From assembly GCA_030627205.1 (NCBI GenBank), contig DAOUSN010000005.1:1-64000 (forward strand): a stretch of 64,000 nt of DNA, read 5' to 3'. The notes below the pieces were generated by a model. It was given only the letters and a program-made list of their open reading frames with translations. It made no database searches and was not told where the DNA came from. The position numbers and the translations under genes are program-made. Origin of the DNA: Methylococcaceae bacterium. Lineage in GTDB: Bacteria; Pseudomonadota; Gammaproteobacteria; Methylococcales; Methylomonadaceae. This document shows, in pieces, positions 1 to 64,000 of the stretch (position 1 is the stretch's first letter; each line of letters begins with the position of its first letter).

Positions 1-41
1 CAAGCGTACCATCCTCCACCTCTTAATTCCTCATACGCTAT

Positions 42-118
42 GGTGAGCGTAGCTCAGTTGGTAGAGCCCCGGATTGTGATTCCGGTTGTCGTGGGTTCGA
101 GCCCCATCGTTCACCCCA
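42..118 (+). tRNA. tRNA-His (anticodon GTG)
   Basis: A complete 77-nt cloverleaf with encoded CCA. The acceptor arm GGTGAGCG pairs with CGTTCACC, including the extra 5' G (G-1) opposite C73 that is the hallmark of tRNA-His. The anticodon GTG is at 76-78, and the T-arm holds GGTTCGAGCC. The body closely resembles the gammaproteobacterial tRNA-His. It is the first clear feature of the window and lies about 95 nt upstream of trmB. Confidence 0.96.
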
Positions 119-211
119 AATTTTTCATAATGTCCTTAATTGGCGATTCAAATTCGTCATAATCATTCAAAAAAATAGCCTCACTTTTCCACATAAATTT
201 GATGTTTAATA

Positions 212-895
212 ATGACTTCTTCACCTGAAAATCACCGCATTCGTAGTTTTATTCTTCGACAAGGTCGAGCGACTGCTGGACAAAAACTTGCAATAGAAAC
301 ACTTTGGGATAAATATTGCTTAGATCCTAAACATCATTATCATTTTGATAAAATTTTTGATAATAATGCACCTATTATCATTGAAATAGGTTTTGGTAAT
401 GGTGATAGTCTTGCTAAAATGGCAGCAGCAAACCCTGAAAAAAACTATATTGGCATTGAAGTTCATCGACCAGGCGTGGGACATTTAATGATGTTATTAG
501 AACAACAGCAATTAACCAATGTTAGAATTTATCATCATGATGCGATTAATATATTAGAGCAGCATATTCCAGATCATTCACTTAGTGGTGTACAATTATT
601 TTTTCCTGACCCTTGGCAAAAACGTCGGCATCATAAACGTCGTATTGTTAGCTATAATTTTTTAGAATTATTAACTAAAAAATTGGTTATAGGTGGATAT
701 TTTCATGCGGCAACTGATTGGGAAGATTATGCAAAAGAAATGCTTAAAATACTTTCAACTCAACCAGATTTTATAAATAACAGTAGTTCTAAGTGTTATT
801 GTCAACGTCCTGATTACCGTCCTTTAACTAAATTTGAACAACGAGGTATTCGTTTAGGACATAGAGTTTGGGATTTAATTTTTAAGAAACTATGA
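212..895 (+). CDS. trmB: tRNA (guanine-N7-)-methyltransferase TrmB
   Basis: A cytoplasmic Rossmann-fold methyltransferase of 227 aa that makes m7G46 in the tRNA variable loop using SAM. The SAM-binding motif is IIEIGFGNGDSL (about residues 56-67), and the family signature FFPDPWQKRRHHKRR follows about residue 130. The C-terminal part contains the conserved TKFEQRG segment. Length is normal for the family. The stop overlaps the rapA start by 4 nt (ATGA), so the two genes are probably translationally coupled. No strong Shine-Dalgarno is visible before the ATG. Confidence 0.96.
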   Translation: MTSSPENHRIRSFILRQGRATAGQKLAIETLWDKYCLDPKHHYHFDKIFDNNAPIIIEIGFGNGDSLAKMAAANPEKNYIGIEVHRPGVGHLMMLLEQQQLTNVRIYHHDAINILEQHIPDHSLSGVQLFFPDPWQKRRHHKRRIVSYNFLELLTKKLVIGGYFHAATDWEDYAKEMLKILSTQPDFINNSSSKCYCQRPDYRPLTKFEQRGIRLGHRVWDLIFKKL

Positions 896-3633
896 CTAAT
901 TTTATTGCAGGTCAACGTTGGATTAGTAGCACTGAGTCTGAATTAGGCTTAGGAATTATTCTTGAGGCATCAGTTAACCGCGTTACGGTACTTTTTTTAG
1001 CAACAGGCGAACGTCGTATTTATGCAAGTGATAACACCCCATTAATACGCGTTAAATTTGCTATCGGTGATGAAATTGAATCAACTGAACATCTTAAATT
1101 TAAGGTTAAAGAATTATTAGAACAACAGGGACTCATTACCTATCAAGGCATAGATGATGCAGGAAAACCCATTAGGATAGATGAAATTGACCTTAGTCAC
1201 CACTTACAATTTAATAAACCTCAAGAACGATTATTCACTGGGAAAACAGATCCGACAGCGTGGTTTTTATTACGCTATCAAACGTGGAAACACTTACAAA
1301 AACACCAACAATCACCTATTAAAGGATTACAAGGGGGTCGAACTTCATTAATTGGGCATCAATTATTTATTGCCCAACAAATAGCTAATCGTTTTTCACC
1401 TAAAGTAATGTTAGCTGATGAAGTTGGTTTAGGTAAAACCATTGAAGCGGGTTTAATTTTACATTCGCGGTTACTAAATGGTTTAAGTCATCGAGTTTTA
1501 ATTATTGTTCCAGAACCATTATTACATCAATGGTTAGTTGAAATGCTTAGGCGTTTTAATTTAAAATTTAGTTTATTTAATGAAGTCCGTTGCAAAGAGA
1601 TAAATGAAGATAATCCGTTTTTATCTGAACAATTAATTTTAGCTGGTCAACAGTTTTTTTCTACAAACTTAAACCGTCAACAGCAGGCGTTAGCCGCAGG
1701 TTGGGATATGTTGGTTGTTGATGAAGCCCATCATTTGCAATGGAGTGAACAGTACCCTAGCCCTGATTATCTATTTATTGAGCAACTAAGTCATCACACT
1801 CAAGGAGTTATTTTATTAACCGCAACTCCTGAGCAATTAGGTAAAAAAAGTCATTTTGCTCGTTTACGTCTACTTGACCCTGACCGTTTTTATGATTTTG
1901 CCAAGTTCTTAAAAGATGAATGCTATTTTGAACCTATTGCTAAAGTGACAAAGCAGTTATTAAAAGAAAATCCCTTAAATAAAGAGGCTGAAAATAGCTT
2001 AAGAAATTTAATCAAACACGAAAATATTGAAAAATTATTAATTCAACTCAATAATCCCAACAATGCTAATGAAGCGCGGCAACAATTAATCAATATTTTA
2101 TTAGATCATCATGGAACAGGGCGGATTTTATTTAGAAATTCACGGCAAACAGTTAAAGGATTTCCTGCTCGACAAGTCCATGCTTATCCGTTAAAAGGTA
2201 ATAAAGACTTATGGTTATTAAAAACTCTTGAACATTTAGCTGAACAAGTAGTATTAATTTGCCATTCAACGGCGATCATTATTGCTTTAGAAAAAACACT
2301 AAAAAAACAAGGTATCATGGTTGCAGTATTTCATGAACAGATGAGTATTATTGAACGTGATAGAGCGGCGGCTTATTTTGCTGACCCTGATAATGCGGCA
2401 CAAATTTTATTATGTTCAGAAATCGGCAGTGAAGGGCGTAATTTTCAATTTGCTCATCATTTAATTTTATTTGATTTACCCACTAATCCTGATTTATTAC
2501 AACAACGTATCGGCCGTTTAGATCGTATTGGTCAAAAATCAGTCATCCAAATTCATATTCCTTATCAAGAAAATAGTTCTGAGCAGATTTTATATCGCTG
2601 GTATTCAGAGGGATTGGATGCTTTTCATCATAATTGTTCGGCGGCACAAACGGTTGCCATGCAATTAGGTAATGAACTCAAACAGCTGATGAATACCTAT
2701 AACCAACCCCTTACCGATGTTTTTATTGATAAAACTAAAAAACTAACGGCAAAGATTGAAAATGAATTACATAATGGTCGAGATCAACTATTAGAATTAA
2801 ATTCTTGTCATCCTCAAGTAGCTCAAAAACTCATTAAGTTATTAAAACAGGAAGAAAAACAGGATTTATGGGCTTATGCTGATAGTTTATTTGATTGTTA
2901 TGGGGTTAATTCAGAAGAACATTCTAAGGATTGTTATATTTTAAAACCTAGTGAAAATTTACGACTTTCGCATTTTCCTTGTTTATCAGAAGATGGAATG
3001 ACGGTGACAGTTAATAGAGATATTGCTCTCATGCGAGAAGACATGCAGTTTCTGACGTTTGAACACCCGATGATGGTAGCAGCGATGGATTTAGTGTTAT
3101 CCAGTGAAACGGGTAATGCGAGTATGAGTGTTATTAGCCACCCTTTATTAAATGGGGGACAATTTTTATTAGAATGTCTGTTTATTGTTGAATGTGCTGC
3201 ACCAACGGAATTACAAGTTGGACGCTTTTTGCCTCCTACACCGATAAGAATTTTAATAGATCAAAATCAAGATGACAAAAGTAATCTAATCAGTCATGAA
3301 GATTTAATTGAAACCAACCATCGATTAAATCAAGAGAAAATGGGACTGTTTTTAACAGGACAACGCCCACTTATACAGCAGTTATTAACCCTTGCCGAAC
3401 AACATGCTCAGATTAAAATGCAAACATTAATAACAGAAAGCACTCAAACTATGATTAGTTCACTAACGCATGAGATAAAACGTTTAGTCAGCTTGAAAAA
3501 AATAAATCCTAGCATTAAAACCTTGGAAATTGAACATCTTAAAGATGTTACTTGGTTATTAAATGAAAATATTAATGACGCTCAATTAAAGCTTGATGCG
3601 ATTAGGTTTATTGTTGTTAATTCTCCAGATTAG
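892..3633 (+). CDS. rapA: RNA polymerase-associated SWI2/SNF2 ATPase RapA
   Basis: A DNA translocase that binds RNA polymerase and recycles it after transcription. It has 913 aa, a little shorter than the 968-aa E. coli protein. An N-terminal Tudor-like region precedes the Walker A LADEVGLGKTIEAG (about residue 173), the DEAH box VVDEAHHL (about 275) and LLTATPEQLG. The helicase C-lobe carries GSEGRNFQFAHHL and QQRIGRLDRIGQ. The C-terminal RapA-specific domain is present. The 4-nt overlap with trmB indicates one transcript. The gene converges on the sensor kinase gene and overlaps its end by 4 nt. Confidence 0.95.
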   Translation: MTNFIAGQRWISSTESELGLGIILEASVNRVTVLFLATGERRIYASDNTPLIRVKFAIGDEIESTEHLKFKVKELLEQQGLITYQGIDDAGKPIRIDEIDLSHHLQFNKPQERLFTGKTDPTAWFLLRYQTWKHLQKHQQSPIKGLQGGRTSLIGHQLFIAQQIANRFSPKVMLADEVGLGKTIEAGLILHSRLLNGLSHRVLIIVPEPLLHQWLVEMLRRFNLKFSLFNEVRCKEINEDNPFLSEQLILAGQQFFSTNLNRQQQALAAGWDMLVVDEAHHLQWSEQYPSPDYLFIEQLSHHTQGVILLTATPEQLGKKSHFARLRLLDPDRFYDFAKFLKDECYFEPIAKVTKQLLKENPLNKEAENSLRNLIKHENIEKLLIQLNNPNNANEARQQLINILLDHHGTGRILFRNSRQTVKGFPARQVHAYPLKGNKDLWLLKTLEHLAEQVVLICHSTAIIIALEKTLKKQGIMVAVFHEQMSIIERDRAAAYFADPDNAAQILLCSEIGSEGRNFQFAHHLILFDLPTNPDLLQQRIGRLDRIGQKSVIQIHIPYQENSSEQILYRWYSEGLDAFHHNCSAAQTVAMQLGNELKQLMNTYNQPLTDVFIDKTKKLTAKIENELHNGRDQLLELNSCHPQVAQKLIKLLKQEEKQDLWAYADSLFDCYGVNSEEHSKDCYILKPSENLRLSHFPCLSEDGMTVTVNRDIALMREDMQFLTFEHPMMVAAMDLVLSSETGNASMSVISHPLLNGGQFLLECLFIVECAAPTELQVGRFLPPTPIRILIDQNQDDKSNLISHEDLIETNHRLNQEKMGLFLTGQRPLIQQLLTLAEQHAQIKMQTLITESTQTMISSLTHEIKRLVSLKKINPSIKTLEIEHLKDVTWLLNENINDAQLKLDAIRFIVVNSPD

Positions 3634-5072
3634 GGAAAATATACTTGCCATTTCATCCCTCCTAACTCCTCACTACGACTACCTAATAATTTTCCACCTA
3701 AAAGCTCAATCAATTCATAAACCACTGCCATTCCAATTCCATGACCATCAATATTTTCATCAGCTCTAACTCCTCGTTTTAAAATTTCAGAAAGCTTATC
3801 TTCAGCAATACCACAACCATCATCTTCAATTTGTAGTAAAAAAGAATACTCTTTTGTTTTCATTTTATTTAATGCTAATAAGCTAATTTTTATTCTACTT
3901 TGACCCCATTTAACTGAATTATCTAGTAAATTACCTGCAATTTCATACATATCACCTTCTTCACAATAAACTTGTTGAGAACCACTCACTTCAAATTCAA
4001 AATAAATTTCTTTATCAAAATAAACCTTCTCCAAAGAGGCAATAATTTTTTTAACAATATGATGAGTATTAATTGCCCCTGTTAACTTTCTTTGTCCTTT
4101 AGCCGCTGCTTTTTGTAGTTGATATTCAATAATTTCATTCATTATTGTGATTTGACCCTGCATTGTTTCTTGAGAAATATTATTTGTTTCTAAACTACTG
4201 TGTAAAATAGCCAAAGGTGTTTTTAAGCTATGTGATAAATCAGCAAGAGTATTGCGATAACGCTCTAAATCCGCGCGTTCACTGGTAATAAAAGCATTTA
4301 AATTATTGGTTAAGCTCGATAGTTCTTCTGGATAATCACCGTCTAAGCGACTTTTTTCACCAGCTTCAATAGCGGCTATATCCTTTACTATTGACCTAAG
4401 CGGTTTTAAACTCCAACGTAACACCACAAATTGGATTAAAATTAACACTAAACCCACTGAGAAAAACCACACTCTTAACGTTGAGCGAAACCGTTCAATT
4501 TGATTACTAACAAAAAATCCATCTTCTGCAATAGAAATAACATATTTTTTTGAAAGCCCCTGATTTTTCTTCCAAATAAAACCATAATGTAAAACATAAC
4601 GCTGTTGTTTATCTTCTAAAAAAATAGGTTTTCCCGCGCTAAAATTTCCCAGAGGTGTCACTTCAACCGCTATTGATGATTTTGATTGCCAAATTAATTT
4701 ATGACTAGAACGTCGTATGACGGCATATAAACCCGAACTTGGATTTGATAATCGCGGTTCTTGTAAATGCTCAGGCATCTTTAATTTTCCAGTGGCTGTT
4801 ATTTCAACAACAGATAATAGTGCGTAAACTTGGATTTGTAATTTTTCTTTTAAAGTCTGTTCTGCACTAAGACGAAAACCACGCTCTAAAACTAACAATG
4901 CCAGTACAAAAAAAGCAATCATTACTAAGCTGGCTGAAAAAAGTAACCTAAAGCTTAAGGTACTCAGTTTTAGAAACGTTAATAAATTTATAAATTGATT
5001 ATGGGCAAATGTTCGTCCAATTTTTAGGGATTGATTAAAAAATTGTCTCAAAGAGAAAAAGTTAACGCTCAA
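3630..5072 (-). CDS. PhoQ-like sensor histidine kinase (orphan)
   Basis: An inner-membrane two-component sensor kinase of 480 aa. A membrane segment at about 43-62, a periplasmic sensor region of about 140 residues and a second membrane segment at about 201-219 precede a HAMP-like linker. The H-box [15 protein letters not shown] places the phospho-acceptor at His281. The N-box ([10 protein letters not shown]), G1 (EDDGCGIA) and G2 (GHGIGMAVV) of the ATPase domain are intact. The overall layout is PhoQ-like. No response regulator gene is adjacent: one neighbour is rapA (convergent) and the other ttcA (divergent). Signal and partner are unknown. Confidence 0.9.
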
Positions 5073-5181
5073 ATTATTATCCTCATTAAATAGATTTAAT
5101 GCCTTGTATTTTAAATTTATTAATGCAAAGTTAAATATGGTATTCTTTAATAAAATTTCTTTAACTTTTATCCGTTATTTA

Positions 5182-6033
5182 ATGTCTAATTCTACTAGAA
5201 AATCTCGTCTTGAACTCAATAAGTTACAAAAACGTTTACGTCATGGTGTTGGCGAGGCTATTGCTGATTACACTATGATAGAAGATGGTGATAAAGTTAT
5301 GGTGTGTTTATCAGGAGGTAAAGATTCCTATACCCTATTGACAATTTTATTAAACTTACAAAAAACTGCCCCCATAAATTTTGAAATTATTGTGGTTAAT
5401 TTAGATCAAAAACAACCTGATTTTCCTGAACATGTATTACCTGATTACCTAAATACATTAGCTGTTCCCTATCATATTATAGAGCATGATACTTATAGTA
5501 TTGTAAAACGTATTATTCCAGAAGGTAAAACCACATGTAGTCTCTGCTCACGATTGCGTAGAGGGAGTTTATATGCGTATGCCGCAGAAAATAAGGTAAC
5601 AAAAATTGCCTTAGGTCATCATCGTGATGATATTTTAGAAACCTTTTTTTTAAATATCTTTTATGGTGGTAAATTAAAAGCCATGCCGCCAAAATTGTTG
5701 AGTGATGACAAAAAAAATATAGTGATTCGACCATTAGCTTATTGCCGTGAAAAAGATATAGCACGGTTTTCATCATTTAAAAACTTTCCAATTATTCCCT
5801 GTAATCTTTGCGGTTCTCAAGCTAATCTGCAACGTCAAGCGATGAAAGTCATGCTTACTCAGTGGGATAAGCAATTTCCAGGGCGTTTAGAAACTATTTT
5901 TAGTAGCTTACAAAATATTGCTCCATCACAATTAGCAGATACAAATTTATTTGATTTTATGGGGCTTAAATTAAAGCGACAAGAAAATGAAAATGAAAAT
6001 TCTGCTGCTATGGGACTGGATATTTTGATGTAA
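5182..6033 (+). CDS. ttcA: tRNA 2-thiocytidine(32) synthetase TtcA
   Basis: Thiolates C32 of certain tRNAs using ATP and a [4Fe-4S] cluster. The PP-loop SGGKDS is at residues 44-49. The two CxxC pairs that hold the cluster are at Cys119/Cys122 and Cys207/Cys210, and [10 protein letters not shown] is the family signature. I chose the ATG at 5182 (MSNSTRKSR...), giving 283 aa. An in-frame ATG at 5104 would add 26 hydrophobic residues that the family lacks. The gene is divergent from the sensor kinase gene. Confidence 0.94.
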
Positions 6034-6102
6034 TTATTTTAAGTTTCTAGCTACGATTAATATAGGCTATTTGCTAAAAAATTTTTACCATTTACATTAT
6101 AT

Positions 6103-7074
6103 TTAAGGTGCTTCTGCAATAATAATAACCCGTTTTGGTGCTGGTAATCCTTCACAAGTTACATTTTTATTATTCGGATCTAAAAATTGTTCTAAAGAAT
6201 GAAACCTCATCCATTCAGTGCTGCGTTGTTCTTTAATAGATGTTTGATTAATATCAATAATGCGACTATTTTTAAAACCACAACGTTTCATCCAACTTAT
6301 CAAGGTTTGACAACTGGGTAAAAACCAAACATTACGCATTTTGGCATAACGCCCTTCAGGAAGCATTGTTTCGCCTAAATTTCCATCTATTATGAGTGTT
6401 TCTAAAATTAATTCCCCTCCAGCTCGTAAAGTATCTTTAAGGGCGAGTAAATGGTCAATGGGTGAACGTCGATGATAAAGTATCCCCATTGAAAAAACGC
6501 TATCAAATAATTTTGTTTCAGAGGGAATCATTTCTAATGTTATCGGTAATAAATAAAGAGCGACCTCGCCATAAAGTTTCTTGATTAATTGAAACTGCAT
6601 CACGTTAATTAATGTAGGATCAATGCCAATAACAGATTTTGCTCCTGCTCCTAACATACGCCAGCAATGATAGCCATTACCACAGCCTACATCTAATACT
6701 AGACGATTATCTAAAGGGTTAATATGATTTTTAAGTCGATGCCATTTCCAATCTGAACGCCATTCACTATCAAGATGAATTCCAAATAAATCATAAGGCC
6801 CTTTGCGCCAAGGGTGAAACTGCATTAATTCAGTTTTTAATAAGCTTTGTTGCTTTGCACTTATATCAGTAGCATCACCAATTTTTATCTGATTACTATT
6901 AAAATAACTATGTGATGGTGAGGGTAAATCTATGGATTCAATAATAGCCTGCCATTTTGCAGAAGTACTATGTCTTTTAAAATGAAAGGCCTGAGCAATT
7001 TGTTCAGGTAGTATTTTTAACCACGTTTCATTTTTAGAATTTTTAAGTAAGCTATAAACAGGGTCATAATTCAT
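6103..7074 (-). CDS. cmoB: tRNA U34 carboxymethyltransferase CmoB
   Basis: Transfers a carboxymethyl group from carboxy-SAM to 5-hydroxyuridine at the wobble position of tRNA, giving cmo5U34. The protein is 323 aa, normal for CmoB. The diagnostic HPWRKGPYDLFG is at residues 87-98, and the cofactor motif LDVGCGNGYH is at about 127-136. It starts inside the end of cmoA (4-nt overlap), so the enzymes making and using carboxy-SAM are produced from one message. Confidence 0.96.
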   Translation of the reverse strand: MNYDPVYSLLKNSKNETWLKILPEQIAQAFHFKRHSTSAKWQAIIESIDLPSPSHSYFNSNQIKIGDATDISAKQQSLLKTELMQFHPWRKGPYDLFGIHLDSEWRSDWKWHRLKNHINPLDNRLVLDVGCGNGYHCWRMLGAGAKSVIGIDPTLINVMQFQLIKKLYGEVALYLLPITLEMIPSETKLFDSVFSMGILYHRRSPIDHLLALKDTLRAGGELILETLIIDGNLGETMLPEGRYAKMRNVWFLPSCQTLISWMKRCGFKNSRIIDINQTSIKEQRSTEWMRFHSLEQFLDPNNKNVTCEGLPAPKRVIIIAEAP

Positions 7075-7793
7075 TTTAAGGCTACCATTGAAGCAAAGTT
7101 AAAATACTGAAACCATACTTCAACACTATTAAAACCTGCGTGTTTTAAACGTTGTTGATGTTGATTGAACGTTTCAGGAATTAATACCGTATCCAACGCA
7201 CTACGTTTTTGGCTGATCTCTAAATCACTATAACCTTGAGCTTTTTTAAATTCATGGTGCATATCTGTTTGTAATTGCTGTTGTTCTTGATTATCAAACT
7301 TTAATTTCTCCGATAAAATTAATATACCATTGGGTAATAAACCTTGATAAATACGTTGTAAAAAGGTTAATCGATCTTCCAATGGAATAAATTGTAAAGT
7401 AAAATTTAATACCACAACCGAGGCATTTTTTATCTCAATTTCACGAATATCTGCACAAATAATCTCAATATTTGTTTTTGTGGTTAAATTTTGTTGACAT
7501 TGTTTTATCATTGCAGGGGATTTATCCACCGCAATAATAGTACAATTTTTAGCCATGATTTGTTCATCCATGACCAAACTTGCCGCACCTAGTGAACAAC
7601 CTAAGTCATAGCAGCGACTGTTATCTTGAGCAAAACGCGCCGTAAGCAGCCCGATAGCTGAAATAATAACCTGATAACCTGGAACAGATCGTTGTATCAT
7701 GTCAGGAAAAACATCAACTACGGTTTGATCAAATTGAAAACGGCTAATATTGGTAACAGGATTGGTATAAATAGTATCTTTGTAAGCGTGCAT
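7071..7793 (-). CDS. cmoA: Carboxy-S-adenosyl-L-methionine synthase CmoA
   Basis: Makes carboxy-SAM from SAM and prephenate, the cofactor consumed by CmoB. The protein is 240 aa with the motif YDLGCSLGA at residues 62-70, then IIAVDKSPAM and a conserved VVLNFTLQF strand. The start ATGCACGC follows no strong Shine-Dalgarno. It is the promoter-proximal gene of the cmoA-cmoB operon. Confidence 0.95.
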   Translation of the reverse strand: MHAYKDTIYTNPVTNISRFQFDQTVVDVFPDMIQRSVPGYQVIISAIGLLTARFAQDNSRCYDLGCSLGAASLVMDEQIMAKNCTIIAVDKSPAMIKQCQQNLTTKTNIEIICADIREIEIKNASVVVLNFTLQFIPLEDRLTFLQRIYQGLLPNGILILSEKLKFDNQEQQQLQTDMHHEFKKAQGYSDLEISQKRSALDTVLIPETFNQHQQRLKHAGFNSVEVWFQYFNFASMVALK

Positions 7794-7849
7794 TAATTAA
7801 AAGTGACAAGGTGCTGTCGAGGGGAAGCGTTAATATTTTTTAAGTGTAT

Positions 7850-7872
7850 TAGAGTGAGAGTTACCCACTCTA
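7850..7872 (-). terminator. Weak hairpin after mlaC
   Basis: TAGAGTG (7850-7856) pairs with CACTCTA (7866-7872) across a 9-nt loop, 10 nt past the mlaC stop on the minus strand. No clean T-run follows the hairpin in that direction, so it may only be a transcript-end stabiliser. Confidence 0.35.
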
Positions 7873-7882
7873 TATTACAAAT

Positions 7883-8530
7883 TTAAGATGAATTTTTAGA
7901 GGCTAAAGCATCATTATTACGCTTGGTTAATGATCCAATAATTAGGTTTAAAGATCCTAAGCGTGCCATTTCATTTTTAAAACTAGTGCGATAATTAGTG
8001 ACTAAACTAACCCCTTCTATCATAATATCATAGGCTTTCCATTGACCTTTTGAAATTCCCATTCTGTAATTAATACCAATTGGTTGTAAACCTGGTTGAA
8101 GTATTTCAGTTTTAACAATGACTTTTTTTGATCCAGCCTCCATATTCAAGGGTAAATAACGAATTGACCAATCTTTAAATTCAACAAAAGCTCGCGAATA
8201 AGTTCTAATTAGTAATAGCTTAAATTGTTGTTGGAAACTTTCTTTTTCTTCAGCAGTCGCTATTTTCCAATGTTTTCCTAAAACAAGTGCTGATATTTTG
8301 TAAAAGTCAACATTAGGATAAATGACAGACTCGACAAATTCAGTAATTTGTTTAAAATCTTTCGTAAACTCTGGTTCTTGCATTTTTATTTTTAATTGAT
8401 TGGAGGCTTTTTCAATACCAATCTGAGGGGCTAATAAATCTGTTGCTAATGTTTTTGTTAATGGCATAAAACCTAATAACATCCCAAATAAGACTAAAAA
8501 AATAAATTTTGAGTAATACTTTGTTTTCAT
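7883..8530 (-). CDS. mlaC: MlaC-type phospholipid-binding periplasmic protein
   Basis: A Ttg2/MlaC family protein of 215 aa. In the Mla system MlaC carries phospholipids between the outer-membrane MlaA complex and the inner-membrane MlaFEDB transporter. A cleavable signal peptide is visible at residues 1-30 (basic start, then FIFLVLFGMLLGF). The body has the family's four-helix/NTF2-like pattern, with FKLLLIRTYSRAFVEF and a YRTSFKNEMARLGSLNLI tail. It stands alone here: mlaE, mlaD, mlaF and mlaB are not adjacent. It is divergent from hemB. Confidence 0.88.
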   Translation of the reverse strand: MKTKYYSKFIFLVLFGMLLGFMPLTKTLATDLLAPQIGIEKASNQLKIKMQEPEFTKDFKQITEFVESVIYPNVDFYKISALVLGKHWKIATAEEKESFQQQFKLLLIRTYSRAFVEFKDWSIRYLPLNMEAGSKKVIVKTEILQPGLQPIGINYRMGISKGQWKAYDIMIEGVSLVTNYRTSFKNEMARLGSLNLIIGSLTKRNNDALASKNSS

Positions 8531-8580
8531 AAAATTTTACCTTTTGGATAACTCCCTAATTAAAATATTAATACCATACC

Positions 8581-8589
8581 TGATATAAT
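8581..8589 (+). promoter_or_regulatory. Candidate extended -10 promoter for hemB
   Basis: TGATATAAT matches the extended -10 form TGnTATAAT and lies 74 nt before the hemB ATG. The -35 position is AT-rich and unconvincing, as is common for extended -10 promoters. A CTTAG/CTAAG inverted repeat follows at about 8597-8614. Confidence 0.4.
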
Positions 8590-8647
8590 AAATCTAACTT
8601 AGGCTCTTAACTAAGAATGGTCTGAGTAAATTATTCTTTAAAAATAA

Positions 8648-9679
<1,032 letters not shown>

Positions 9680-9704
9680 AATTATATTAACTAAACTTTA
9701 AAAT

Positions 9705-10190
9705 ATGAAAAAAATAAAGGTACTATTTATCTGCATGGGTAATATTTGTCGCTCACCTACCGCAGAAGGGGTTTTTAGGCAATTGATTAATAAACACACA
9801 TTATCCAATCAATTTGAAATTGACTCAGCAGGAACTCATGCCTATCATATAGGTGAGCAACCAGATTATAGATCACAACAAGTAGCCAAAGAACGAGGTA
9901 TAGATTTATCAACACAACGCGCTCGAAAAGTAATTTATGGCGATTTTGAAGATTATGATTATTTATTAGTGATGGATAATCATAATTACACAACCTTAAT
10001 AAATACCTGCCCTATACAATACCAGAATAAAATAAGCTATTTTTTGGATTACGCACCAGAACTTAACTGTCACGAAGTTCCAGACCCTTATTATGGTGGT
10101 GAGCATGGGTTTGAAAATGTATTAACTATGATCGAAGCCGCCTCAAAAGGTTTTTTAAACTCTTTAAAAACATCAGGAAAACTTTCATGA
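9705..10190 (+). CDS. Low-molecular-weight protein tyrosine phosphatase
   Basis: A cytoplasmic phosphatase of 161 aa. The P-loop CMGNICR gives the C-X5-R motif at Cys10-Arg16, followed by SPTAEGVF. The general acid is the Asp of VPDPYYGG near residue 125. This is a housekeeping-type LMW-PTP; no tyrosine kinase or exopolysaccharide cluster is adjacent, so its substrate cannot be inferred. Its stop overlaps the start of the Dabb-domain gene by 4 nt. Confidence 0.93.
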   Translation: MKKIKVLFICMGNICRSPTAEGVFRQLINKHTLSNQFEIDSAGTHAYHIGEQPDYRSQQVAKERGIDLSTQRARKVIYGDFEDYDYLLVMDNHNYTTLINTCPIQYQNKISYFLDYAPELNCHEVPDPYYGGEHGFENVLTMIEAASKGFLNSLKTSGKLS

Positions 10191-10576
10191 AAAAAATTAT
10201 TGTTTTTATTCAATTAGCAATTCTAAGCTGTTTATTTTTAATCTCACCAGTTCATGCAAGTGATAAAGATGAGGTGATTACACATGTAATTGTGATTTGG
10301 CTAAATAAATCAGGTAATGAGGAAGCTCGTAATAAATTTATCACCGCGAGTAAAACCCTAAATGATTTACCTGGTATTATTCACCGTAATGTTTCCGTGG
10401 TTCAAAAAAGTAATCGTTCCATTGTTGATGATACCTTTGATGTATTAATTACAGTTACGTTTAAAAATAAAACGGCATTACAAGCTTATTTAGACCATCC
10501 TAAACATAAAGCCGCTGTCAAACTATTTAAATCCATGGTCAATCGAATTGTTATTTATAATTCTATCGGTTCATAA
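10187..10576 (+). CDS. Secreted Dabb-family (stress-responsive barrel) protein
   Basis: A protein of 129 aa with an N-terminal signal peptide (MKKIIVF..., hydrophobic to about residue 23, SPVHA before the likely cleavage). The mature part looks like a dimeric alpha-beta barrel (Dabb) domain: ITHVIVIWLN opens the first strand, then an amphipathic helix, then FDVLITVTFKN and a YLDHPKHKAAV segment typical of the family. Function is unknown. It is translationally coupled to the phosphatase gene and followed 12 nt later by a dienelactone hydrolase gene. Confidence 0.8.
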   Translation: MKKIIVFIQLAILSCLFLISPVHASDKDEVITHVIVIWLNKSGNEEARNKFITASKTLNDLPGIIHRNVSVVQKSNRSIVDDTFDVLITVTFKNKTALQAYLDHPKHKAAVKLFKSMVNRIVIYNSIGS

Positions 10577-10588
10577 AGGAGAATTATA

Positions 10589-11308
10589 ATGGCTATTATT
10601 AGTAACACCCTAAATTACCTTGATGGTGAAACGTTATTAGAGGGGTTTTTTGCTTATGATGACACTATTAAAGGTATGCGTCCTACTGTTTTAATTTGCC
10701 ATGCTTGGGGAGGACGTGACGATTTTGTTACTCAAAAAGCTTTAAAATTAGCCGCAATGGGATATTTTGCCTTTGCTGTTGATATGTATGGTCAGGGGGT
10801 TCATGGGAATAATGTCGAGGAGAACGCACAGTTAATGCAACCATTTATGGAAAATAGATCTTTATTGCAACAGCGCATTTGTGCCGCTCTTTATGCCGTA
10901 AAATGCACCCCGTGGACAGATGAGAATAAGATCGCTGCCATTGGCTTTTGTTTTGGTGGTTTATGTGTTTTAGATTTAGCAAGAACAGGGGCTGACATTA
11001 AAGGTGTGGTTTCATTTCATGGTTTATTTTGGACAGCAGATAACTTAAAAAAACAAGTAATTAAAGCTAAAGTTTTATTGTTACATGGTAATGATGACCC
11101 AATGGTGCCAAATGAACTGGTTTGTACGCTGCAAAAGGAATTAACTGAAAAAGGAGCTGATTGGCAATTACATAGTTATGGTAATACAATGCACGCATTT
11201 ACCAATCCTAATGCTAATGATCTTGATTTTGGAACAGTTTATCAAGCAGATTCTGATAGACGTTCATGGATTGCTATGCAAGGCTTTCTAAGCGAAATTT
11301 TTTCTTAA
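10589..11308 (+). CDS. Dienelactone hydrolase family protein
   Basis: An alpha/beta hydrolase of 239 aa. The nucleophile elbow GFCFGG carries Cys121, and the other triad members are likely the Asp of HGNDDPMVP and the His of MHAFTNP. A good Shine-Dalgarno (AAAGGAG) precedes the ATG. Substrate is not evident: no aromatic-degradation genes are nearby, so a general esterase or detoxification role is more likely than chlorocatechol breakdown. It is the last gene of the phosphatase-Dabb-hydrolase run. Confidence 0.9.
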   Translation: MAIISNTLNYLDGETLLEGFFAYDDTIKGMRPTVLICHAWGGRDDFVTQKALKLAAMGYFAFAVDMYGQGVHGNNVEENAQLMQPFMENRSLLQQRICAALYAVKCTPWTDENKIAAIGFCFGGLCVLDLARTGADIKGVVSFHGLFWTADNLKKQVIKAKVLLLHGNDDPMVPNELVCTLQKELTEKGADWQLHSYGNTMHAFTNPNANDLDFGTVYQADSDRRSWIAMQGFLSEIFS

Positions 11309-11330
11309 ACTATATGAGTCTTTATCAATT

Positions 11331-11371
11331 GTAGCGTAAAACCCCGACGTTCAGGGCGGGGAGGATGTCAA
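11331..11371. repeat. GC-rich hairpin resembling an IS200/IS605-type end
   Basis: CCCCG (11342-11346) pairs with CGGGG (11357-11361), flanked by GTAGCGTAAAA and AGGATGTCAA. This short GC-rich hairpin stands out from the AT-rich surroundings and resembles subterminal hairpins of IS200/IS605 (tnpB-type) elements. No transposase gene is present. Downstream, in the frame ending at 11464, about 30 codons (DCTEENDLMQIIPTL...) read without a stop into the next gene, so this may be a scar beside a gene fragment. Confidence 0.35.
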
Positions 11372-11456
11372 GATTGCACTGAAGAAAATGATCTGATGCA
11401 AATTATTCCTACTTTACGTAAATTTAATGCGTTATTAAATTCTAAATATATTAGTC

Positions 11457-12041
11457 ATGATTAAAAAAGTACCACCATGTTTAATTGTCATGCGAGGGTT
11501 AAGTGGTAGTGGTAAGTCTTACTTAGCAACCAAATTAGCAAAAAAATTACCTGCAATTCATCTTAATTCTGACATTATTCGCAAACGTCTTGCAGGTTAC
11601 GCACCTTTAACTCGAACTAAAACTAGGTTGGGTAAAGGAATTTATACCCCACAAATGAGTTATAAAACTTATCAAAACTTATTAGAAAGTGCGGAAGTAG
11701 CATTAAAACTAGAGTCATCAGTCGTTGTTGATGCAACTTTTTTACATCCTAAATCATTAGCTAAACAACAAAAATTAGCGAAAAAATTAGCAGTCGACTT
11801 TATTATTATAGATGTATGTGTTTCGGTTGCTTGTTTACGCCAGCGAGTTGAACAACGTTTTGCTAAAGGTGACGACCCATCAGAAGCTGATATTTCAGTG
11901 TTAGAGCTACAATTAGTTAATTATCAGCCTTTAAAAAAAACAGCTAAACATATTTTAACTATTTATAATGAAGCTAATTTTCAATTTTCCTCTATTCAAA
12001 AACAACTGCTAGAATTTCCTTGTCTTAGTAATTTGTATTAA
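11457..12041 (+). CDS. P-loop AAA_33/zeta-like kinase or ATPase
   Basis: A protein of 194 aa whose N-terminus carries the Walker A MRGLSGSGKSYLA, then HLNSDIIRKRLAG and VVVDATFLH, the pattern of small P-loop kinases (AAA_33). Related sequences often form the C-terminal half of a larger protein with an aminoglycoside-phosphotransferase-like N-terminal domain. That domain is missing here, and a GC-rich hairpin and about 30 open codons in another frame lie just upstream. It could be a stand-alone kinase or a truncated remnant. Confidence 0.75.
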   Translation: MIKKVPPCLIVMRGLSGSGKSYLATKLAKKLPAIHLNSDIIRKRLAGYAPLTRTKTRLGKGIYTPQMSYKTYQNLLESAEVALKLESSVVVDATFLHPKSLAKQQKLAKKLAVDFIIIDVCVSVACLRQRVEQRFAKGDDPSEADISVLELQLVNYQPLKKTAKHILTIYNEANFQFSSIQKQLLEFPCLSNLY

Positions 12042-12117
12042 TTAAAACAAGAACGTAAATGAATAAATAGCTCGAATTAACAGTTTTAGATATTCATCAA
12101 CAAACCATTTTAAAATA

Positions 12118-12759
12118 TTAAATTAACAATGTTTCAATCTTTCTAAATACATCAGCAAACATATCATGATTTAATCTTTTTGTTTGAACGTTATAACGAC
12201 TGGTATGATAAGAATTAATTAAATTATGCCCATCAGGTAAAGAATGCACTGCATTATGTCCAAATAATGCACTGTTTAGTTTTAATTGATAGCTTTTTAA
12301 TATCGCCTTATGTGCAAGACCACCTAATGCTAAAATAACCGCCTTGTTGGGTAACGTTTGTATTTCTGCGGCTAAATAATGATTACAAAGAGTCACTTCT
12401 GAGCCAGTTGGCTTATTTTGAGGAGGTAAACATTTAACCGCATTGGTAATTCTGGCATTTTTAAGTTCTAATCCATCAGTTAAGGATTCAGAGGTAGGTT
12501 TATTACTAAAACCAAAATCATATAATGCTTGGTATAACAATAATCCTGCATAATCCCCTGTAAATGGTCGCCCTGTTGCATTTGCACCGTGCATACCTGG
12601 AGCTAATCCAACAATTAATAATTGAGCTTTTTTATCACCAAAAGGCGCTACAGGTAAGGCGTGATAATGTGGGTATTGTTGTTTGACATCCTTTAAAAAA
12701 GAGCTTAATCGTGGGCATTGTTGGCATTCTAGGTTGAAAATTTGTTTTGAATAGCTCAT
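12118..12759 (-). CDS. Uracil-DNA glycosylase, family 5 (UdgB-like)
   Basis: A protein of 213 aa that likely removes uracil and related bases from DNA. Motif 1 reads GLAPGMHGANATGRPFTGD, typical of family 5, and motif 3 is SYHTSRYNVQ. Cysteines at ECQQC near the N-terminus and in KCLPP and TLCNHY in the middle can hold the family's [4Fe-4S] cluster. It stands between two genes of other functions; the gap to each is short and featureless. Confidence 0.87.
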   Translation of the reverse strand: MSYSKQIFNLECQQCPRLSSFLKDVKQQYPHYHALPVAPFGDKKAQLLIVGLAPGMHGANATGRPFTGDYAGLLLYQALYDFGFSNKPTSESLTDGLELKNARITNAVKCLPPQNKPTGSEVTLCNHYLAAEIQTLPNKAVILALGGLAHKAILKSYQLKLNSALFGHNAVHSLPDGHNLINSYHTSRYNVQTKRLNHDMFADVFRKIETLLI

Positions 12760-12820
12760 TAAATGATAAGTTTTATTGGTTGGAATAGTTAATTATTAGA
12801 AGATAATAGATATAAAAAGG

Positions 12821-14476
12821 CTAGTTTTCTAAATAGATTATTTCACCTGCTTCCAAAGCTTTAATACAACACCTAAAATCAGCAAACAAATATTTTTCTG
12901 GAATTAAATTGGGAATTAAGCCTATATTCTTTAACATATCTTTAGGTTGTTCTTGTATCTTCGTCATCAGTATTATCACTCCTTTTTCCTGTAAGGATAG
13001 TACCGCATCTTCAATCGCATAAATTCCTGATTGATCTATATATGGCACTTTAGACATCCGCATAATAATAACTTTAACATCAGGTGATTCACGATACATT
13101 TTTTGAAATTTAGTGGTAAAACCAAAGAAAATCGGAGAATCAAAATGTTTAATATAAACTTGCGTTTTCATTGCTTCTGAAATATTTTCTTCATCATCCC
13201 AAGCTTCTTCACGGGCAAATTGTCCAACAAAACCAACAGCAGAATTGGATTCTGCTATATCACTCATTTTTTTCATAAATAAGATTGATGCTAAAACTAA
13301 CCCAACTGCAACTGCTTGTAATAAATCTACGAATACCGTTAACCCTAAAACAATAAGCATAATCACCGAATCCGCGCGGGGTACATGAGGAATATGTTTA
13401 ATCCCTTTATAATCAATAATACCAATACCCACGGTAATTAAAATCCCTGCTAATACGGGTAATGGAATTAATTTTGCATAACCACCTGCACCTAATAAAA
13501 CAATTAATAACGCTAAACTATGAATAACTCCAGAAAGACGAGTTTTTCCACCAGAATTAATATTAACTACTGTTCGCATAGTTGCCCCTGCACCTGGTAT
13601 CCCACCAATTATAGCCGCCGCTATATTACCTAAACCTTGTCCAATTAATTCTTTATTACTTTTATGCTGTGTTTTGGTCATATTGTCTGCCACAATAGAT
13701 GTCAGCAATGAATCTATTGTCCCTAGTGTAGCTAAGGTAATAGCAGGAATAATAATTAACATTGGGCTAGTTAAATCAACTTCTGCTAATTTGCTAAGTT
13801 GTAATTTTGGTAATCCTTCTGGAATATCGCCAATAATAGTAACATCAAGTTCCATCAATGTAGAGATAATTGTGAGGATAATTAAAGCAACTAATGCACT
13901 AGGAATTAGTTTAGTTATTTTAGGAAATAAATAAATAATAGTCATCGTCGCTATTGCTAAAACAACCGCAGTAAAATTAGCTTTTCCTAAAATATCAGGT
14001 ATTCCTATAAAAATATCAGGTATTCCTTTAGGTGATCTATGCCCTAAAAAAGGAAAAATTTGTAAGACAATAATAATAACACCAATACCACTCATAAAAC
14101 CTGAAACAACAGGGTAAGGCATATAACGAATATAATGCCCAATTTTAAATACACCTAATAAAATTTGAAAACAACCTGATAATAAGAATATAGCAATGAT
14201 TGTTCCCATTGCGGAATTTAAGCTACCGTAAGTTTCAATTGCACTCGCTATAACCACAGCAGACACAACGGTCATAGGCCCTGTAGGACCGCTAATTTGT
14301 GTTGGTGTACCACCAAACCATGCGGCAATCATTCCAATAGCAATTGCACCATAAAGTCCAGCTATTGCCCCCATGCCTGACTGCAATCCAAATGCTAATG
14401 CTAAAGGAAGCGCGACCACTCCTGCGGTTAATCCTCCAAAAAAATCACCTCGTAACTTAGATGTTTTTATAAGCAT
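12821..14476 (-). CDS. SulP family anion transporter with STAS domain
   Basis: A protein of 551 aa. The N-terminal 400 residues form a multi-span membrane domain beginning with the SulP signature region (GGLTAGVVALPLALAFG) and containing GPTGPMTVV and the PGAGATMRTV loop. The C-terminal 120 residues form a cytosolic STAS domain (VYIKHFDSPIFFG... IDQSGIYAIEDAV). Substrate cannot be read from sequence: sulfate and bicarbonate are both usual for the family, and no carbonic anhydrase or sulfate-assimilation gene is adjacent. Confidence 0.93.
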   Translation of the reverse strand: MLIKTSKLRGDFFGGLTAGVVALPLALAFGLQSGMGAIAGLYGAIAIGMIAAWFGGTPTQISGPTGPMTVVSAVVIASAIETYGSLNSAMGTIIAIFLLSGCFQILLGVFKIGHYIRYMPYPVVSGFMSGIGVIIIVLQIFPFLGHRSPKGIPDIFIGIPDILGKANFTAVVLAIATMTIIYLFPKITKLIPSALVALIILTIISTLMELDVTIIGDIPEGLPKLQLSKLAEVDLTSPMLIIIPAITLATLGTIDSLLTSIVADNMTKTQHKSNKELIGQGLGNIAAAIIGGIPGAGATMRTVVNINSGGKTRLSGVIHSLALLIVLLGAGGYAKLIPLPVLAGILITVGIGIIDYKGIKHIPHVPRADSVIMLIVLGLTVFVDLLQAVAVGLVLASILFMKKMSDIAESNSAVGFVGQFAREEAWDDEENISEAMKTQVYIKHFDSPIFFGFTTKFQKMYRESPDVKVIIMRMSKVPYIDQSGIYAIEDAVLSLQEKGVIILMTKIQEQPKDMLKNIGLIPNLIPEKYLFADFRCCIKALEAGEIIYLEN

Positions 14477-14587
14477 TCGTTTACCTGTTTTAATTGAAAT
14501 AGATGAGCATGATTATTTTAACATCGTATAGGTTGCCACTAATAACCTCTAGTTATATCTAATAATTTATAACTATTTAGGATTATA

Positions 14588-17443
14588 TCAACCCATTATT
14601 TTCATCCATATTTCTTCAATAAATACTTGTTGCTCTGCAAAAACATCATTTTTTGCAATTGCTTTATGACCTTGTAAAACCTGACGATGACCATAGTCTC
14701 GATAATGACAATAAGCCGTTGTTAAAAGTTGAGCCTGTTCAGATGTAAAAAATTTATGAACTGCTAATTCTTCTATTAATCTAATATTATCCGTGAAAGT
14801 TGTTAATCCAGAATGGATTGAACTTTGTGATAAAACCCCGAATTGCACCATAAATTCTATATCAGCAATCCCACCTCTACTTTGTTTAATATCAAATTGC
14901 CCCTCATTTTCTGTTGCTAAGGTCTCACGCATTTTTTCACGCATTTCACGAACATCAGTTTTAAGTGTTACCAGGTTTCTTGGTAAACGTAAAATACGCT
15001 GACGAATAGTCTCATATTCTGTTTGTAACTGTTTATCACCTGCAATAAAACGACCCCTAACTAAGGCTTGATGTTCCCACGTCCAAGCTTCCTTGTTAAA
15101 ATAATTTTCATAGGTTTTAATATGAGACACTAATAAGCCAGAGTTACCGCTAGGTCTAAGACGCATATCAACTTCATATAATAATCCTGAGAGCATTTTT
15201 GTATCTAAAAGATGACGAATTTTTTGCCCTAAACGCCCATAAAACTGAGTATTTGGAATTGATTTTTTACCATCCGTCATCGCATGACCACTTTCACAGT
15301 CATATAAAAATACCATATCTAAATCTGAACCATAACCTAATTCAATCCCTCCTAATTTACCAAACCCTAAAACCGCAAACCCTGTGACTTCTTCACTGGT
15401 ATTAATAGGAAAACCATGTTTTATCGTTAGCCTTTGCCAACTATAATTAACCACATAATTAACAATAGTTTCCGCAATTGTCGTTAAATAATTACTAACA
15501 ACCATCAACGGAATTTTGTCCATAATATCAGCGGCAGCAACCCGTAAAACATTTAGATGTTTAAATTGACGTAATTCGATCATAATTTGCTCTTCATCAT
15601 CTACATCAATCTTTGCTAGTTGTTGTTGTAATTGCTGTGTTAAAACCTGTTTTTCTAAAGGCTCATATAAAGTACGGGTATCGAGTAACTCATCAAATAA
15701 AATGGGGTAACGGGCTAAATAATCACAGACCCATTTACTGGCAGCAGAAAGTTTAACCAATTGTTTTAATGCTTGTGGATTTTCTGCTAATAATGATAAA
15801 TAAACATTACGCCCCGCAACTGCTTCAAATAAATTTAAAAGACGTTTTAAGGTTTCATCGCTATTTTCAGTTTGAGAAACCGCATCAATTAATTTAGGCA
15901 TTAACCGTTCTAAAGTTGCCAATCCTTTCGTTGTAAGTCGTTTAATCGCATGTGTATTTTTAAAATTATTCAATATTTTTGCAACAATCTTAAAATCTTT
16001 AAATTTTAAATTAGAAAAGTCATCTTGATTTATTCTTCCCTGCCAGAGTAAAAGACTTTCTTGTGGTTTTTCATTTTGTTTAGAAACTGAAAAAACCTCT
16101 TCAAAATCATTTTGTACCTGTTTTCTGACCACATTTAATTGGACTAAAAAAGAATCCCAGTTGGGAAAATCTAAAGAATACGCTAAAATCTGTTGCACGA
16201 TTTTATCTTTAGGTAAATCATGAGTTTGTTTATCTTGATATTGCTGAATATGATTTTCAACACGGCGTAAAAAACAATACGATTCACTTAGTTGTTGTGC
16301 ATTATCCTCGGAGAGTAATTTCAATTCACCTAAATGTTTTAAAATTGTTAAAATACCACGCTGTTGCAAACCTACTTCCTGTCCACCTCGTATCAATTGA
16401 AATGCTTGTCCAATAAATTCAATTTCTCGAATACCACCATAACCCAACTTAATATTATCCATACCTTCTTTGCGACGTAATTCTTGAGAAATCTGGGTTT
16501 TTAATGAGCGTAATTCCTCAAATGCTCCGTAATCCAGATAACGTCGATAGACAAAAGGTTTTAACATCGCCATTAATTGCTTACCACTATCAAAATCACC
16601 CGCAACCTGACGCGCTTTAATCATCGCATAGCGTTCCCATTCACGTGCTTGGGTGACATAATAGTTTTCCATGCCCTCAAAAGTCATAATAATTGCCCCA
16701 CTCTCACCAAAAGGACGTAAGCGTATATCAGTACGAAACACAAAACCATCCATGGTGACTGCATCTAAAACTTTAACTAAACTTCGACAAAGACGGCTAA
16801 AAAATTCACTATAAGTAGTTTTTTTTCTATCATTTAAAACCCCATCTTCTGCATAAGCAAAAATTAAATCAATGTCAGAGGAATAATTAAGTTCCCACGC
16901 GCCTAATTTTCCCATACCAAGAACAACTATATTAATTGGAGTGCCATTTGTTAAAACAGGCATTCCTCGTTGTTTACAGGCTTGCTGATAAAGAAAGTCT
17001 AAGGCGGTTTCAATGCAGGTTTCTGCTAAAGCGGTTAAATCCTGTAAGGTTTCATTTAAATCTGACCAACCTGCTAAATCACGCCATGCAATACGCACCA
17101 TTTCACGGCGACGAAATAAACGCAATATTCGCATTAATTCGTTTTCATCACTAATGGTTTGTTCGGTTAAATAGTTTTTATAGGTTTGCCGATGTCGGCT
17201 AGAGAATAAGGCTTCTGAGCTAATTAAATCAATTAATAATGAGGGTAGACGAATGCAACTTTCGGTTATAAATTGACTACAACAAAAAACTTTAACTAAT
17301 GATTCTTTAACTGCGTGATTATCAGGAAGAATAAGCGATGATTCTATTAGTTTTTCTTCAAACTGAGCAATAGTATTTGCGGTAGATTTTTGTAAATCGG
17401 AAGGAAGTTGTTGTAAATACTTTGAAATATCTAAAAAATACAT
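14588..17443 (-). CDS. glnE: Glutamine synthetase adenylyltransferase/adenylyl-removing enzyme GlnE
   Basis: A bifunctional nitrogen regulator of 951 aa (usual length for the family) that adds or removes AMP on the Tyr of GlnA under control of PII and glutamine. Two nucleotidyltransferase domains are visible: GMGKLGAWELNYSSDIDL near residue 175 (de-adenylylating half) and GFGKLGGIELGYGSDLDM near residue 692 (adenylylating half), each with the paired metal-binding Asp. A GlnD PII-uridylyl-transferase-like helical domain lies between them. glnA, glnB and glnD are not in the window. Confidence 0.96.
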   Translation of the reverse strand: MYFLDISKYLQQLPSDLQKSTANTIAQFEEKLIESSLILPDNHAVKESLVKVFCCSQFITESCIRLPSLLIDLISSEALFSSRHRQTYKNYLTEQTISDENELMRILRLFRRREMVRIAWRDLAGWSDLNETLQDLTALAETCIETALDFLYQQACKQRGMPVLTNGTPINIVVLGMGKLGAWELNYSSDIDLIFAYAEDGVLNDRKKTTYSEFFSRLCRSLVKVLDAVTMDGFVFRTDIRLRPFGESGAIIMTFEGMENYYVTQAREWERYAMIKARQVAGDFDSGKQLMAMLKPFVYRRYLDYGAFEELRSLKTQISQELRRKEGMDNIKLGYGGIREIEFIGQAFQLIRGGQEVGLQQRGILTILKHLGELKLLSEDNAQQLSESYCFLRRVENHIQQYQDKQTHDLPKDKIVQQILAYSLDFPNWDSFLVQLNVVRKQVQNDFEEVFSVSKQNEKPQESLLLWQGRINQDDFSNLKFKDFKIVAKILNNFKNTHAIKRLTTKGLATLERLMPKLIDAVSQTENSDETLKRLLNLFEAVAGRNVYLSLLAENPQALKQLVKLSAASKWVCDYLARYPILFDELLDTRTLYEPLEKQVLTQQLQQQLAKIDVDDEEQIMIELRQFKHLNVLRVAAADIMDKIPLMVVSNYLTTIAETIVNYVVNYSWQRLTIKHGFPINTSEEVTGFAVLGFGKLGGIELGYGSDLDMVFLYDCESGHAMTDGKKSIPNTQFYGRLGQKIRHLLDTKMLSGLLYEVDMRLRPSGNSGLLVSHIKTYENYFNKEAWTWEHQALVRGRFIAGDKQLQTEYETIRQRILRLPRNLVTLKTDVREMREKMRETLATENEGQFDIKQSRGGIADIEFMVQFGVLSQSSIHSGLTTFTDNIRLIEELAVHKFFTSEQAQLLTTAYCHYRDYGHRQVLQGHKAIAKNDVFAEQQVFIEEIWMKIMG

Positions 17444-17580
17444 AAGCTTTTATTAACCAGTTGTTGTGAAATATAACCTTTATCCGCAAATACCTTCCCT
17501 ATGAAATTCTTTACTAAAGTTGGCACAAGATTTCGATCATTAATATTTACACGAGTTATTTGAATCTACGTTTAAAATCT

Positions 17581-18225
17581 TTAATGATTATGATTATGAC
17601 TATGCTCTTGAAAAGCATCTTCCATCTTGTCCATAGTTGTTTCAACAGAAACCCCATATTTATAAACCATAAGTCCTCCCAGATCAGCACCTAAGGTTAT
17701 TAATATTGATAACAATGCCGATAAAATCAGATGAAAAATATTAGCTACACCTTTAATTTGTTCCCGTGTTAATAAACGCCATCCCGACAAAATAAACGCT
17801 AATGATAATACTGATAAACCTAATATCTTATGTCGCTCCATAATCACATGAACATTTTTAGCATGAGAAACTGAATCTGCGGCAATAAAACCTGCTATAA
17901 CTGCAAATAAAACACTAACTGTTCCTAAATAAAGCAAACCACTGGCAACAGTACGCCAGTTTGTTTTCTTTAAAACTGACCCCATAAAATCAATAATGAA
18001 AAAACTACTTAGAAATGCAATAGGAAAATGAACCAATAGGGGGTGAACATTGGTCATCTCTGTTATTCCAGGCATAATCAATGCAAATATATCTGTTAAT
18101 GATTTTCCTGAAAGGTTCTGAAGAAAAGTCAAGAAAACCTCAATGTTTCCTGCAATATCGCTATTATGTCCTGAGTTACCATGAACTTGAAAAGAAAGAA
18201 GATTGTTTACATTCATCATCAGCAT
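17581..18225 (-). CDS. DUF2231-type membrane protein with His-rich tail
   Basis: A protein of 214 aa. After about 55 N-terminal residues comes NVHPLLVHFPIAFL, the DUF2231 hallmark. Four hydrophobic segments follow (about 62-80, 90-112, 132-148, 163-185). The tail ends in HSHNHNH, a possible metal-binding stretch. The start is uncertain: ATGs at 18225, 18219 and 18216 lie close together. Function is unknown; some relatives sit near heme or copper redox genes. Tandem hairpins lie 39-109 nt upstream of the start. Confidence 0.75.
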   Translation of the reverse strand: MLMMNVNNLLSFQVHGNSGHNSDIAGNIEVFLTFLQNLSGKSLTDIFALIMPGITEMTNVHPLLVHFPIAFLSSFFIIDFMGSVLKKTNWRTVASGLLYLGTVSVLFAVIAGFIAADSVSHAKNVHVIMERHKILGLSVLSLAFILSGWRLLTREQIKGVANIFHLILSALLSILITLGADLGGLMVYKYGVSVETTMDKMEDAFQEHSHNHNH

Positions 18226-18263
18226 TTAGAGATTATAGTTTTACGTCATGGAAGATGTGACTT

Positions 18264-18334
18264 TGATAGTTACACGCTCTTGCATTACAAAGGCTGAAGA
18301 GCGTGAAAACTATCAATTAGGTTGGAAAACCTAA
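18264..18334. ncRNA. Two tandem hairpins between ihfB and the DUF2231 gene
   Basis: Hairpin 1 pairs 18264-18281 (TGATAGTTACACGCTCTT) with 18297-18315 (AAGAGCGTGAAAACTATCA), an 18-nt stem with one bulge and a 15-nt loop. Two nucleotides later, hairpin 2 pairs TTAGGTT (18317-18323) with AACCTAA (18328-18334) around a GGAA loop, a GNRA tetraloop on the plus strand. No T-run follows on either strand, so this is not a classical terminator. It may be a 5' UTR element of the DUF2231 gene, a small RNA or a decayed repeat. Confidence 0.45.
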
Positions 18335-18387
18335 AGCTATTGCATATTTTAAAGGACTATTAAAATATAATTATTCAAGTTAATAAA

Positions 18388-18424
18388 TTTTCATTTTTCA
18401 TTTTTCATTTTTCATTTTTCATTT
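18388..18424. repeat. TTTTTCA heptanucleotide repeat
   Basis: Four perfect TTTTTCA units (18394-18421) with degenerate partial units at both ends. It lies a few bases past the ihfB stop, outside any gene. This kind of simple repeat can vary in copy number by slippage, but no reading frame depends on it. Confidence 0.85.
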
Positions 18425-18432
18425 CTAAAAAA

Positions 18433-18738
18433 TTATTGAATGGAGGGATATTTTTCACGCGAATCATTAACTCGTTCTCGTAGCTCTTTACCTGGTTTAA
18501 AATGGGGAACATATTTTAGAGCTAAGGCAACAGACCCCCCTGTTTTAGGATTTCTACCTATACGTGGTGGACGATAATGTAATGAAAAACTACCAAAACC
18601 TCTAATCTCAATCCTATCACCACTTGATAGCGATTGACTCATTTGTTCAAGAATACATTTAACCACGAGTTCAACATCTTTAATTGCTAAATTGGGTTGT
18701 TGTTTAGCAAGTGCTTCAATTAATTCTGATTTTGTCAC
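18433..18738 (-). CDS. ihfB: Integration host factor subunit beta (IhfB)
   Basis: A HU/IHF-fold DNA-bending protein of 101 aa. [17 protein letters not shown] opens the dimerisation helices, and [19 protein letters not shown] and RNPKTGG form the beta-arm. The order rpsA-ihfB on one strand is the usual gammaproteobacterial arrangement and favours IhfB over HU. A terminator hairpin between rpsA and ihfB suggests partly independent expression. Confidence 0.93.
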
Positions 18739-18750
18739 TTTTTACCCTGT

Positions 18751-18797
18751 AAAAAATAAAATCAGTAATCCTCGTAATTAAAGACGACTACTGATTT
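18751..18797 (-). terminator. Intrinsic terminator/attenuator between rpsA and ihfB
   Basis: On the minus strand AAATCAGTA pairs perfectly with TACTGATTT (plus coordinates 18759-18767 and 18789-18797), with an inner TCGT/ACGA stem. It is followed by TTTTATTTTTT, a standard intrinsic terminator downstream of rpsA and just before the ihfB start. Confidence 0.75.
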
Positions 18798-18830
18798 ATA
18801 GATAATTATTTAGTAAATTTACAAATATTT

Positions 18831-18850
18831 TTAATAACTTAAGTTATTAA
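18831..18850. repeat. 20-bp perfect palindrome after rpsA
   Basis: TTAATAACTTAAGTTATTAA is a perfect palindrome lying 23 nt beyond the rpsA stop on the minus strand and upstream of the rpsA terminator hairpin. It may form an extra RNA hairpin or bind a dimeric protein; no role is evident. Confidence 0.5.
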
Positions 18851-18872
18851 TATCATTTGATTTTCAAAGGCT

Positions 18873-20534
18873 TTATTTATCCATCTGCTTAAAAATATCA
18901 CCTAATGTTGCAGTGCCAGAAGCTTGCTTAGAGTAATCTTTCATAGTTGTTGATTCAACATCAGTTTCTTTTGCTTTAATAGATAAAGAAATTGACTTGC
19001 TTTTCTTATCAACACCAATAAACTTAGCTTCTATTTCATCACCTTCTTTTAATAAGGTTCTTGCATCTTCAACACGATTACGTTGAATTTCAGAGGCACG
19101 TAAATAACCTTCAATATTATTAGCTAAAGTAATAACAGCACCTTTTGCATCAACTTCTTTAACGATCCCTTTAATTAAACTTCCTTTTTCATTTGCCGCA
19201 ATATAATTTTGGAAAGGATCTTGTTCTAGCTGTTTAACACCTAATGATATGCGCTCACGTTCTGGATCAACAGCAAGAATAACGGTTTCAACTTCATCGC
19301 CTTTCTTATAATCACGAATAGTTTCCTCATCATGTTCTTTCCACGAAATATCTGACATGTGTACTAAGCCATCAATACCGCCTTCCAAACCAATAAAGAT
19401 ACCAAAATCAGTGATAGACTTGATCTTACCGCTAATTTTTTCGCCTTTATTGTGCGTTGCTGCAAATTCTTCCCAAGGATTAACTTTACATTGTTTCATT
19501 CCTAAAGAAATACGACGACGCTCTTCGTCTATTTCTAGGATCATGACTTCAACTTCATCACCTAACTGCACAACTTTTGCAGGATTAACATTTTTATTAG
19601 TCCAATCCATTTCAGAAACGTGAACTAAACCTTCTACGCCTTCTTCAATTTCAACAAAACAACCGTAATCTGTTAGGTTATTAACTTTACCAAATACACG
19701 CTGTCCTGCTGGGTAACGACGAGCAATATTTTGCCAAGGATCTTCTCCCATTTGTTTCATGCCCAATGAAACTCTGGTTTTTTCTTTATCAAATTTAAGA
19801 ACTTTAACTTGAACTTCTTGACCAATTTCAACACATTCAGAAGGATGGCGAACTCTACGCCATGCCATGTCGGTAATATGTAATAAACCATCAATACCAC
19901 CTAAGTCGATAAATGCACCGTAGTCAGTTAAGTTTTTAACGATACCAGCAACAATCGCCCCATCTTTCAGTGTTTTCATTAACTCTTCACGTTCGGCACT
20001 GTATTCTTTTTCAACCACAGCACGGCGTGATAAAACGACGTTATTTCGTTTCTGGTCAATTTTGATGACTTTAAATTCAAGATCACGCCCCTCTAAGAAG
20101 GTTGTATCACGAATGGGACGAACATCAACTAATGAACCGGGTAAGAAGGCACGCAATGCACCGACTGCGACAGTAAAACCTCCACGGACTTTACCGTTAA
20201 TACGTCCCTTAATGGTTTCTTCGTCTTCAAAGGCTTTTTCCAATTCACCCCACGCTTTATTTTTCTTCGCTTTATCACGAGAAAGTAATGTTGAGCCTAA
20301 ACCGTCTTCAAATAAATCTAAGGCAACTTCAACTTCATCACCAATTTCAACTTCTAAATCGCCATCAGAATTTAGGAATTGCCATTTAGGTATCACACCC
20401 TCAGATTTTGCCTGGGTACTAACGATAACATATTCGTTTTCAATATCGAGGACAGTCCCCATTAGCATTGCACCCGGACGCATTTCCGTCTGGGCTAAAC
20501 TTTCTTCAAATAATTCAGCAAAGCTTTCGCTCAT
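18873..20534 (-). CDS. rpsA: 30S ribosomal protein S1
   Basis: The mRNA-binding ribosomal protein with six S1 (OB-fold) repeats; about 553 aa, similar to the 557-aa E. coli protein. Repeats are recognisable by recurring G-x-V-K/N-x-[IL]-T-D-[YF]-G-x-F motifs such as [15 protein letters not shown] and [14 protein letters not shown] chose the ATG at 20534 ([12 protein letters not shown]), which has AGGA 9 nt upstream and the family's usual N-terminus; in-frame ATGs at 20561 and 20543 would add atypical residues. It is downstream of cmk as usual. Confidence 0.96.
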
Positions 20535-20625
20535 TGTATTCATTCCTATGCTTGCTGGCACTCAAACAAGCTTTATTTTCTATGTAGTTAATAAAAAGCT
20601 GCCATTAGACAGCTACGAACATCCG

Positions 20626-21279
20626 TTAACGGATAAAATTTAGTATTTTTTCTATGACTTGTGTTGCAGATAAGTCAGAGGAATCAAGATATAAAGCATT
20701 AGTCGCTTTAGCTAACGGTGCGGTTTTCCGTTCAGTATCACGTTTGTCACGTGCTTGTATCTCATTGATTATTTTTGTAAGATTAGCATCTATTCCTTTT
20801 TTAATCAACTGTTTATATCGTCTTTTTGCTCTTATTTCTGCACTAGCAGTTAAATATACTTTATGTTCGGCTGTTAAAAAAACCACAGTTCCCATATCTC
20901 GCCCATCAGCAACGAGACCTGGAGGTTGTTGAAACGCTCTTTGTTTTTGTAATAAAATTGTTCTAACTTCAGGAATAGCGGCAACAATGGAGGCTGTATT
21001 AGCGGTTGTTTCTAAACCTATTTGTTTACTAATATCTATACCGTTTAGTTTTACCTTTAGTTCATTATCACCCTTAAATTCTAACTGAATGGTTGCGGCA
21101 ATTTTTATCACCTCTTTGGGGTTATTTAAATCAATTTTTTGCTGTAAACAGGCAATGCTTAAAGCACGGTAAATTGAGCCACTATCTAAATAATGCCAGC
21201 CTAGTTGTTTGGCAATAACACGACTTACAGTACCTTTTCCCGCGCCGCTAGGCCCATCTATGGTTAAAACAGGAATCAT
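20626..21279 (-). CDS. cmk: Cytidylate kinase
   Basis: Phosphorylates CMP/dCMP with ATP; 217 aa, cytoplasmic. The P-loop GPSGAGKG is at residues 9-16, followed by YLDSGSIYRAL. The VADGRDMGTVVF motif and the RRYKQL and RDKRDTERKTAPL segments are those of bacterial Cmk. The start overlaps the aroA stop by 4 nt, so the two are co-translated. Confidence 0.96.
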   Translation of the reverse strand: MIPVLTIDGPSGAGKGTVSRVIAKQLGWHYLDSGSIYRALSIACLQQKIDLNNPKEVIKIAATIQLEFKGDNELKVKLNGIDISKQIGLETTANTASIVAAIPEVRTILLQKQRAFQQPPGLVADGRDMGTVVFLTAEHKVYLTASAEIRAKRRYKQLIKKGIDANLTKIINEIQARDKRDTERKTAPLAKATNALYLDSSDLSATQVIEKILNFIR

Positions 21280-22592
21280 ACCTCTATACTCTGTAGTTGC
21301 AATCCTAAAGAAGTTGCTAATTCACGAAATTCAGGAAAAGAAGTATTTACATTGGTGCAATTTTGAATGGTAATTGGCGCTGATGCTCTTAATCCTGCAA
21401 TGGAAAATGCCATTGCAATTCTATGATCTCCATGAGAAACGACTTCCCCCCCTCCTATTTTCCCACCTTTAATAATCATTCCGTCAGCAGTAGTTTGTGC
21501 GTCAATACCTAAAGTTTTTAAACCATCTGCCATTACTTGAATACGGTCACATTCTTTAACGCGTAATTCTTCTGCACCCATTAATATTGTTTGCCCTTTA
21601 GCACAAGCCGCGGCAATAAATAATACCGGAAATTCATCAATGGCTAAAGGAACTAATCTTTCGGGAATATTGATACCTGTTAATGAGCTACTTATTACTC
21701 GTAAATCAGCAACAGGTTCACCGCCTACTTTACGGGGGTTTAAAATACTGATATTAGCCCCCATTAATTTTAAAATATCAATAACGCCTGTACGTGTTGG
21801 ATTCATGCCTACATGACGTAAAATAACATCAGAATTTCGTGCTATGGATGCACCAACTAAAAAGAAAGCAGCTGAAGAAATATCACTAGGAACATCAATA
21901 TTTGTTGCGGTTAATTTTCCATTACCATTAATAGTCGCTTGACTACCTTGCCGTTTAACTGAATAACCAAAACCATTGAGCATTCTTTCTGTATGGTCAC
22001 GTGTAGGTGCAGGTTCTGTGATTTTAGTTTCACCTATAGCATAGATTCCTGCTAATAACAAACAAGATTTGACTTGCGCACTTGCCATAGGTAGAACATA
22101 ATCTATACCTTGTAATTTTTTTGTTCCACTAATATGAAGGGGAGCAGAACCATTAGCTTGGGTTTTAATATTAGCACCCATTAATGCTAGTGGCTCTGTC
22201 ACCCGACGCATAGGGCGCGATGATAAAGATTCATCGCCTGTTAATGTACACTCAAAATTTTGCCCTGCTAACAAACCACTTAACAATCGCATTGAAGTAC
22301 CAGAATTACCTAAATCCAATGGTTTTTCAGGGGCTTTTAGCCCATATTTACCTACACCATTAATAGTTACCTCACCGTTAACAGGGTCAGTAATTTCCAC
22401 GCCCATTGCTCTAAAAGCTTTTAGCGTAGACATTGCATCTTCAGCATTTAAAAAACCTTTAACATGAGTTACCCCCTCTGCTAAAGATCCAAGCATAATT
22501 GAACGGTGAGACATAGATTTATCACCAGGAACTCTGATTTCACCATTAAGAGAATCGCTTGGTTGGATTATGAAGTTAATCAATGTTGACAT
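21276..22592 (-). CDS. aroA: 3-phosphoshikimate 1-carboxyvinyltransferase (EPSP synthase)
   Basis: The sixth step of the shikimate pathway, joining PEP and shikimate-3-phosphate; 438 aa. PGDKSMSHR (22-30) and DLGNSGTSMRL (93-103) form the active site. The RPMRRV stretch at 126-131 and the SHGDHRIAMAF motif fit class II enzymes such as those of Bacillus and Agrobacterium CP4, rather than the E. coli class I enzyme. The glycine equivalent to E. coli Gly96 is retained. First gene of the aroA-cmk-rpsA-ihfB block. Confidence 0.95.
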   Translation of the reverse strand: MSTLINFIIQPSDSLNGEIRVPGDKSMSHRSIMLGSLAEGVTHVKGFLNAEDAMSTLKAFRAMGVEITDPVNGEVTINGVGKYGLKAPEKPLDLGNSGTSMRLLSGLLAGQNFECTLTGDESLSSRPMRRVTEPLALMGANIKTQANGSAPLHISGTKKLQGIDYVLPMASAQVKSCLLLAGIYAIGETKITEPAPTRDHTERMLNGFGYSVKRQGSQATINGNGKLTATNIDVPSDISSAAFFLVGASIARNSDVILRHVGMNPTRTGVIDILKLMGANISILNPRKVGGEPVADLRVISSSLTGINIPERLVPLAIDEFPVLFIAAACAKGQTILMGAEELRVKECDRIQVMADGLKTLGIDAQTTADGMIIKGGKIGGGEVVSHGDHRIAMAFSIAGLRASAPITIQNCTNVNTSFPEFRELATSLGLQLQSIEV

Positions 22593-22895
22593 AATTAATT
22601 GTTTAAAAACGGAGATGAAAATAATTACACACTCTAAAAGTCTATCAGCTTTTCAGTGATTCACACCTAATTTTAGAGCTAAAAATGGCAGTTTACACTA
22701 AATTTCAAAAGATAGATGAAATTTTTATTCACTAATATTTTATGACAAAATCATATCAATCACTTTTAACTGTGTAGATTGTATTGAAAGAATAAAAATA
22801 AACTCTGTACTAATCTGTTAGATTAATCCAAGATAAATAGTTTTACTAAACTAGCAATGCAAACTAATATTTATCAAATATAAGGAAACAGAACA
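22593..22895. other. 303-bp divergent intergenic region (aroA / M16 protease)
   Basis: AT-rich spacer between two divergent genes. The only clear structure is TAATCT-GTT-AGATTA (22811-22825), a short perfect inverted repeat about 70 nt before the protease start. AAGGAA at about 22883 is the likely Shine-Dalgarno for the protease TTG start. No gene or convincing -35/-10 pair was found. Confidence 0.5.
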
Positions 22896-25701
22896 TTGAA
22901 ATTATTGAATAAGATATTTTTTTTAATATCATTATTTTCTCACTCAGCATTTAGTGAAACGATAAATCTTCAACCCATAAATTATGAATATAATAAAGAT
23001 GTTATACGAGGGCAATTAAATAATGGGCTAAAATATTTCATTTTAAAAAATAATAAACCTAAAAATCAAGCGGAACTTAGATTAATTGTTGAAGTAGGTT
23101 CATTGGAAGAAGACGATAATCAACAAGGACTTGCTCATTTTGTCGAACATCTTGCTTTTAATGGGACTAAAAATTACGAAAAAAATACCTTAGATGAGTA
23201 TTTACAAACATTAGGGATGTTTATAGGAGCACATGTTAATGCTTATACCAGCTATGAAAATACGGTTTATAAACTTTCTGTTCCAACAGATAAACCTAAA
23301 GATTTTGAAAAAACAATTCAAATATTAGAAGAATGGGCGCGGAATTTAAGTTTTGATGTTAATGAATTTGAAAAAGAACGTGGGATTATTTTAGAAGAAA
23401 AACGAGCTAGAAAAAATTTGTGGCAACGTATGTATAACCAAACTAAAGAAATGCTGTTTAATAATGCAAAATATGCTCAAAGAGACCCAATTGGTAAAAC
23501 CGAAATTATTAAAAATGCACCTGTTGCTATTGCAAAACAATTTTATGAAACTTGGTATCGACCAGAGTTTATGAGTCTTGTTGTTGTCGGTGATTTTGAT
23601 AGTCAAAAAGTTGAAGCTATGATTAAAGAAAAGTTTTCTAGCCTTAAAAATAAATCAACTAAAAAAAGAGCATTGCGTATTCTTTTACCTGTGAATCATG
23701 CGCGTTATCAACGTGTTAGTGATAAAGAATACACTGATTATTCATTTGTTTTAAAAATTATTGGTGAACATAAACCAGTTAATTCAAAAATTAAAAAGAA
23801 AACAGCATTAATACGGTCATTGGCTCATTCTATTTTTAATGATCGGTTAACAGAAATAAAAAAAGAAATCAGTCCACCATTTATTTCCGCATCGCTATCC
23901 AATTATAAATTAGTAACAGGGGTTGATATTACTGATTTTAGTTTAGACATTGAAAAATCTAAATACGAAATCGCTGAAAAAAGGTTATTTAAAGAAATAG
24001 CGCGAGTTAATCAACATGGTTTTAATTTTAACGAATTGAAGCTTGCAAAACTTTATTTATTCGCCCCTCTTAAAAAATCTTACATTGAAAGTGATGATAA
24101 AAAAAGCCTAACTTATACTACGAAAATTACTGATAGTATTTTAAATAAATCTACTTATTTAAACACCCAAAATAATTTTTTTATTACTAAAGAATTATTA
24201 GCGCAAATTACTTTAGAAGAAATTAATGATTATTTTAAGAAAATTCTAACCAATAAAAACCAGATTTTTCTTTATAAAACCCCTCAAAAAGATCAACAAA
24301 AAGCATTATCTTTAATACAAACTCAAACATTACTTACTAATGCGTTAAAAATTAAAACTAAAATTTATCCTGATAAAAAAATTGGGATTTTGTTAGCGGA
24401 AAAACCTCAACAAGGTACTATTAAAAGTTCTCATTATCATCAGAATATTGGAGTAAATGAATACTTATTATCTAATGGTATTAACGTTTTTTTTAAAAAA
24501 ACCGATTTTAAAAAAGACAATTTTAGTTTTAGTGCATTTAGTGAAGGGGGGCTCATTAGAAAAGGATGCTGACTATTTTAATGCGCTATCTGCTGATGTT
24601 ATTGCAGGTAAAAGTGGTTATGGGGACTATTCTGTTGATGATATTAGCCGTATTAATGCAGGAAAAATTGCCGAGGCGTGGTCAAGTATTGGAGATTTAT
24701 ATGAAAATATCGAAGGTTATGGCATACAAAGTGATATGGAGACTGCTTTTGAATTAATTTACTTAACTTTTACTCAGCCTAGATTTGAAGAAAATATTTT
24801 TAGTAATTATAAAAGAGAGATCAATAAAAATCTTGAAGCTAAAAAAAGTCAACCTACTATGCTCTATTCTGAAGAGTTAATAGATTTCCTTTATAAGAAA
24901 CATTTTAGAGTCCAATATTTTAGAAATAAAAATGACATAGAATCATTAACTTTAAAAAAGTTAAAAACAATTTATCAAAATCATTTTAACAATGCAGCTG
25001 ATTTTACCTTTGTGTTCGTTGGCGATATTAATCAACAAGATTTTGAAAAAAATATAGTCCTTTATCTTGCTTCCTTACCAGCTAATGCTCAAAAAAGAGA
25101 TCATTATCGAGATTTAGAGATTAATACTCGTAAAGGGCAACATAAAGTTATTAGAAAAACCAACCCTGAAAATAGAAGTGATGTGGTGCTTTTATTAAAT
25201 AAAGAAAGTGATTTTTCATTAAGAAAAACAATAATTGCTAATGCTGTTAGCCATATTGTTAATGTAAAACTTAACGAATTAATTAGAGAAGAAAAATCTA
25301 GTGTTTATAGTATTAGCTTGAATAGTTTTATTAGTCGAATTCCTAAAGCTAAGTTTTTATCTGTTACGAGTTTTACCTGCGACCCTAAAAAGACTAGTGA
25401 AGTGATTAGTTTAGTTAATAAAACAATTGAAGCTATTAAAATTAACGGTATCGAGCAGAAATATCTTGATAACTATAAAGTAATGATGGAAAATTATTAT
25501 AAAAAATCAATAAAGAGTAATAGTTTTTGGTTAGAAAATATAGAGTATAATTTAAAACATCAAGATTCTTTTGAGACTATTTTAAGCACATTAGAAGATA
25601 TAAAATCTATTGATAAACAAGAAATCCAAAATTTTGTTAAAAACTATTTTACCTTTGAGAATTATATTCAAGGTATTTTAACAACAAAAGATTATCAATA
25701 A
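22896..25701 (+). pseudogene. PqqL-like M16 zinc protease, split by a frameshift
   Basis: Together the two reading frames give about 935 codons, matching the PqqL/M16B peptidases (E. coli PqqL 931 aa). A signal peptide (about 1-20, SHSAFS) indicates export. The inverted zinc motif HFVEH is at 81-85. The first frame (22896-24572) stops soon after a run of six G at 24546-24551; the second resumes in the +1 frame with GGSLEKDADYF. Five Gs would restore one protein across FSEGGSLEKD. Start is TTG after AAGGAA. The shift could be a sequencing error, a true mutation or phase variation. Confidence 0.88.
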
Positions 25702-25710
25702 TCTAGCAAT

Positions 25711-26529
25711 TTATAAAATTGAATCTGGAAAAGTATTGTAACTTTTTAACACTATTTTTGTAATTGTATTATTTTGATTAAATATAATATCATCAATAGA
25801 AGAAACAGTGGCAACCCCAATGGCAGAATTGGTAATAAATGCTGCTTTATAATTTTTAAGATCTGATGCTAAAATTTGTTTTTCTAAAACTGTTATTCCA
25901 TATTGAGTACTATTACTAATTAATATTTGCCTAGTAACACCTGGAAGCAATAAATTATTTGATAAATCAGGTGTAATTAAATTTTTACCATCAAAAAAAA
26001 ATATATTCCATGTTGCTCCTTCAGTTATAAGTCCATCGACAGACATTAACCCATCATCAAAACCATGATTATGTGCGATAGCACGCACATGTAAATTAGC
26101 CATCATATTGGTAGTTTTGTATTGGGCAAAAACTCGATGTTCATTAATAACAGTCAATTTTAAGGAGTTATTTTTTAATACATGATGGGTGCGAGCAGAA
26201 ATAAGGATATGAATATCCACTATTTTTTCAGGTTTTGCTAACGAAAAGTTTTTAGGGAACAAAGTCACTCTAACTATTATTGATTGTTGGTCAATATGTA
26301 GGCTTAAAAAGTTTATAATTTCTTGTTTAATTTTTTCTTTATCAATTAATAAAGAAAATATTGCTTTGGAATCTCTTTCAAGACGGGATAAATGCAATTC
26401 TAACCCTTTTATTTTCCAGTTATTATTCGCTTTTGTGGCAATAAATGATGAGAAGATAGCATAACCATATAATGCCAATGATTGAATTTCAGGGCTTATC
26501 TCAATAGTTTTATTATCTAATTGTAGTGA
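25711..26529 (-). CDS. Class IV pyridoxal-phosphate aminotransferase
   Basis: A fold-type IV PLP enzyme (branched-chain aminotransferase / aminodeoxychorismate lyase group). The PLP lysine is in FAQYKTTNMMANL, and the cofactor-binding ITEGATWNIFF follows. An upstream ATG at 26625 lies before the htpG terminator and is unlikely. I chose the ATG at 26529 (MSLQLD), preceded by GAGGGA at 9 nt, giving about 272 aa; the ATGs at 26571 and 26538 are alternatives. Which of pabC, ilvE or a D-amino-acid enzyme it represents cannot be settled here. Confidence 0.85.
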   Translation of the reverse strand, partial: SLQLDNKTIEISPEIQSLALYGYAIFSSFIATKANNNWKIKGLELHLSRLERDSKAIFSLLIDKEKIKQEIINFLSLHIDQQSIIVRVTLFPKNFSLAKPEKIVDIHILISARTHHVLKNNSLKLTVINEHRVFAQYKTTNMMANLHVRAIAHNHGFDDGLMSVDGLITEGATWNIFFFDGKNLITPDLSNNLLLPGVTRQILISNSTQYGITVLEKQILASDLKNYKAAFITNSAIGVATVSSIDDIIFNQNNTITKIVLKSYNTFPDSIL

Positions 26530-26571
26530 CATTTCTATCATTCCCTCGCTAAATTTATTATTAACTTTCAT

Positions 26572-26595
26572 AAAAAAGGTCGGGTAAACCGACCT
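26572..26595 (-). terminator. Intrinsic terminator of htpG
   Basis: AGGTCGG pairs with CCGACCT (plus coordinates 26577-26583 and 26589-26595) with a 5-nt loop, followed on the minus strand by six Ts. It lies 57 nt past the htpG stop and ends right before the aminotransferase gene. Confidence 0.9.
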
Positions 26596-26651
26596 CTTGA
26601 TTTCATAAAGATGATAAAAATTCAACTAAATATCAGCTATTTTCATCCTGC

Positions 26652-28583
26652 TTATTTTAACAAACTTTGTAATAAACCATTTAATTTATGAACAAATTCT
26701 GTTGGGTTTTCTAATTGACCGCCTTCACTTAAAATAGCTTGGTCAAATAATATTTGAGTAATATCGGCAAACCGCTCATCATCTTGCTCATTTTTAATAT
26801 TAGTGATTAAAGCATGGGTTGAATTGATTTCAAAAATAGGTTTAATGCCGCCCATTCCCATCATACTTAAATCTTGTCCAGCTTCTTTCATGATACGTTC
26901 CATATTTAAACTCATATCATGTGCGCCTGTTACTAAACAAGCAGGAGAGTCAGTTAAACGATGACTTAAACGCACTTCGCTCACTTTATCGCCTAATACT
27001 TCTTTGATTTGTTTTAAAACCGATTCAAAGTCTTTAGTTGCTTCTTCTTGGTCTTTTTTATCTTCTTCGCTATCTAATTTATCTAAATCTAGTTCACCTT
27101 TAGCAACTGATTGTAAATGTTTACCTTCAAATTCATTTAAGTTAGATAATAACCATTCATCAACACGATCTGACATTAATAAGACTTCAATGCCTTTTTT
27201 ACGGAAAATTTCTAAATGTGGACTATTTTTAGCAGCCGCATGAGAATCTGCGGTCACATAATAAATATGTTCTTGTGCTTCTTTCATTCGACTAACATAA
27301 TTAGCTAATGAAACATTTTGAGCCTCGGCATCACTATGGGTCGAAGAAAAACGTAATAATTTAGCAACCTTATCTTTGTTGTTATGATCTTCAATCACGC
27401 CTTCTTTAATCACATTACCAAATTCTTTCCAAAAGCTGGTATATTTACTCTGATCTTCATCATTGGCTAACGTATTTAATAATTTTAAGATGCGTTTAAC
27501 AGCCCCGCCTTTGATGATGCTGATTTTTTTACTTTGTTGTAAAATTTCACGAGAAACATTTAAAGGTAGAGAATCCGTATCAATAACACCGCGTACAAAA
27601 CGTAAATAGCGAGGCATTAATTGTTCGGCATCATCGGTGATAAAAACTTTACGCACATAAAGTTTTACCCCATGTTTTGCATCTTTATCCCATAAATCAA
27701 AAGGGGCGTGACTTGGAATATAAAGTAATAAACTGTATTCTGTTGTGCCTTCAAGTCTACTATGAATATGTGCTAATGGCTCTTGATAATCATGACTAAC
27801 ATGTTTGTAAAATTCATTATATTCATCGTCAGAAATGTCATCTTCAGAACGCATCCATAAAGCCGAAGCACTATTTACTACTTCGTCTTCGATACGCGCA
27901 GGGGCAGTTTCTTTGCCTTCTTCATCAGTTTCAGCAGGAATTTCTTTATCCATAATGATCGGTAAAGAAATATGATCTGAGAATTTCTTGACAATAGATT
28001 GTAGACGATAAGCATCTAAAAATTCATCTTCACTTTCTTTAAGATGTAAAACAATTTCAGTTCCACGTGTTTCTTTTTCAACCGCTTCAATAGTGTAATC
28101 GCCTTCTCCCGCAGATTCCCAACAGGTTGCTACGTCACTTCCAGCTTTTCGAGTTATTAAGGTGACTTTATCAGCAACAATAAATGAAGAATAAAAACCA
28201 ACGCCAAATTGTCCAATTAATTCACTGTCTTTAGCTTGGTCGCCTGTTAATGCATCAAAGAACTGTTTAGTCCCTGATTTTGCAATCGTTCCAATATGTT
28301 CTTGGACTTCTTCACGCGTCATCCCAATTCCATTATCTGCTACGGTGACGGTACGGGCTTCTTTATCAAAAGCGATATTAATTTTTAATTCACTATCACC
28401 GTCATAAAGACTATCATTAGAGAGGGCTTCAAAACGCAATTTATCCGCCGCATCAGAGGCATTAGAAACCAATTCACGTAAAAATATTTCCTTGTTGCTA
28501 TACAAGGAGTGAATCATTAAATGTAATAAATGCTTAACTTCAGTTTGAAAACCAAGGGTTTCTTTTTTTGCTTCTACAGTCAT
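26652..28583 (-). CDS. htpG: Chaperone HtpG (bacterial Hsp90)
   Basis: An ATP-dependent cytosolic chaperone of 643 aa, normal for HtpG. The N-terminal ATPase domain holds ELVSNASDAADKLR, DNGIGM and GQFGVGFYSSF. The middle domain contains the catalytic-loop region GVIDTDSLPLNVSREILQ, and the C-terminal dimerisation domain ends at LNGLLQSLLK. It is transcribed downstream of, and probably separately from, the Uma2 gene; a strong terminator follows it. Confidence 0.97.
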   Translation of the reverse strand: MTVEAKKETLGFQTEVKHLLHLMIHSLYSNKEIFLRELVSNASDAADKLRFEALSNDSLYDGDSELKINIAFDKEARTVTVADNGIGMTREEVQEHIGTIAKSGTKQFFDALTGDQAKDSELIGQFGVGFYSSFIVADKVTLITRKAGSDVATCWESAGEGDYTIEAVEKETRGTEIVLHLKESEDEFLDAYRLQSIVKKFSDHISLPIIMDKEIPAETDEEGKETAPARIEDEVVNSASALWMRSEDDISDDEYNEFYKHVSHDYQEPLAHIHSRLEGTTEYSLLLYIPSHAPFDLWDKDAKHGVKLYVRKVFITDDAEQLMPRYLRFVRGVIDTDSLPLNVSREILQQSKKISIIKGGAVKRILKLLNTLANDEDQSKYTSFWKEFGNVIKEGVIEDHNNKDKVAKLLRFSSTHSDAEAQNVSLANYVSRMKEAQEHIYYVTADSHAAAKNSPHLEIFRKKGIEVLLMSDRVDEWLLSNLNEFEGKHLQSVAKGELDLDKLDSEEDKKDQEEATKDFESVLKQIKEVLGDKVSEVRLSHRLTDSPACLVTGAHDMSLNMERIMKEAGQDLSMMGMGGIKPIFEINSTHALITNIKNEQDDERFADITQILFDQAILSEGGQLENPTEFVHKLNGLLQSLLK

Positions 28584-28639
28584 TTTTTATTTATTTCCTG
28601 TGTTAAAAATATACTTACCACGACAATGGGGATGAGATT

Positions 28640-29224
28640 TTATTTTTCAACAAGAGGCAATTTAATATCTTCATAAATTGATTCTAAAGTTAGAGTTGCT
28701 TGATAATCTTTGCATTGAATTATTAAGCTTTCATCTTTTTCAAGCGTTGCTCGTTGCCAATCACCGACATCATCACGCTGTAAGTAGTCTACCTGTTGTT
28801 TGGTACTATCCACCATTAGGTAATAACGTAAGGTGCTAATCTTTTGGTAATTTAATAATTTTTCTCGTTTATCTATTGATTGAGTGCTTTTTGATAACAC
28901 TTCAGCAATAAAACAAGGATTATGTTTGTAGTAGTCATCATCTTGACTCGAACGCTGGCAGAGTAACATTACATCGGGGTAATAATAACTATGACTGAAA
29001 GGGATTCTTAATTTCATGTCTGATGCAAATAGTAAACATTCTTCTTTTCCCTTTGCATTACGCAGATTAAAAAACAAATTACCTGTAATTAAATTATGAC
29101 TTTGACTTGCGCCTGCCATTACATAAATTTGTCCATCAATATACTCATGTTTAATCAATGCTGTTTGCTCATAATGAAGATAGGCTTCTTCGGTAAAATA
29201 ACTGATTTTTTCTAATGCACTCAT
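28640..29224 (-). CDS. Uma2 family (DUF820) putative restriction-fold nuclease
   Basis: A protein of 194 aa with the Uma2 layout: TEEAYLHYEQ, then HEYIDGQIYVMAGAS, SHNLITGNLF, the PDVMLLC strand with the active-site Asp, FIAEVLSKST with the Glu, and KREKLLNYQKI with the Lys. This is the PD-(D/E)XK pattern. These proteins are common, often in many copies in cyanobacteria and some proteobacteria; their role is unclear. It stands between the aldehyde dehydrogenase gene and htpG. Confidence 0.87.
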   Translation of the reverse strand: MSALEKISYFTEEAYLHYEQTALIKHEYIDGQIYVMAGASQSHNLITGNLFFNLRNAKGKEECLLFASDMKLRIPFSHSYYYPDVMLLCQRSSQDDDYYKHNPCFIAEVLSKSTQSIDKREKLLNYQKISTLRYYLMVDSTKQQVDYLQRDDVGDWQRATLEKDESLIIQCKDYQATLTLESIYEDIKLPLVEK

Positions 29225-29243
29225 AATTTTTCCTGGTAATATA

Positions 29244-29276
29244 AAATTTCCAAGAGATCAAAATACTTGGAAATTT
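29244..29276 (-). terminator. Intrinsic terminator of the aldehyde dehydrogenase gene
   Basis: AAATTTCCAAG (29244-29254) pairs perfectly over 11 bp with CTTGGAAATTT (29266-29276) across an 11-nt loop. On the minus strand it is followed by TTTTATATTA and lies 17 nt after the aldehyde dehydrogenase stop. Confidence 0.65.
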
Positions 29277-29293
29277 ATAGAATAAATCTTTAG

Positions 29294-30814
29294 TTAAAAG
29301 AAACCTAAAGGATTAATATCATAACTGGTAATAATGTTTTTAGTTTGTTGATAATGATCTAGCATCATTTTATGAGTTTCACGCCCAATGCCTGATTTCT
29401 TATATCCTCCAAAAGCTGCATGAGCAGGATAATGATGATAACAATTTGTCCATACACGACCTGCTTCTATACCGCGTCCCATCCGATAAGCCCGATTCAT
29501 GTCTCGTGTCCATAAACCTGCGCCTAAACCAAACTCACTATCATTCGCAATAGATAATGCTTCTGCCTCATCTTTAAAAGTGGTTACAGAAACTACGGGG
29601 CCAAAAATCTCTTCTTGAAAAATACGCATATTATTTGTACCTTTCATGAGGGTGGGTTGAATATAATAACCATTGTCTAATGAGGCATTAATATTTTCAA
29701 CTGCGCCGCCAATGAGGATTTCTGCGCCTTCATTTTTACCAATTTGAATATAATCTAAAATTTTATCAAACTGTTCTTGTGAGGCTTGTGCGCCCACCAT
29801 GGTTTCAGTATCTAAGGGATTACCGCGTTTAATTTTTTGAGAACGTTCAATGACTTTGGCAATAAAAGCATCGTAAATAGATTCTTGGATTAATAACCGA
29901 GAGGGGCAAGAGCAAACCTCACCTTGATTAAAAAATGCTAATACAGCCCCTTCAATACATTTACTAACAAATGCATCTTCCTGGTCTAGGACATCGGCGA
30001 AAAATATATTGGGAGATTTCCCCCCTAATTCAACCGTGGAAGGAATAATGTTTTCAGCGGCACATTTTAAAATATGAGAGCCTGTTGGCGTTGACCCTGT
30101 AAAGGCGATCTTAGCAATACGAGTACTGCTGGCAAGGGCTTGTCCTGCTTCTGCCCCATAACCGTTAACGATATTTAAAACACCTGCGGGTAATAAATCC
30201 CCTATAATTTCAATTAATTTTAAAATAGAAACAGGGGTTTGTTCAGCGGGTTTTAAAATAACACAATTCCCTGCAACCAGTGCGGGCGCTAATTTCCATA
30301 CTGCCATTAGAATAGGGAAATTCCACGGAATAATTTGGGCGACAACCCCTAAGGGTTCATGGTAATGATACGCCACAGTATTTTTATCTATTTCGCTAAT
30401 CCCCCCTTCTTGAGCGCGAATACACCCTGCAAAATAACGAAAATGATCCATTGCTAATGGAATATCTGCGGCTAAAGTTTCTCTCACGGCTTTACCATTA
30501 TCCCAAGATTCTGCAACTGCTAATAGTTCTATATTCGCCTCAATTTTATCGGCAATTTTTAGTAAAATATTAGAACGTTCTGTTACTGAGGTTTGTCCCC
30601 ATGATTCCTTAGCGGCATGAGCGGCATCTAAGGCAGATTCAATGTCTTCTGCGGTTGATCGAGGAATTTCACAAATAACTTCGCCTGTGACTGGGGTTCG
30701 ATTGACAAAATACTCCCCTTTTACGGGGGCGATCCATTGACCGTCTATATAATTTTCATAACGCGGTTTAAATGAAACAATAGCATTATCTGTATTCGGG
30801 TTTGCATAGATCAT
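29294..30814 (-). CDS. NAD(P)-dependent aldehyde dehydrogenase (AldB/ExaC-like)
   Basis: A protein of 506 aa. The Rossmann region has [17 protein letters not shown] and the GSTPTG loop (240-245). The general base is Glu262 (VELGGKSPN) and the catalytic cysteine is Cys301 in [11 protein letters not shown]. Overall it resembles the AldB/ExaC acetaldehyde dehydrogenase group, including a [18 protein letters not shown] tail. In a C1-utilising organism it would detoxify or oxidise short aldehydes; that role is inferred. A hairpin terminator follows it. Confidence 0.92.
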
Positions 30815-30933
30815 AAGATTCCTTAATAATTAAAAGGTAAAGACAGGTATTTTCTATTTATTATAGATAAAAATTAAAGAGCAGTGAGTCACTTAGATAA
30901 TTTTTATGAAAGATACCCAAAACGTTTTTTAAT

Positions 30934-32253
30934 TTAACGCCGTTTACGTTTATACCAAATAAAAAAGCCAACTGCAATTAAAACGATAGGAATGATAAAT
31001 AAAAAGCCAAACCCCATTATTCCGATGGCAAGCGAAGTTAATTTTAATGTTTTATCACCCGCCACTTTAATGGGAATGTCGATAAATTGGTCATCATGAA
31101 TGAGCCAGTTAAATAATCTTAAACCCATTTCTAAATTACCCACATTACCAAGGAAAGTATTAGATAAAAAATCTCCATCTCCAATAACAACAATTCTCTG
31201 CTGAGTTCCTTTTTTTAAGTTACGTGTTAATGCTAACGCAATATTTAAAACGCCAGTGACTTCCTGTGTATTGGGATTGAATTTAATTTTTCCTTTAATT
31301 TCATCGGTTTCTGTCCAGGCTTGTTCAACTGTTTTTAAAAGAGGTTCAATACTAAAATTTGTGGTTTCAGACCATTCAAACGCCGCAACTCTAGGATAAA
31401 CCGTTATGCTTTGCATCCCTTTGGTAACAGGATGGCGATTGTAACGACTGACTAACACAAAACTTGGGTCATCTACCCCGTAAAGATTTGAATGGGTGTC
31501 AATGATTGTTCCCGCTAATTTATTAATCCCAAGTTGACGCTCTAGTGGTTTTAAATACTTATCTTCGGGGTCCGTTAATAGTAATAAATTCCCCCCCCGT
31601 TTTATATAATTTTGAATAAGCGTGATTTCACCTGCAAGTAATGCAATACGAGGTGCGCTAAGGACTAACAATGCCGTATTATCTGGAATACTATTCACTT
31701 CTATAAGATTTAATGTTTGAGCATTAATATGTCGCCGTGCTAATTCTTTCGCAAATAAACCTAAGTCAAAATTAGCCTTACCTTCGGGGGAACGTTCTCC
31801 ATGTCCACTTAAAAAACTAACCCAGCGTTGACTGCTATGAGAAAGTTGCAATAAAGCATTAGTAAAACTTGATTCATCTAAAAAAGTAATTTTTTCAGTA
31901 CGTTGTTGATAAGAAACTACAATTAAACCTTGTTTACCTATGTTTAAAGTTTTTGCCGCTTGAAGATCTATTGTTGGATCAATAAATTCAAGCGTGATAT
32001 TGGCTTTATAAACTTGATAACGTTGAATTAATTGGCTGATTTGTTGGCGGATAGGTAAACCTTGCCGAAGATAAGCGGTAACCTTAATCGGTGCGTCTAA
32101 TGTTTCCAATAATTTAAAACTAGCTTTTGATAAAGTATTTCGTGCATTAAGGGTCAAATCAAATTGAGTGGAATACTGATGACTTAAAAAAGTTAAACTA
32201 CTGAGTAATAGTAATATTGCTAAAGTAATTAAGCGAGTTTTTAAAGCTTTCAT
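30934..32253 (-). CDS. GldG-like ABC transporter auxiliary protein
   Basis: A protein of 439 aa with one N-terminal membrane anchor (about 9-26), a large periplasmic part resembling the ABC-type auxiliary domain (PF09822/GldG family, with FLSGHGERSPEG and LLLLTDPEDKYL) and a C-terminal membrane helix followed by WYKRKRR. It overlaps the permease gene by 4 nt, so the two form one unit. Substrate is unknown. Gliding is not implied: this pair is widespread in non-gliding bacteria. Confidence 0.82.
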   Translation of the reverse strand: MKALKTRLITLAILLLLSSLTFLSHQYSTQFDLTLNARNTLSKASFKLLETLDAPIKVTAYLRQGLPIRQQISQLIQRYQVYKANITLEFIDPTIDLQAAKTLNIGKQGLIVVSYQQRTEKITFLDESSFTNALLQLSHSSQRWVSFLSGHGERSPEGKANFDLGLFAKELARRHINAQTLNLIEVNSIPDNTALLVLSAPRIALLAGEITLIQNYIKRGGNLLLLTDPEDKYLKPLERQLGINKLAGTIIDTHSNLYGVDDPSFVLVSRYNRHPVTKGMQSITVYPRVAAFEWSETTNFSIEPLLKTVEQAWTETDEIKGKIKFNPNTQEVTGVLNIALALTRNLKKGTQQRIVVIGDGDFLSNTFLGNVGNLEMGLRLFNWLIHDDQFIDIPIKVAGDKTLKLTSLAIGIMGFGFLFIIPIVLIAVGFFIWYKRKRR

Positions 32254-33002
32254 GTTTGTAACCTGTCATTTTCTAAACGACGAATACTTAAAGCAATAAA
32301 AGTGGCAATAAATAATAAAAAATAACTAACATCCTCACTTTTTAATAATCCTGTTTGCATGGATTGAAAATGATTAAGTAAAGATAAATAATCAAATAAT
32401 TCACTATGATGCTGGCGAATATTACGACTTAAATCTAACATCCATAGCACTATCAATAAACCGAAACTACTGATGGCAGCAATCGTTGGATGCGAAGCAA
32501 TAGCAGACATATAAAGTCCTACCGCACTAAATGCCGCCACCAATAAACTTAAGGCGAGGATGTTACAAAATAATTTACCAAAATCTAATGTCCCTCCCAT
32601 CAGTAATGATAATGGCATTAAAGTAAATAAGGTAATTACCGTCATTAATAGCCCTAAACAACCTAAGTATTTTCCAAAAATAATTTCATAAGATCTTAAA
32701 GGTGCAGATAATAATAGTGAAAAAGTTTGATTACGCCGTTCTTCACAAATTAAACGCATGGTTAATAATGGGGTAACTAAAAGTAAAATAACTGCGGCAT
32801 TAGAAAATAAAGGCATGATAACGACATCGGTTAACCCTGGGGCATTATCAATTCCGGCAAGCCTTCCTTGATAGCTATTAAAGGCTTCAACTTGGGTTAA
32901 AAAAAGATAAGCAAAGATAAATTGTAATACCGCTAAAATAACCCAAGCTAATGGGGATAAAAATTGGTTTTTAAATTCGCGGATAGCGATAATATAAATC
33001 AT
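32250..33002 (-). CDS. ABC-2 type (GldF-like) transporter permease
   Basis: A protein of 250 aa with six predicted membrane segments, starting IIAIREFKNQFLSPLAWVI. It has the MRLICEERRNQTFSLLLSAP and SYEIIFGKYLG segments of the ABC-2/GldF permease family. It lies directly upstream of the GldG-like gene (4-nt overlap). The ATP-binding subunit that normally precedes it is missing: the next gene upstream is the divergent rpsF. Confidence 0.85.
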   Translation of the reverse strand: MIYIIAIREFKNQFLSPLAWVILAVLQFIFAYLFLTQVEAFNSYQGRLAGIDNAPGLTDVVIMPLFSNAAVILLLVTPLLTMRLICEERRNQTFSLLLSAPLRSYEIIFGKYLGCLGLLMTVITLFTLMPLSLLMGGTLDFGKLFCNILALSLLVAAFSAVGLYMSAIASHPTIAAISSFGLLIVLWMLDLSRNIRQHHSELFDYLSLLNHFQSMQTGLLKSEDVSYFLLFIATFIALSIRRLENDRLQT

Positions 33003-33109
33003 AAAATAAAGGGCATTAAAATAATAAATTTAATTGTATTTAGATGTTAGCAATAAAGCAATAAGTGAAGCTTAAAACCATTAAAACAATTAAATTTAAT
33101 TACTTTCCT

Positions 33110-33138
33110 TTGCGAAAAGTACTTAAAAAAATTATAAT
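33110..33138 (+). promoter_or_regulatory. Sigma-70 promoter of the rpsF operon
   Basis: TTGCGA (33110-33115) and TATAAT (33133-33138) are separated by exactly 17 nt. Transcription would start near 33145, about 20 nt before the hairpin that resembles the S6:S18 leader. A second TATAAT at 33175-33180 lies inside that hairpin's loop and is less likely to be used. Confidence 0.6.
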
Positions 33139-33163
33139 AGCGGATTATGAGTAGTTTACTCAT

Positions 33164-33214
33164 CCTTGCCTCACTATAATATATAAGACACTGTAGGAGG
33201 CGTAACCCGCAAGG
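33164..33214 (+). promoter_or_regulatory. Candidate S6:S18 autoregulatory mRNA leader
   Basis: CCTTG (33164-33168) pairs with CAAGG (33210-33214), and CCTC (33169-33172) pairs with GAGG (33197-33200). This leaves a 3'-side bulge CGTAACCCG (33201-33209) that contains CCG. The known ribosomal S6:S18 leader is a hairpin with a conserved CCG in a bulge, bound by the S6-S18 complex. Here the lower stem includes part of the rpsF Shine-Dalgarno, so binding would block translation of rpsF. Confidence 0.5.
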
Positions 33215-33221
33215 AGAAATC

Positions 33222-33680
33222 ATGCGACATTATGAAATTGTCTTTTTAGTGCATCCTGACCAGAGTTCTCAGGTTTCTGCTATGGTAGAACGTTATAAAA
33301 CAACTATTACAGAGGCAGATGGTACGATTCATCGTTTTGAAGATTGGGGGCGTAGACAACTAGCTTATCCAATTAATAAAATTCACAAAGCTCATTATGT
33401 GCTGATGAATATTGAATGTAATCAAGTAACCTTGGACGAATTGGAAAGTGGCTTTCGCTTTAATGATGCTATTTTACGGAGCATGACGTTATTGAAAAAA
33501 ACTGCAATAACTGAACCTTCTCCAATAGCTAATGCAGCTGCTGTCGAAGAAACTAAAATTGCGGCTGAAAAAGTAAAAACCGCCGAAGATGAAGCTAGAA
33601 AGGCGAAAGAAGCAGCAGAGGCAGAAGTTAAAAATAAAGAAGCGACTAAAAACAATGAATCAGCAGATAGTGCTGAATAA
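33222..33680 (+). CDS. rpsF: 30S ribosomal protein bS6
   Basis: A protein of 152 aa. The first 95 residues are the S6 ferredoxin-like fold ([35 protein letters not shown]). The remaining 55 residues are a low-complexity Ala/Glu/Lys tail. E. coli S6 carries a C-terminal Glu stretch, so a charged tail is not unusual, but this one is long. AAGGAG precedes the ATG. First gene of rpsF-rpsR-DUF2232-rplI. Confidence 0.96.
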
Positions 33681-33711
33681 GTCATAATTTATAAATTACT
33701 AGAGGATTATC

Positions 33712-33939
33712 ATGGCTCGTAATATGAGACGTAAAAAATCATGTCGTTTTAGTTCGGAAGACGGACAACTAATTGATTATAAAGATTTAGATTTATTGAG
33801 TGAGTACGTTACTGAAACTGGTAAAATTGTACCTAGTCGAATTACTGGAACAGGGGCTAAATATCAACGAAAGCTATCAACAGCGATAAAACAAGCGCGT
33901 TTTATTGCCCTGTTACCTTTTTGTGATGCACATAAATAA
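33712..33939 (+). CDS. rpsR: 30S ribosomal protein bS18
   Basis: A 75-aa basic protein that pairs with S6 on the 30S platform. [13 protein letters not shown] at the start, [12 protein letters not shown], and the C-terminal [19 protein letters not shown] are the conserved S18 elements. It lies 31 nt after rpsF, with a GAGGAT Shine-Dalgarno. Confidence 0.97.
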
Positions 33940-33959
33940 TTATTTAAGGTCTTAAAGAT

Positions 33960-34877
33960 ATGGGGTTTTTAGCAACGTATATAATGCGTGGTAGAATGCA
34001 GGCGATTATGATTGCTTGTTTTTTATCTTTATTATCGTTGACTTTACCTCCTATCAGTATTGTAAGTTCAGCAACCATCGCATTAGTGACCTTAAGAAGA
34101 GGTGCTTCTGAAGGGGGTTATGTTTTAATTTGTGCGTGTTTGGCAGCCGCTATTTTGGGATTTTTCCTCATTGGAAATTACCAGCTCACACTATTTTATA
34201 GCTTGTTTTTATGGGTTCCTGTTTGGGTTATTGCAGTTATTTTAAGAGAGGGGCAGCATTTATTTTTAGCAATAGAAATTGTTATTGGTATCGCTATTCT
34301 TGCTATTTTAATTGCCTACGGGTACCAGCCTCATTTAGGTGATGCTTGGCAAGTAGAATTATATGGTTTTCTTGCTGATGTCGTCACTGAAACAAATCCT
34401 GATGTTCCTAATGAAACAGTAGCAGCTTCTTTATCGCTATTTTTCCATTTTATGCTAACGGGTTTAATTGCTCAAATTTATGTATTAAGTTTGTTGGCTG
34501 GGTTATTTTTGGGGAGAGCATGGCAGGCGATATTATATAATCCTGGTGGGTTTAAAAAGGAATACCTTGGTCTCAAAGGTCAAAAGAAATTAGCTATTAT
34601 TACCTTAATTATTTTAGCGGTTGCTTGGGTATCTTCAGGATTACTTGCTGAGATTTGCTGGAATATTACAGTGTTATTCTTTGTCTTATACGCATTTTTA
34701 GGGACTGTGGTTTTACATTGTACTTTTTCAGTGATGAAGCGCAAACAAATATTGATTCCTTTTTTATATATATCAATAGTATTAGTTCCTCATGCACTAA
34801 TACCTGCTGCCATTATTGGACTAAGTGATACTTGGTTGAACTTACGTAAGACTATTTTAAATCAACCGAATACTTAA
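33960..34877 (+). CDS. DUF2232 membrane protein
   Basis: A protein of 305 aa with about eight hydrophobic segments and no signal peptide. It sits between rpsR and rplI, where DUF2232 (YybS-like) proteins are found in many Gammaproteobacteria, and position plus topology support the call. Its molecular function is unknown. The start ATGGGG follows a weak AAGGTC. Confidence 0.8.
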   Translation: MGFLATYIMRGRMQAIMIACFLSLLSLTLPPISIVSSATIALVTLRRGASEGGYVLICACLAAAILGFFLIGNYQLTLFYSLFLWVPVWVIAVILREGQHLFLAIEIVIGIAILAILIAYGYQPHLGDAWQVELYGFLADVVTETNPDVPNETVAASLSLFFHFMLTGLIAQIYVLSLLAGLFLGRAWQAILYNPGGFKKEYLGLKGQKKLAIITLIILAVAWVSSGLLAEICWNITVLFFVLYAFLGTVVLHCTFSVMKRKQILIPFLYISIVLVPHALIPAAIIGLSDTWLNLRKTILNQPNT

Positions 34878-34921
34878 AGTATTCGATTATTCGGTGAAAA
34901 CCGAAACATATAGGTGAAAAG

Positions 34922-35371
34922 ATGGAAGTTATTCTTCTTGAGAAAGTAGCAAACTTAGGAAATCTAGGTGAAAAAGTTACGATCAAATCAGGTTACGGAC
35001 GTAACTATTTAATACCAAAAGGTAAAGCAACGGCAGCAACTGCTGATAAAATTGCTGAATTTGAAGCTCGTCGTGAAGATCTTGAAAAAGTAGCGGCTGA
35101 TAAATTAGCGGCTGCACAAGTTCGTGCAAATGCACTGGAAAAAGTTGAGATTATTATTTCTCATAAAGCAGGTGATGAGGGCAAATTATTTGGTTCGGTT
35201 GGCACACAAGCTATTGCTGATGCCATTACTGAATCAGGAGCTAAAGTTGGTAAGCATGAGGTACGCTTACCTGATGGTGTAATTCGTCATACAGGTGACT
35301 ATAAAATTGATATTAATCTACACACTGATGTAGTGGTTACACTTTCTATTAACATTAAAGCAGAAAAGTAA
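34922..35371 (+). CDS. rplI: 50S ribosomal protein bL9
   Basis: A protein of 149 aa with the classic L9 start [16 protein letters not shown] and [13 protein letters not shown], a long connecting helix, and a C-terminal domain containing [16 protein letters not shown]. dnaB, which follows rplI in many relatives, is not here; hldD follows after only 5 nt. Confidence 0.97.
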
Positions 35372-35376
35372 AAATA

Positions 35377-36321
35377 ATGATTATCGTAACTGGCGGCGCA
35401 GGATTTATAGGTAGTAATCTAGTTTTAGGTCTAAATGAGCTAGGTTACGATGATATTTTAGTAGTAGATAACCTTAGCAATGGGATTAAATATAAAAATA
35501 TATTAGGCTGTCAAATTTCTGATTACCTAGATAAAAATATATTTTTACAAAAATTAGAGCAAGGTCTTTTTCGTGGTGAAAAGATTGATGCTATTTTTCA
35601 TCAGGGAGCATGTTCTGCAACTACTAAGTGGGACGGGCGATATATGATGGAGAATAACTATGAATATAGCAAAATTTTATTACATTATTGTCAAGAACAT
35701 AAAATTCCCTTAGTTTATGCCTCTTCGGCATCTGTTTATGGTACAGATACTAATTTTAAGGAAAACCCAAAATTTGAAAGACCACTTAATATTTATGGGT
35801 TTTCAAAATTTCAATTTGACCAATATGTGCGTAGATTTAAAGATAAGATGAGTTCACAAGTTGTTGGACTTCGTTATTTTAATGTTTATGGACCAAGAGA
35901 ATCTCATAAAGGTAGTATGGCTAGTGTTGCTTTTCATCTAAATAACCAACTTAAAGAAACCAACAAAGTTTGCTTATTTGAAGGTTCTGATGGTTGTACC
36001 AATGGCGAACAACGTCGCGATTTTATTTTTGTTGGTGATGTTATTGATATAAATTTATGGTTTTTAGACAACCCTAATCTTTCAGGAATTTTTAATGTAG
36101 GAACAGGGAGGAGCCAAACATTTAATGAAGTAGCTAATGCAGTTATTAACTATCATAAACAAGGTATTATTGAATATATTCCTTTTCCTGAACACTTAAA
36201 AGGTTGCTATCAAAGTTTTACTGAGGCAAACCTTGAGGCCTTACGAGAAGCTGGTTGCGATCATCATTTCAAAACGGTAGAGCAAGGTGTTACTTTGTAT
36301 ATGGAATGGTTAAATCAGTAA
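35377..36321 (+). CDS. hldD: ADP-L-glycero-D-manno-heptose-6-epimerase
   Basis: An NADP-dependent short-chain epimerase of 314 aa that makes the heptose donor for the LPS inner core. The nucleotide motif [10 protein letters not shown] is at residues 5-14. ASSASVYG and the catalytic YGFSK follow, and [20 protein letters not shown] is characteristic of HldD. It leads a run of three LPS-core genes (hldD-waaA-waaQ), which points to an outer membrane with a heptose/Kdo core. Confidence 0.95.
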
Positions 36322-36328
36322 AATATTA

Positions 36329-37600
36329 ATGACGGTTATTTACAGCCTAATTTTTTATACTTGTATTCCATTTATTTTACTACGACTTTATTGGCGTGGC
36401 TTTAAAGCTCCTGCTTATCGTTTACGTTGGATAGAGCGTTTAGGATTTTATTCACAAAGTTCTAAACAAAATGTTATTTGGTTTCATGCGGTTTCAGTAG
36501 GTGAAGTTGAAGCGGTTTTTCCCTTGATTAAGCAATTCATGCTTAATCATTCTGATGCTCAAATATTAATTACGACAACTACTCCAACAGGTTCTGCAAG
36601 AGTTACAGCAGTTATGGGTAATAACGTTGAGCATGTTTATTTACCTTATGATATTCCTTTTGCCATTAAACGCTTTTTAACACAATTTAAACCTCAAAAA
36701 GCGATTATTATGGAAACAGAAATTTGGCCAAATCTGTTTATGCTGACGGCAAAACAAAATATTCCCCTGTTTATTATTAATGCGCGTTTATCAGAAAATT
36801 CTTGTCGGGGTTATCAAAAAATTCCTGCTTTAATTCATCCTGCATTAGCCGCAGTAACTCTTGTTACCACCCAAACCAAAGAAGATAAACAACGGTTTAA
36901 GAAAATTGCTGGTAAAGATTTAAAAGTACAGATAGTAGGAAATATTAAATTTGATTTACAAATAGCCACTAAAATTATTGAACAGGGACAATTATTAAAA
37001 TCAACCTTATTTGTAAAACGTTTTGTATGGATTATTGCTAGCACTCATAAGGATGAAGAGCAGGTTTTTTTTAAAATTTATCCGCAACTTAAACAGCAAA
37101 TACCTAATTTATTACTGGTTATTGTTCCAAGACATCCTGAACGCTTTGATGAGGTTGCTGTTCTTGCTAAAACAGAAAAGTTAATACTACAAAGACGTAC
37201 AGAGAATAAAAGTTGTGAGTTAACAACGGATATTTATCTTGCAGATACGATGGGCGAATTAAAAATGCTTTATGCTGCTGCAGATGTTGCTTTTGTTGGC
37301 TGTAGTCTATTTAAAGGCTCAGGCGGTCATAATGTATTAGAACCTGCGTTAATCGGTATTCCGGTGATGTTTGGGGCTTATATGAATAATTTTAAAGCCA
37401 TAGAAACCGAGATGTTAGCAGCACGAGCGGCGATACAATGTCAAAATTCTACTGAATTAGTAATAAATTTATTAAAACTTTATCAACATCCCCAATATAA
37501 ACACCAATTAATAACTAATGCGGATGTTTTTTTAAAACAAAATCAAGGAAGTATACAAAAAACCATAGCTGAAATTAATGGTATTACCCAAAATTTATAA
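36329..37600 (+). CDS. waaA: 3-deoxy-D-manno-octulosonic acid (Kdo) transferase WaaA
   Basis: A GT30 inner-membrane glycosyltransferase of 423 aa that adds Kdo to lipid IVA. An N-terminal membrane anchor (about 1-18) precedes WFHAVSVGEVEAVFPLI, and METEIWPNL and the C-terminal GGHNVLEPALIGIPVMFG are conserved. The gene starts 8 nt after hldD. Whether it adds one or two Kdo residues cannot be read from the sequence. Confidence 0.95.
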   Translation: MTVIYSLIFYTCIPFILLRLYWRGFKAPAYRLRWIERLGFYSQSSKQNVIWFHAVSVGEVEAVFPLIKQFMLNHSDAQILITTTTPTGSARVTAVMGNNVEHVYLPYDIPFAIKRFLTQFKPQKAIIMETEIWPNLFMLTAKQNIPLFIINARLSENSCRGYQKIPALIHPALAAVTLVTTQTKEDKQRFKKIAGKDLKVQIVGNIKFDLQIATKIIEQGQLLKSTLFVKRFVWIIASTHKDEEQVFFKIYPQLKQQIPNLLLVIVPRHPERFDEVAVLAKTEKLILQRRTENKSCELTTDIYLADTMGELKMLYAAADVAFVGCSLFKGSGGHNVLEPALIGIPVMFGAYMNNFKAIETEMLAARAAIQCQNSTELVINLLKLYQHPQYKHQLITNADVFLKQNQGSIQKTIAEINGITQNL

Positions 37601-37601
37601 G

Positions 37602-38684
37602 ATGAATCCATCACCTTTACTAAAAAAAGAACCACAACGTATTCTAGTCATTAGTTTACGTTTTTTAGGTGATACTTTATTAGCGACAGCACTTATTAAT
37701 TCGCTAAAATCAGCCTACCCCAATGTGAAAATTGATGTTCTTGTTTACCAAACTAATGTTTTAATGTTGGAGGGTAATCAGGCTATATCTAACTGTATTA
37801 TTAGTCCTTTAAAACCGACAATAGCAGATTATAAAACCTTGGTGAAACGAATTTTTCGTCGTTATGATTTATCTATTAGTACTCAAACAGGAGATAGACC
37901 TACGTTGTATGCTTTTTTAGCTGCTTCGACACGTATTGGTTTAGTTCCACAAAAATCGCAACAAGGATGGTTTAAGCGTTATTTATTTCAACGCTGGTTA
38001 GAATTTGATATTAATAAAACTCATACAGTTTTAGAATTATTACGGCTTTGTCAGTTACTAGCGATAAAGCCTATTTATGAGTTAACCGTTCCATCAACAA
38101 CAATAGCGTATCCGCAAATCTTTTCTAAACCTTATGTGGTTATGCACATTATTCCTCAATGGCGTTATAAACAATGGATTAGTGATGGCTGGATTGAGAT
38201 TGCTAATTATTTAAAAAAGCAAGGTTTCCAACTGGTGTTATCTGGAAGTCCTGCGATTAAAGAAATGAATTATTTAGCGGAGATTCAACAACAATTTCCA
38301 ATTGATACTATTAATCTGGCTGGTAAAGTTTCATTATCACAATTAGCTAAAATAATTGAAAAAGCCGAATTATTTATCGGGCCTGATACAAGTATTACTC
38401 ATCTAGCGGCGGCAACAGGGGTTAAAACCTTGGCGTTATTCGGTCCAAGTGATCCAGTAAAATGGTCGCCATGGCCTAAAAATTATCACTCAAATAAACC
38501 GCCTTTTAAAACTAAAGGTTGTCAAAAAGTTAATAATGTTTATTTAATTCAAGGAAATCAAGCCTGTGTTCCCTGTTATTTAGAAGGGTGTGACAGACAT
38601 CAGCAAAGTCATAGTGCCTGTCTAGATATGATTAGCGTTGAACAAGTTAAAAAAATAATTAAAGATGCATTGAATGAAAAATAA
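37602..38684 (+). CDS. waaQ: Glycosyltransferase family 9 heptosyltransferase (WaaQ-like)
   Basis: A protein of about 360 aa. RILVISLRFLGDTLLATAL is the GT9 start, and FIGPDTSITHLAAATGVKTL with ALFGPSDPVKW is the heptose-donor site. The best match is the WaaQ/RfaQ heptosyltransferase III type, supported by direct linkage to waaA. I prefer the ATG at 37602, 1 nt after the waaA stop; a start at 37578 would overlap waaA. Confidence 0.87.
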   Translation: MNPSPLLKKEPQRILVISLRFLGDTLLATALINSLKSAYPNVKIDVLVYQTNVLMLEGNQAISNCIISPLKPTIADYKTLVKRIFRRYDLSISTQTGDRPTLYAFLAASTRIGLVPQKSQQGWFKRYLFQRWLEFDINKTHTVLELLRLCQLLAIKPIYELTVPSTTIAYPQIFSKPYVVMHIIPQWRYKQWISDGWIEIANYLKKQGFQLVLSGSPAIKEMNYLAEIQQQFPIDTINLAGKVSLSQLAKIIEKAELFIGPDTSITHLAAATGVKTLALFGPSDPVKWSPWPKNYHSNKPPFKTKGCQKVNNVYLIQGNQACVPCYLEGCDRHQQSHSACLDMISVEQVKKIIKDALNEK

Positions 38685-38703
38685 TTTATTGATGTTGAGT
38701 TAT

Positions 38704-39660
38704 TTAAGTAGGAATAGAAATAGTTTCAACAATTTCCCTAACTATAGCTGTTGCCTCTACGCCTGAGAATTTACTTTGTGAATCTAAACTTAAACGATGA
38801 GCAATCACTGGAACAGCAAGCTCTTGAATTATATCAGGAGTGACAAATTCAAAGCCATCTAACAATGATAATGCTTGAGCTGATTTCATTAATGCTAATG
38901 AGGCACGAGGACTTGCCCCTAATTTAATATCAGCATTATTTCTGGTTGCCGTGACTATTTTAACAATATAATATTTTAATTCTTCACTAATACGAACTTG
39001 TTTAACTTGTTGATGTAAAATCTTTAATTCCTCTAGATTAATACAGGGGGTTAATGATTCTAAAGGATGGATTTGTTCTTGTGAATTTAACATAGAAACT
39101 TCTTCCTCAGTAGAAACATAACCTAAGCTAAATTTCATTGCAAAACGATCTAATTGCGCTTCAGGTAAAGGATAAGTGCCATGATATTCAATTGGGTTTT
39201 GAGTGGCAATAACAAAAAAAGGGGAGGGTAAAGAGTGAATATGCCTTTCTATACTCACTTGGTTTTCTGCCATAGCTTCTAATAATGCCGATTGTGTTCG
39301 TGGAGAAGCACGGTTAATTTCATCGGCTAATAAAATATTACAAAAAATAGCTCCAGGTTCAAAATTAAAACTGTGTTTTTGAGGATTAAAAATGGAAATT
39401 CCTAAAATATCTGAGGGTAATAAATCAGGTGTAAATTGAATTCTTTGAAACTCTGTTGCGCAAGAAACCGCTAAAGCCTTTGCTAAAGTTGTTTTTCCTG
39501 TTCCAGGAACATCTTCTAATAAAACATGACCACTACTACTAAAAGCGGCTAATAACCAGTGCAAGGTTCGCCGTTGACCTAACATAACTTTTGCTAAATT
39601 AGCATATAGTTTTTCAAAGATAGTTTGCGCGATAACAAAATCAGGGCTAGGTTTAGTCAT
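38704..39660 (-). CDS. MoxR-family AAA+ ATPase
   Basis: A protein of 318 aa. Walker A EDVPGTGKTTLAKAL, Walker B ILLADEINRASPRTQ and sensor 1 VIATQNPIEYHGTYPLPEAQ define a MoxR ATPase. These usually work with von Willebrand-type and DUF58 proteins encoded alongside, often maturing metal enzymes such as methanol dehydrogenase. Here the gene stands alone between waaQ (convergent) and psiE (divergent), so its partner is encoded elsewhere. Confidence 0.92.
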   Translation of the reverse strand: MTKPSPDFVIAQTIFEKLYANLAKVMLGQRRTLHWLLAAFSSSGHVLLEDVPGTGKTTLAKALAVSCATEFQRIQFTPDLLPSDILGISIFNPQKHSFNFEPGAIFCNILLADEINRASPRTQSALLEAMAENQVSIERHIHSLPSPFFVIATQNPIEYHGTYPLPEAQLDRFAMKFSLGYVSTEEEVSMLNSQEQIHPLESLTPCINLEELKILHQQVKQVRISEELKYYIVKIVTATRNNADIKLGASPRASLALMKSAQALSLLDGFEFVTPDIIQELAVPVIAHRLSLDSQSKFSGVEATAIVREIVETISIPT

Positions 39661-39844
39661 AAGTTTTAATGAGAATTATTCTTTGGGAAAGGGTAAGTTA
39701 AAGTAGCTTACGGATTGGAACTACGACTCATATATTGTAATATTATTATGTCATTGTCATTAAAAATTTTATTATCGGTGATAGAAAAACTATGTAGAAA
39801 TTTATGAATAACAGATAATCCTATTGAGACCAACAAAACATTAA

Positions 39845-40318
39845 ATGAAAAATAATAACAGACCACTTATTCATGAAGAGATCCCTGAAGAACATGAAGA
39901 CCCTTTAATTCAATTTCTTCATAAAACGATAAGATATGCTGTAAAAATGCTTGCTGTATTAATGACCTTGGTTATTATTTGGGGGATTGGTGATGTTATT
40001 TATATGCTTTATCATAGATTAATACAAGCCCCTATGTACCTTTTAAGTATTTCTGATATTTTTGAAACATTTGGTGCTTTTTTAGCGGTTTTGATTGCTA
40101 TTGAGATTTTTATAAATATTACCCTTTATATTAGAAATGATGTGTTACCTGTGAAATTAGTGGTGGCGACAGCGTTGATGGCTATTTGTCGGAAAGTTAT
40201 TATTTTTGATTATAAACAATTAACTGAAATGTATGTACTGGCAACGGCAGCTGTTGTACTAGCACTTGGAGTTACTTATTGGTTAATATCAGAAAAGATT
40301 GTTAAAACACCTAAATGA
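39845..40318 (+). CDS. PsiE-like phosphate-starvation-inducible membrane protein
   Basis: A protein of 157 aa with four predicted membrane segments (about 36-57, 78-100, 103-118, 130-148). An acidic N-terminus and a conserved FGAFLAVLIAIEIFIN and CRKVIIFD pattern match the PsiE family. Its function in the family is unknown beyond induction by phosphate limitation in E. coli. No convincing Pho box lies upstream. Confidence 0.8.
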   Translation: MKNNNRPLIHEEIPEEHEDPLIQFLHKTIRYAVKMLAVLMTLVIIWGIGDVIYMLYHRLIQAPMYLLSISDIFETFGAFLAVLIAIEIFINITLYIRNDVLPVKLVVATALMAICRKVIIFDYKQLTEMYVLATAAVVLALGVTYWLISEKIVKTPK

Positions 40319-40500
40319 TTGATAATATGTGACCTTTTTTATCATCATTAATTTTTAACGGGCATGGGTTTGTGAAAAAACGTATTTTTAACTCCAAATA
40401 TAAAGATTAAAGTGAATATTTATTAACATTTACTACAGATTAGGTTTATAGTTTTACCAAATTATGGATTATTTATAATTTTTTAGTTATTAAATATTAG

Positions 40501-40520
40501 TATTGACTAACAAGTCAATA
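40501..40520 (+). promoter_or_regulatory. Hairpin in the yceD-rpmF leader
   Basis: TATTGACT (40501-40508) pairs perfectly with AGTCAATA (40513-40520) around an AACA loop, ending 20 nt before the yceD ATG. It has no T-run and may be a small translational control hairpin or a protein-binding site. The rest of the 222-nt gap after psiE is AT-rich and holds nothing else recognisable. Confidence 0.4.
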
Positions 40521-40540
40521 ACCTATATCATTCCAAGGTT

Positions 40541-41050
40541 ATGTTAGATAGATTGCCAAATTTCATTGACCCCCTTGTTTTTGCTGATAGACAAAGACAA
40601 TTAACCGGCGAGATTGCCTTAAATAATTTTTCTCGTTTAAGCGATTTATTATCTGATGATAATGGAAAGGTAACGGTTGATTTATTTTTTTCTAAAATTA
40701 AACGTTTAGCTATTGTTCATGGCAACATTAAAGTGACCGTTAAGATTGAATGTCAAAGTTGTTTGGCAACTATGGATTTACTTTTAGATGTGCCGATTAA
40801 CTTAGCTTTTGTTGAGTCTTTAGATGAAGCTGATAAACTTGCTGGTGAATACGAACCTTTTGTTTTAAAGGAAAAAAAGATTTCTTTAAATCAACTTATT
40901 GAAGATGAATTACTATTAGCATTACCAGATTTTCCTCGACATCAACACGTATGCTTTAGCTATGTTGATGAAACGACAAATGATAAAACCGTACAACCTA
41001 ATAACCCTTTTGCTATTCTAGCTCAACTTAAAAATACTGGAGACCAATAA
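40541..41050 (+). CDS. yceD: YceD family protein (DUF177), large-subunit assembly
   Basis: A protein of 169 aa with the conserved [13 protein letters not shown] pair of cysteines and a C-terminal acidic FPRHQHVCF region. YceD/DUF177 proteins are encoded immediately upstream of rpmF across bacteria and are linked to 23S rRNA accumulation. The last base of its TAA is the first base of the rpmF ATG, so the two are coupled. Confidence 0.92.
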
Positions 41051-41229
41051 TGGCCGTACAAAAAAGTAAAGTAACTCGTTCAAGACGTGGTCAACGTCGT
41101 TCACATGATTCATTATCTATTAAAACCTTATCTGTAGACCAAATGACAGGTGAAATTCATTTACGTCATCATATGACTCCAGATGGTTTTTTTAAAGGTC
41201 GTCAAATTGTCGTCAATGAAATAGATTAG
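41050..41229 (+). CDS. rpmF: 50S ribosomal protein bL32
   Basis: A 59-codon gene starting [20 protein letters not shown], the standard L32 N-terminus, and ending in [20 protein letters not shown]. It has no cysteines, so it is the zinc-free form of L32. It begins on the last base of the yceD stop codon. A terminator-like hairpin follows before plsX, which could set the ratio of ribosomal protein to lipid enzymes. Confidence 0.97.
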
Positions 41230-41258
41230 TCTTAAGGATTTAAATCATTTTCATATAT

Positions 41259-41287
41259 AGTGCAGAAAAACTACCTCTGCACTTTTT
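41259..41287 (+). terminator. Terminator/attenuator between rpmF and plsX
   Basis: AGTGCAGA (41259-41266) pairs perfectly with TCTGCACT (41276-41283) across a 9-nt loop, followed by TTTT. It probably ends part of the rpmF transcripts, with read-through into plsX. Confidence 0.7.
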
Positions 41288-41325
41288 AAAAATAACCTTA
41301 CCTTCAACGGATCTAAAATTCAGCC

Positions 41326-42354
41326 GTGAGTTTAACAATTTCAATCGATGCAATGGGCGGGGATTTTGGCTCTAAAGTAACTATTCCTGCATCACTTCAA
41401 TGCCTTGCGGCAAACCCTAACTTGACCCTCATTTTAGTGGGTGATGAGCTTATTCTTAAAGAAAGTCTCACTCAAGCTTTAATTGACTATCCTGAACGAC
41501 TTAAAATTCAACATGCGTCACAGTGTGTAGAAATGGATGAGTCTCCCAGCAAAGCTTTAAAAAATAAAAAAGATTCTTCTATGCGTGTTGCAATTAATCT
41601 AGTCCGCGATGGTAAAGCGGATGCTTGTGTTAGTGCAGGAAATACAGGAGCATTAATGGCTACAGCACGTTTTGTTTTAAAACGAATTTCAGGTATTGAT
41701 CGCCCAGCTCTTATTTCAACACTCCCTTCTATTCACGGGCATACTTATGTTTTAGATTTAGGAGCAAATGTTGATTGTGATGCTAAACATTTATATCAAT
41801 TTGCAATGATGGGTGTTGAAGTAGTTAAAGCTATTGAAAATATTAAAAACCCGACGGTTGGACTACTTAATGTGGGTGAAGAAGAAGTAAAAGGTAATAT
41901 GCAGGTTAAAGCGGCGGCAAAATTATTAGCGGCTTCCTCATTAAATTATATTGGCTATGTAGAAGGCGATTCTCTAAATGCAGGGTCTAAAAAAATTGAT
42001 TTAATTGTTGCGGATGGTTTTGTGGGTAACATAGCATTAAAATCAATTGAGGGTGCTGTAAAAATGGTTGCTAACTCTTTAAAAAAATCTTTCTCTAGTA
42101 ATCTAATTAGTAGGCTTACAGGATTGTTAGCCTATCCAGTATTAAAGTCATTCAAAGAGAGTGTCGATCCTCGTCTTTATAATGGAGCTAGCTTTTTAGG
42201 TCTAAAAGGTTTAGTAATAAAAAGTCATGGTGGGGCAGATGCCTTAGCCTTTGAGACGGCTATTCATATCGCTGAAATTGAAGTTAAACAACAAGTAACT
42301 GAAAAGATTATTAAGAAATTTGAAGCGATTGCCGCTGAAAAGGCGGACTTGTGA
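41326..42354 (+). CDS. plsX: Phosphate acyltransferase PlsX
   Basis: A protein of 342 aa that converts acyl-ACP to acyl-phosphate, the first step of phospholipid synthesis. SIDAMGGDFG opens the protein and SAGNTGALMA is the substrate loop; KSHGGADALAF near the C-terminus is conserved. The start is GTG at 41326. It is the first lipid gene of the plsX-fabH-fabD-fabG-acpP-fabF block and overlaps fabH by 4 nt. Confidence 0.95.
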   Translation: MSLTISIDAMGGDFGSKVTIPASLQCLAANPNLTLILVGDELILKESLTQALIDYPERLKIQHASQCVEMDESPSKALKNKKDSSMRVAINLVRDGKADACVSAGNTGALMATARFVLKRISGIDRPALISTLPSIHGHTYVLDLGANVDCDAKHLYQFAMMGVEVVKAIENIKNPTVGLLNVGEEEVKGNMQVKAAAKLLAASSLNYIGYVEGDSLNAGSKKIDLIVADGFVGNIALKSIEGAVKMVANSLKKSFSSNLISRLTGLLAYPVLKSFKESVDPRLYNGASFLGLKGLVIKSHGGADALAFETAIHIAEIEVKQQVTEKIIKKFEAIAAEKADL

Positions 42355-43319
42355 AACGGTTTTCAAAAATTATTGGTACAGGGGGCTATTTACCTGAAAC
42401 CATACGGACGAATGAAGAAATATCACAACATGTTGATACATCTGATAGTTGGATTTATGAACGGACAGGGATTAAAAATCGTCGTATTGCAGCCGCATAC
42501 GAAACTAGCGCCTCAATGGCAGAAATTGCTGCAAGACAAGCCATAAAAGCCGCTAAAATTGAAGCAGGAGAAATTGATTTAATTATTGTGGCGACAGGAA
42601 CACCTGATAGAGTTTATCCAAGCACGGCTTGTTTATTACAACAACGCTTAGATATTCAAAATTGTGTTTCTTTTGATATACAAGCGGCTTGTTCTGGGGC
42701 GATTTTTGCTCTAAGTATTGCCGATCAATATATTAAAAATGGTGCAGCTGATAAAATTCTCGTTGTCGGTTCTGAAATTTGTTCACGGTTAGTTGATTGG
42801 ACTGATCGGGGGACTTGTATTTTATTTGGTGATGGTGCTGGAGCGGTATTATTGGATTCTGCTGATGAAGCAGGTATATTATCAACCCATATTCATTCAG
42901 ATGGTGAATATGAAGATTTGTTATATTGCCCAAATCCTCAGATAGCAACTAAAGATAATAAGGATGAAGCAGGTTTCATTAAAATGCGCGGCAATGAAGT
43001 TTTTAAGATGGCAGTCAATACCTTAGGTCGTATTGTCGATGAAACCTTAGCGGCTAATGGCATGGAAAAAATAGAAATAGATTGGCTAGTTCCACATCAA
43101 GCAAATATGCGGATTATCGCGGCAACCGCACGTAAATTGAAAATGTCAATGGATCAAGTGATTGTTACCTTAGAAAATCAAGGCAACACCTCATCAGCAT
43201 CGGTATTGTTAGCTCTTAATGAAGGGGTTAGTGATGGTAGAATTCAGCGTGGACAAGTTGTCTTACTAGAGGCATTTGGAGCAGGTTTTACTTGGGGATC
43301 TGCCTTAATTAGGTATTAG
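42351..43319 (+). CDS. fabH: 3-oxoacyl-ACP synthase III (FabH)
   Basis: A protein of 322 aa that starts fatty-acid synthesis by condensing acetyl-CoA with malonyl-ACP. The triad is Cys114 (IQAACSGA), His249 (VPHQANMR) and Asn279 (NQGNTSSA). The start is GTG, overlapping the plsX stop in GTGA. Confidence 0.96.
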   Translation: MKRFSKIIGTGGYLPETIRTNEEISQHVDTSDSWIYERTGIKNRRIAAAYETSASMAEIAARQAIKAAKIEAGEIDLIIVATGTPDRVYPSTACLLQQRLDIQNCVSFDIQAACSGAIFALSIADQYIKNGAADKILVVGSEICSRLVDWTDRGTCILFGDGAGAVLLDSADEAGILSTHIHSDGEYEDLLYCPNPQIATKDNKDEAGFIKMRGNEVFKMAVNTLGRIVDETLAANGMEKIEIDWLVPHQANMRIIAATARKLKMSMDQVIVTLENQGNTSSASVLLALNEGVSDGRIQRGQVVLLEAFGAGFTWGSALIRY

Positions 43320-43328
43320 GAATTAGCT

Positions 43329-44291
43329 TTGGAAAATAAAAATAAAAATAATAAGGATAATTTAGCTTTTGTATTTCCTGGACAAGGTTCACAAGCAATA
43401 GGCATGTTGTCTGAATTAGCAACTATAAACCCAGTAATAGAAGAAACTTTTGAACAAGCATCTGATACACTGGAATTTGATTTATGGAAATTGGTTAAAC
43501 AAGGTTCTGCTGAGGTGTTAAACCAAACGCATAATACTCAACCAGCGATGTTAACCGCAGGTTTTGCAGTTTGGAAACTTTGGTGTCAACAATCAGAACT
43601 CAGACCCACTTGGGTTGCTGGTCATAGTTTGGGGGAATATACCGCGCTGGTCTGTGCAAATGCAATGGCTTTTGAAGATGCATTAAGTTTGGTTGTAGAA
43701 CGTGGTCGATTAATGCAAAATGCTGTGCCGGTTGGAACCGGAGCAATGGCAGCTATTATTGGCTTAGAGGCTGATAAAATTATTAATATCTGTAATGATA
43801 TTGCCGAAAACGAGGTGGTTTCAGCAGTTAATTTTAATGCACCAGGACAAGTGGTTATAGCTGGTCATATTGCGGCGGTTGAAAGAGCTATGATTGCAGC
43901 TAAAGCAGCAGGTGCAAAACGCGTAATTAAGTTACCTATTAGTGTTCCATCTCATTGCACCTTAATGGAAGATGCTGCTAAAGAATTAAATTTAAAATTA
44001 CAGCAAATTAACATAAAAGCACCTGATATGAATCTCATTCATAATGTTGATGTCACCAGTCATTATTCAATAAATGCTATTCGTAATGCGCTAGTTAAAC
44101 AGTTATTCAACCCAGTTCGTTGGGTCGAGAGTATTAATTTTATGTACGATCAAGGGGTAACAACATTTGTTGAGGCAGGGCCTGGTAAAGTATTAAAGGG
44201 ACTTAACAAGCGTGTTGTTAAGGGTGCAAATCATTTAACAATATATGACCTTAAAAGTTTAGATAATGTTTTGGAACAATTAAATGGATAA
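43329..44291 (+). CDS. fabD: Malonyl-CoA:ACP transacylase FabD
   Basis: A protein of 320 aa that loads malonyl onto ACP. The active serine is Ser100 in GHSLGEY, the PGQGSQ loop is at about 17-22 and the catalytic His is in VPSHCTLM (about 210). The start is TTG at 43329, 9 nt after fabH. The first ten residues are a Lys/Asn-rich extension not typical of the family. It overlaps fabG by 8 nt. Confidence 0.95.
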   Translation: MENKNKNNKDNLAFVFPGQGSQAIGMLSELATINPVIEETFEQASDTLEFDLWKLVKQGSAEVLNQTHNTQPAMLTAGFAVWKLWCQQSELRPTWVAGHSLGEYTALVCANAMAFEDALSLVVERGRLMQNAVPVGTGAMAAIIGLEADKIINICNDIAENEVVSAVNFNAPGQVVIAGHIAAVERAMIAAKAAGAKRVIKLPISVPSHCTLMEDAAKELNLKLQQINIKAPDMNLIHNVDVTSHYSINAIRNALVKQLFNPVRWVESINFMYDQGVTTFVEAGPGKVLKGLNKRVVKGANHLTIYDLKSLDNVLEQLNG

Positions 44292-45012
44292 GAAAATAGC
44301 CTTGGTAACGGGTGCAAGTCGCGGTATTGGTCGAGCTATTGCGGAGCGATTAAGTACAGATGGTTTTTTTGTGATAGGTTCTGCAACCTCTGATAAAGGA
44401 GCTGATGCTATTTCTAATTATTTAGGTGGAAATGGTCATGGTATAAGGTTAAATGTTGCTGATTTTGATTCTATTACCTCGGTATTAAAAACGATTAATA
44501 CTGAATTTGGCGCACCGTGGGCATTAGTTAATAATGCAGGTATTACCCGTGATAATTTGTTAATACGAATGAAAGAAGAGGAATGGGATGCTATTATTAA
44601 TACTAATTTAACTTCAGTTTTTCGGATGAGTAAAGCGGTATTACGTGGAATGATGAAAGTCAAAAGTGGGCGTATTATTAATATATCCTCTGTTGTAGGG
44701 GCAACAGGTAATGCAGGACAAAGTAATTATGCGGCAGCAAAAGCGGGTATGGTTGGTTTTAGTAAATCAATGGCAAAAGAGGTTGGCTCGCGTAATATCA
44801 CCATTAATATGGTTGCACCAGGTTTTATAGATACCGACATGACGCGTGGACTCCCCGAAGAACATAAACAAACCCTTCTAAATAGTATTCCATTAGGACG
44901 CTTAGGAGATACAAAAGAAATTGCTCATGCAGTTTCTTTTTTAGCATCGGAAGGTGCGGCTTATATAACAGGTGAAACTCTAAATGTCAATGGTGGTCTA
45001 TTTATGGCTTAA
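44284..45012 (+). CDS. fabG: 3-oxoacyl-ACP reductase FabG
   Basis: An NADPH-dependent short-chain reductase of 242 aa for the first reduction of each elongation cycle. The cofactor loop TGASRGIGRA is at 9-18, NNAGITRDNLL follows, and the Ser...Tyr-x3-Lys catalytic set is in ISSVVG and YAAAKAG. The gene overlaps fabD by 8 nt. Confidence 0.96.
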   Translation: MDKKIALVTGASRGIGRAIAERLSTDGFFVIGSATSDKGADAISNYLGGNGHGIRLNVADFDSITSVLKTINTEFGAPWALVNNAGITRDNLLIRMKEEEWDAIINTNLTSVFRMSKAVLRGMMKVKSGRIINISSVVGATGNAGQSNYAAAKAGMVGFSKSMAKEVGSRNITINMVAPGFIDTDMTRGLPEEHKQTLLNSIPLGRLGDTKEIAHAVSFLASEGAAYITGETLNVNGGLFMA

Positions 45013-45016
45013 TAGT

Positions 45017-45044
45017 ATGACTTTATGACAATATAAAGTATAAT
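45017..45044 (+). promoter_or_regulatory. Candidate promoter for acpP
   Basis: TATAAT at 45039-45044 with ATGACT (45017-45022) 16 nt upstream as a -35 box. It begins 5 nt after the fabG stop, giving acpP its own start point, as expected for a very abundant protein. TCCGCC (45048-45053) and GGCGGA (45070-45075) could form a hairpin in the 5' leader. Confidence 0.4.
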
Positions 45045-45155
45045 TTCTCCGCCGTCTGGATAGCATAATGGCGGAATTTCTAACTTAAGATTAACTATAA
45101 AACCCTTTGTAAGTGAACACAATGGCTGACGCTTACATAGTTTGAGGAAAATAAA

Positions 45156-45389
45156 ATGAGTGATGTTGAAAAGAGAGTAAAAGAGATTGTCTCCGAACAA
45201 TTAGGTGTTAAAATTGAAGAAATGTCTAATGAATCTTCTTTTGTTGATGATCTTGGTGCTGATTCTTTAGATACCGTAGAACTTGTCATGGCTCTTGAAG
45301 AAGAATTTGAAACTGAAATTCCAGATGAAGAAGCTGAAAAAATCACCAATGTTCAGTTAGCCGTTAATTATATAAACAAGAATCAATAA
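45156..45389 (+). CDS. acpP: Acyl carrier protein
   Basis: An acidic protein of 77 aa. The 4'-phosphopantetheine is attached to Ser37 in [18 protein letters not shown], the universal ACP motif. GAGGAAAA precedes the ATG. It carries growing acyl chains for all other enzymes of the block. Confidence 0.98.
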
Positions 45390-45408
45390 AACTTAAGTTT
45401 ATTAAAAT

Positions 45409-45441
45409 TCAGTGAGTATTATTTACCCACTGATTTTTTCT
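45409..45441 (+). terminator. Intrinsic terminator after acpP
   Basis: TCAGTG (45409-45414) pairs with CACTGA (45428-45433), extendable inward by GTA/TAC, and is followed by TTTTTTCTT. It probably makes acpP the 3' end of an abundant transcript, with read-through into fabF. Confidence 0.75.
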
Positions 45442-45477
45442 TACCCCCGTTCTTTTTAGTGTTCTAAGGTAGATATT

Positions 45478-46722
45478 TTGAATACTCGTCGCGTTGTTAT
45501 AACTGGATTAGGCGCAGTAACGCCTTTAGCCAATACAGTCCAAGAAACATGGGAGGGTATTATTAATGGTAAAAGTGGTATTAGCCCAATTGATTCATTT
45601 GATATTTCCGCCTTTACAACTACCTTTGGTGGTGTCATTAGAAATTTTGACATTAGTCAATATATTCTTGCAAAAGATGCTAAACGCATGGATGGTTTTA
45701 TTCATTATGGTATTGCCGCAGGCTGTCAGGCAATTGAAGATTCAGGTATAGAAATTACTGAAGAAAATTCCGAACGGATTGGAGTTGCTATTGGTGCAGG
45801 AATAGGAGGAATAACTGGAATTGAAAAATGTTATGATACTTATGATAAAAAAGGGCATAGACGAATTTCACCCTTTTTTGTTCCAGGTAACATTATTAAT
45901 ATGATTTCTGGAAATTTATCAATTAAATATGGATTAAAAGGTCCTAATTTTGCGATTTCTACCGCTTGTAGTACGGGTACACATAATATCGGTGACGCTT
46001 CACGGTTAATAAAATATGGTGATGTGGATATGATGGTTGCTGGTGGAGCAGAGCGTTGTACTAGCTCACCAACAGCGATGGGTGGTTTTACATCAGCCAG
46101 AGCCTTATCACGTCGTAATGACGACCCACAAGCTGCAAGTCGTCCTTGGGATCGAGATCGAGATGGTTTTGTTTTAAGTGATGGTGCAGGGGTGGTGGTT
46201 TTGGAGGAATTAGAACATGCTAAAGCCCGTGGTGCAAAAATTTACGCCGAAGTTATTGGTTATGGAATGAGTGGTGATGCTTATCATATAACCACCCCCT
46301 CTGTTGGTGGCGAAGGGGCGGCACGGTGTATGCGTAATGCGTTACGTGATGCTAAAATAAATAATGAAGAGGTAGATTATATTAATGCACATGGTACTTC
46401 AACGCCTGTGGGTGATCTTGGAGAAACCCAAGCAATGAAGCTCGCATTAGGCGATCATGCTTATCATATTGCAGTGAGTTCAACTAAATCTATGACTGGT
46501 CATTTATTAGGTGCTGCAGGAGGAATAGAAGCAATTTTAACAGCATTAAGCCTTCAAAATCAAATTGCACCACCAACTATTAATCTTGAAAATCAAGATC
46601 CTGAGTGCGATTTAGATTATGTTGCTAATACTGCCAGAGACATGAAAATAGACATTGCTATTTCTAACTCTTTTGGTTTCGGTGGAACAAATGCTTCTAT
46701 TGTTTTCAAACGTTATCATTAG
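45478..46722 (+). CDS. fabF: 3-oxoacyl-ACP synthase II (FabF)
   Basis: A protein of 414 aa that elongates acyl-ACP. The nucleophile is in STACSTGTHN (about 160-169), and the two catalytic histidines are in NAHGTSTPVGD and TGHLLGAAGG. The start is TTG at 45478. Last gene of the fatty-acid block; it converges on the DHH gene. Confidence 0.96.
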   Translation: MNTRRVVITGLGAVTPLANTVQETWEGIINGKSGISPIDSFDISAFTTTFGGVIRNFDISQYILAKDAKRMDGFIHYGIAAGCQAIEDSGIEITEENSERIGVAIGAGIGGITGIEKCYDTYDKKGHRRISPFFVPGNIINMISGNLSIKYGLKGPNFAISTACSTGTHNIGDASRLIKYGDVDMMVAGGAERCTSSPTAMGGFTSARALSRRNDDPQAASRPWDRDRDGFVLSDGAGVVVLEELEHAKARGAKIYAEVIGYGMSGDAYHITTPSVGGEGAARCMRNALRDAKINNEEVDYINAHGTSTPVGDLGETQAMKLALGDHAYHIAVSSTKSMTGHLLGAAGGIEAILTALSLQNQIAPPTINLENQDPECDLDYVANTARDMKIDIAISNSFGFGGTNASIVFKRYH

Positions 46723-46778
46723 AATTTGGAATCTAAAACTGGTTTTTGGATTTCATTAATATGTTATAATAATGATTT

Positions 46779-47738
46779 TCAGGAATATTGTTTCTCAAAA
46801 AGTTGTATAAAATTAGGTATTTCAGCTTCATTGATATGATTAATTCCTGCTGCCCCTTTACGTCCCCCTCCTGTAGGAAAAGCAACGCACAACTCATCTG
46901 CGCCTGTTTTATTATTTAATGGTGATCTTACACTAATTTGATACCCACCTTGACTATTATGGCTGATAATAGCATGAGCGCGGTTTGGAAATTTATTTGC
47001 CAAATCATTCGCAAAAACTCCACTAACACGTCTTGCCCAAATAACATCAGGTAGATTATAAACCGCAATTTTATCTCTTTTATAATCCGCCTTAATATCC
47101 GCCGCATTTTTCATATCTTCATGATAACCAGTGATTAATTTTTGGTAAATCTGTTGATTATCTTTTATAAAATCAAATGGTGAGTAATAATTCGCAAGTT
47201 CACGATATAAAATATCTGGCGCAAAATGTAAATCATCAAGACAAGTGCCATAACCATTATAGTTAATACAGATTCCCAACTTTTTTAACTGTTCGAGTTT
47301 AGTGTCATCTAAATTTGAAGTATTGAGAGCTTGTATGATCTTAGATGATATATTATCCCCAAAACTTCCGACAATTGCCCATTGATAATACTGTCCTTTT
47401 AAATGTTGATTGACCAATAAACTTGTACAGGTATTCGCACTGGTATTAAGTAAGGTTTTTAACTTTGGATGCTGTGGAATAATTCCTGTTTGATGATGAT
47501 CCACATAAAAAACCTCAACACCCTGATTAAGGAGTCTAACTAAATCATGGTAATTTTTTTCCAAAGAAATATCTAAAACGGTTAATTGGTCTTCTGAGTT
47601 TACATTCACTACCTTCATTAATAATTTTATATCACGTTTAAAACCTGTGATTAGTTTAGCGTCACAAGGGTCTGCAAGGCGTAATTGTAATAAAGAACAA
47701 ATTCCATCCGCATCACCATTAAATACATCAATTTGCAT
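46779..47738 (-). CDS. DHH family phosphoesterase
   Basis: A protein of 319 aa. NGDADG (7-12), VLDISLE and the DHH triplet Asp80-His81-His82 form the metal site, and GGGRKGAAGI near the end is the DHHA1 substrate motif. It resembles the NrnA/RecJ-like group acting on short nucleic acids or dinucleotides, but the exact substrate cannot be assigned. It is transcribed convergently with fabF. Confidence 0.88.
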   Translation of the reverse strand: MQIDVFNGDADGICSLLQLRLADPCDAKLITGFKRDIKLLMKVVNVNSEDQLTVLDISLEKNYHDLVRLLNQGVEVFYVDHHQTGIIPQHPKLKTLLNTSANTCTSLLVNQHLKGQYYQWAIVGSFGDNISSKIIQALNTSNLDDTKLEQLKKLGICINYNGYGTCLDDLHFAPDILYRELANYYSPFDFIKDNQQIYQKLITGYHEDMKNAADIKADYKRDKIAVYNLPDVIWARRVSGVFANDLANKFPNRAHAIISHNSQGGYQISVRSPLNNKTGADELCVAFPTGGGRKGAAGINHINEAEIPNFIQLFEKQYS

Positions 47739-47912
47739 AGTTAAAAATCTTTCTTGGTGTAAAAAAGGTTATTTTACGCAAATTTCGAGTCAAAAAGAAA
47801 TATATAATGCTATTTTCAAATAAATGATAAGCTTTATTATCTTCTTTTTTTGTTCAATATTAACTCCAACTAGTTCAGTCTGTTCTTGAGTATAATAGGA
47901 TTTTAATCTATA

Positions 47913-50108
47913 TCATCGACTTATTTTCCAACAATAATGCACTTTAGGACTTCTGGAAAAATCATCTGGAATGGTTGCCGCTGATATATCTTCAATAGTA
48001 AGGTTTTTCAGTGCATTCCTATCAAATTGAAACCGTCTAAAATTAGTTGAGAAATATAAAACCCCTTCATTACTAAGTAATGAAGCTGCATGTTGAATAA
48101 GTTTGACATGTTCAATTTGAATATCAAAAAATTGTTCCATGCGTTTAGAATTAGAAAATGTTGGCGGGTCTAAAAAAATCAAATCAAATTGTTGAGTTAA
48201 TGTTTTTTGTGCATTCACCAGCCATTCCATACAATCACTACGAATAAATTGGTATTGTGAGCCGTTTAAATCATTTAATTTAAAATTATTTTTTGCCCAT
48301 TGTAAATAAGTATTAGACATATCTACGGTTAAGGTCGATTTTGCTCCACCGATTGCCGCATGAACACTCGCAGTACCTGTATAACTAAATAAATTTAAAA
48401 ACCGCTTACCCTGAGCTTGTTGAGCAATCATTAACCGTAATGGACGGTGATCTAAAAATAATCCTGTGTCTAAATAATCCTCAAAATTAACCCATAACCG
48501 ACAATTACCCTCACTGATAACTTCAAACCGCTCTGTATTATTTTGTTTTTCATATTGACTAGTACTTTTTTGTTTACGACGAATTTTTAAAAAAACTTGA
48601 TCGGCACCTATTTTTAAAACCTTTGGTATTTCTACAAGTACACCAGCAAGGCGTTGATTGGCCTTATGAGCATCAACTGTTTTAGGGGGAGCATATTCTT
48701 GTACATTGACCCAACATTTATCACCTTGATAAATATCTATTGCCACTGCATATTCGGGTAAATCTGCATCATAAACTCGATAACAACTAATCTCATGTTG
48801 TTTTGACCATTTTTTCAGGGTTTTTAAATTTTTACGCAACCGGTTGGCAAACATAGGTGCATCATTATCATTAATCTCCGTTTGACTGGTTTTTACAACC
48901 TGTTCTAAACGTTGCTGTTGATTCTTGGCTTTTGGGGTGAAAAAAGCAGTCTCATTAATATCAAAACGTAATAATTTACACTCTAGTGAACCATTATAAA
49001 AAGTAATCGGTTTATGAGAGCGTATTCCTAAGCGAAAACCTAATTCTGGGTCGCTAATAATCATTGCCGCTTTCCAGCCAATAAATTCCGTTTTTAGGTT
49101 TTCACCAAATTGCTCATAAAGTTTACTTATTTCAGCCATTTCTCCTAAACGTTCACCGTAAGGAGGGTTGCAAACTAATAAACCTTTAGCCCAACTTTCG
49201 GCAGGTTTGCTATCATTAATATCCCGTTTTTCTAAATGAATAAAGTCTTGTAATCCAGCATTTTCAACATGCTTTAAAGCCGTGGCAATCGTGCGTTTAC
49301 TGTGGTCAAAACCTATTAATTTAGGCATGGATTCTAAGCCTTGTGTTTTACGTTGATTCGCCTCATCAAGTAACAATTGCCAAAGCGTTTCATCATGATT
49401 TTTCCAACCTAAAAAACCATAATAATCACGTAATAATCCAGGGGCAAAATCAGCGGCTATCATTGCTGCTTCTAAAACTAACGTTCCTGAACCACACATA
49501 GGATCAAGAAAACTTCCACCTTCTGCGGCAATCTGTGACCAACCACTGCGTAATAAAATAGCGGCGGCTAAGTTTTGCTTAATTGGGGCTTCAACTGTAA
49601 CATCTCGATAACCACGCTTATGTAAACTATCACCCGATAAATCTAAACTTAATTGTGCATGTGTGCCGTTAAGATGAACATTGAGATGAATATCAGGATG
49701 ATGAATATCAATATTGGGACGTTTTTGAAATTTTGCCCGCATTTGGTCAACCACTGCATCTTTTACTTTCAATGCTCCAAAGTGGGTATTATTAATCACT
49801 TTAGAGTTTTTAGCATTGAAAGAAACCATAAAGCTACCATCAGGTTTTAAATGGTTAAACCAATTAACTTTTTTAATCTCAGTGTACAAATCTTCTTGAG
49901 AGTGCATTTCAAATTCAGTTAAGCGTAATAAAATACGGTTTGCAGTTCTTGACCACAAACAGATGCGATAAGCAGTCGCTAATGTCGCTTCAAAAGCTAC
50001 CCCTGCAATAGTAGGCTCTAAATTTTCTGCCCCTAATATTTCTAACTCATTAGCGAGTAAGTTTTCCATTGCTTTGGGAGTTGTCGCAAAAAGATGATGA
50101 TGTTTCAT
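47913..50108 (-). CDS. rlmL: 23S rRNA m2G2445/m7G2069 methyltransferase RlmKL
   Basis: A fused ribosomal RNA methyltransferase of 731 aa. An N-terminal THUMP domain (about 45-155) and the RlmL domain (DPMCGSGTLVLEAAM, and the catalytic VCNPPYGERLG) make m2G2445. The C-terminal RlmK domain (LNLFSYTGTASVHA, DLIFLDPPTFSNSKRM) makes m7G2069. This two-in-one arrangement is the gammaproteobacterial form. Confidence 0.96.
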   Translation of the reverse strand: MKHHHLFATTPKAMENLLANELEILGAENLEPTIAGVAFEATLATAYRICLWSRTANRILLRLTEFEMHSQEDLYTEIKKVNWFNHLKPDGSFMVSFNAKNSKVINNTHFGALKVKDAVVDQMRAKFQKRPNIDIHHPDIHLNVHLNGTHAQLSLDLSGDSLHKRGYRDVTVEAPIKQNLAAAILLRSGWSQIAAEGGSFLDPMCGSGTLVLEAAMIAADFAPGLLRDYYGFLGWKNHDETLWQLLLDEANQRKTQGLESMPKLIGFDHSKRTIATALKHVENAGLQDFIHLEKRDINDSKPAESWAKGLLVCNPPYGERLGEMAEISKLYEQFGENLKTEFIGWKAAMIISDPELGFRLGIRSHKPITFYNGSLECKLLRFDINETAFFTPKAKNQQQRLEQVVKTSQTEINDNDAPMFANRLRKNLKTLKKWSKQHEISCYRVYDADLPEYAVAIDIYQGDKCWVNVQEYAPPKTVDAHKANQRLAGVLVEIPKVLKIGADQVFLKIRRKQKSTSQYEKQNNTERFEVISEGNCRLWVNFEDYLDTGLFLDHRPLRLMIAQQAQGKRFLNLFSYTGTASVHAAIGGAKSTLTVDMSNTYLQWAKNNFKLNDLNGSQYQFIRSDCMEWLVNAQKTLTQQFDLIFLDPPTFSNSKRMEQFFDIQIEHVKLIQHAASLLSNEGVLYFSTNFRRFQFDRNALKNLTIEDISAATIPDDFSRSPKVHYCWKISR

Positions 50109-50168
50109 AATATATGAATAGGTGTATTTGTGTATTAAAATTACGCTAAAAATTAAAACCGTATTGTT

Positions 50169-53100
50169 TCAATTTTTAGACTGAGAATCTTGAAAATTTT
50201 GAAGAACAGTCACTAATCTTTTCATTTCAATTTCTAATTGGGTTGCAATGCTAATAGCCTTTTGAGTTTCTCCAGATTTTCCAATTTTTTCAAGCTTAGT
50301 CGCTAATGCTACGACTTTTTTAGCCCCAAAGGTTGCGGATGAGCCTTTTATTAAATGACCTATATCACTAATAGACTGTGCATCACCTAAATTAACTTCT
50401 GTTCTAACTTTAGTTATTAGTTTTTGGTGATTATCAAGGTATATTTTTATCACTTTATGGAGAAGGTCTTGATTGTCACCAAGAAGTTCAAGAGAGTTCT
50501 TTAGATTAAAAATATCATTAGTATCTTCTTGATTATTTTCTATATCTTCTGTAGTTACAGGTAAAATTGTAATTAATATTTTGAATAATTCTTTAAATTT
50601 AATCGGTTTAGCGGTGTAATAATCCATCCCTTTAGCTAAATAAATATCTATATCTTCCTTCATCGCTTGAGCTGTTAAAGCGACAATAGGGATAGGTTTA
50701 GATTTTTGGTGTTGTTCTAGTTTACGAATTGCAACAGTTGCTTCTAAACCATCCATTTCAGGCATTCTAATGTCCATTAGAATAACATCAAATTGCTGAT
50801 GTTGATAAGCTTCAATAGCTTGTTTACCATTATCAACAATAGTTAAATTATTAATCTCATGTTGGGCTAATAAACCACGGACAACTTCTTGATTAGTTAA
50901 ATTATCTTCTGCTAATAAAATTCGCATTCGAGGATTAAGCTGAAGATTGCTTTCTTTTTCTAAATTTCCAGTGAATTGCGCTGATTTACCAGCAAGTGAT
51001 TCAATTTTTCCTAATAATTGTGATTGCTGTACAGGTTTTACTAAAAAACCATCAATTAAATTATTAAATCCGTTACTTTCAATATCAGCGATAGCAGTGA
51101 CAGAAGACAGTATAATAATAAATGTGTCTTTCCAATAAGGATTATCATGCACTTGTTTAACCAGTTCTAACCCTGTTAATTCAGGCATTTGATAATCAGT
51201 AATAATTAATTGAAATGTCAACCCTCTTTCCTGCGCTTGTTCTAAAACCTTTAATGCCGCAGTAACACTTTCAACAACAATAGGTTTCATTTTCCAATTT
51301 AATAACATTTCTTTAAGAACAAGACCATTAGTGGCATTATCATCAACTACTAAAACATCATTAATTTTGTTACTAGTAAGTTTTTTGGGAGCAGTAACCA
51401 TTTCTTCTGTTACCGTTCCTAACACAATAGTAAAGTGAAAAATACTACCTTTGCCTAATTTACTTTCCAACCACATTTTTCCACCCATCAATTTAACTAA
51501 TTGATATGAAATAGACAAACCTAAACCTGTACCACCATAATGTCGTGCTATCGAAATATCTGATTGATTAAAGGCTTCAAATATTTTTTCTTGTTGCAGT
51601 TTTTTAATTCCGATTCCTGTATCCTGTACAGAAAAATGGAATAATGAAGAATTTTCATCTAGTTGGGATTTAATATCTTCACATAATTCAACTTTTACCA
51701 GAATTTCACCAGATTGAGTAAATTTTACGGAATTACCAATTAGATTAAGAATTATTTGCTGTATACGTGAACTGTCTCCGATCACTTTTTGAGGTAAATT
51801 ATGTGCAATTGAGCAGATTAATTCAATATTTTTTTCATGAGCACGTATAGCAATCACTGTTGCCGTAGTTTCAATACTATTCCGTAATATAAAAACATGA
51901 GGATCAAGGTCAAGTTTTTTAGCTTCAATTTTAGAAAAATCAAGAATATCATTAATAACATTAAGCAATAATTCTGCTGATTGATTAGCGGTAGTTAAAA
52001 ACCGTTGTTGTCTACTGTCTAATTGAGTCCCCAAAGCTAATTCAATCATTCCGATAACACCATTTAAAGGGGTACGAATTTCATGGCTCATATTAGATAA
52101 GAATTCTGATTTTGCTTGGTTTGCAGATTCTGCAATTTGTTTTGCATGTTTTAGTTCATTTTCTTTTTGCCTACGATCAGATATATTTCTAACTAGCCCT
52201 AAATAATTAATCTGACTATTAATCTGAAGTTTACTAACTTTTAATTCCATTGGAAAAATAATTCCATCCTTAGTAAGTCCTTCAACTTCTCGGTTAAGTC
52301 CAATTACCTTGCCTTCACCTGTTTTATGATAAGCAGCTAAATAAGAATCATGTTCTTTAGAATATGGAGCAGGCATTAGGAAAGAAATATTTTTCCCAAT
52401 TGTTTCCTCAGCTTGGTATTGAAAAATAGTTTCAGCTGCTTTATTAAATGATAAAATAATGCCTTGTTGATTAATGGTAATTAAACCGTCAACAACATTA
52501 TCTACAATAGCTTTTTGATAATGCTCTGATTCTTGTAGAGCTTGTTTTGAATTGATTCGTTCTTGAGCTAATTTTTGTTCAAGCTGCCGAAATGATTCAT
52601 ACATACTTACAAATAACCCTATTAAAACAACAATATAACTTAGCTTTTTTAAAATATCAGCATTATCAAGTTTTTCTCCAGAAAAAAAGATAAACAATAT
52701 TTCAGCAAGAAAATTGATAATAATCGCTAAAACTAACCAATATTCAAAGCTATCCTCTCGCCAATAACCTTTTTTTAAATAGCCTATTAATGCGATACCA
52801 AAAAACAAGGCAGGAAGTATTTCTTCAGGACGATGAATAATAAAATTAGAAAATAAAAATTGAGGTATAGGTAGTAATGTTAGTAAAATACTAATAAAAG
52901 TTACAATGATAATTAGATAAACAAGTGTTTTGTTTTTAATAATTACTAATCTACCTAGTTGATATTCCCTGTTCCAGATTAGATAACTACAGCATAATAT
53001 AACTGATAAAAATAAACGTGGATAAATAGCACTCCAAAAATCTAACGATGAAAATTGCGATAATAAATAAGGTTTAAACCAAGATGATGTTATTAGCGCG

Positions 53101-53363
53101 TGATAACTATCTAAAAACCCTATGCCAATATAACCTGCGCCGATAATTAAAAAAGTACTCTCTTTTCGACTATAAAAACGAATTAAAGTCATAAACCCTA
53201 TAGCAAAAGCGAGTAAACTGGCGATAACTTCAAGTAAAGTATGAAGGTGTTCAGAGTCTTGCCAGCTAGAATTTTGTAGAGCAAAATAACCAGTGATTAA
53301 CAATAATATAATTAACCAATAAAAAATAATACGATGAAAATAATTTTTATTTGTCTTAATCAT
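50169..53363 (-). CDS. Hybrid sensor histidine kinase with two receivers and Hpt
   Basis: A protein of 1064 aa. The first 255 residues hold about seven membrane segments and look like a MASE3-type sensor. A PAS domain (about 283-400) follows, then HisKA with His427 in LSNMSHEIRTPLNG and a HATPase domain (NLIGNSVKFT, GTGLGLSIS). Two receivers follow, with phospho-Asp in IITDYQMPE and VILMDIRMPEMDG, and a C-terminal Hpt domain (IGHLIKGSSATFG). It is a BarA-like phosphorelay; output partner and ligand are unknown. Confidence 0.93.
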   Translation of the reverse strand: MIKTNKNYFHRIIFYWLIILLLITGYFALQNSSWQDSEHLHTLLEVIASLLAFAIGFMTLIRFYSRKESTFLIIGAGYIGIGFLDSYHALITSSWFKPYLLSQFSSLDFWSAIYPRLFLSVILCCSYLIWNREYQLGRLVIIKNKTLVYLIIIVTFISILLTLLPIPQFLFSNFIIHRPEEILPALFFGIALIGYLKKGYWREDSFEYWLVLAIIINFLAEILFIFFSGEKLDNADILKKLSYIVVLIGLFVSMYESFRQLEQKLAQERINSKQALQESEHYQKAIVDNVVDGLITINQQGIILSFNKAAETIFQYQAEETIGKNISFLMPAPYSKEHDSYLAAYHKTGEGKVIGLNREVEGLTKDGIIFPMELKVSKLQINSQINYLGLVRNISDRRQKENELKHAKQIAESANQAKSEFLSNMSHEIRTPLNGVIGMIELALGTQLDSRQQRFLTTANQSAELLLNVINDILDFSKIEAKKLDLDPHVFILRNSIETTATVIAIRAHEKNIELICSIAHNLPQKVIGDSSRIQQIILNLIGNSVKFTQSGEILVKVELCEDIKSQLDENSSLFHFSVQDTGIGIKKLQQEKIFEAFNQSDISIARHYGGTGLGLSISYQLVKLMGGKMWLESKLGKGSIFHFTIVLGTVTEEMVTAPKKLTSNKINDVLVVDDNATNGLVLKEMLLNWKMKPIVVESVTAALKVLEQAQERGLTFQLIITDYQMPELTGLELVKQVHDNPYWKDTFIIILSSVTAIADIESNGFNNLIDGFLVKPVQQSQLLGKIESLAGKSAQFTGNLEKESNLQLNPRMRILLAEDNLTNQEVVRGLLAQHEINNLTIVDNGKQAIEAYQHQQFDVILMDIRMPEMDGLEATVAIRKLEQHQKSKPIPIVALTAQAMKEDIDIYLAKGMDYYTAKPIKFKELFKILITILPVTTEDIENNQEDTNDIFNLKNSLELLGDNQDLLHKVIKIYLDNHQKLITKVRTEVNLGDAQSISDIGHLIKGSSATFGAKKVVALATKLEKIGKSGETQKAISIATQLEIEMKRLVTVLQNFQDSQSKN

Positions 53364-53546
53364 TGCTATCTAACCTTTAATTATGATTTATCCATTATAA
53401 CAGTTGACTACTCTTTTCAAAGCCTATAGATTCTATATTTTCCATTAATGGAAGGAAATCATAAAAAATAGCACTTAATACTTGAATTTTATCTGTGTCA
53501 ATATATATCTAATATCATCCATCTATAAAATAATAGGAACGTTATC

Positions 53547-54902
53547 ATGTTATCCCGACATAAATTTTTAATCTTTATTTTTTGGGGATTTTTTTGTACA
53601 TCCTTAGAAGCCGCTTTACCTACTTACGATGCTAGTGGAAAAGTTTTACCTTCATTATCCACTATGCTAAAACGGGTTAATCCAGCAGTTGTTAATATTT
53701 CTACATTCTCAACCACTCAAGAAGCCTACAATCCTTTGTTAAACGATCCTTTTTTTAGACATTTTTTTAAAATTCCAAAACAACATCAACAAAAACAGCA
53801 AAGACGGCAACAAAGTGCAGGTTCAGGGGTTATTATTGACAAAGCTAAAGGTCTTGTTATCACTAATCATCATGTGATTAATAATGCCGATGAAGTTCAT
53901 GTTGGTTTAATTGATGGACGTAGTTTTTCTGCTAAAATTATTGGTTATGATTCTGAATTAGATGTGGCTTTACTTAAAATTGAAGCGGATAACTTAAAAG
54001 AGGTTCTTTTAGCAAATTCTGATTTGTTAGAAGTGGGTGATTTTGCTGTTGCCATTGGTAATCCTTTTGGATTAGGTCAGACGGTAACAACTGGGATTAT
54101 TAGTGCTTTAGGGCGTACAGGTCTTGGCATAGAAGGTTATGAGAATTTTATTCAAACGGATGCGTCTATTAACCCAGGAAATTCAGGGGGGGCATTGGTA
54201 AATTTACGAGGCGAATTAATTGGCATTAATACCGCTATTATTGCACCTTCCGGAGGTAATGTAGGGATAGGATTTGCAATCCCCATTAATATGGTCAAAG
54301 CAAGTATTAATCAAATAGAAGAATTTGGTGAAGTCAAACGTGGGCGTATTGGAGTCACTATTCAAGATATTAATTCTGAATTACGCAAAGCATTCAATTT
54401 AAAAAATGGTCAACAAGGGGTTTTAGTAACCAGTGTTTTAGATAATTCTTCCGCAGAAAATGCAGGAATAAAACAAGGTGATGTAATTATTAGTATTAAT
54501 GGTAAACCTACTAAATCTACAGGTCAATTACGAACACGTATTGGTATGAAAGCAATAGGTGATGAAATTGAAGTTGCTTTAATTAGAGGCAATGATTTAA
54601 AGAAGCTTAAGGTTGAAATAGGCAAAATAGATAATACTAGAAGTTTAGCTAAAAAGCATAAATTACTAGATGGAGTACAATTAGAAAATAATACGAATAG
54701 TAATGGGGTTATTATCCTAGGAATGACTCCAAATTCTTTTGCAGCTTATAGCGGTTTACGCCCTGGTGATATTATTTTAGGAGCAAATAAAAAACCTGTC
54801 ACTAATATAAAAAGTTTGAATAATGCGTTGACAGATTCTAATAAAAAAATTCTATTACGCATTAATCGCAAAGGGCGATTATTTTATTTAGTTATTCGCT
54901 AA
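53547..54902 (+). CDS. Do/DegQ-type periplasmic serine protease
   Basis: A protein of 451 aa with a signal peptide (about 1-22, SLEAA). The trypsin-like triad is His109 (NHHVIN), Asp139 (SELDVALLK) and Ser213 (NPGNSGGAL). Two PDZ domains follow, at about 255-345 and 362-445. A Gln-rich stretch (75-90) lies in the LA loop. It degrades or refolds misfolded envelope proteins. It is closer to the shorter DegQ type than to long DegP; a firm name would need phylogeny. It is divergent from the hybrid kinase. Confidence 0.94.
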   Translation: MLSRHKFLIFIFWGFFCTSLEAALPTYDASGKVLPSLSTMLKRVNPAVVNISTFSTTQEAYNPLLNDPFFRHFFKIPKQHQQKQQRRQQSAGSGVIIDKAKGLVITNHHVINNADEVHVGLIDGRSFSAKIIGYDSELDVALLKIEADNLKEVLLANSDLLEVGDFAVAIGNPFGLGQTVTTGIISALGRTGLGIEGYENFIQTDASINPGNSGGALVNLRGELIGINTAIIAPSGGNVGIGFAIPINMVKASINQIEEFGEVKRGRIGVTIQDINSELRKAFNLKNGQQGVLVTSVLDNSSAENAGIKQGDVIISINGKPTKSTGQLRTRIGMKAIGDEIEVALIRGNDLKKLKVEIGKIDNTRSLAKKHKLLDGVQLENNTNSNGVIILGMTPNSFAAYSGLRPGDIILGANKKPVTNIKSLNNALTDSNKKILLRINRKGRLFYLVIR

Positions 54903-54942
54903 GAAATAAGCACTTGAAGATTGCCACCTCATCTGCAAAATT

Positions 54943-54978
54943 TTTTATTTTATTTTATTTTATTTTATTTTATTTTTA
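54943..54978. repeat. TTTTA pentanucleotide repeat
   Basis: About six or seven TTTTA units in a row (54943-54978), just after the Deg protease stop. The unit is not a multiple of three, so copy-number change would shift any frame reading through it. One such frame (from a TTG at 54921) runs straight into the zinc-ribbon ORF that follows. Confidence 0.9.
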
Positions 54979-54992
54979 TCTCCGCACATTTT

Positions 54993-55127
54993 ATGATTTA
55001 TAAGTTAATGTATCTAAACGAAAACATCTTTATAATTAGTAATGATGCTTGTCCTGATTGTGGTGCAACTGGTCATGATTTTGATGCGGATTTTTGTAAA
55101 TACTGTGGCCATCCTTTAGAAAATTAA
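54993..55127 (+). CDS. Small zinc-ribbon protein
   Basis: An ORF of 44 codons ending ACPDCGATGHDFDADFCKYCG, two CxxC pairs 12 residues apart: a rubredoxin-like zinc ribbon. The start is uncertain: ATGs at 54993 and 55008 are possible. A TTG at 54921 would read through the TTTTA repeat and give a 68-residue protein with a Phe/Tyr/Ile-rich membrane-like N-terminus. Function is unknown. It lies 26 nt before gloA. Confidence 0.5.
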   Translation: MIYKLMYLNENIFIISNDACPDCGATGHDFDADFCKYCGHPLEN

Positions 55128-55153
55128 TTTACTTTTAACCAGCGGAATTATCA

Positions 55154-55594
55154 ATGCGTTATTTACATACTATGATTAGAGTTCAAAACCTTGACGACTC
55201 ACTTAATTTTTATTGCCATAAACTCGGCTTAATTGAATCACACCGTATAGAAAATGAAGAAGGTCGTTTTTCTTTGATTTATTTATATGCCACAGATGAT
55301 ACTGAACAAGCTAGAGTAAATGAAGCCCCTTTAATTGAATTAACCTATAATTGGGATAGAGAAAGTTATGAAGGTGGGCGTAATTTTGGACATTTAGCTT
55401 TTGAGGTTGATAATATTTATGCCAGTTGTCAATCGTTAATGGATCAAGGTATTATTATTAACCGTCCACCACGTGATGGTTATATGGCTTTTATCAAATC
55501 TCCAGATGATATTTCTATCGAATTACTTCAAAAAGGTAATAAACTAGCCTTACAAGAGCCATGGCTTTCTATGGAAAATAAAGGCAGTTGGTAA
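55154..55594 (+). CDS. gloA: Lactoylglutathione lyase (glyoxalase I)
   Basis: A protein of 146 aa that converts the methylglyoxal-glutathione adduct to lactoylglutathione. Metal ligands line up as His5, Glu62 (LIELTYNW), His80 (FGHLAFEV) and Glu123 (SIELLQ). Length and motifs are those of the dimeric bacterial, nickel-type enzyme. A five-base gap separates it from comF. Confidence 0.95.
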   Translation: MRYLHTMIRVQNLDDSLNFYCHKLGLIESHRIENEEGRFSLIYLYATDDTEQARVNEAPLIELTYNWDRESYEGGRNFGHLAFEVDNIYASCQSLMDQGIIINRPPRDGYMAFIKSPDDISIELLQKGNKLALQEPWLSMENKGSW

Positions 55595-55599
55595 GCTAG

Positions 55600-56280
55600 G
55601 TGCTGGTAACATTATTAAATAAACTACCTTCATATTGTATACTTTGTGATAACAAGGGTATAGCAGGTAAAGATATTTGCAATATTTGTTTGACCCAATT
55701 GCTTAAAAATGATTGTTGCTGTTATCAATGTGGAATGCCATTAGAACAAACCTTGCAAACTAATATTTGTGGTTATTGTCAAAGTATCCCTCCTAGTTTT
55801 GACCGTACTTACGCGCCATTTATTTATCAAGGGGTAATTCGCTATTTAATTACCAACCTTAAATTTAATCAACATTATAAAAATGCACGTCTTTTAGGAC
55901 AGCTTTTTAGCGACGCATTACCTGAAGCCAAATTACCTCAGTGTATTATCCCTGTTCCCTTACATAAAAAACGCTATCGCCAACGAGGGTTTAATCAATG
56001 CTTAGAAATTGCCAAAACAGTAGGGCGAAAATTACAGATTCCCATAGAAGCAAAGCTGTGTATCCGTCATCGAAATACCGCTCATCAAGTAGGTTTAGCA
56101 ACTAAAGAACGGCGTAAAAATGTTGAAAATGCCTTTTCTGTTATTAAAAAAACTAACTATACCCATATTGCTATTTTAGATGATGTCATGACTACAGGAT
56201 CTACTTTACGAGAAGTTGCTTTAGTTTTAAAAAAATCAGGGATTATCACCATAGAACTTTGGGTGTGCGCGCGTGCTTGA
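55600..56280 (+). CDS. comF: ComF family phosphoribosyltransferase-like protein
   Basis: A protein of 226 aa. N-terminal zinc-finger cysteines (YCILC...ICNIC, CCCYQCG, ICGYCQ) precede a phosphoribosyltransferase fold with PVPLHKKRYRQRGFNQ and the PRPP loop ILDDVMTTGSTL. ComF is linked to DNA uptake in competent bacteria; the exact reaction is unknown. The start is GTG at 55600. Confidence 0.92.
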   Translation: MLVTLLNKLPSYCILCDNKGIAGKDICNICLTQLLKNDCCCYQCGMPLEQTLQTNICGYCQSIPPSFDRTYAPFIYQGVIRYLITNLKFNQHYKNARLLGQLFSDALPEAKLPQCIIPVPLHKKRYRQRGFNQCLEIAKTVGRKLQIPIEAKLCIRHRNTAHQVGLATKERRKNVENAFSVIKKTNYTHIAILDDVMTTGSTLREVALVLKKSGIITIELWVCARA

Positions 56281-56312
56281 AAAAATTATCTTAGTTAGAA
56301 AAGGAACATAAA

Positions 56313-56789
56313 ATGAAAATATGGGTAGATGCTGATTCTTGCCCTGTGGTAATTAAAGAAATTTTGTTTAAAGCCGCAAAACGTACAGGGGTATTATTAA
56401 CCTTAGTTGCTAATCATCCGTTACATATTCCTCCTTCACGCAACATTAAATTTATTCAAGTATCATCAGGGTTTGATGTTGCTGATAATGAAATTGTAAA
56501 CAGATTAAATATAGGTGATCTGGTGATTACTGGTGATATTCCTTTAGCAGCAGAAATAATTGAAAAGGGTGGACAGGCACTTGACCCACGTGGTGAATTA
56601 TATTCAAAAAATAATATTAAAGCACGTTTAACCATGAGAGATTTTATGGATACCTTGCGTGCAAGCGGAATAGATACAGGAGGACAAGCTCCTTTTAGTC
56701 AAAATGAACGAAAAGATTTTGCTAATCAGCTAGATAAATTATTAACCAGTATGAAGATTACTGCGAATGGAAAGCCGTTATTTAAATAA
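56313..56789 (+). CDS. YaiI/YqxD family protein (DUF188)
   Basis: A protein of 158 aa with the family opening [17 protein letters not shown], then [20 protein letters not shown] and LDPRGELYS. The fold is PIN-like and the conserved acidic residues suggest nuclease ancestry, but no reaction is established. AAGGAAC lies upstream of the ATG. Confidence 0.92.
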
Positions 56790-56927
56790 TATTTTAAAAC
56801 TATAACCTGTTTTTAAGGGTCTATGTAGATCCTCCAATAATGAGTTATATTTAACATAAATTTATGCAAAAAATCTTTAAAAAGGCTAAACTAAGCTGTT
56901 TTATTAATAATAATGGGTGGATAATTT

Positions 56928-57647
56928 ATGTGTTTTAGCGCGAATATGTCACTTGGATTCGGGATCATAGGTTTTGTTGCTGCAGGCATTACTTTTTTAG
57001 ATAAAAATGAAACTTTTTGGGTTAGATTAGCAAGAACTTATGCTATTTTTCATTTTTCACTCATGGAATTTATTCAGTATTTTGCTTACCCTGTTGCCGA
57101 CCAATGTGGTTATGGGACTAATCTTTTTCTCAGTGAATTATCAACTTATCATATTGCTCTACAAGCGTTTGCAATTATGCCTGCACTTGCAACTTATTCA
57201 TCAGACCCAAACGCCTTAAAGAGAGCCGCCAAAATGGGGGCAACATTAAGCGGTATTTTTATTATTTTTAACTTTTTACCACGACAATGGCAATTATTTG
57301 AGATTACTCCAAATTTTATTGGTAATATGGTTGCTTGTTTATTTATGGGTAAATATCACATAGGTTACCATATCACCAGTGCTTACGGTTTACTCGTTAC
57401 ACATGGATCATTATTTGCTTTAGCATTAAGCGGTTTTTTATGGGAAAATAATATAAGGATTGCCAGCTATCATTTTTCTATGGCAATTATGACATTATTT
57501 GCTCCCCAATGGCTACTTGGGATAACAACAGGCGAAGCTGCGGCAATATATTGTTTTTATTCTATTCCTATTACTATTAGTTTTATGCCTTATTTTAAGA
57601 ATTTTTTTAAATCTTCTAAACATGAAAATTATCAGGAATTTGCTTAG
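56928..57647 (+). CDS. Multi-span membrane protein of unknown function
   Basis: A protein of 239 aa that starts MCFSANMSLGFG, a beginning shared with the uncharacterised DUF6629/DUF5765-like membrane proteins. About seven hydrophobic segments are spread over the length; histidines and prolines recur within or near them (FHFSLMEFIQYF, GKYHIGYH, SYHFSMAI). No enzymatic motif is visible. It stands alone between the YaiI/YqxD gene and dksA. The family link rests mainly on the N-terminal motif and is tentative. Confidence 0.65.
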   Translation: MCFSANMSLGFGIIGFVAAGITFLDKNETFWVRLARTYAIFHFSLMEFIQYFAYPVADQCGYGTNLFLSELSTYHIALQAFAIMPALATYSSDPNALKRAAKMGATLSGIFIIFNFLPRQWQLFEITPNFIGNMVACLFMGKYHIGYHITSAYGLLVTHGSLFALALSGFLWENNIRIASYHFSMAIMTLFAPQWLLGITTGEAAAIYCFYSIPITISFMPYFKNFFKSSKHENYQEFA

Positions 57648-57791
57648 GTATTGTAACAAATAGTTGTAATTTACTTCTTATAAACTAAGTCACACTAAAT
57701 TTAATTTGAGGAAAATAATAATAATACCTTGCTAATTGTTAATTATTCTGTTAAAAATGCGCAGTTTTTAATTATGCTTAGGAGCTAATGG

Positions 57792-58223
57792 ATGACCGAG
57801 TCTAAAACTGTTGAAACCCCTTTTAGTTTTACACCTTATGATAAAAAAGAAGGTGAAGAATATATGAATGATGAGCAGCAAGCACATTTTGATAAAATTC
57901 TTAATAACTGGAAAAATGAATTAAGAGCAGAGGTTGATCGTACCGTACATCACATGCAAGATGATGCCTCTAATTTTCCAGACCCTAATGATAGAGCAAC
58001 ACAAGAATCTGAATTTAGTTTAGAGCTAAGAACACGCGACCGAGAACGAAAACTCATAAAAAAAATTGATGACGCATTACGATTAATAGAATTAGATGAT
58101 TATGGGTATTGCGATTCTTGTGGTATTGATATTGGTGTACGTCGCCTTGAAGCTAGACCGACAGCGACATTATGTATAGACTGTAAAACCTTAGATGAAA
58201 TACGTGAAAAGCAAATGGGATAA
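57792..58223 (+). CDS. dksA: RNA polymerase-binding transcription factor DksA
   Basis: A protein of 143 aa that enters the RNA polymerase secondary channel and works with ppGpp. The coiled-coil tip region contains [16 protein letters not shown], with the functional acidic residues, and the C-terminal zinc finger is CDSCG...CIDC. Length is near that of E. coli DksA (151 aa). A gluQ relic follows directly, preserving the ancestral dksA-gluQ order. Confidence 0.96.
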
Positions 58224-58243
58224 CTCTATCTCCTCTTAATCCT

Positions 58244-58331
58244 CTGGTTTATCAAGGGAGATTCGCGCCCTCACCCACAGGTAATCTGAATTTAGGCTCA
58301 CTTTATACTGCCGTTACCATCTGTATAATCT
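58244..58331 (+). pseudogene. gluQ: Relic of glutamyl-Q tRNA(Asp) synthetase (gluQ)
   Basis: From about 58244 one frame reads LVYQGRFAPSPTGNLNLG, then SLYTAV, before a stop at 58331. This is the N-terminus of GluQRS, which starts with YIGRFAPSPSG and the HIGH-like HFGSL. The normal protein is about 300 aa; nothing beyond the first 22 residues can be recognised downstream. Its place right after dksA matches the E. coli dksA-gluQ pair. The His of the HIGH-like motif is replaced by Asn. The gene is dead. Confidence 0.8.
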
Positions 58332-58431
58332 AGCATCTAATTGTGGAGATTTCATTTTGGAATGTAATGTTAATTAACCTAATCACATAAGTAAAGTGAT
58401 AGTCTTTATTAAATAATTAAAGGAGTTAAAC

Positions 58432-59553
58432 ATGAATGAATGGTTTTTTTCTTATGAAAATAATATAACAGGCCCTCATGATATTAATTATGCGAAGGCT
58501 TTTGTTAGAGAGCATCCAGGAGCTTATTGTTGGAAAGAAGGTTGGATGGAATGGCAGCTAGTTTTTGAGGTTACCGAAATTCGGCGAATGAAAAAAGATG
58601 GGGTTACGCCATTTCCACCACCGCCAGCAGCTATGATTTCGCCTAAACCAACAAGTTTACCTCATAACCATCCATCATCAATTGCAACCACCGTCGCTAA
58701 TAATTCAGCCTTAGTACAACAAACTAACAGCTCAATAGGATTTGGCGGGGATGATTATACAGACGGCATAGATTATAAAATTTATGGAACTGAAACCCAA
58801 TTTATAGAAATTGAATTAGACCCAGAAGAAAGTGCAGTAGCTGAAGCTGGGGCAATGATGTACAAAACCGCTAACGTAGCAATGGAAACCATTTTTGGTG
58901 ATGGTTCTAGCAATGATAGTAAACAAGGATTCATGGGGCGTTTATTGGGGGCAGGGAAACGATTATTAACCAATGAAAGTTTATTTACCACCGTTTTCAC
59001 TCAAAATGGGGATGGTAAAGGCAAAGTTGCTTTTGGCGCGCCATTTCCTGGGACAATTCTCGCCCTAAATTTAAAAGATTATGACGGTAAATTAATTTGT
59101 CAAAAAGACAGTTTTTTAGCGGCAGCAAAAGGCGTACAAATTGGGATTCATTTTCAGCGTAAAATTTTAACAGGATTATTTGGCGGTGAAGGTTTTATTA
59201 TGCAAAAGCTTGAAGGAACAGGTTGGGTATTTATTCACATGGGAGGAACGCTACATAAAATTGAATTAGCCGCTGGAGAAACCCTCCATGTAGACACGGG
59301 GTGTTTAGGCGCATTAACCCAAACAGTTGATTATGATATTCAACAAGCAGGTGGAGTTAAAACCATGTTATTTGGAGGGGAAGGGGTATTTTTTGCCAAA
59401 CTAACTGGTCCGGGAACTGTATGGTTACAAAGCCTACCTTTTTCAAGACTAGCAGGACGTATGTTATCTGCTGCACCTCAGAAAGGCGGCAGTCAAGGGG
59501 AGGGATCTATTTTAGGCGGGCTAGGTAATCTTTTAGATGGGGATAATTTTTAG
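58432..59553 (+). CDS. GYF_2 (DUF4339) - AIM24 family fusion protein
   Basis: A protein of 373 aa. Residues 1-50 (WFFSYENNITGPHD...GWMEWQLV) are a GYF_2/DUF4339 domain, often a tag or adaptor. A Pro/Asn/Ser-rich linker follows (about 60-105). Residues 115-350 are an AIM24/TIGR00266 domain (AVAEAGAMMYKT, GFMGRLLGAGKRLLTNESLF, GTILALNL, and the glycine-rich FGGEGF and FGGEGVFF repeats). Function is unknown. AAAGGAG precedes the ATG. Confidence 0.85.
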   Translation: MNEWFFSYENNITGPHDINYAKAFVREHPGAYCWKEGWMEWQLVFEVTEIRRMKKDGVTPFPPPPAAMISPKPTSLPHNHPSSIATTVANNSALVQQTNSSIGFGGDDYTDGIDYKIYGTETQFIEIELDPEESAVAEAGAMMYKTANVAMETIFGDGSSNDSKQGFMGRLLGAGKRLLTNESLFTTVFTQNGDGKGKVAFGAPFPGTILALNLKDYDGKLICQKDSFLAAAKGVQIGIHFQRKILTGLFGGEGFIMQKLEGTGWVFIHMGGTLHKIELAAGETLHVDTGCLGALTQTVDYDIQQAGGVKTMLFGGEGVFFAKLTGPGTVWLQSLPFSRLAGRMLSAAPQKGGSQGEGSILGGLGNLLDGDNF

Positions 59554-59641
59554 ATATTTCAAAACTAGAGAATATACCTAAAAATAGCTTGAAAAATAAT
59601 ATAAAATCTAACTTGTTATAAGGGTAGATAGAATCTTATTA

Positions 59642-59792
59642 AGCATAATGTGATAAATTATGCTAAATTATAATGCGATAAGATGCGTTAAATTATAGAT
59701 ACCATCTTATCGCGTTTAAATCTGGGATATGTTTTGATCCAAATTATGTAACTTAATTATTATTTGACTTTACTTAATTTAAGACGGTATCT
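59642..59792. promoter_or_regulatory. Nested inverted repeats before the overlapping gene pair
   Basis: Three inverted repeats lie in a 269-bp gap. AGCATAA/TTATGCT pair at 59642-59648 and 59658-59664. GCGATAAGATG/CATCTTATCGC pair perfectly at 59675-59685 and 59703-59713. AGATACCATCTTA (59697-59709) pairs with TAAGACGGTATCT (59780-59792) with one mismatch. The last two share the CATCTTA arm, so only one can form at a time. They may be operators or an attenuator for the downstream pair. Confidence 0.5.
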
Positions 59793-59822
59793 ATGACAAT
59801 AAAAATATTATGAGGTGTTGTT

Positions 59823-60020
59823 ATGTCTATTGCATATAGAAAAAATACATCTTCTTTTATGATAAGAACAGAAGATAAAATTCCACTGTTAAAAACATCA
59901 TTTACGTTTGATTTAGAAAAAATGAAAAAGGCTGTTAATGCACCTGTTCATATACCTCCAAGAAACTTAACAAGAGAAGAGCTACGCGCATGGATGATAA
60001 GCAAGGCAACAAAGAAATAA
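59823..60020 (+). CDS. Small protein, antitoxin-like, upstream partner of overlapping pair
   Basis: A protein of 65 aa starting ATGTCTATTGC after a GAGGTG Shine-Dalgarno. It is basic, with a C-terminal PPRNLTREELRAWMISKA segment that could be a helix. No known DNA-binding motif is evident. Its end overlaps the next gene by 31 nt. Size, order (small gene first), overlap and inverted repeats upstream are typical of a type II toxin-antitoxin operon; this is inference, not homology. Confidence 0.55.
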   Translation: MSIAYRKNTSSFMIRTEDKIPLLKTSFTFDLEKMKKAVNAPVHIPPRNLTREELRAWMISKATKK

Positions 60021-60385
60021 TTATAGGTTATGGTGAAATATTCCTTAACAAATTCAATAATTTTCCTATCAAAGATCAAGATAAAATATTAGATTTTGCC
60101 GAGCATATAGAAAACAATGGCTTTAATTCTCTACCTGGAAGAAACAAGCCATCTCATTATGTAAGCACTAATGACTCAAATTTCTTGGAAAAAGTAAAGT
60201 ACGCTCAAAAATATAATCTCCATCATTACCATATCGGAATACCTAGTTATGATGTAACAAATAAATATGGCGATTGGACATCCGAATGGATAATACATTA
60301 TCAACACCTAGGTAATAAAGTATATATTGTTGAATTAGATGATCATCCTCCATTTGCTTTGCCTCCTAAAAAATATTTCAAGTAA
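59990..60385 (+). CDS. Unassigned protein, possible toxin of the overlapping pair
   Basis: A protein of 131 aa. FLNKFNNFPIKDQDKILDF opens it, then HHYHIGIPSYD and TSEWIIHYQH, and it ends VELDDHPPFALPPKKYF. The His-rich core and small alpha/beta layout recall RelE/YafO-like RNase toxins, but I cannot assign a family. It starts 31 nt inside the preceding small gene. It ends 18 nt before the convergent pqqB stop. Confidence 0.6.
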   Translation: MDDKQGNKEIIIGYGEIFLNKFNNFPIKDQDKILDFAEHIENNGFNSLPGRNKPSHYVSTNDSNFLEKVKYAQKYNLHHYHIGIPSYDVTNKYGDWTSEWIIHYQHLGNKVYIVELDDHPPFALPPKKYFK

Positions 60386-60403
60386 ATAATTAGCACGGTA
60401 AAC

Positions 60404-61315
60404 TTATAAATCAATTTCTAAGCCATCATAAGAAACTTCAATATTATTTTCACTAAGAATTTTACGTTCTTTTGAATCATCATCTAAGATTGGATTAGTA
60501 TTATTAATATGAATTAATATTTTACGTGTATTTTCAATCCTATTTAATACTTCAATCATGCCGCCTACTCCTGATTGTGGTAAATGTCCAATTTCTCGCG
60601 CTCGTTTTGGACTAATATTTTGTGTACACATCTCATCATCTGTCCAAAATGTTCCATCTATCATTATGCAATCAACTGCCTGCATTGCTTCCATAACATG
60701 GGGTTCTATTTCACCTAATCCAGGTGAATAAAATACTTTTTTTCCTGTTGATATTTGTTCAATAATAACTCCAATATTATCGCCTTTATGAGGGTCATGG
60801 CGATGAGGTGAATATGGTGGAGCTTTACTTTTTAATGCTTGAGTATAAAAACGTAAGTCGTTAATAAGCGGAACAGTAAACCCACTTCCATCAGTAGGGA
60901 TGCTATGATGATTAACCGTACAGTAATCCTCTAACATTTTAAACACTGGAAATCCCGTGGTTAAATCATCTTTTACCATGTCAGTGCAATAAACATCTAA
61001 TGGCTTACCTTCACGTAACATTAACATCCCGGTCGTATGGTCAATTTGACTATCAATCAGCATAATTGCCTTAATACCAGTATCCCGCACGCCCTCTTTA
61101 GGCTGAATAGCAGGAAAAGATTCTAATTGGGTAAGAATATCAGGTGAGGTATTAAAAAGTAACCAGTTACGATTATCAGTACTAACAGCAATAGATGATT
61201 GCGTCCGTGCTGATCCATTCATTTGTTGATAACGTAAACGATGGCAATTATGACAGTTACAATTCCATTGTGGAAAACCACCGCCTGCTCCAGAACCTAA
61301 AACATGTATTTTCAT
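60404..61315 (-). CDS. pqqB: Pyrroloquinoline quinone biosynthesis protein PqqB
   Basis: A metallo-beta-lactamase-fold protein of 303 aa in PQQ cofactor synthesis. The start MKIHVLGSGAGGGFPQWNC and NCHNCHRLR are diagnostic, and DSQIDHTTGMLMLREG and DGTFWTDDEM are conserved. PqqB is needed for full PQQ production and is thought to hydroxylate the PqqA-derived Tyr. pqqA lies upstream beyond a terminator; pqqC, pqqD and pqqE are not in the window. Confidence 0.96.
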   Translation of the reverse strand: MKIHVLGSGAGGGFPQWNCNCHNCHRLRYQQMNGSARTQSSIAVSTDNRNWLLFNTSPDILTQLESFPAIQPKEGVRDTGIKAIMLIDSQIDHTTGMLMLREGKPLDVYCTDMVKDDLTTGFPVFKMLEDYCTVNHHSIPTDGSGFTVPLINDLRFYTQALKSKAPPYSPHRHDPHKGDNIGVIIEQISTGKKVFYSPGLGEIEPHVMEAMQAVDCIMIDGTFWTDDEMCTQNISPKRAREIGHLPQSGVGGMIEVLNRIENTRKILIHINNTNPILDDDSKERKILSENNIEVSYDGLEIDL

Positions 61316-61364
61316 AAAAATAGTGTGTTTGTAAAATAAAAAATAAAAAATAAATTTAATTTAT

Positions 61365-61394
61365 AAAAAAAGGAGCTTTTCAGCTCCTTTTTTT
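61365..61394 (-). terminator. Bidirectional terminator between pqqA and pqqB
   Basis: AGGAGCT (61371-61377) pairs with AGCTCCT (61382-61388) around a TTTC loop, flanked by an A-run and a T-run that extend the stem. It functions in either direction. On the minus strand it sits 21 nt past the pqqA stop, so most transcripts should end as a short pqqA message with some read-through to pqqB. Confidence 0.85.
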
Positions 61395-61414
61395 ATCTTC
61401 TAAACCATTAGTGA

Positions 61415-61489
61415 TTAACGGTTATAAATATACATAGTTACTTCAAAACCAAAACGTAAATCGGTATAAGCTGGTGTTTCCCATTTCAT
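61415..61489 (-). CDS. pqqA: PQQ precursor peptide PqqA
   Basis: A 24-codon gene beginning MKWETPAYTDLRFG and ending EVTMYIYNR. Glu16 and Tyr20 are in the E-x-x-x-Y spacing that PqqE cross-links to build PQQ. It matches Klebsiella and other short PqqA peptides. GGAG lies 9 nt before the ATG. A good promoter lies 61 nt upstream and a terminator 21 nt downstream. It was found by direct translation. Confidence 0.95.
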   Translation of the reverse strand: MKWETPAYTDLRFGFEVTMYIYNR

Positions 61490-61549
61490 TACAAGTTCTC
61501 CAGAGTGTTTATAAGTTATGTTAGCTTTATCAAAGTGAAGCTGAACTTG

Positions 61550-61578
61550 ATTATAAGGTGATAGCATTTATTAAGCAA
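61550..61578 (-). promoter_or_regulatory. Sigma-70 promoter of pqqA
   Basis: On the minus strand TTGCTT (plus coordinates 61573-61578) and TATAAT (61550-61555) are separated by exactly 17 nt. Transcription would start near 61543, giving a leader of about 54 nt before the pqqA ATG. Confidence 0.75.
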
Positions 61579-61627
61579 CTGTTTAACAAAAATGAAAAAA
61601 TTCTTAAACCTACTACTTATTATAAAT

Positions 61628-62542
61628 TTAATCCACTTTACACATTGGAAACCCTAAGGTTTCACGACGCTGATAATAAGCTTTTGCAACTGCTTTTGCC
61701 ATATTACGTATCCTTAATAGATAACGTTGACGTTCAGTTACAGAAATAGCATGGCGCGCATCCAATAAGTTAAAATTATGAGATGCTTTTAACACCATTT
61801 CATAGGCAGGTAATGGTAGTGGTATTTCACGTTCAATTAGTTTTTTATGTTCACTTTCATATTGGTCAAAACATTGGAATAAAAAATCTACATTGGCATG
61901 GTCAAAATTAAATTCTGACATTTCTACTTCATTTTGATGAAATACATCCTTATAAGTTACGATACCTTGTGGACTCTTTGCCCAGACTAAATCATAGACA
62001 CTTTCAACACTTTGAATGTACATGGCAATACGTTCTAATCCATAGGTGATTTCACCCATAATAGGCTTGCATTCTAAGCCACCAACTTGTTGAAAATATG
62101 TAAATTGAGTCACTTCCATACCGTTTAGCCACACTTCCCAGCCTAATCCCCATGCTCCTAAACTAGGCGATTCCCAATTATCTTCAACAAAACGTACATC
62201 ATGTTCTAATAAATTAAGTCCTAAATAGCGTAATGAATCCAAGTATAAGTCTTGAATATTATCAGGTGACGGTTTTAAAATAACTTGATATTGATAATAA
62301 TGTTGTAACCGCATAGGGTTTTCACCAAAACGACCATCTGTTGGGCGGCGTGATGGTTGTACATAAGCGGCACTCCAAGGTTCAGGCCCTATGGCTCGTA
62401 AAAAAGTTGCAGGATGAAATGTTCCCGCACCTACTTCTAAATCTAAAGGTTGTAATAAAACACAACCTTGTTTAGCCCAATATGCTTGTAGAGCAAGAAT
62501 CAGCCCTTGAAAAGTAGTTAAATCGTTGTTTAAACTAGACAC
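61628..62542 (-). CDS. glyQ: Glycyl-tRNA synthetase alpha subunit
   Basis: A class II synthetase subunit of about 304 aa holding the aminoacylation site of the alpha2-beta2 enzyme. [38 protein letters not shown] and [14 protein letters not shown] are diagnostic of GlyQ. I prefer the GTG at 62542 ([11 protein letters not shown]); a TTG at 62551 is also in frame. glyS, the beta subunit that normally follows, is not here: the next gene on this strand is pqqA. Confidence 0.96.
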
Positions 62543-62709
62543 AATTCTCAATTAAGTTACAATAAAAGGTGATAATTATAGCCTAAAATGCTTTAAGAGT
62601 TGATGACTATTTATAATTTTTAATAGAGTAATTAGAAGGGCTATTGCAAGGACACTCAAATAAGCGTAATGTTAGTATTTTAATACTTACTTATTTATTT
62701 AATACTCAT

Positions 62710-62724
62710 ATAGCTTCAAGCTAT
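62710..62724. repeat. 15-nt palindrome upstream of the multicopper oxidase
   Basis: ATAGCTT and AAGCTAT flank a single C (62710-62724), ending 19 nt before the oxidase ATG. The position suits an operator. The sequence does not match the CueR box. The rest of the 201-nt gap after glyQ shows nothing else recognisable. Confidence 0.35.
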
Positions 62725-62743
62725 TATTAATTTTAGGTCTAAT

Positions 62744-64000
62744 ATGATAAATTATAAAGCCGACAGAAGACAGTTTTTAAAATACTCAAGCTTAGGTGTT
62801 GCTGCAGTAACTTTTCCACAGATATTATTAGCGAATAACAAGATAGTTAAATCTTACTCTAATGCCAATTTTAAGGCAGATGTAGAATTGGAATTTACTG
62901 CAAAATCAGCTTTTATACAAATTCTGAATCATGGGAATAAAACTAAGGTTCAAAAATTTTACGCTAAGGTTTTAAAAGGTGACCCCAATACTCTTTTACA
63001 ATTAAAAGATAATTATTTAGGCCCTGTTATTAATTTACAACAGGGACAGAAAGTTAGAGTGTTTTTTAACAATCAATTAGGAGAGCCTTCAATCATTCAC
63101 TGGCATGGTCTGCATGTACCAGAAAGAAGTGATGGCCACCCTATGTATGCTATTCAATCAGGAGAGCAATATATCTATGAATTTGAGGTTTTAAATCGTG
63201 CGGGAACTAATTTTTATCACTCACATACTCATGGAGAAACAGGCAGGCAAGTTTATAATGGTTTATCTAGTATGATTAAAGTTACCGATGAACATGAGCA
63301 AAAACTGGAATTACCATCGGGTCAATATGATTTACCTTTGGTTATTCAAGACCGCTCTTTTGATACAGATAATCAATTAAGTTATGTTAGCAGAATGCCT
63401 CAAAAAATGATGGGGTTTTTAGGGGAAATGATTTTAGTGAATGGCAAACCTAATATTGAATTTTCAGTTAAATCCAGAGCTTATCGCTTTCGGGCATTAA
63501 ATGGTTCTAATTCTAGAATTTATAAATTAGGATGGGAAGACGGTACTCCTATGGTCGTGATTGCTACTGATGGTGGTTTGTTGGAAAAACCTGAAACACG
63601 TCCTTATATTATGCTTGCTCCTGCTGAAAGAGTTGATTTATGGCTAGATTTTAGTGGTCGGAAACTGGGTGAAGAGCTAAAATTATATAGCCTGCCATTT
63701 GAAGGCACTATGCCGACAATGTATGGTCGAATGGGGATGATGAGGTCTAGCGGTATCGAACAAGGCTCTAAATTTAAAATTGCCAGTTTTAAAATAACTG
63801 AAAAAGTTAGCAATTCACCTAAGTTACCAAAAAGATTAGCAACTATTATACGTTTTAGTGAAAAAAATATTAATAATCTCAATAATATAATCCCCATCGG
63901 TCTATCAATGCGTCGGATGTCACCGCGTTTAAATGGAAAATCTTTTTCAATGGATAGAGTGACAAAAATGGAGCAGGTTGAATTAGGTTCACATAAAAAA
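62744..64000 (+). CDS. Tat-exported multicopper oxidase (5' part, runs off the window)
   Basis: At least 419 codons with no stop before the window ends. The N-terminus MINYKADRRQFLKYSSLG is a twin-arginine signal. Copper ligands appear as IHWHGLH (118-124) and FYHSHTHG (157-164), the first two motifs of cupredoxin-type oxidases. The middle domain has DRSFDTDNQ and a methionine-rich stretch (MYGRMGMMR). It is CueO/SufI-like; the C-terminal type 1 site would lie past the end. Possible roles are copper tolerance or metal oxidation. Confidence 0.85.
   Translation, partial: MINYKADRRQFLKYSSLGVAAVTFPQILLANNKIVKSYSNANFKADVELEFTAKSAFIQILNHGNKTKVQKFYAKVLKGDPNTLLQLKDNYLGPVINLQQGQKVRVFFNNQLGEPSIIHWHGLHVPERSDGHPMYAIQSGEQYIYEFEVLNRAGTNFYHSHTHGETGRQVYNGLSSMIKVTDEHEQKLELPSGQYDLPLVIQDRSFDTDNQLSYVSRMPQKMMGFLGEMILVNGKPNIEFSVKSRAYRFRALNGSNSRIYKLGWEDGTPMVVIATDGGLLEKPETRPYIMLAPAERVDLWLDFSGRKLGEELKLYSLPFEGTMPTMYGRMGMMRSSGIEQGSKFKIASFKITEKVSNSPKLPKRLATIIRFSEKNINNLNNIIPIGLSMRRMSPRLNGKSFSMDRVTKMEQVELGSHKK

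Follow-up and report, generated by a model that had tools for sequence, protein, structure and literature searches.

The enzyme GluQRS glutamylates Q34 of tRNA-Asp. A dksA-gluQ-rs operon has been described in Shigella flexneri and in more than 40 gammaproteobacterial species (PMC3542578), and a survey of proteobacterial genomes has linked the absence of gluQ to low GC content and small genomes (PMC11332805). Here we analysed the region behind dksA in a stretch of 64,000 nucleotides, the whole of which we refer to as the window (Table 1). As in the described operon, the N-terminus of gluQ lies immediately 3' of dksA, but unlike there, it is confined to about 25 codons and a stop, and is non-functional. 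The reading that we consider by far the most likely, with a probability of about 0.92, is that the locus is a dead gluQ, an ordinary pseudogene arising from gene decay, in a gammaproteobacterium related to Methylobacter. We refer to the genome as that of a methane oxidiser because of the kinship of the AIM24-like protein encoded next to the remnant, whose relatives belong to Methylococcaceae and Methylobacter.

Table 1 Features of the dksA-gluQ region, in window positions
Feature	Positions	Strand	Basis
dksA, intact, 143 codons	57792..58223	+	TIGR02420 over cut-off, NF008045, PF21157, PF01258
ATG within dksA, where gluQ starts in G001, with 13 further codons up to a TAA, out of frame with the remnant	58195..58239	+	compared with G001 MKSVKNKWGDF...RGRFAPS
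gluQ (GluQRS) remnant; about 25 codons still recognisable (58247-58318), Asn for the His of the HIGH motif	58244..58330	+	tblastn and TIGR03838 matches
TAG stop closing the remnant frame	58331..58333	+	
AT-rich spacer	58334..58431		not significantly similar to gluQ or to the G005 sequence upstream of the AIM24-like gene
AIM24/TIGR00266-family gene, intact, now directly downstream	58432..59553	+	PF01987, TIGR00266

The frame behind dksA matches the N-terminus of GluQRS

The reading frame 3' of dksA (frame 2) translates as VYQGRFAPSPTGNLNLGSLYTAVTICII and ends at the stop at 58331-58333; between 58244 and 58330 it reads LVYQGRFAPSPTGNLNLGSLYTAVTICII, directly before the TAG, and the part at 58247-58315, VYQGRFAPSPTGNLNLGSLYTAV, aligns with the N-terminal end of GluQRS (tRNA glutamyl-Q(34) synthetase). 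Two GluQ proteins from congeners, both of which score above the TIGR03838 cut-off of 276.7 bits as GluQRS, were compared with the window by tblastn. The first (L029) matched at 72% over 36 aa (58208-58315, E 7e-11), the 5' part of this match overlapping or abutting the end of dksA, which is read in a different frame, and the independent evidence lying at about 58247-58315, and the second (L005) matched at 83% over 23 aa (E 1e-7). Searches of the whole genome recovered the remnant both with the GluQ protein of congener G005 (E 9e-10) and with TIGR03838 itself (E 6e-6; 26.5 bits across the first 23 of 272 profile positions). The match to GluQRS is far beyond chance, and the initial annotation, which had read the frame after dksA as the N-terminus of this enzyme followed by a stop, is borne out by the tblastn matches, the profile and the TAG.

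The same annotation had proposed that gene order and remnant agree with a dksA-gluQ arrangement, which the congeners support. In four of the five (G001, G002, G003 and G005), an intact gluQ of about 300 codons lies directly 3' of dksA, overlapping or abutting the dksA stop, and in the fifth, G004, gluQ begins at the contig edge and is cut off there. The flanks of the four share no other gene with the window, the dksA-gluQ pair being kept while its neighbours move, and the ancestral order is thus seen in otherwise differing surroundings. Contig C49 of G004 was considered as a second gluQ relic and rejected, the end of the contig being the start of gltX. The gluQ of G005 (L038:5900-5960) has no ATG, GTG or TTG between the upstream stop and GRFAPS, only codons of the ATA, ATC and CTC type, and may use a rare start codon.

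Decay of the remnant

The remnant combines two features of a pseudogene: its significant homology to GluQRS, at the profile and protein E values given above, goes together with a disrupted frame, the stop following after 41 open codons, and it occupies the locus at which the orthologue stands in the four relatives. Functional members of GluQRS are full-length proteins above the TIGR03838 cut-off and carry the HIGH-type His; the remnant has neither the length and score nor the residue, and reads LNLG where LHxG is expected, a position at which His is present in all intact relatives aligned (about 30). No ATG, GTG or TTG precedes GRFAPS in the remnant frame, and the ATG at 58195, where gluQ starts in G001, is conserved inside dksA but is out of frame with the remnant and reaches a TAA.

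These changes bear on whether an intact gluQ might in fact follow dksA, with the contig falsely joining two places. The source assembly (2.27 Mb, 92.9% complete) is a draft of 83 contigs, and no origin was identified for the spacer at 58334-58431, both of which would fit a local error of this kind; we nevertheless consider it very unlikely, since the remnant itself carries a His to Asn change that is absent from every intact relative aligned, its reading frame is without the G001 start, the site is internal to a contig of 85.9 kb, and the assembly holds no further piece of gluQ anywhere.

Beyond 58316, no significant similarity to gluQ was found in any frame against four congeners (best shuffle p 0.28). 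A frame-shifted continuation after this point (YNLASNCGDFILECNV), which is suggestive by eye, was rejected on the same grounds. The remainder of the gene is thus gone, as had been proposed, with nothing recognisable of the other 270 or so codons. For the dead gluQ that we favour, the body of the gene would have been removed by a deletion or rearrangement that broke it after about codon 25, and small mutations, by which the frame and start were lost and the His of the HIGH motif became Asn, would have accumulated before or after this event, the remnant being too short to date or order them.

The region downstream of the remnant

In G001, G003 and G005, the AIM24-like gene is found on other contigs or at other positions, not beside gluQ, and since it sits elsewhere in these genomes, it was probably brought next to the truncated gluQ by a rearrangement or deletion. 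A derivation of the spacer from the region upstream of this gene was considered and rejected, G005 being similar only beside the ribosome-binding site, and a search for a terminator 3' of dksA found none. One could also speculate that gluQ is dead but that its remnant has been retained as a promoter of the AIM24-like gene, given that a sigma-70-like site matching at 10/12 positions (TTTATA-16-TATAAT, 58302-58329) straddles the end of the remnant. However, the sequence is AT-rich, two such sites were found against 1.4 expected in shuffles, and G005 has no similar upstream sequence, which makes a retained promoter function unlikely.

The AIM24-like gene of congener G003 (L141, G003:C30:4421-5551) has one in-frame TAG within the match. 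Further along the window, two small genes of 65 and 131 aa, which overlap and have no Pfam match (59823-60385), have a layout like that of a toxin-antitoxin or similar pair. They are followed by a pqqB-like gene (60404-61315) with no other pqq genes adjacent on the pqqB side; upstream of it, on the minus strand, lies a short reading frame (61415-61489), the peptide of which we take to resemble the PQQ precursor PqqA.

Other gluQ copies and queuosine synthesis

A search of the whole genome with the TIGR03838 profile and the G005 protein revealed no second gluQ in the 92.9%-complete assembly; the remaining profile matches, a GltX-like frame of 469 aa (267.7 bits) and a GlnS-like frame of 553 aa, are both under the 276.7-bit cut-off. 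While this completeness leaves room for a functional copy in the unassembled 7% or so, with the remnant as the copy left behind when gluQ moved or was duplicated, and one relative (G221) does have two copies, gluQ is single-copy in nearly all relatives that possess it and no fragment was found elsewhere in the assembly, so that we regard such a copy as highly improbable. The genes tgt (385 aa), queA (351 aa), queG (365 aa) and queC (224 aa) are all open and over their cut-offs, and the tRNA-Asp of the genome has the anticodon GTC. Since the queuosine genes are intact and the assembly contains no gluQ, we infer that queuosine is present without glutamyl-queuosine on tRNA-Asp, the modification that the initial annotation had expected to disappear with GluQRS unless another copy exists. 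The best reading of this gene content is that the cell would still make queuosine but would be unable to glutamylate it on tRNA-Asp(GUC), which would carry Q34 without the glutamyl group, while tRNA-Asn, tRNA-His and tRNA-Tyr would keep Q.

With 33.6% GC in the window, a genome of 2.27 Mb and no gluQ, the organism resembles the low-GC or small proteobacterial genomes in which the gene is absent (PMC11332805). That survey recorded presence or absence in proteobacteria, whereas here the remnant is still visible and the queuosine pathway is kept. Also unlike the reported pattern, large relatives in the family (4.7-4.8 Mb) are without gluQ, and small genome size is thus not required for its loss. 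GAC makes up 15.5% of the Asp codons in the window, within the 11.8-18.4% of gluQ-bearing congeners (small samples), and no shift between GAC and GAT is therefore visible in the window.

Loss of gluQ across the family

The loss of gluQ in the window is not unique and adds one more case to a kind of decay already known; a literature search on the loss of gluQ in methanotrophs turned up nothing specific. Among the 206 family genomes that are at least 80% complete, 29 have no full-length gluQ match (nine of them identified by elimination, comparing the gluQ and tgt lists), not all of which are losses: at least two, G004 and G041, are contig-edge cases and were rejected, the gene being cut by contig ends. 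Full-length tgt is found in 27 of the 29. In genus g20, gluQ is absent from all 13 sampled genomes, and the four inspected (L132, L133, L136 and L137) have an aminotransferase-like gene 3' of dksA, retain tgt, and gave only chance-level matches when a trace of gluQ was sought behind dksA. Genus g12, like the window, has decayed gluQ pieces behind dksA and has retained tgt: 5' pieces are present in G080 (L130, E 2e-8) and in the single-contig G085 (L134, E 3e-12), and a possible internal piece in G105 (L135, E 7e-6). These remnants are at different stages of decay, and they differ from that of the window in surviving pieces and downstream genes, which indicates that the events were probably separate. 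Counted by genus membership rather than on a tree, this suggests at least three separate losses in the family (the window, g12 and g20).

In the window, a tRNA hypermodification step has clearly been lost while the pathway leading up to it is intact. We lean towards the view that this methanotroph family has repeatedly been able to dispense with GluQRS, at least three of its lineages having lost the enzyme but kept queuosine synthesis, among small genomes as well as large ones. The family losses provide related pairs with Q, with and without GluQ on tRNA-Asp, and thereby a test of the proposed association of gluQ with GC content and GAC/GAT usage (PMC11332805). If the repeated dispensability is true, the family would constitute a natural comparison set for the role of the glutamyl group on Q34.
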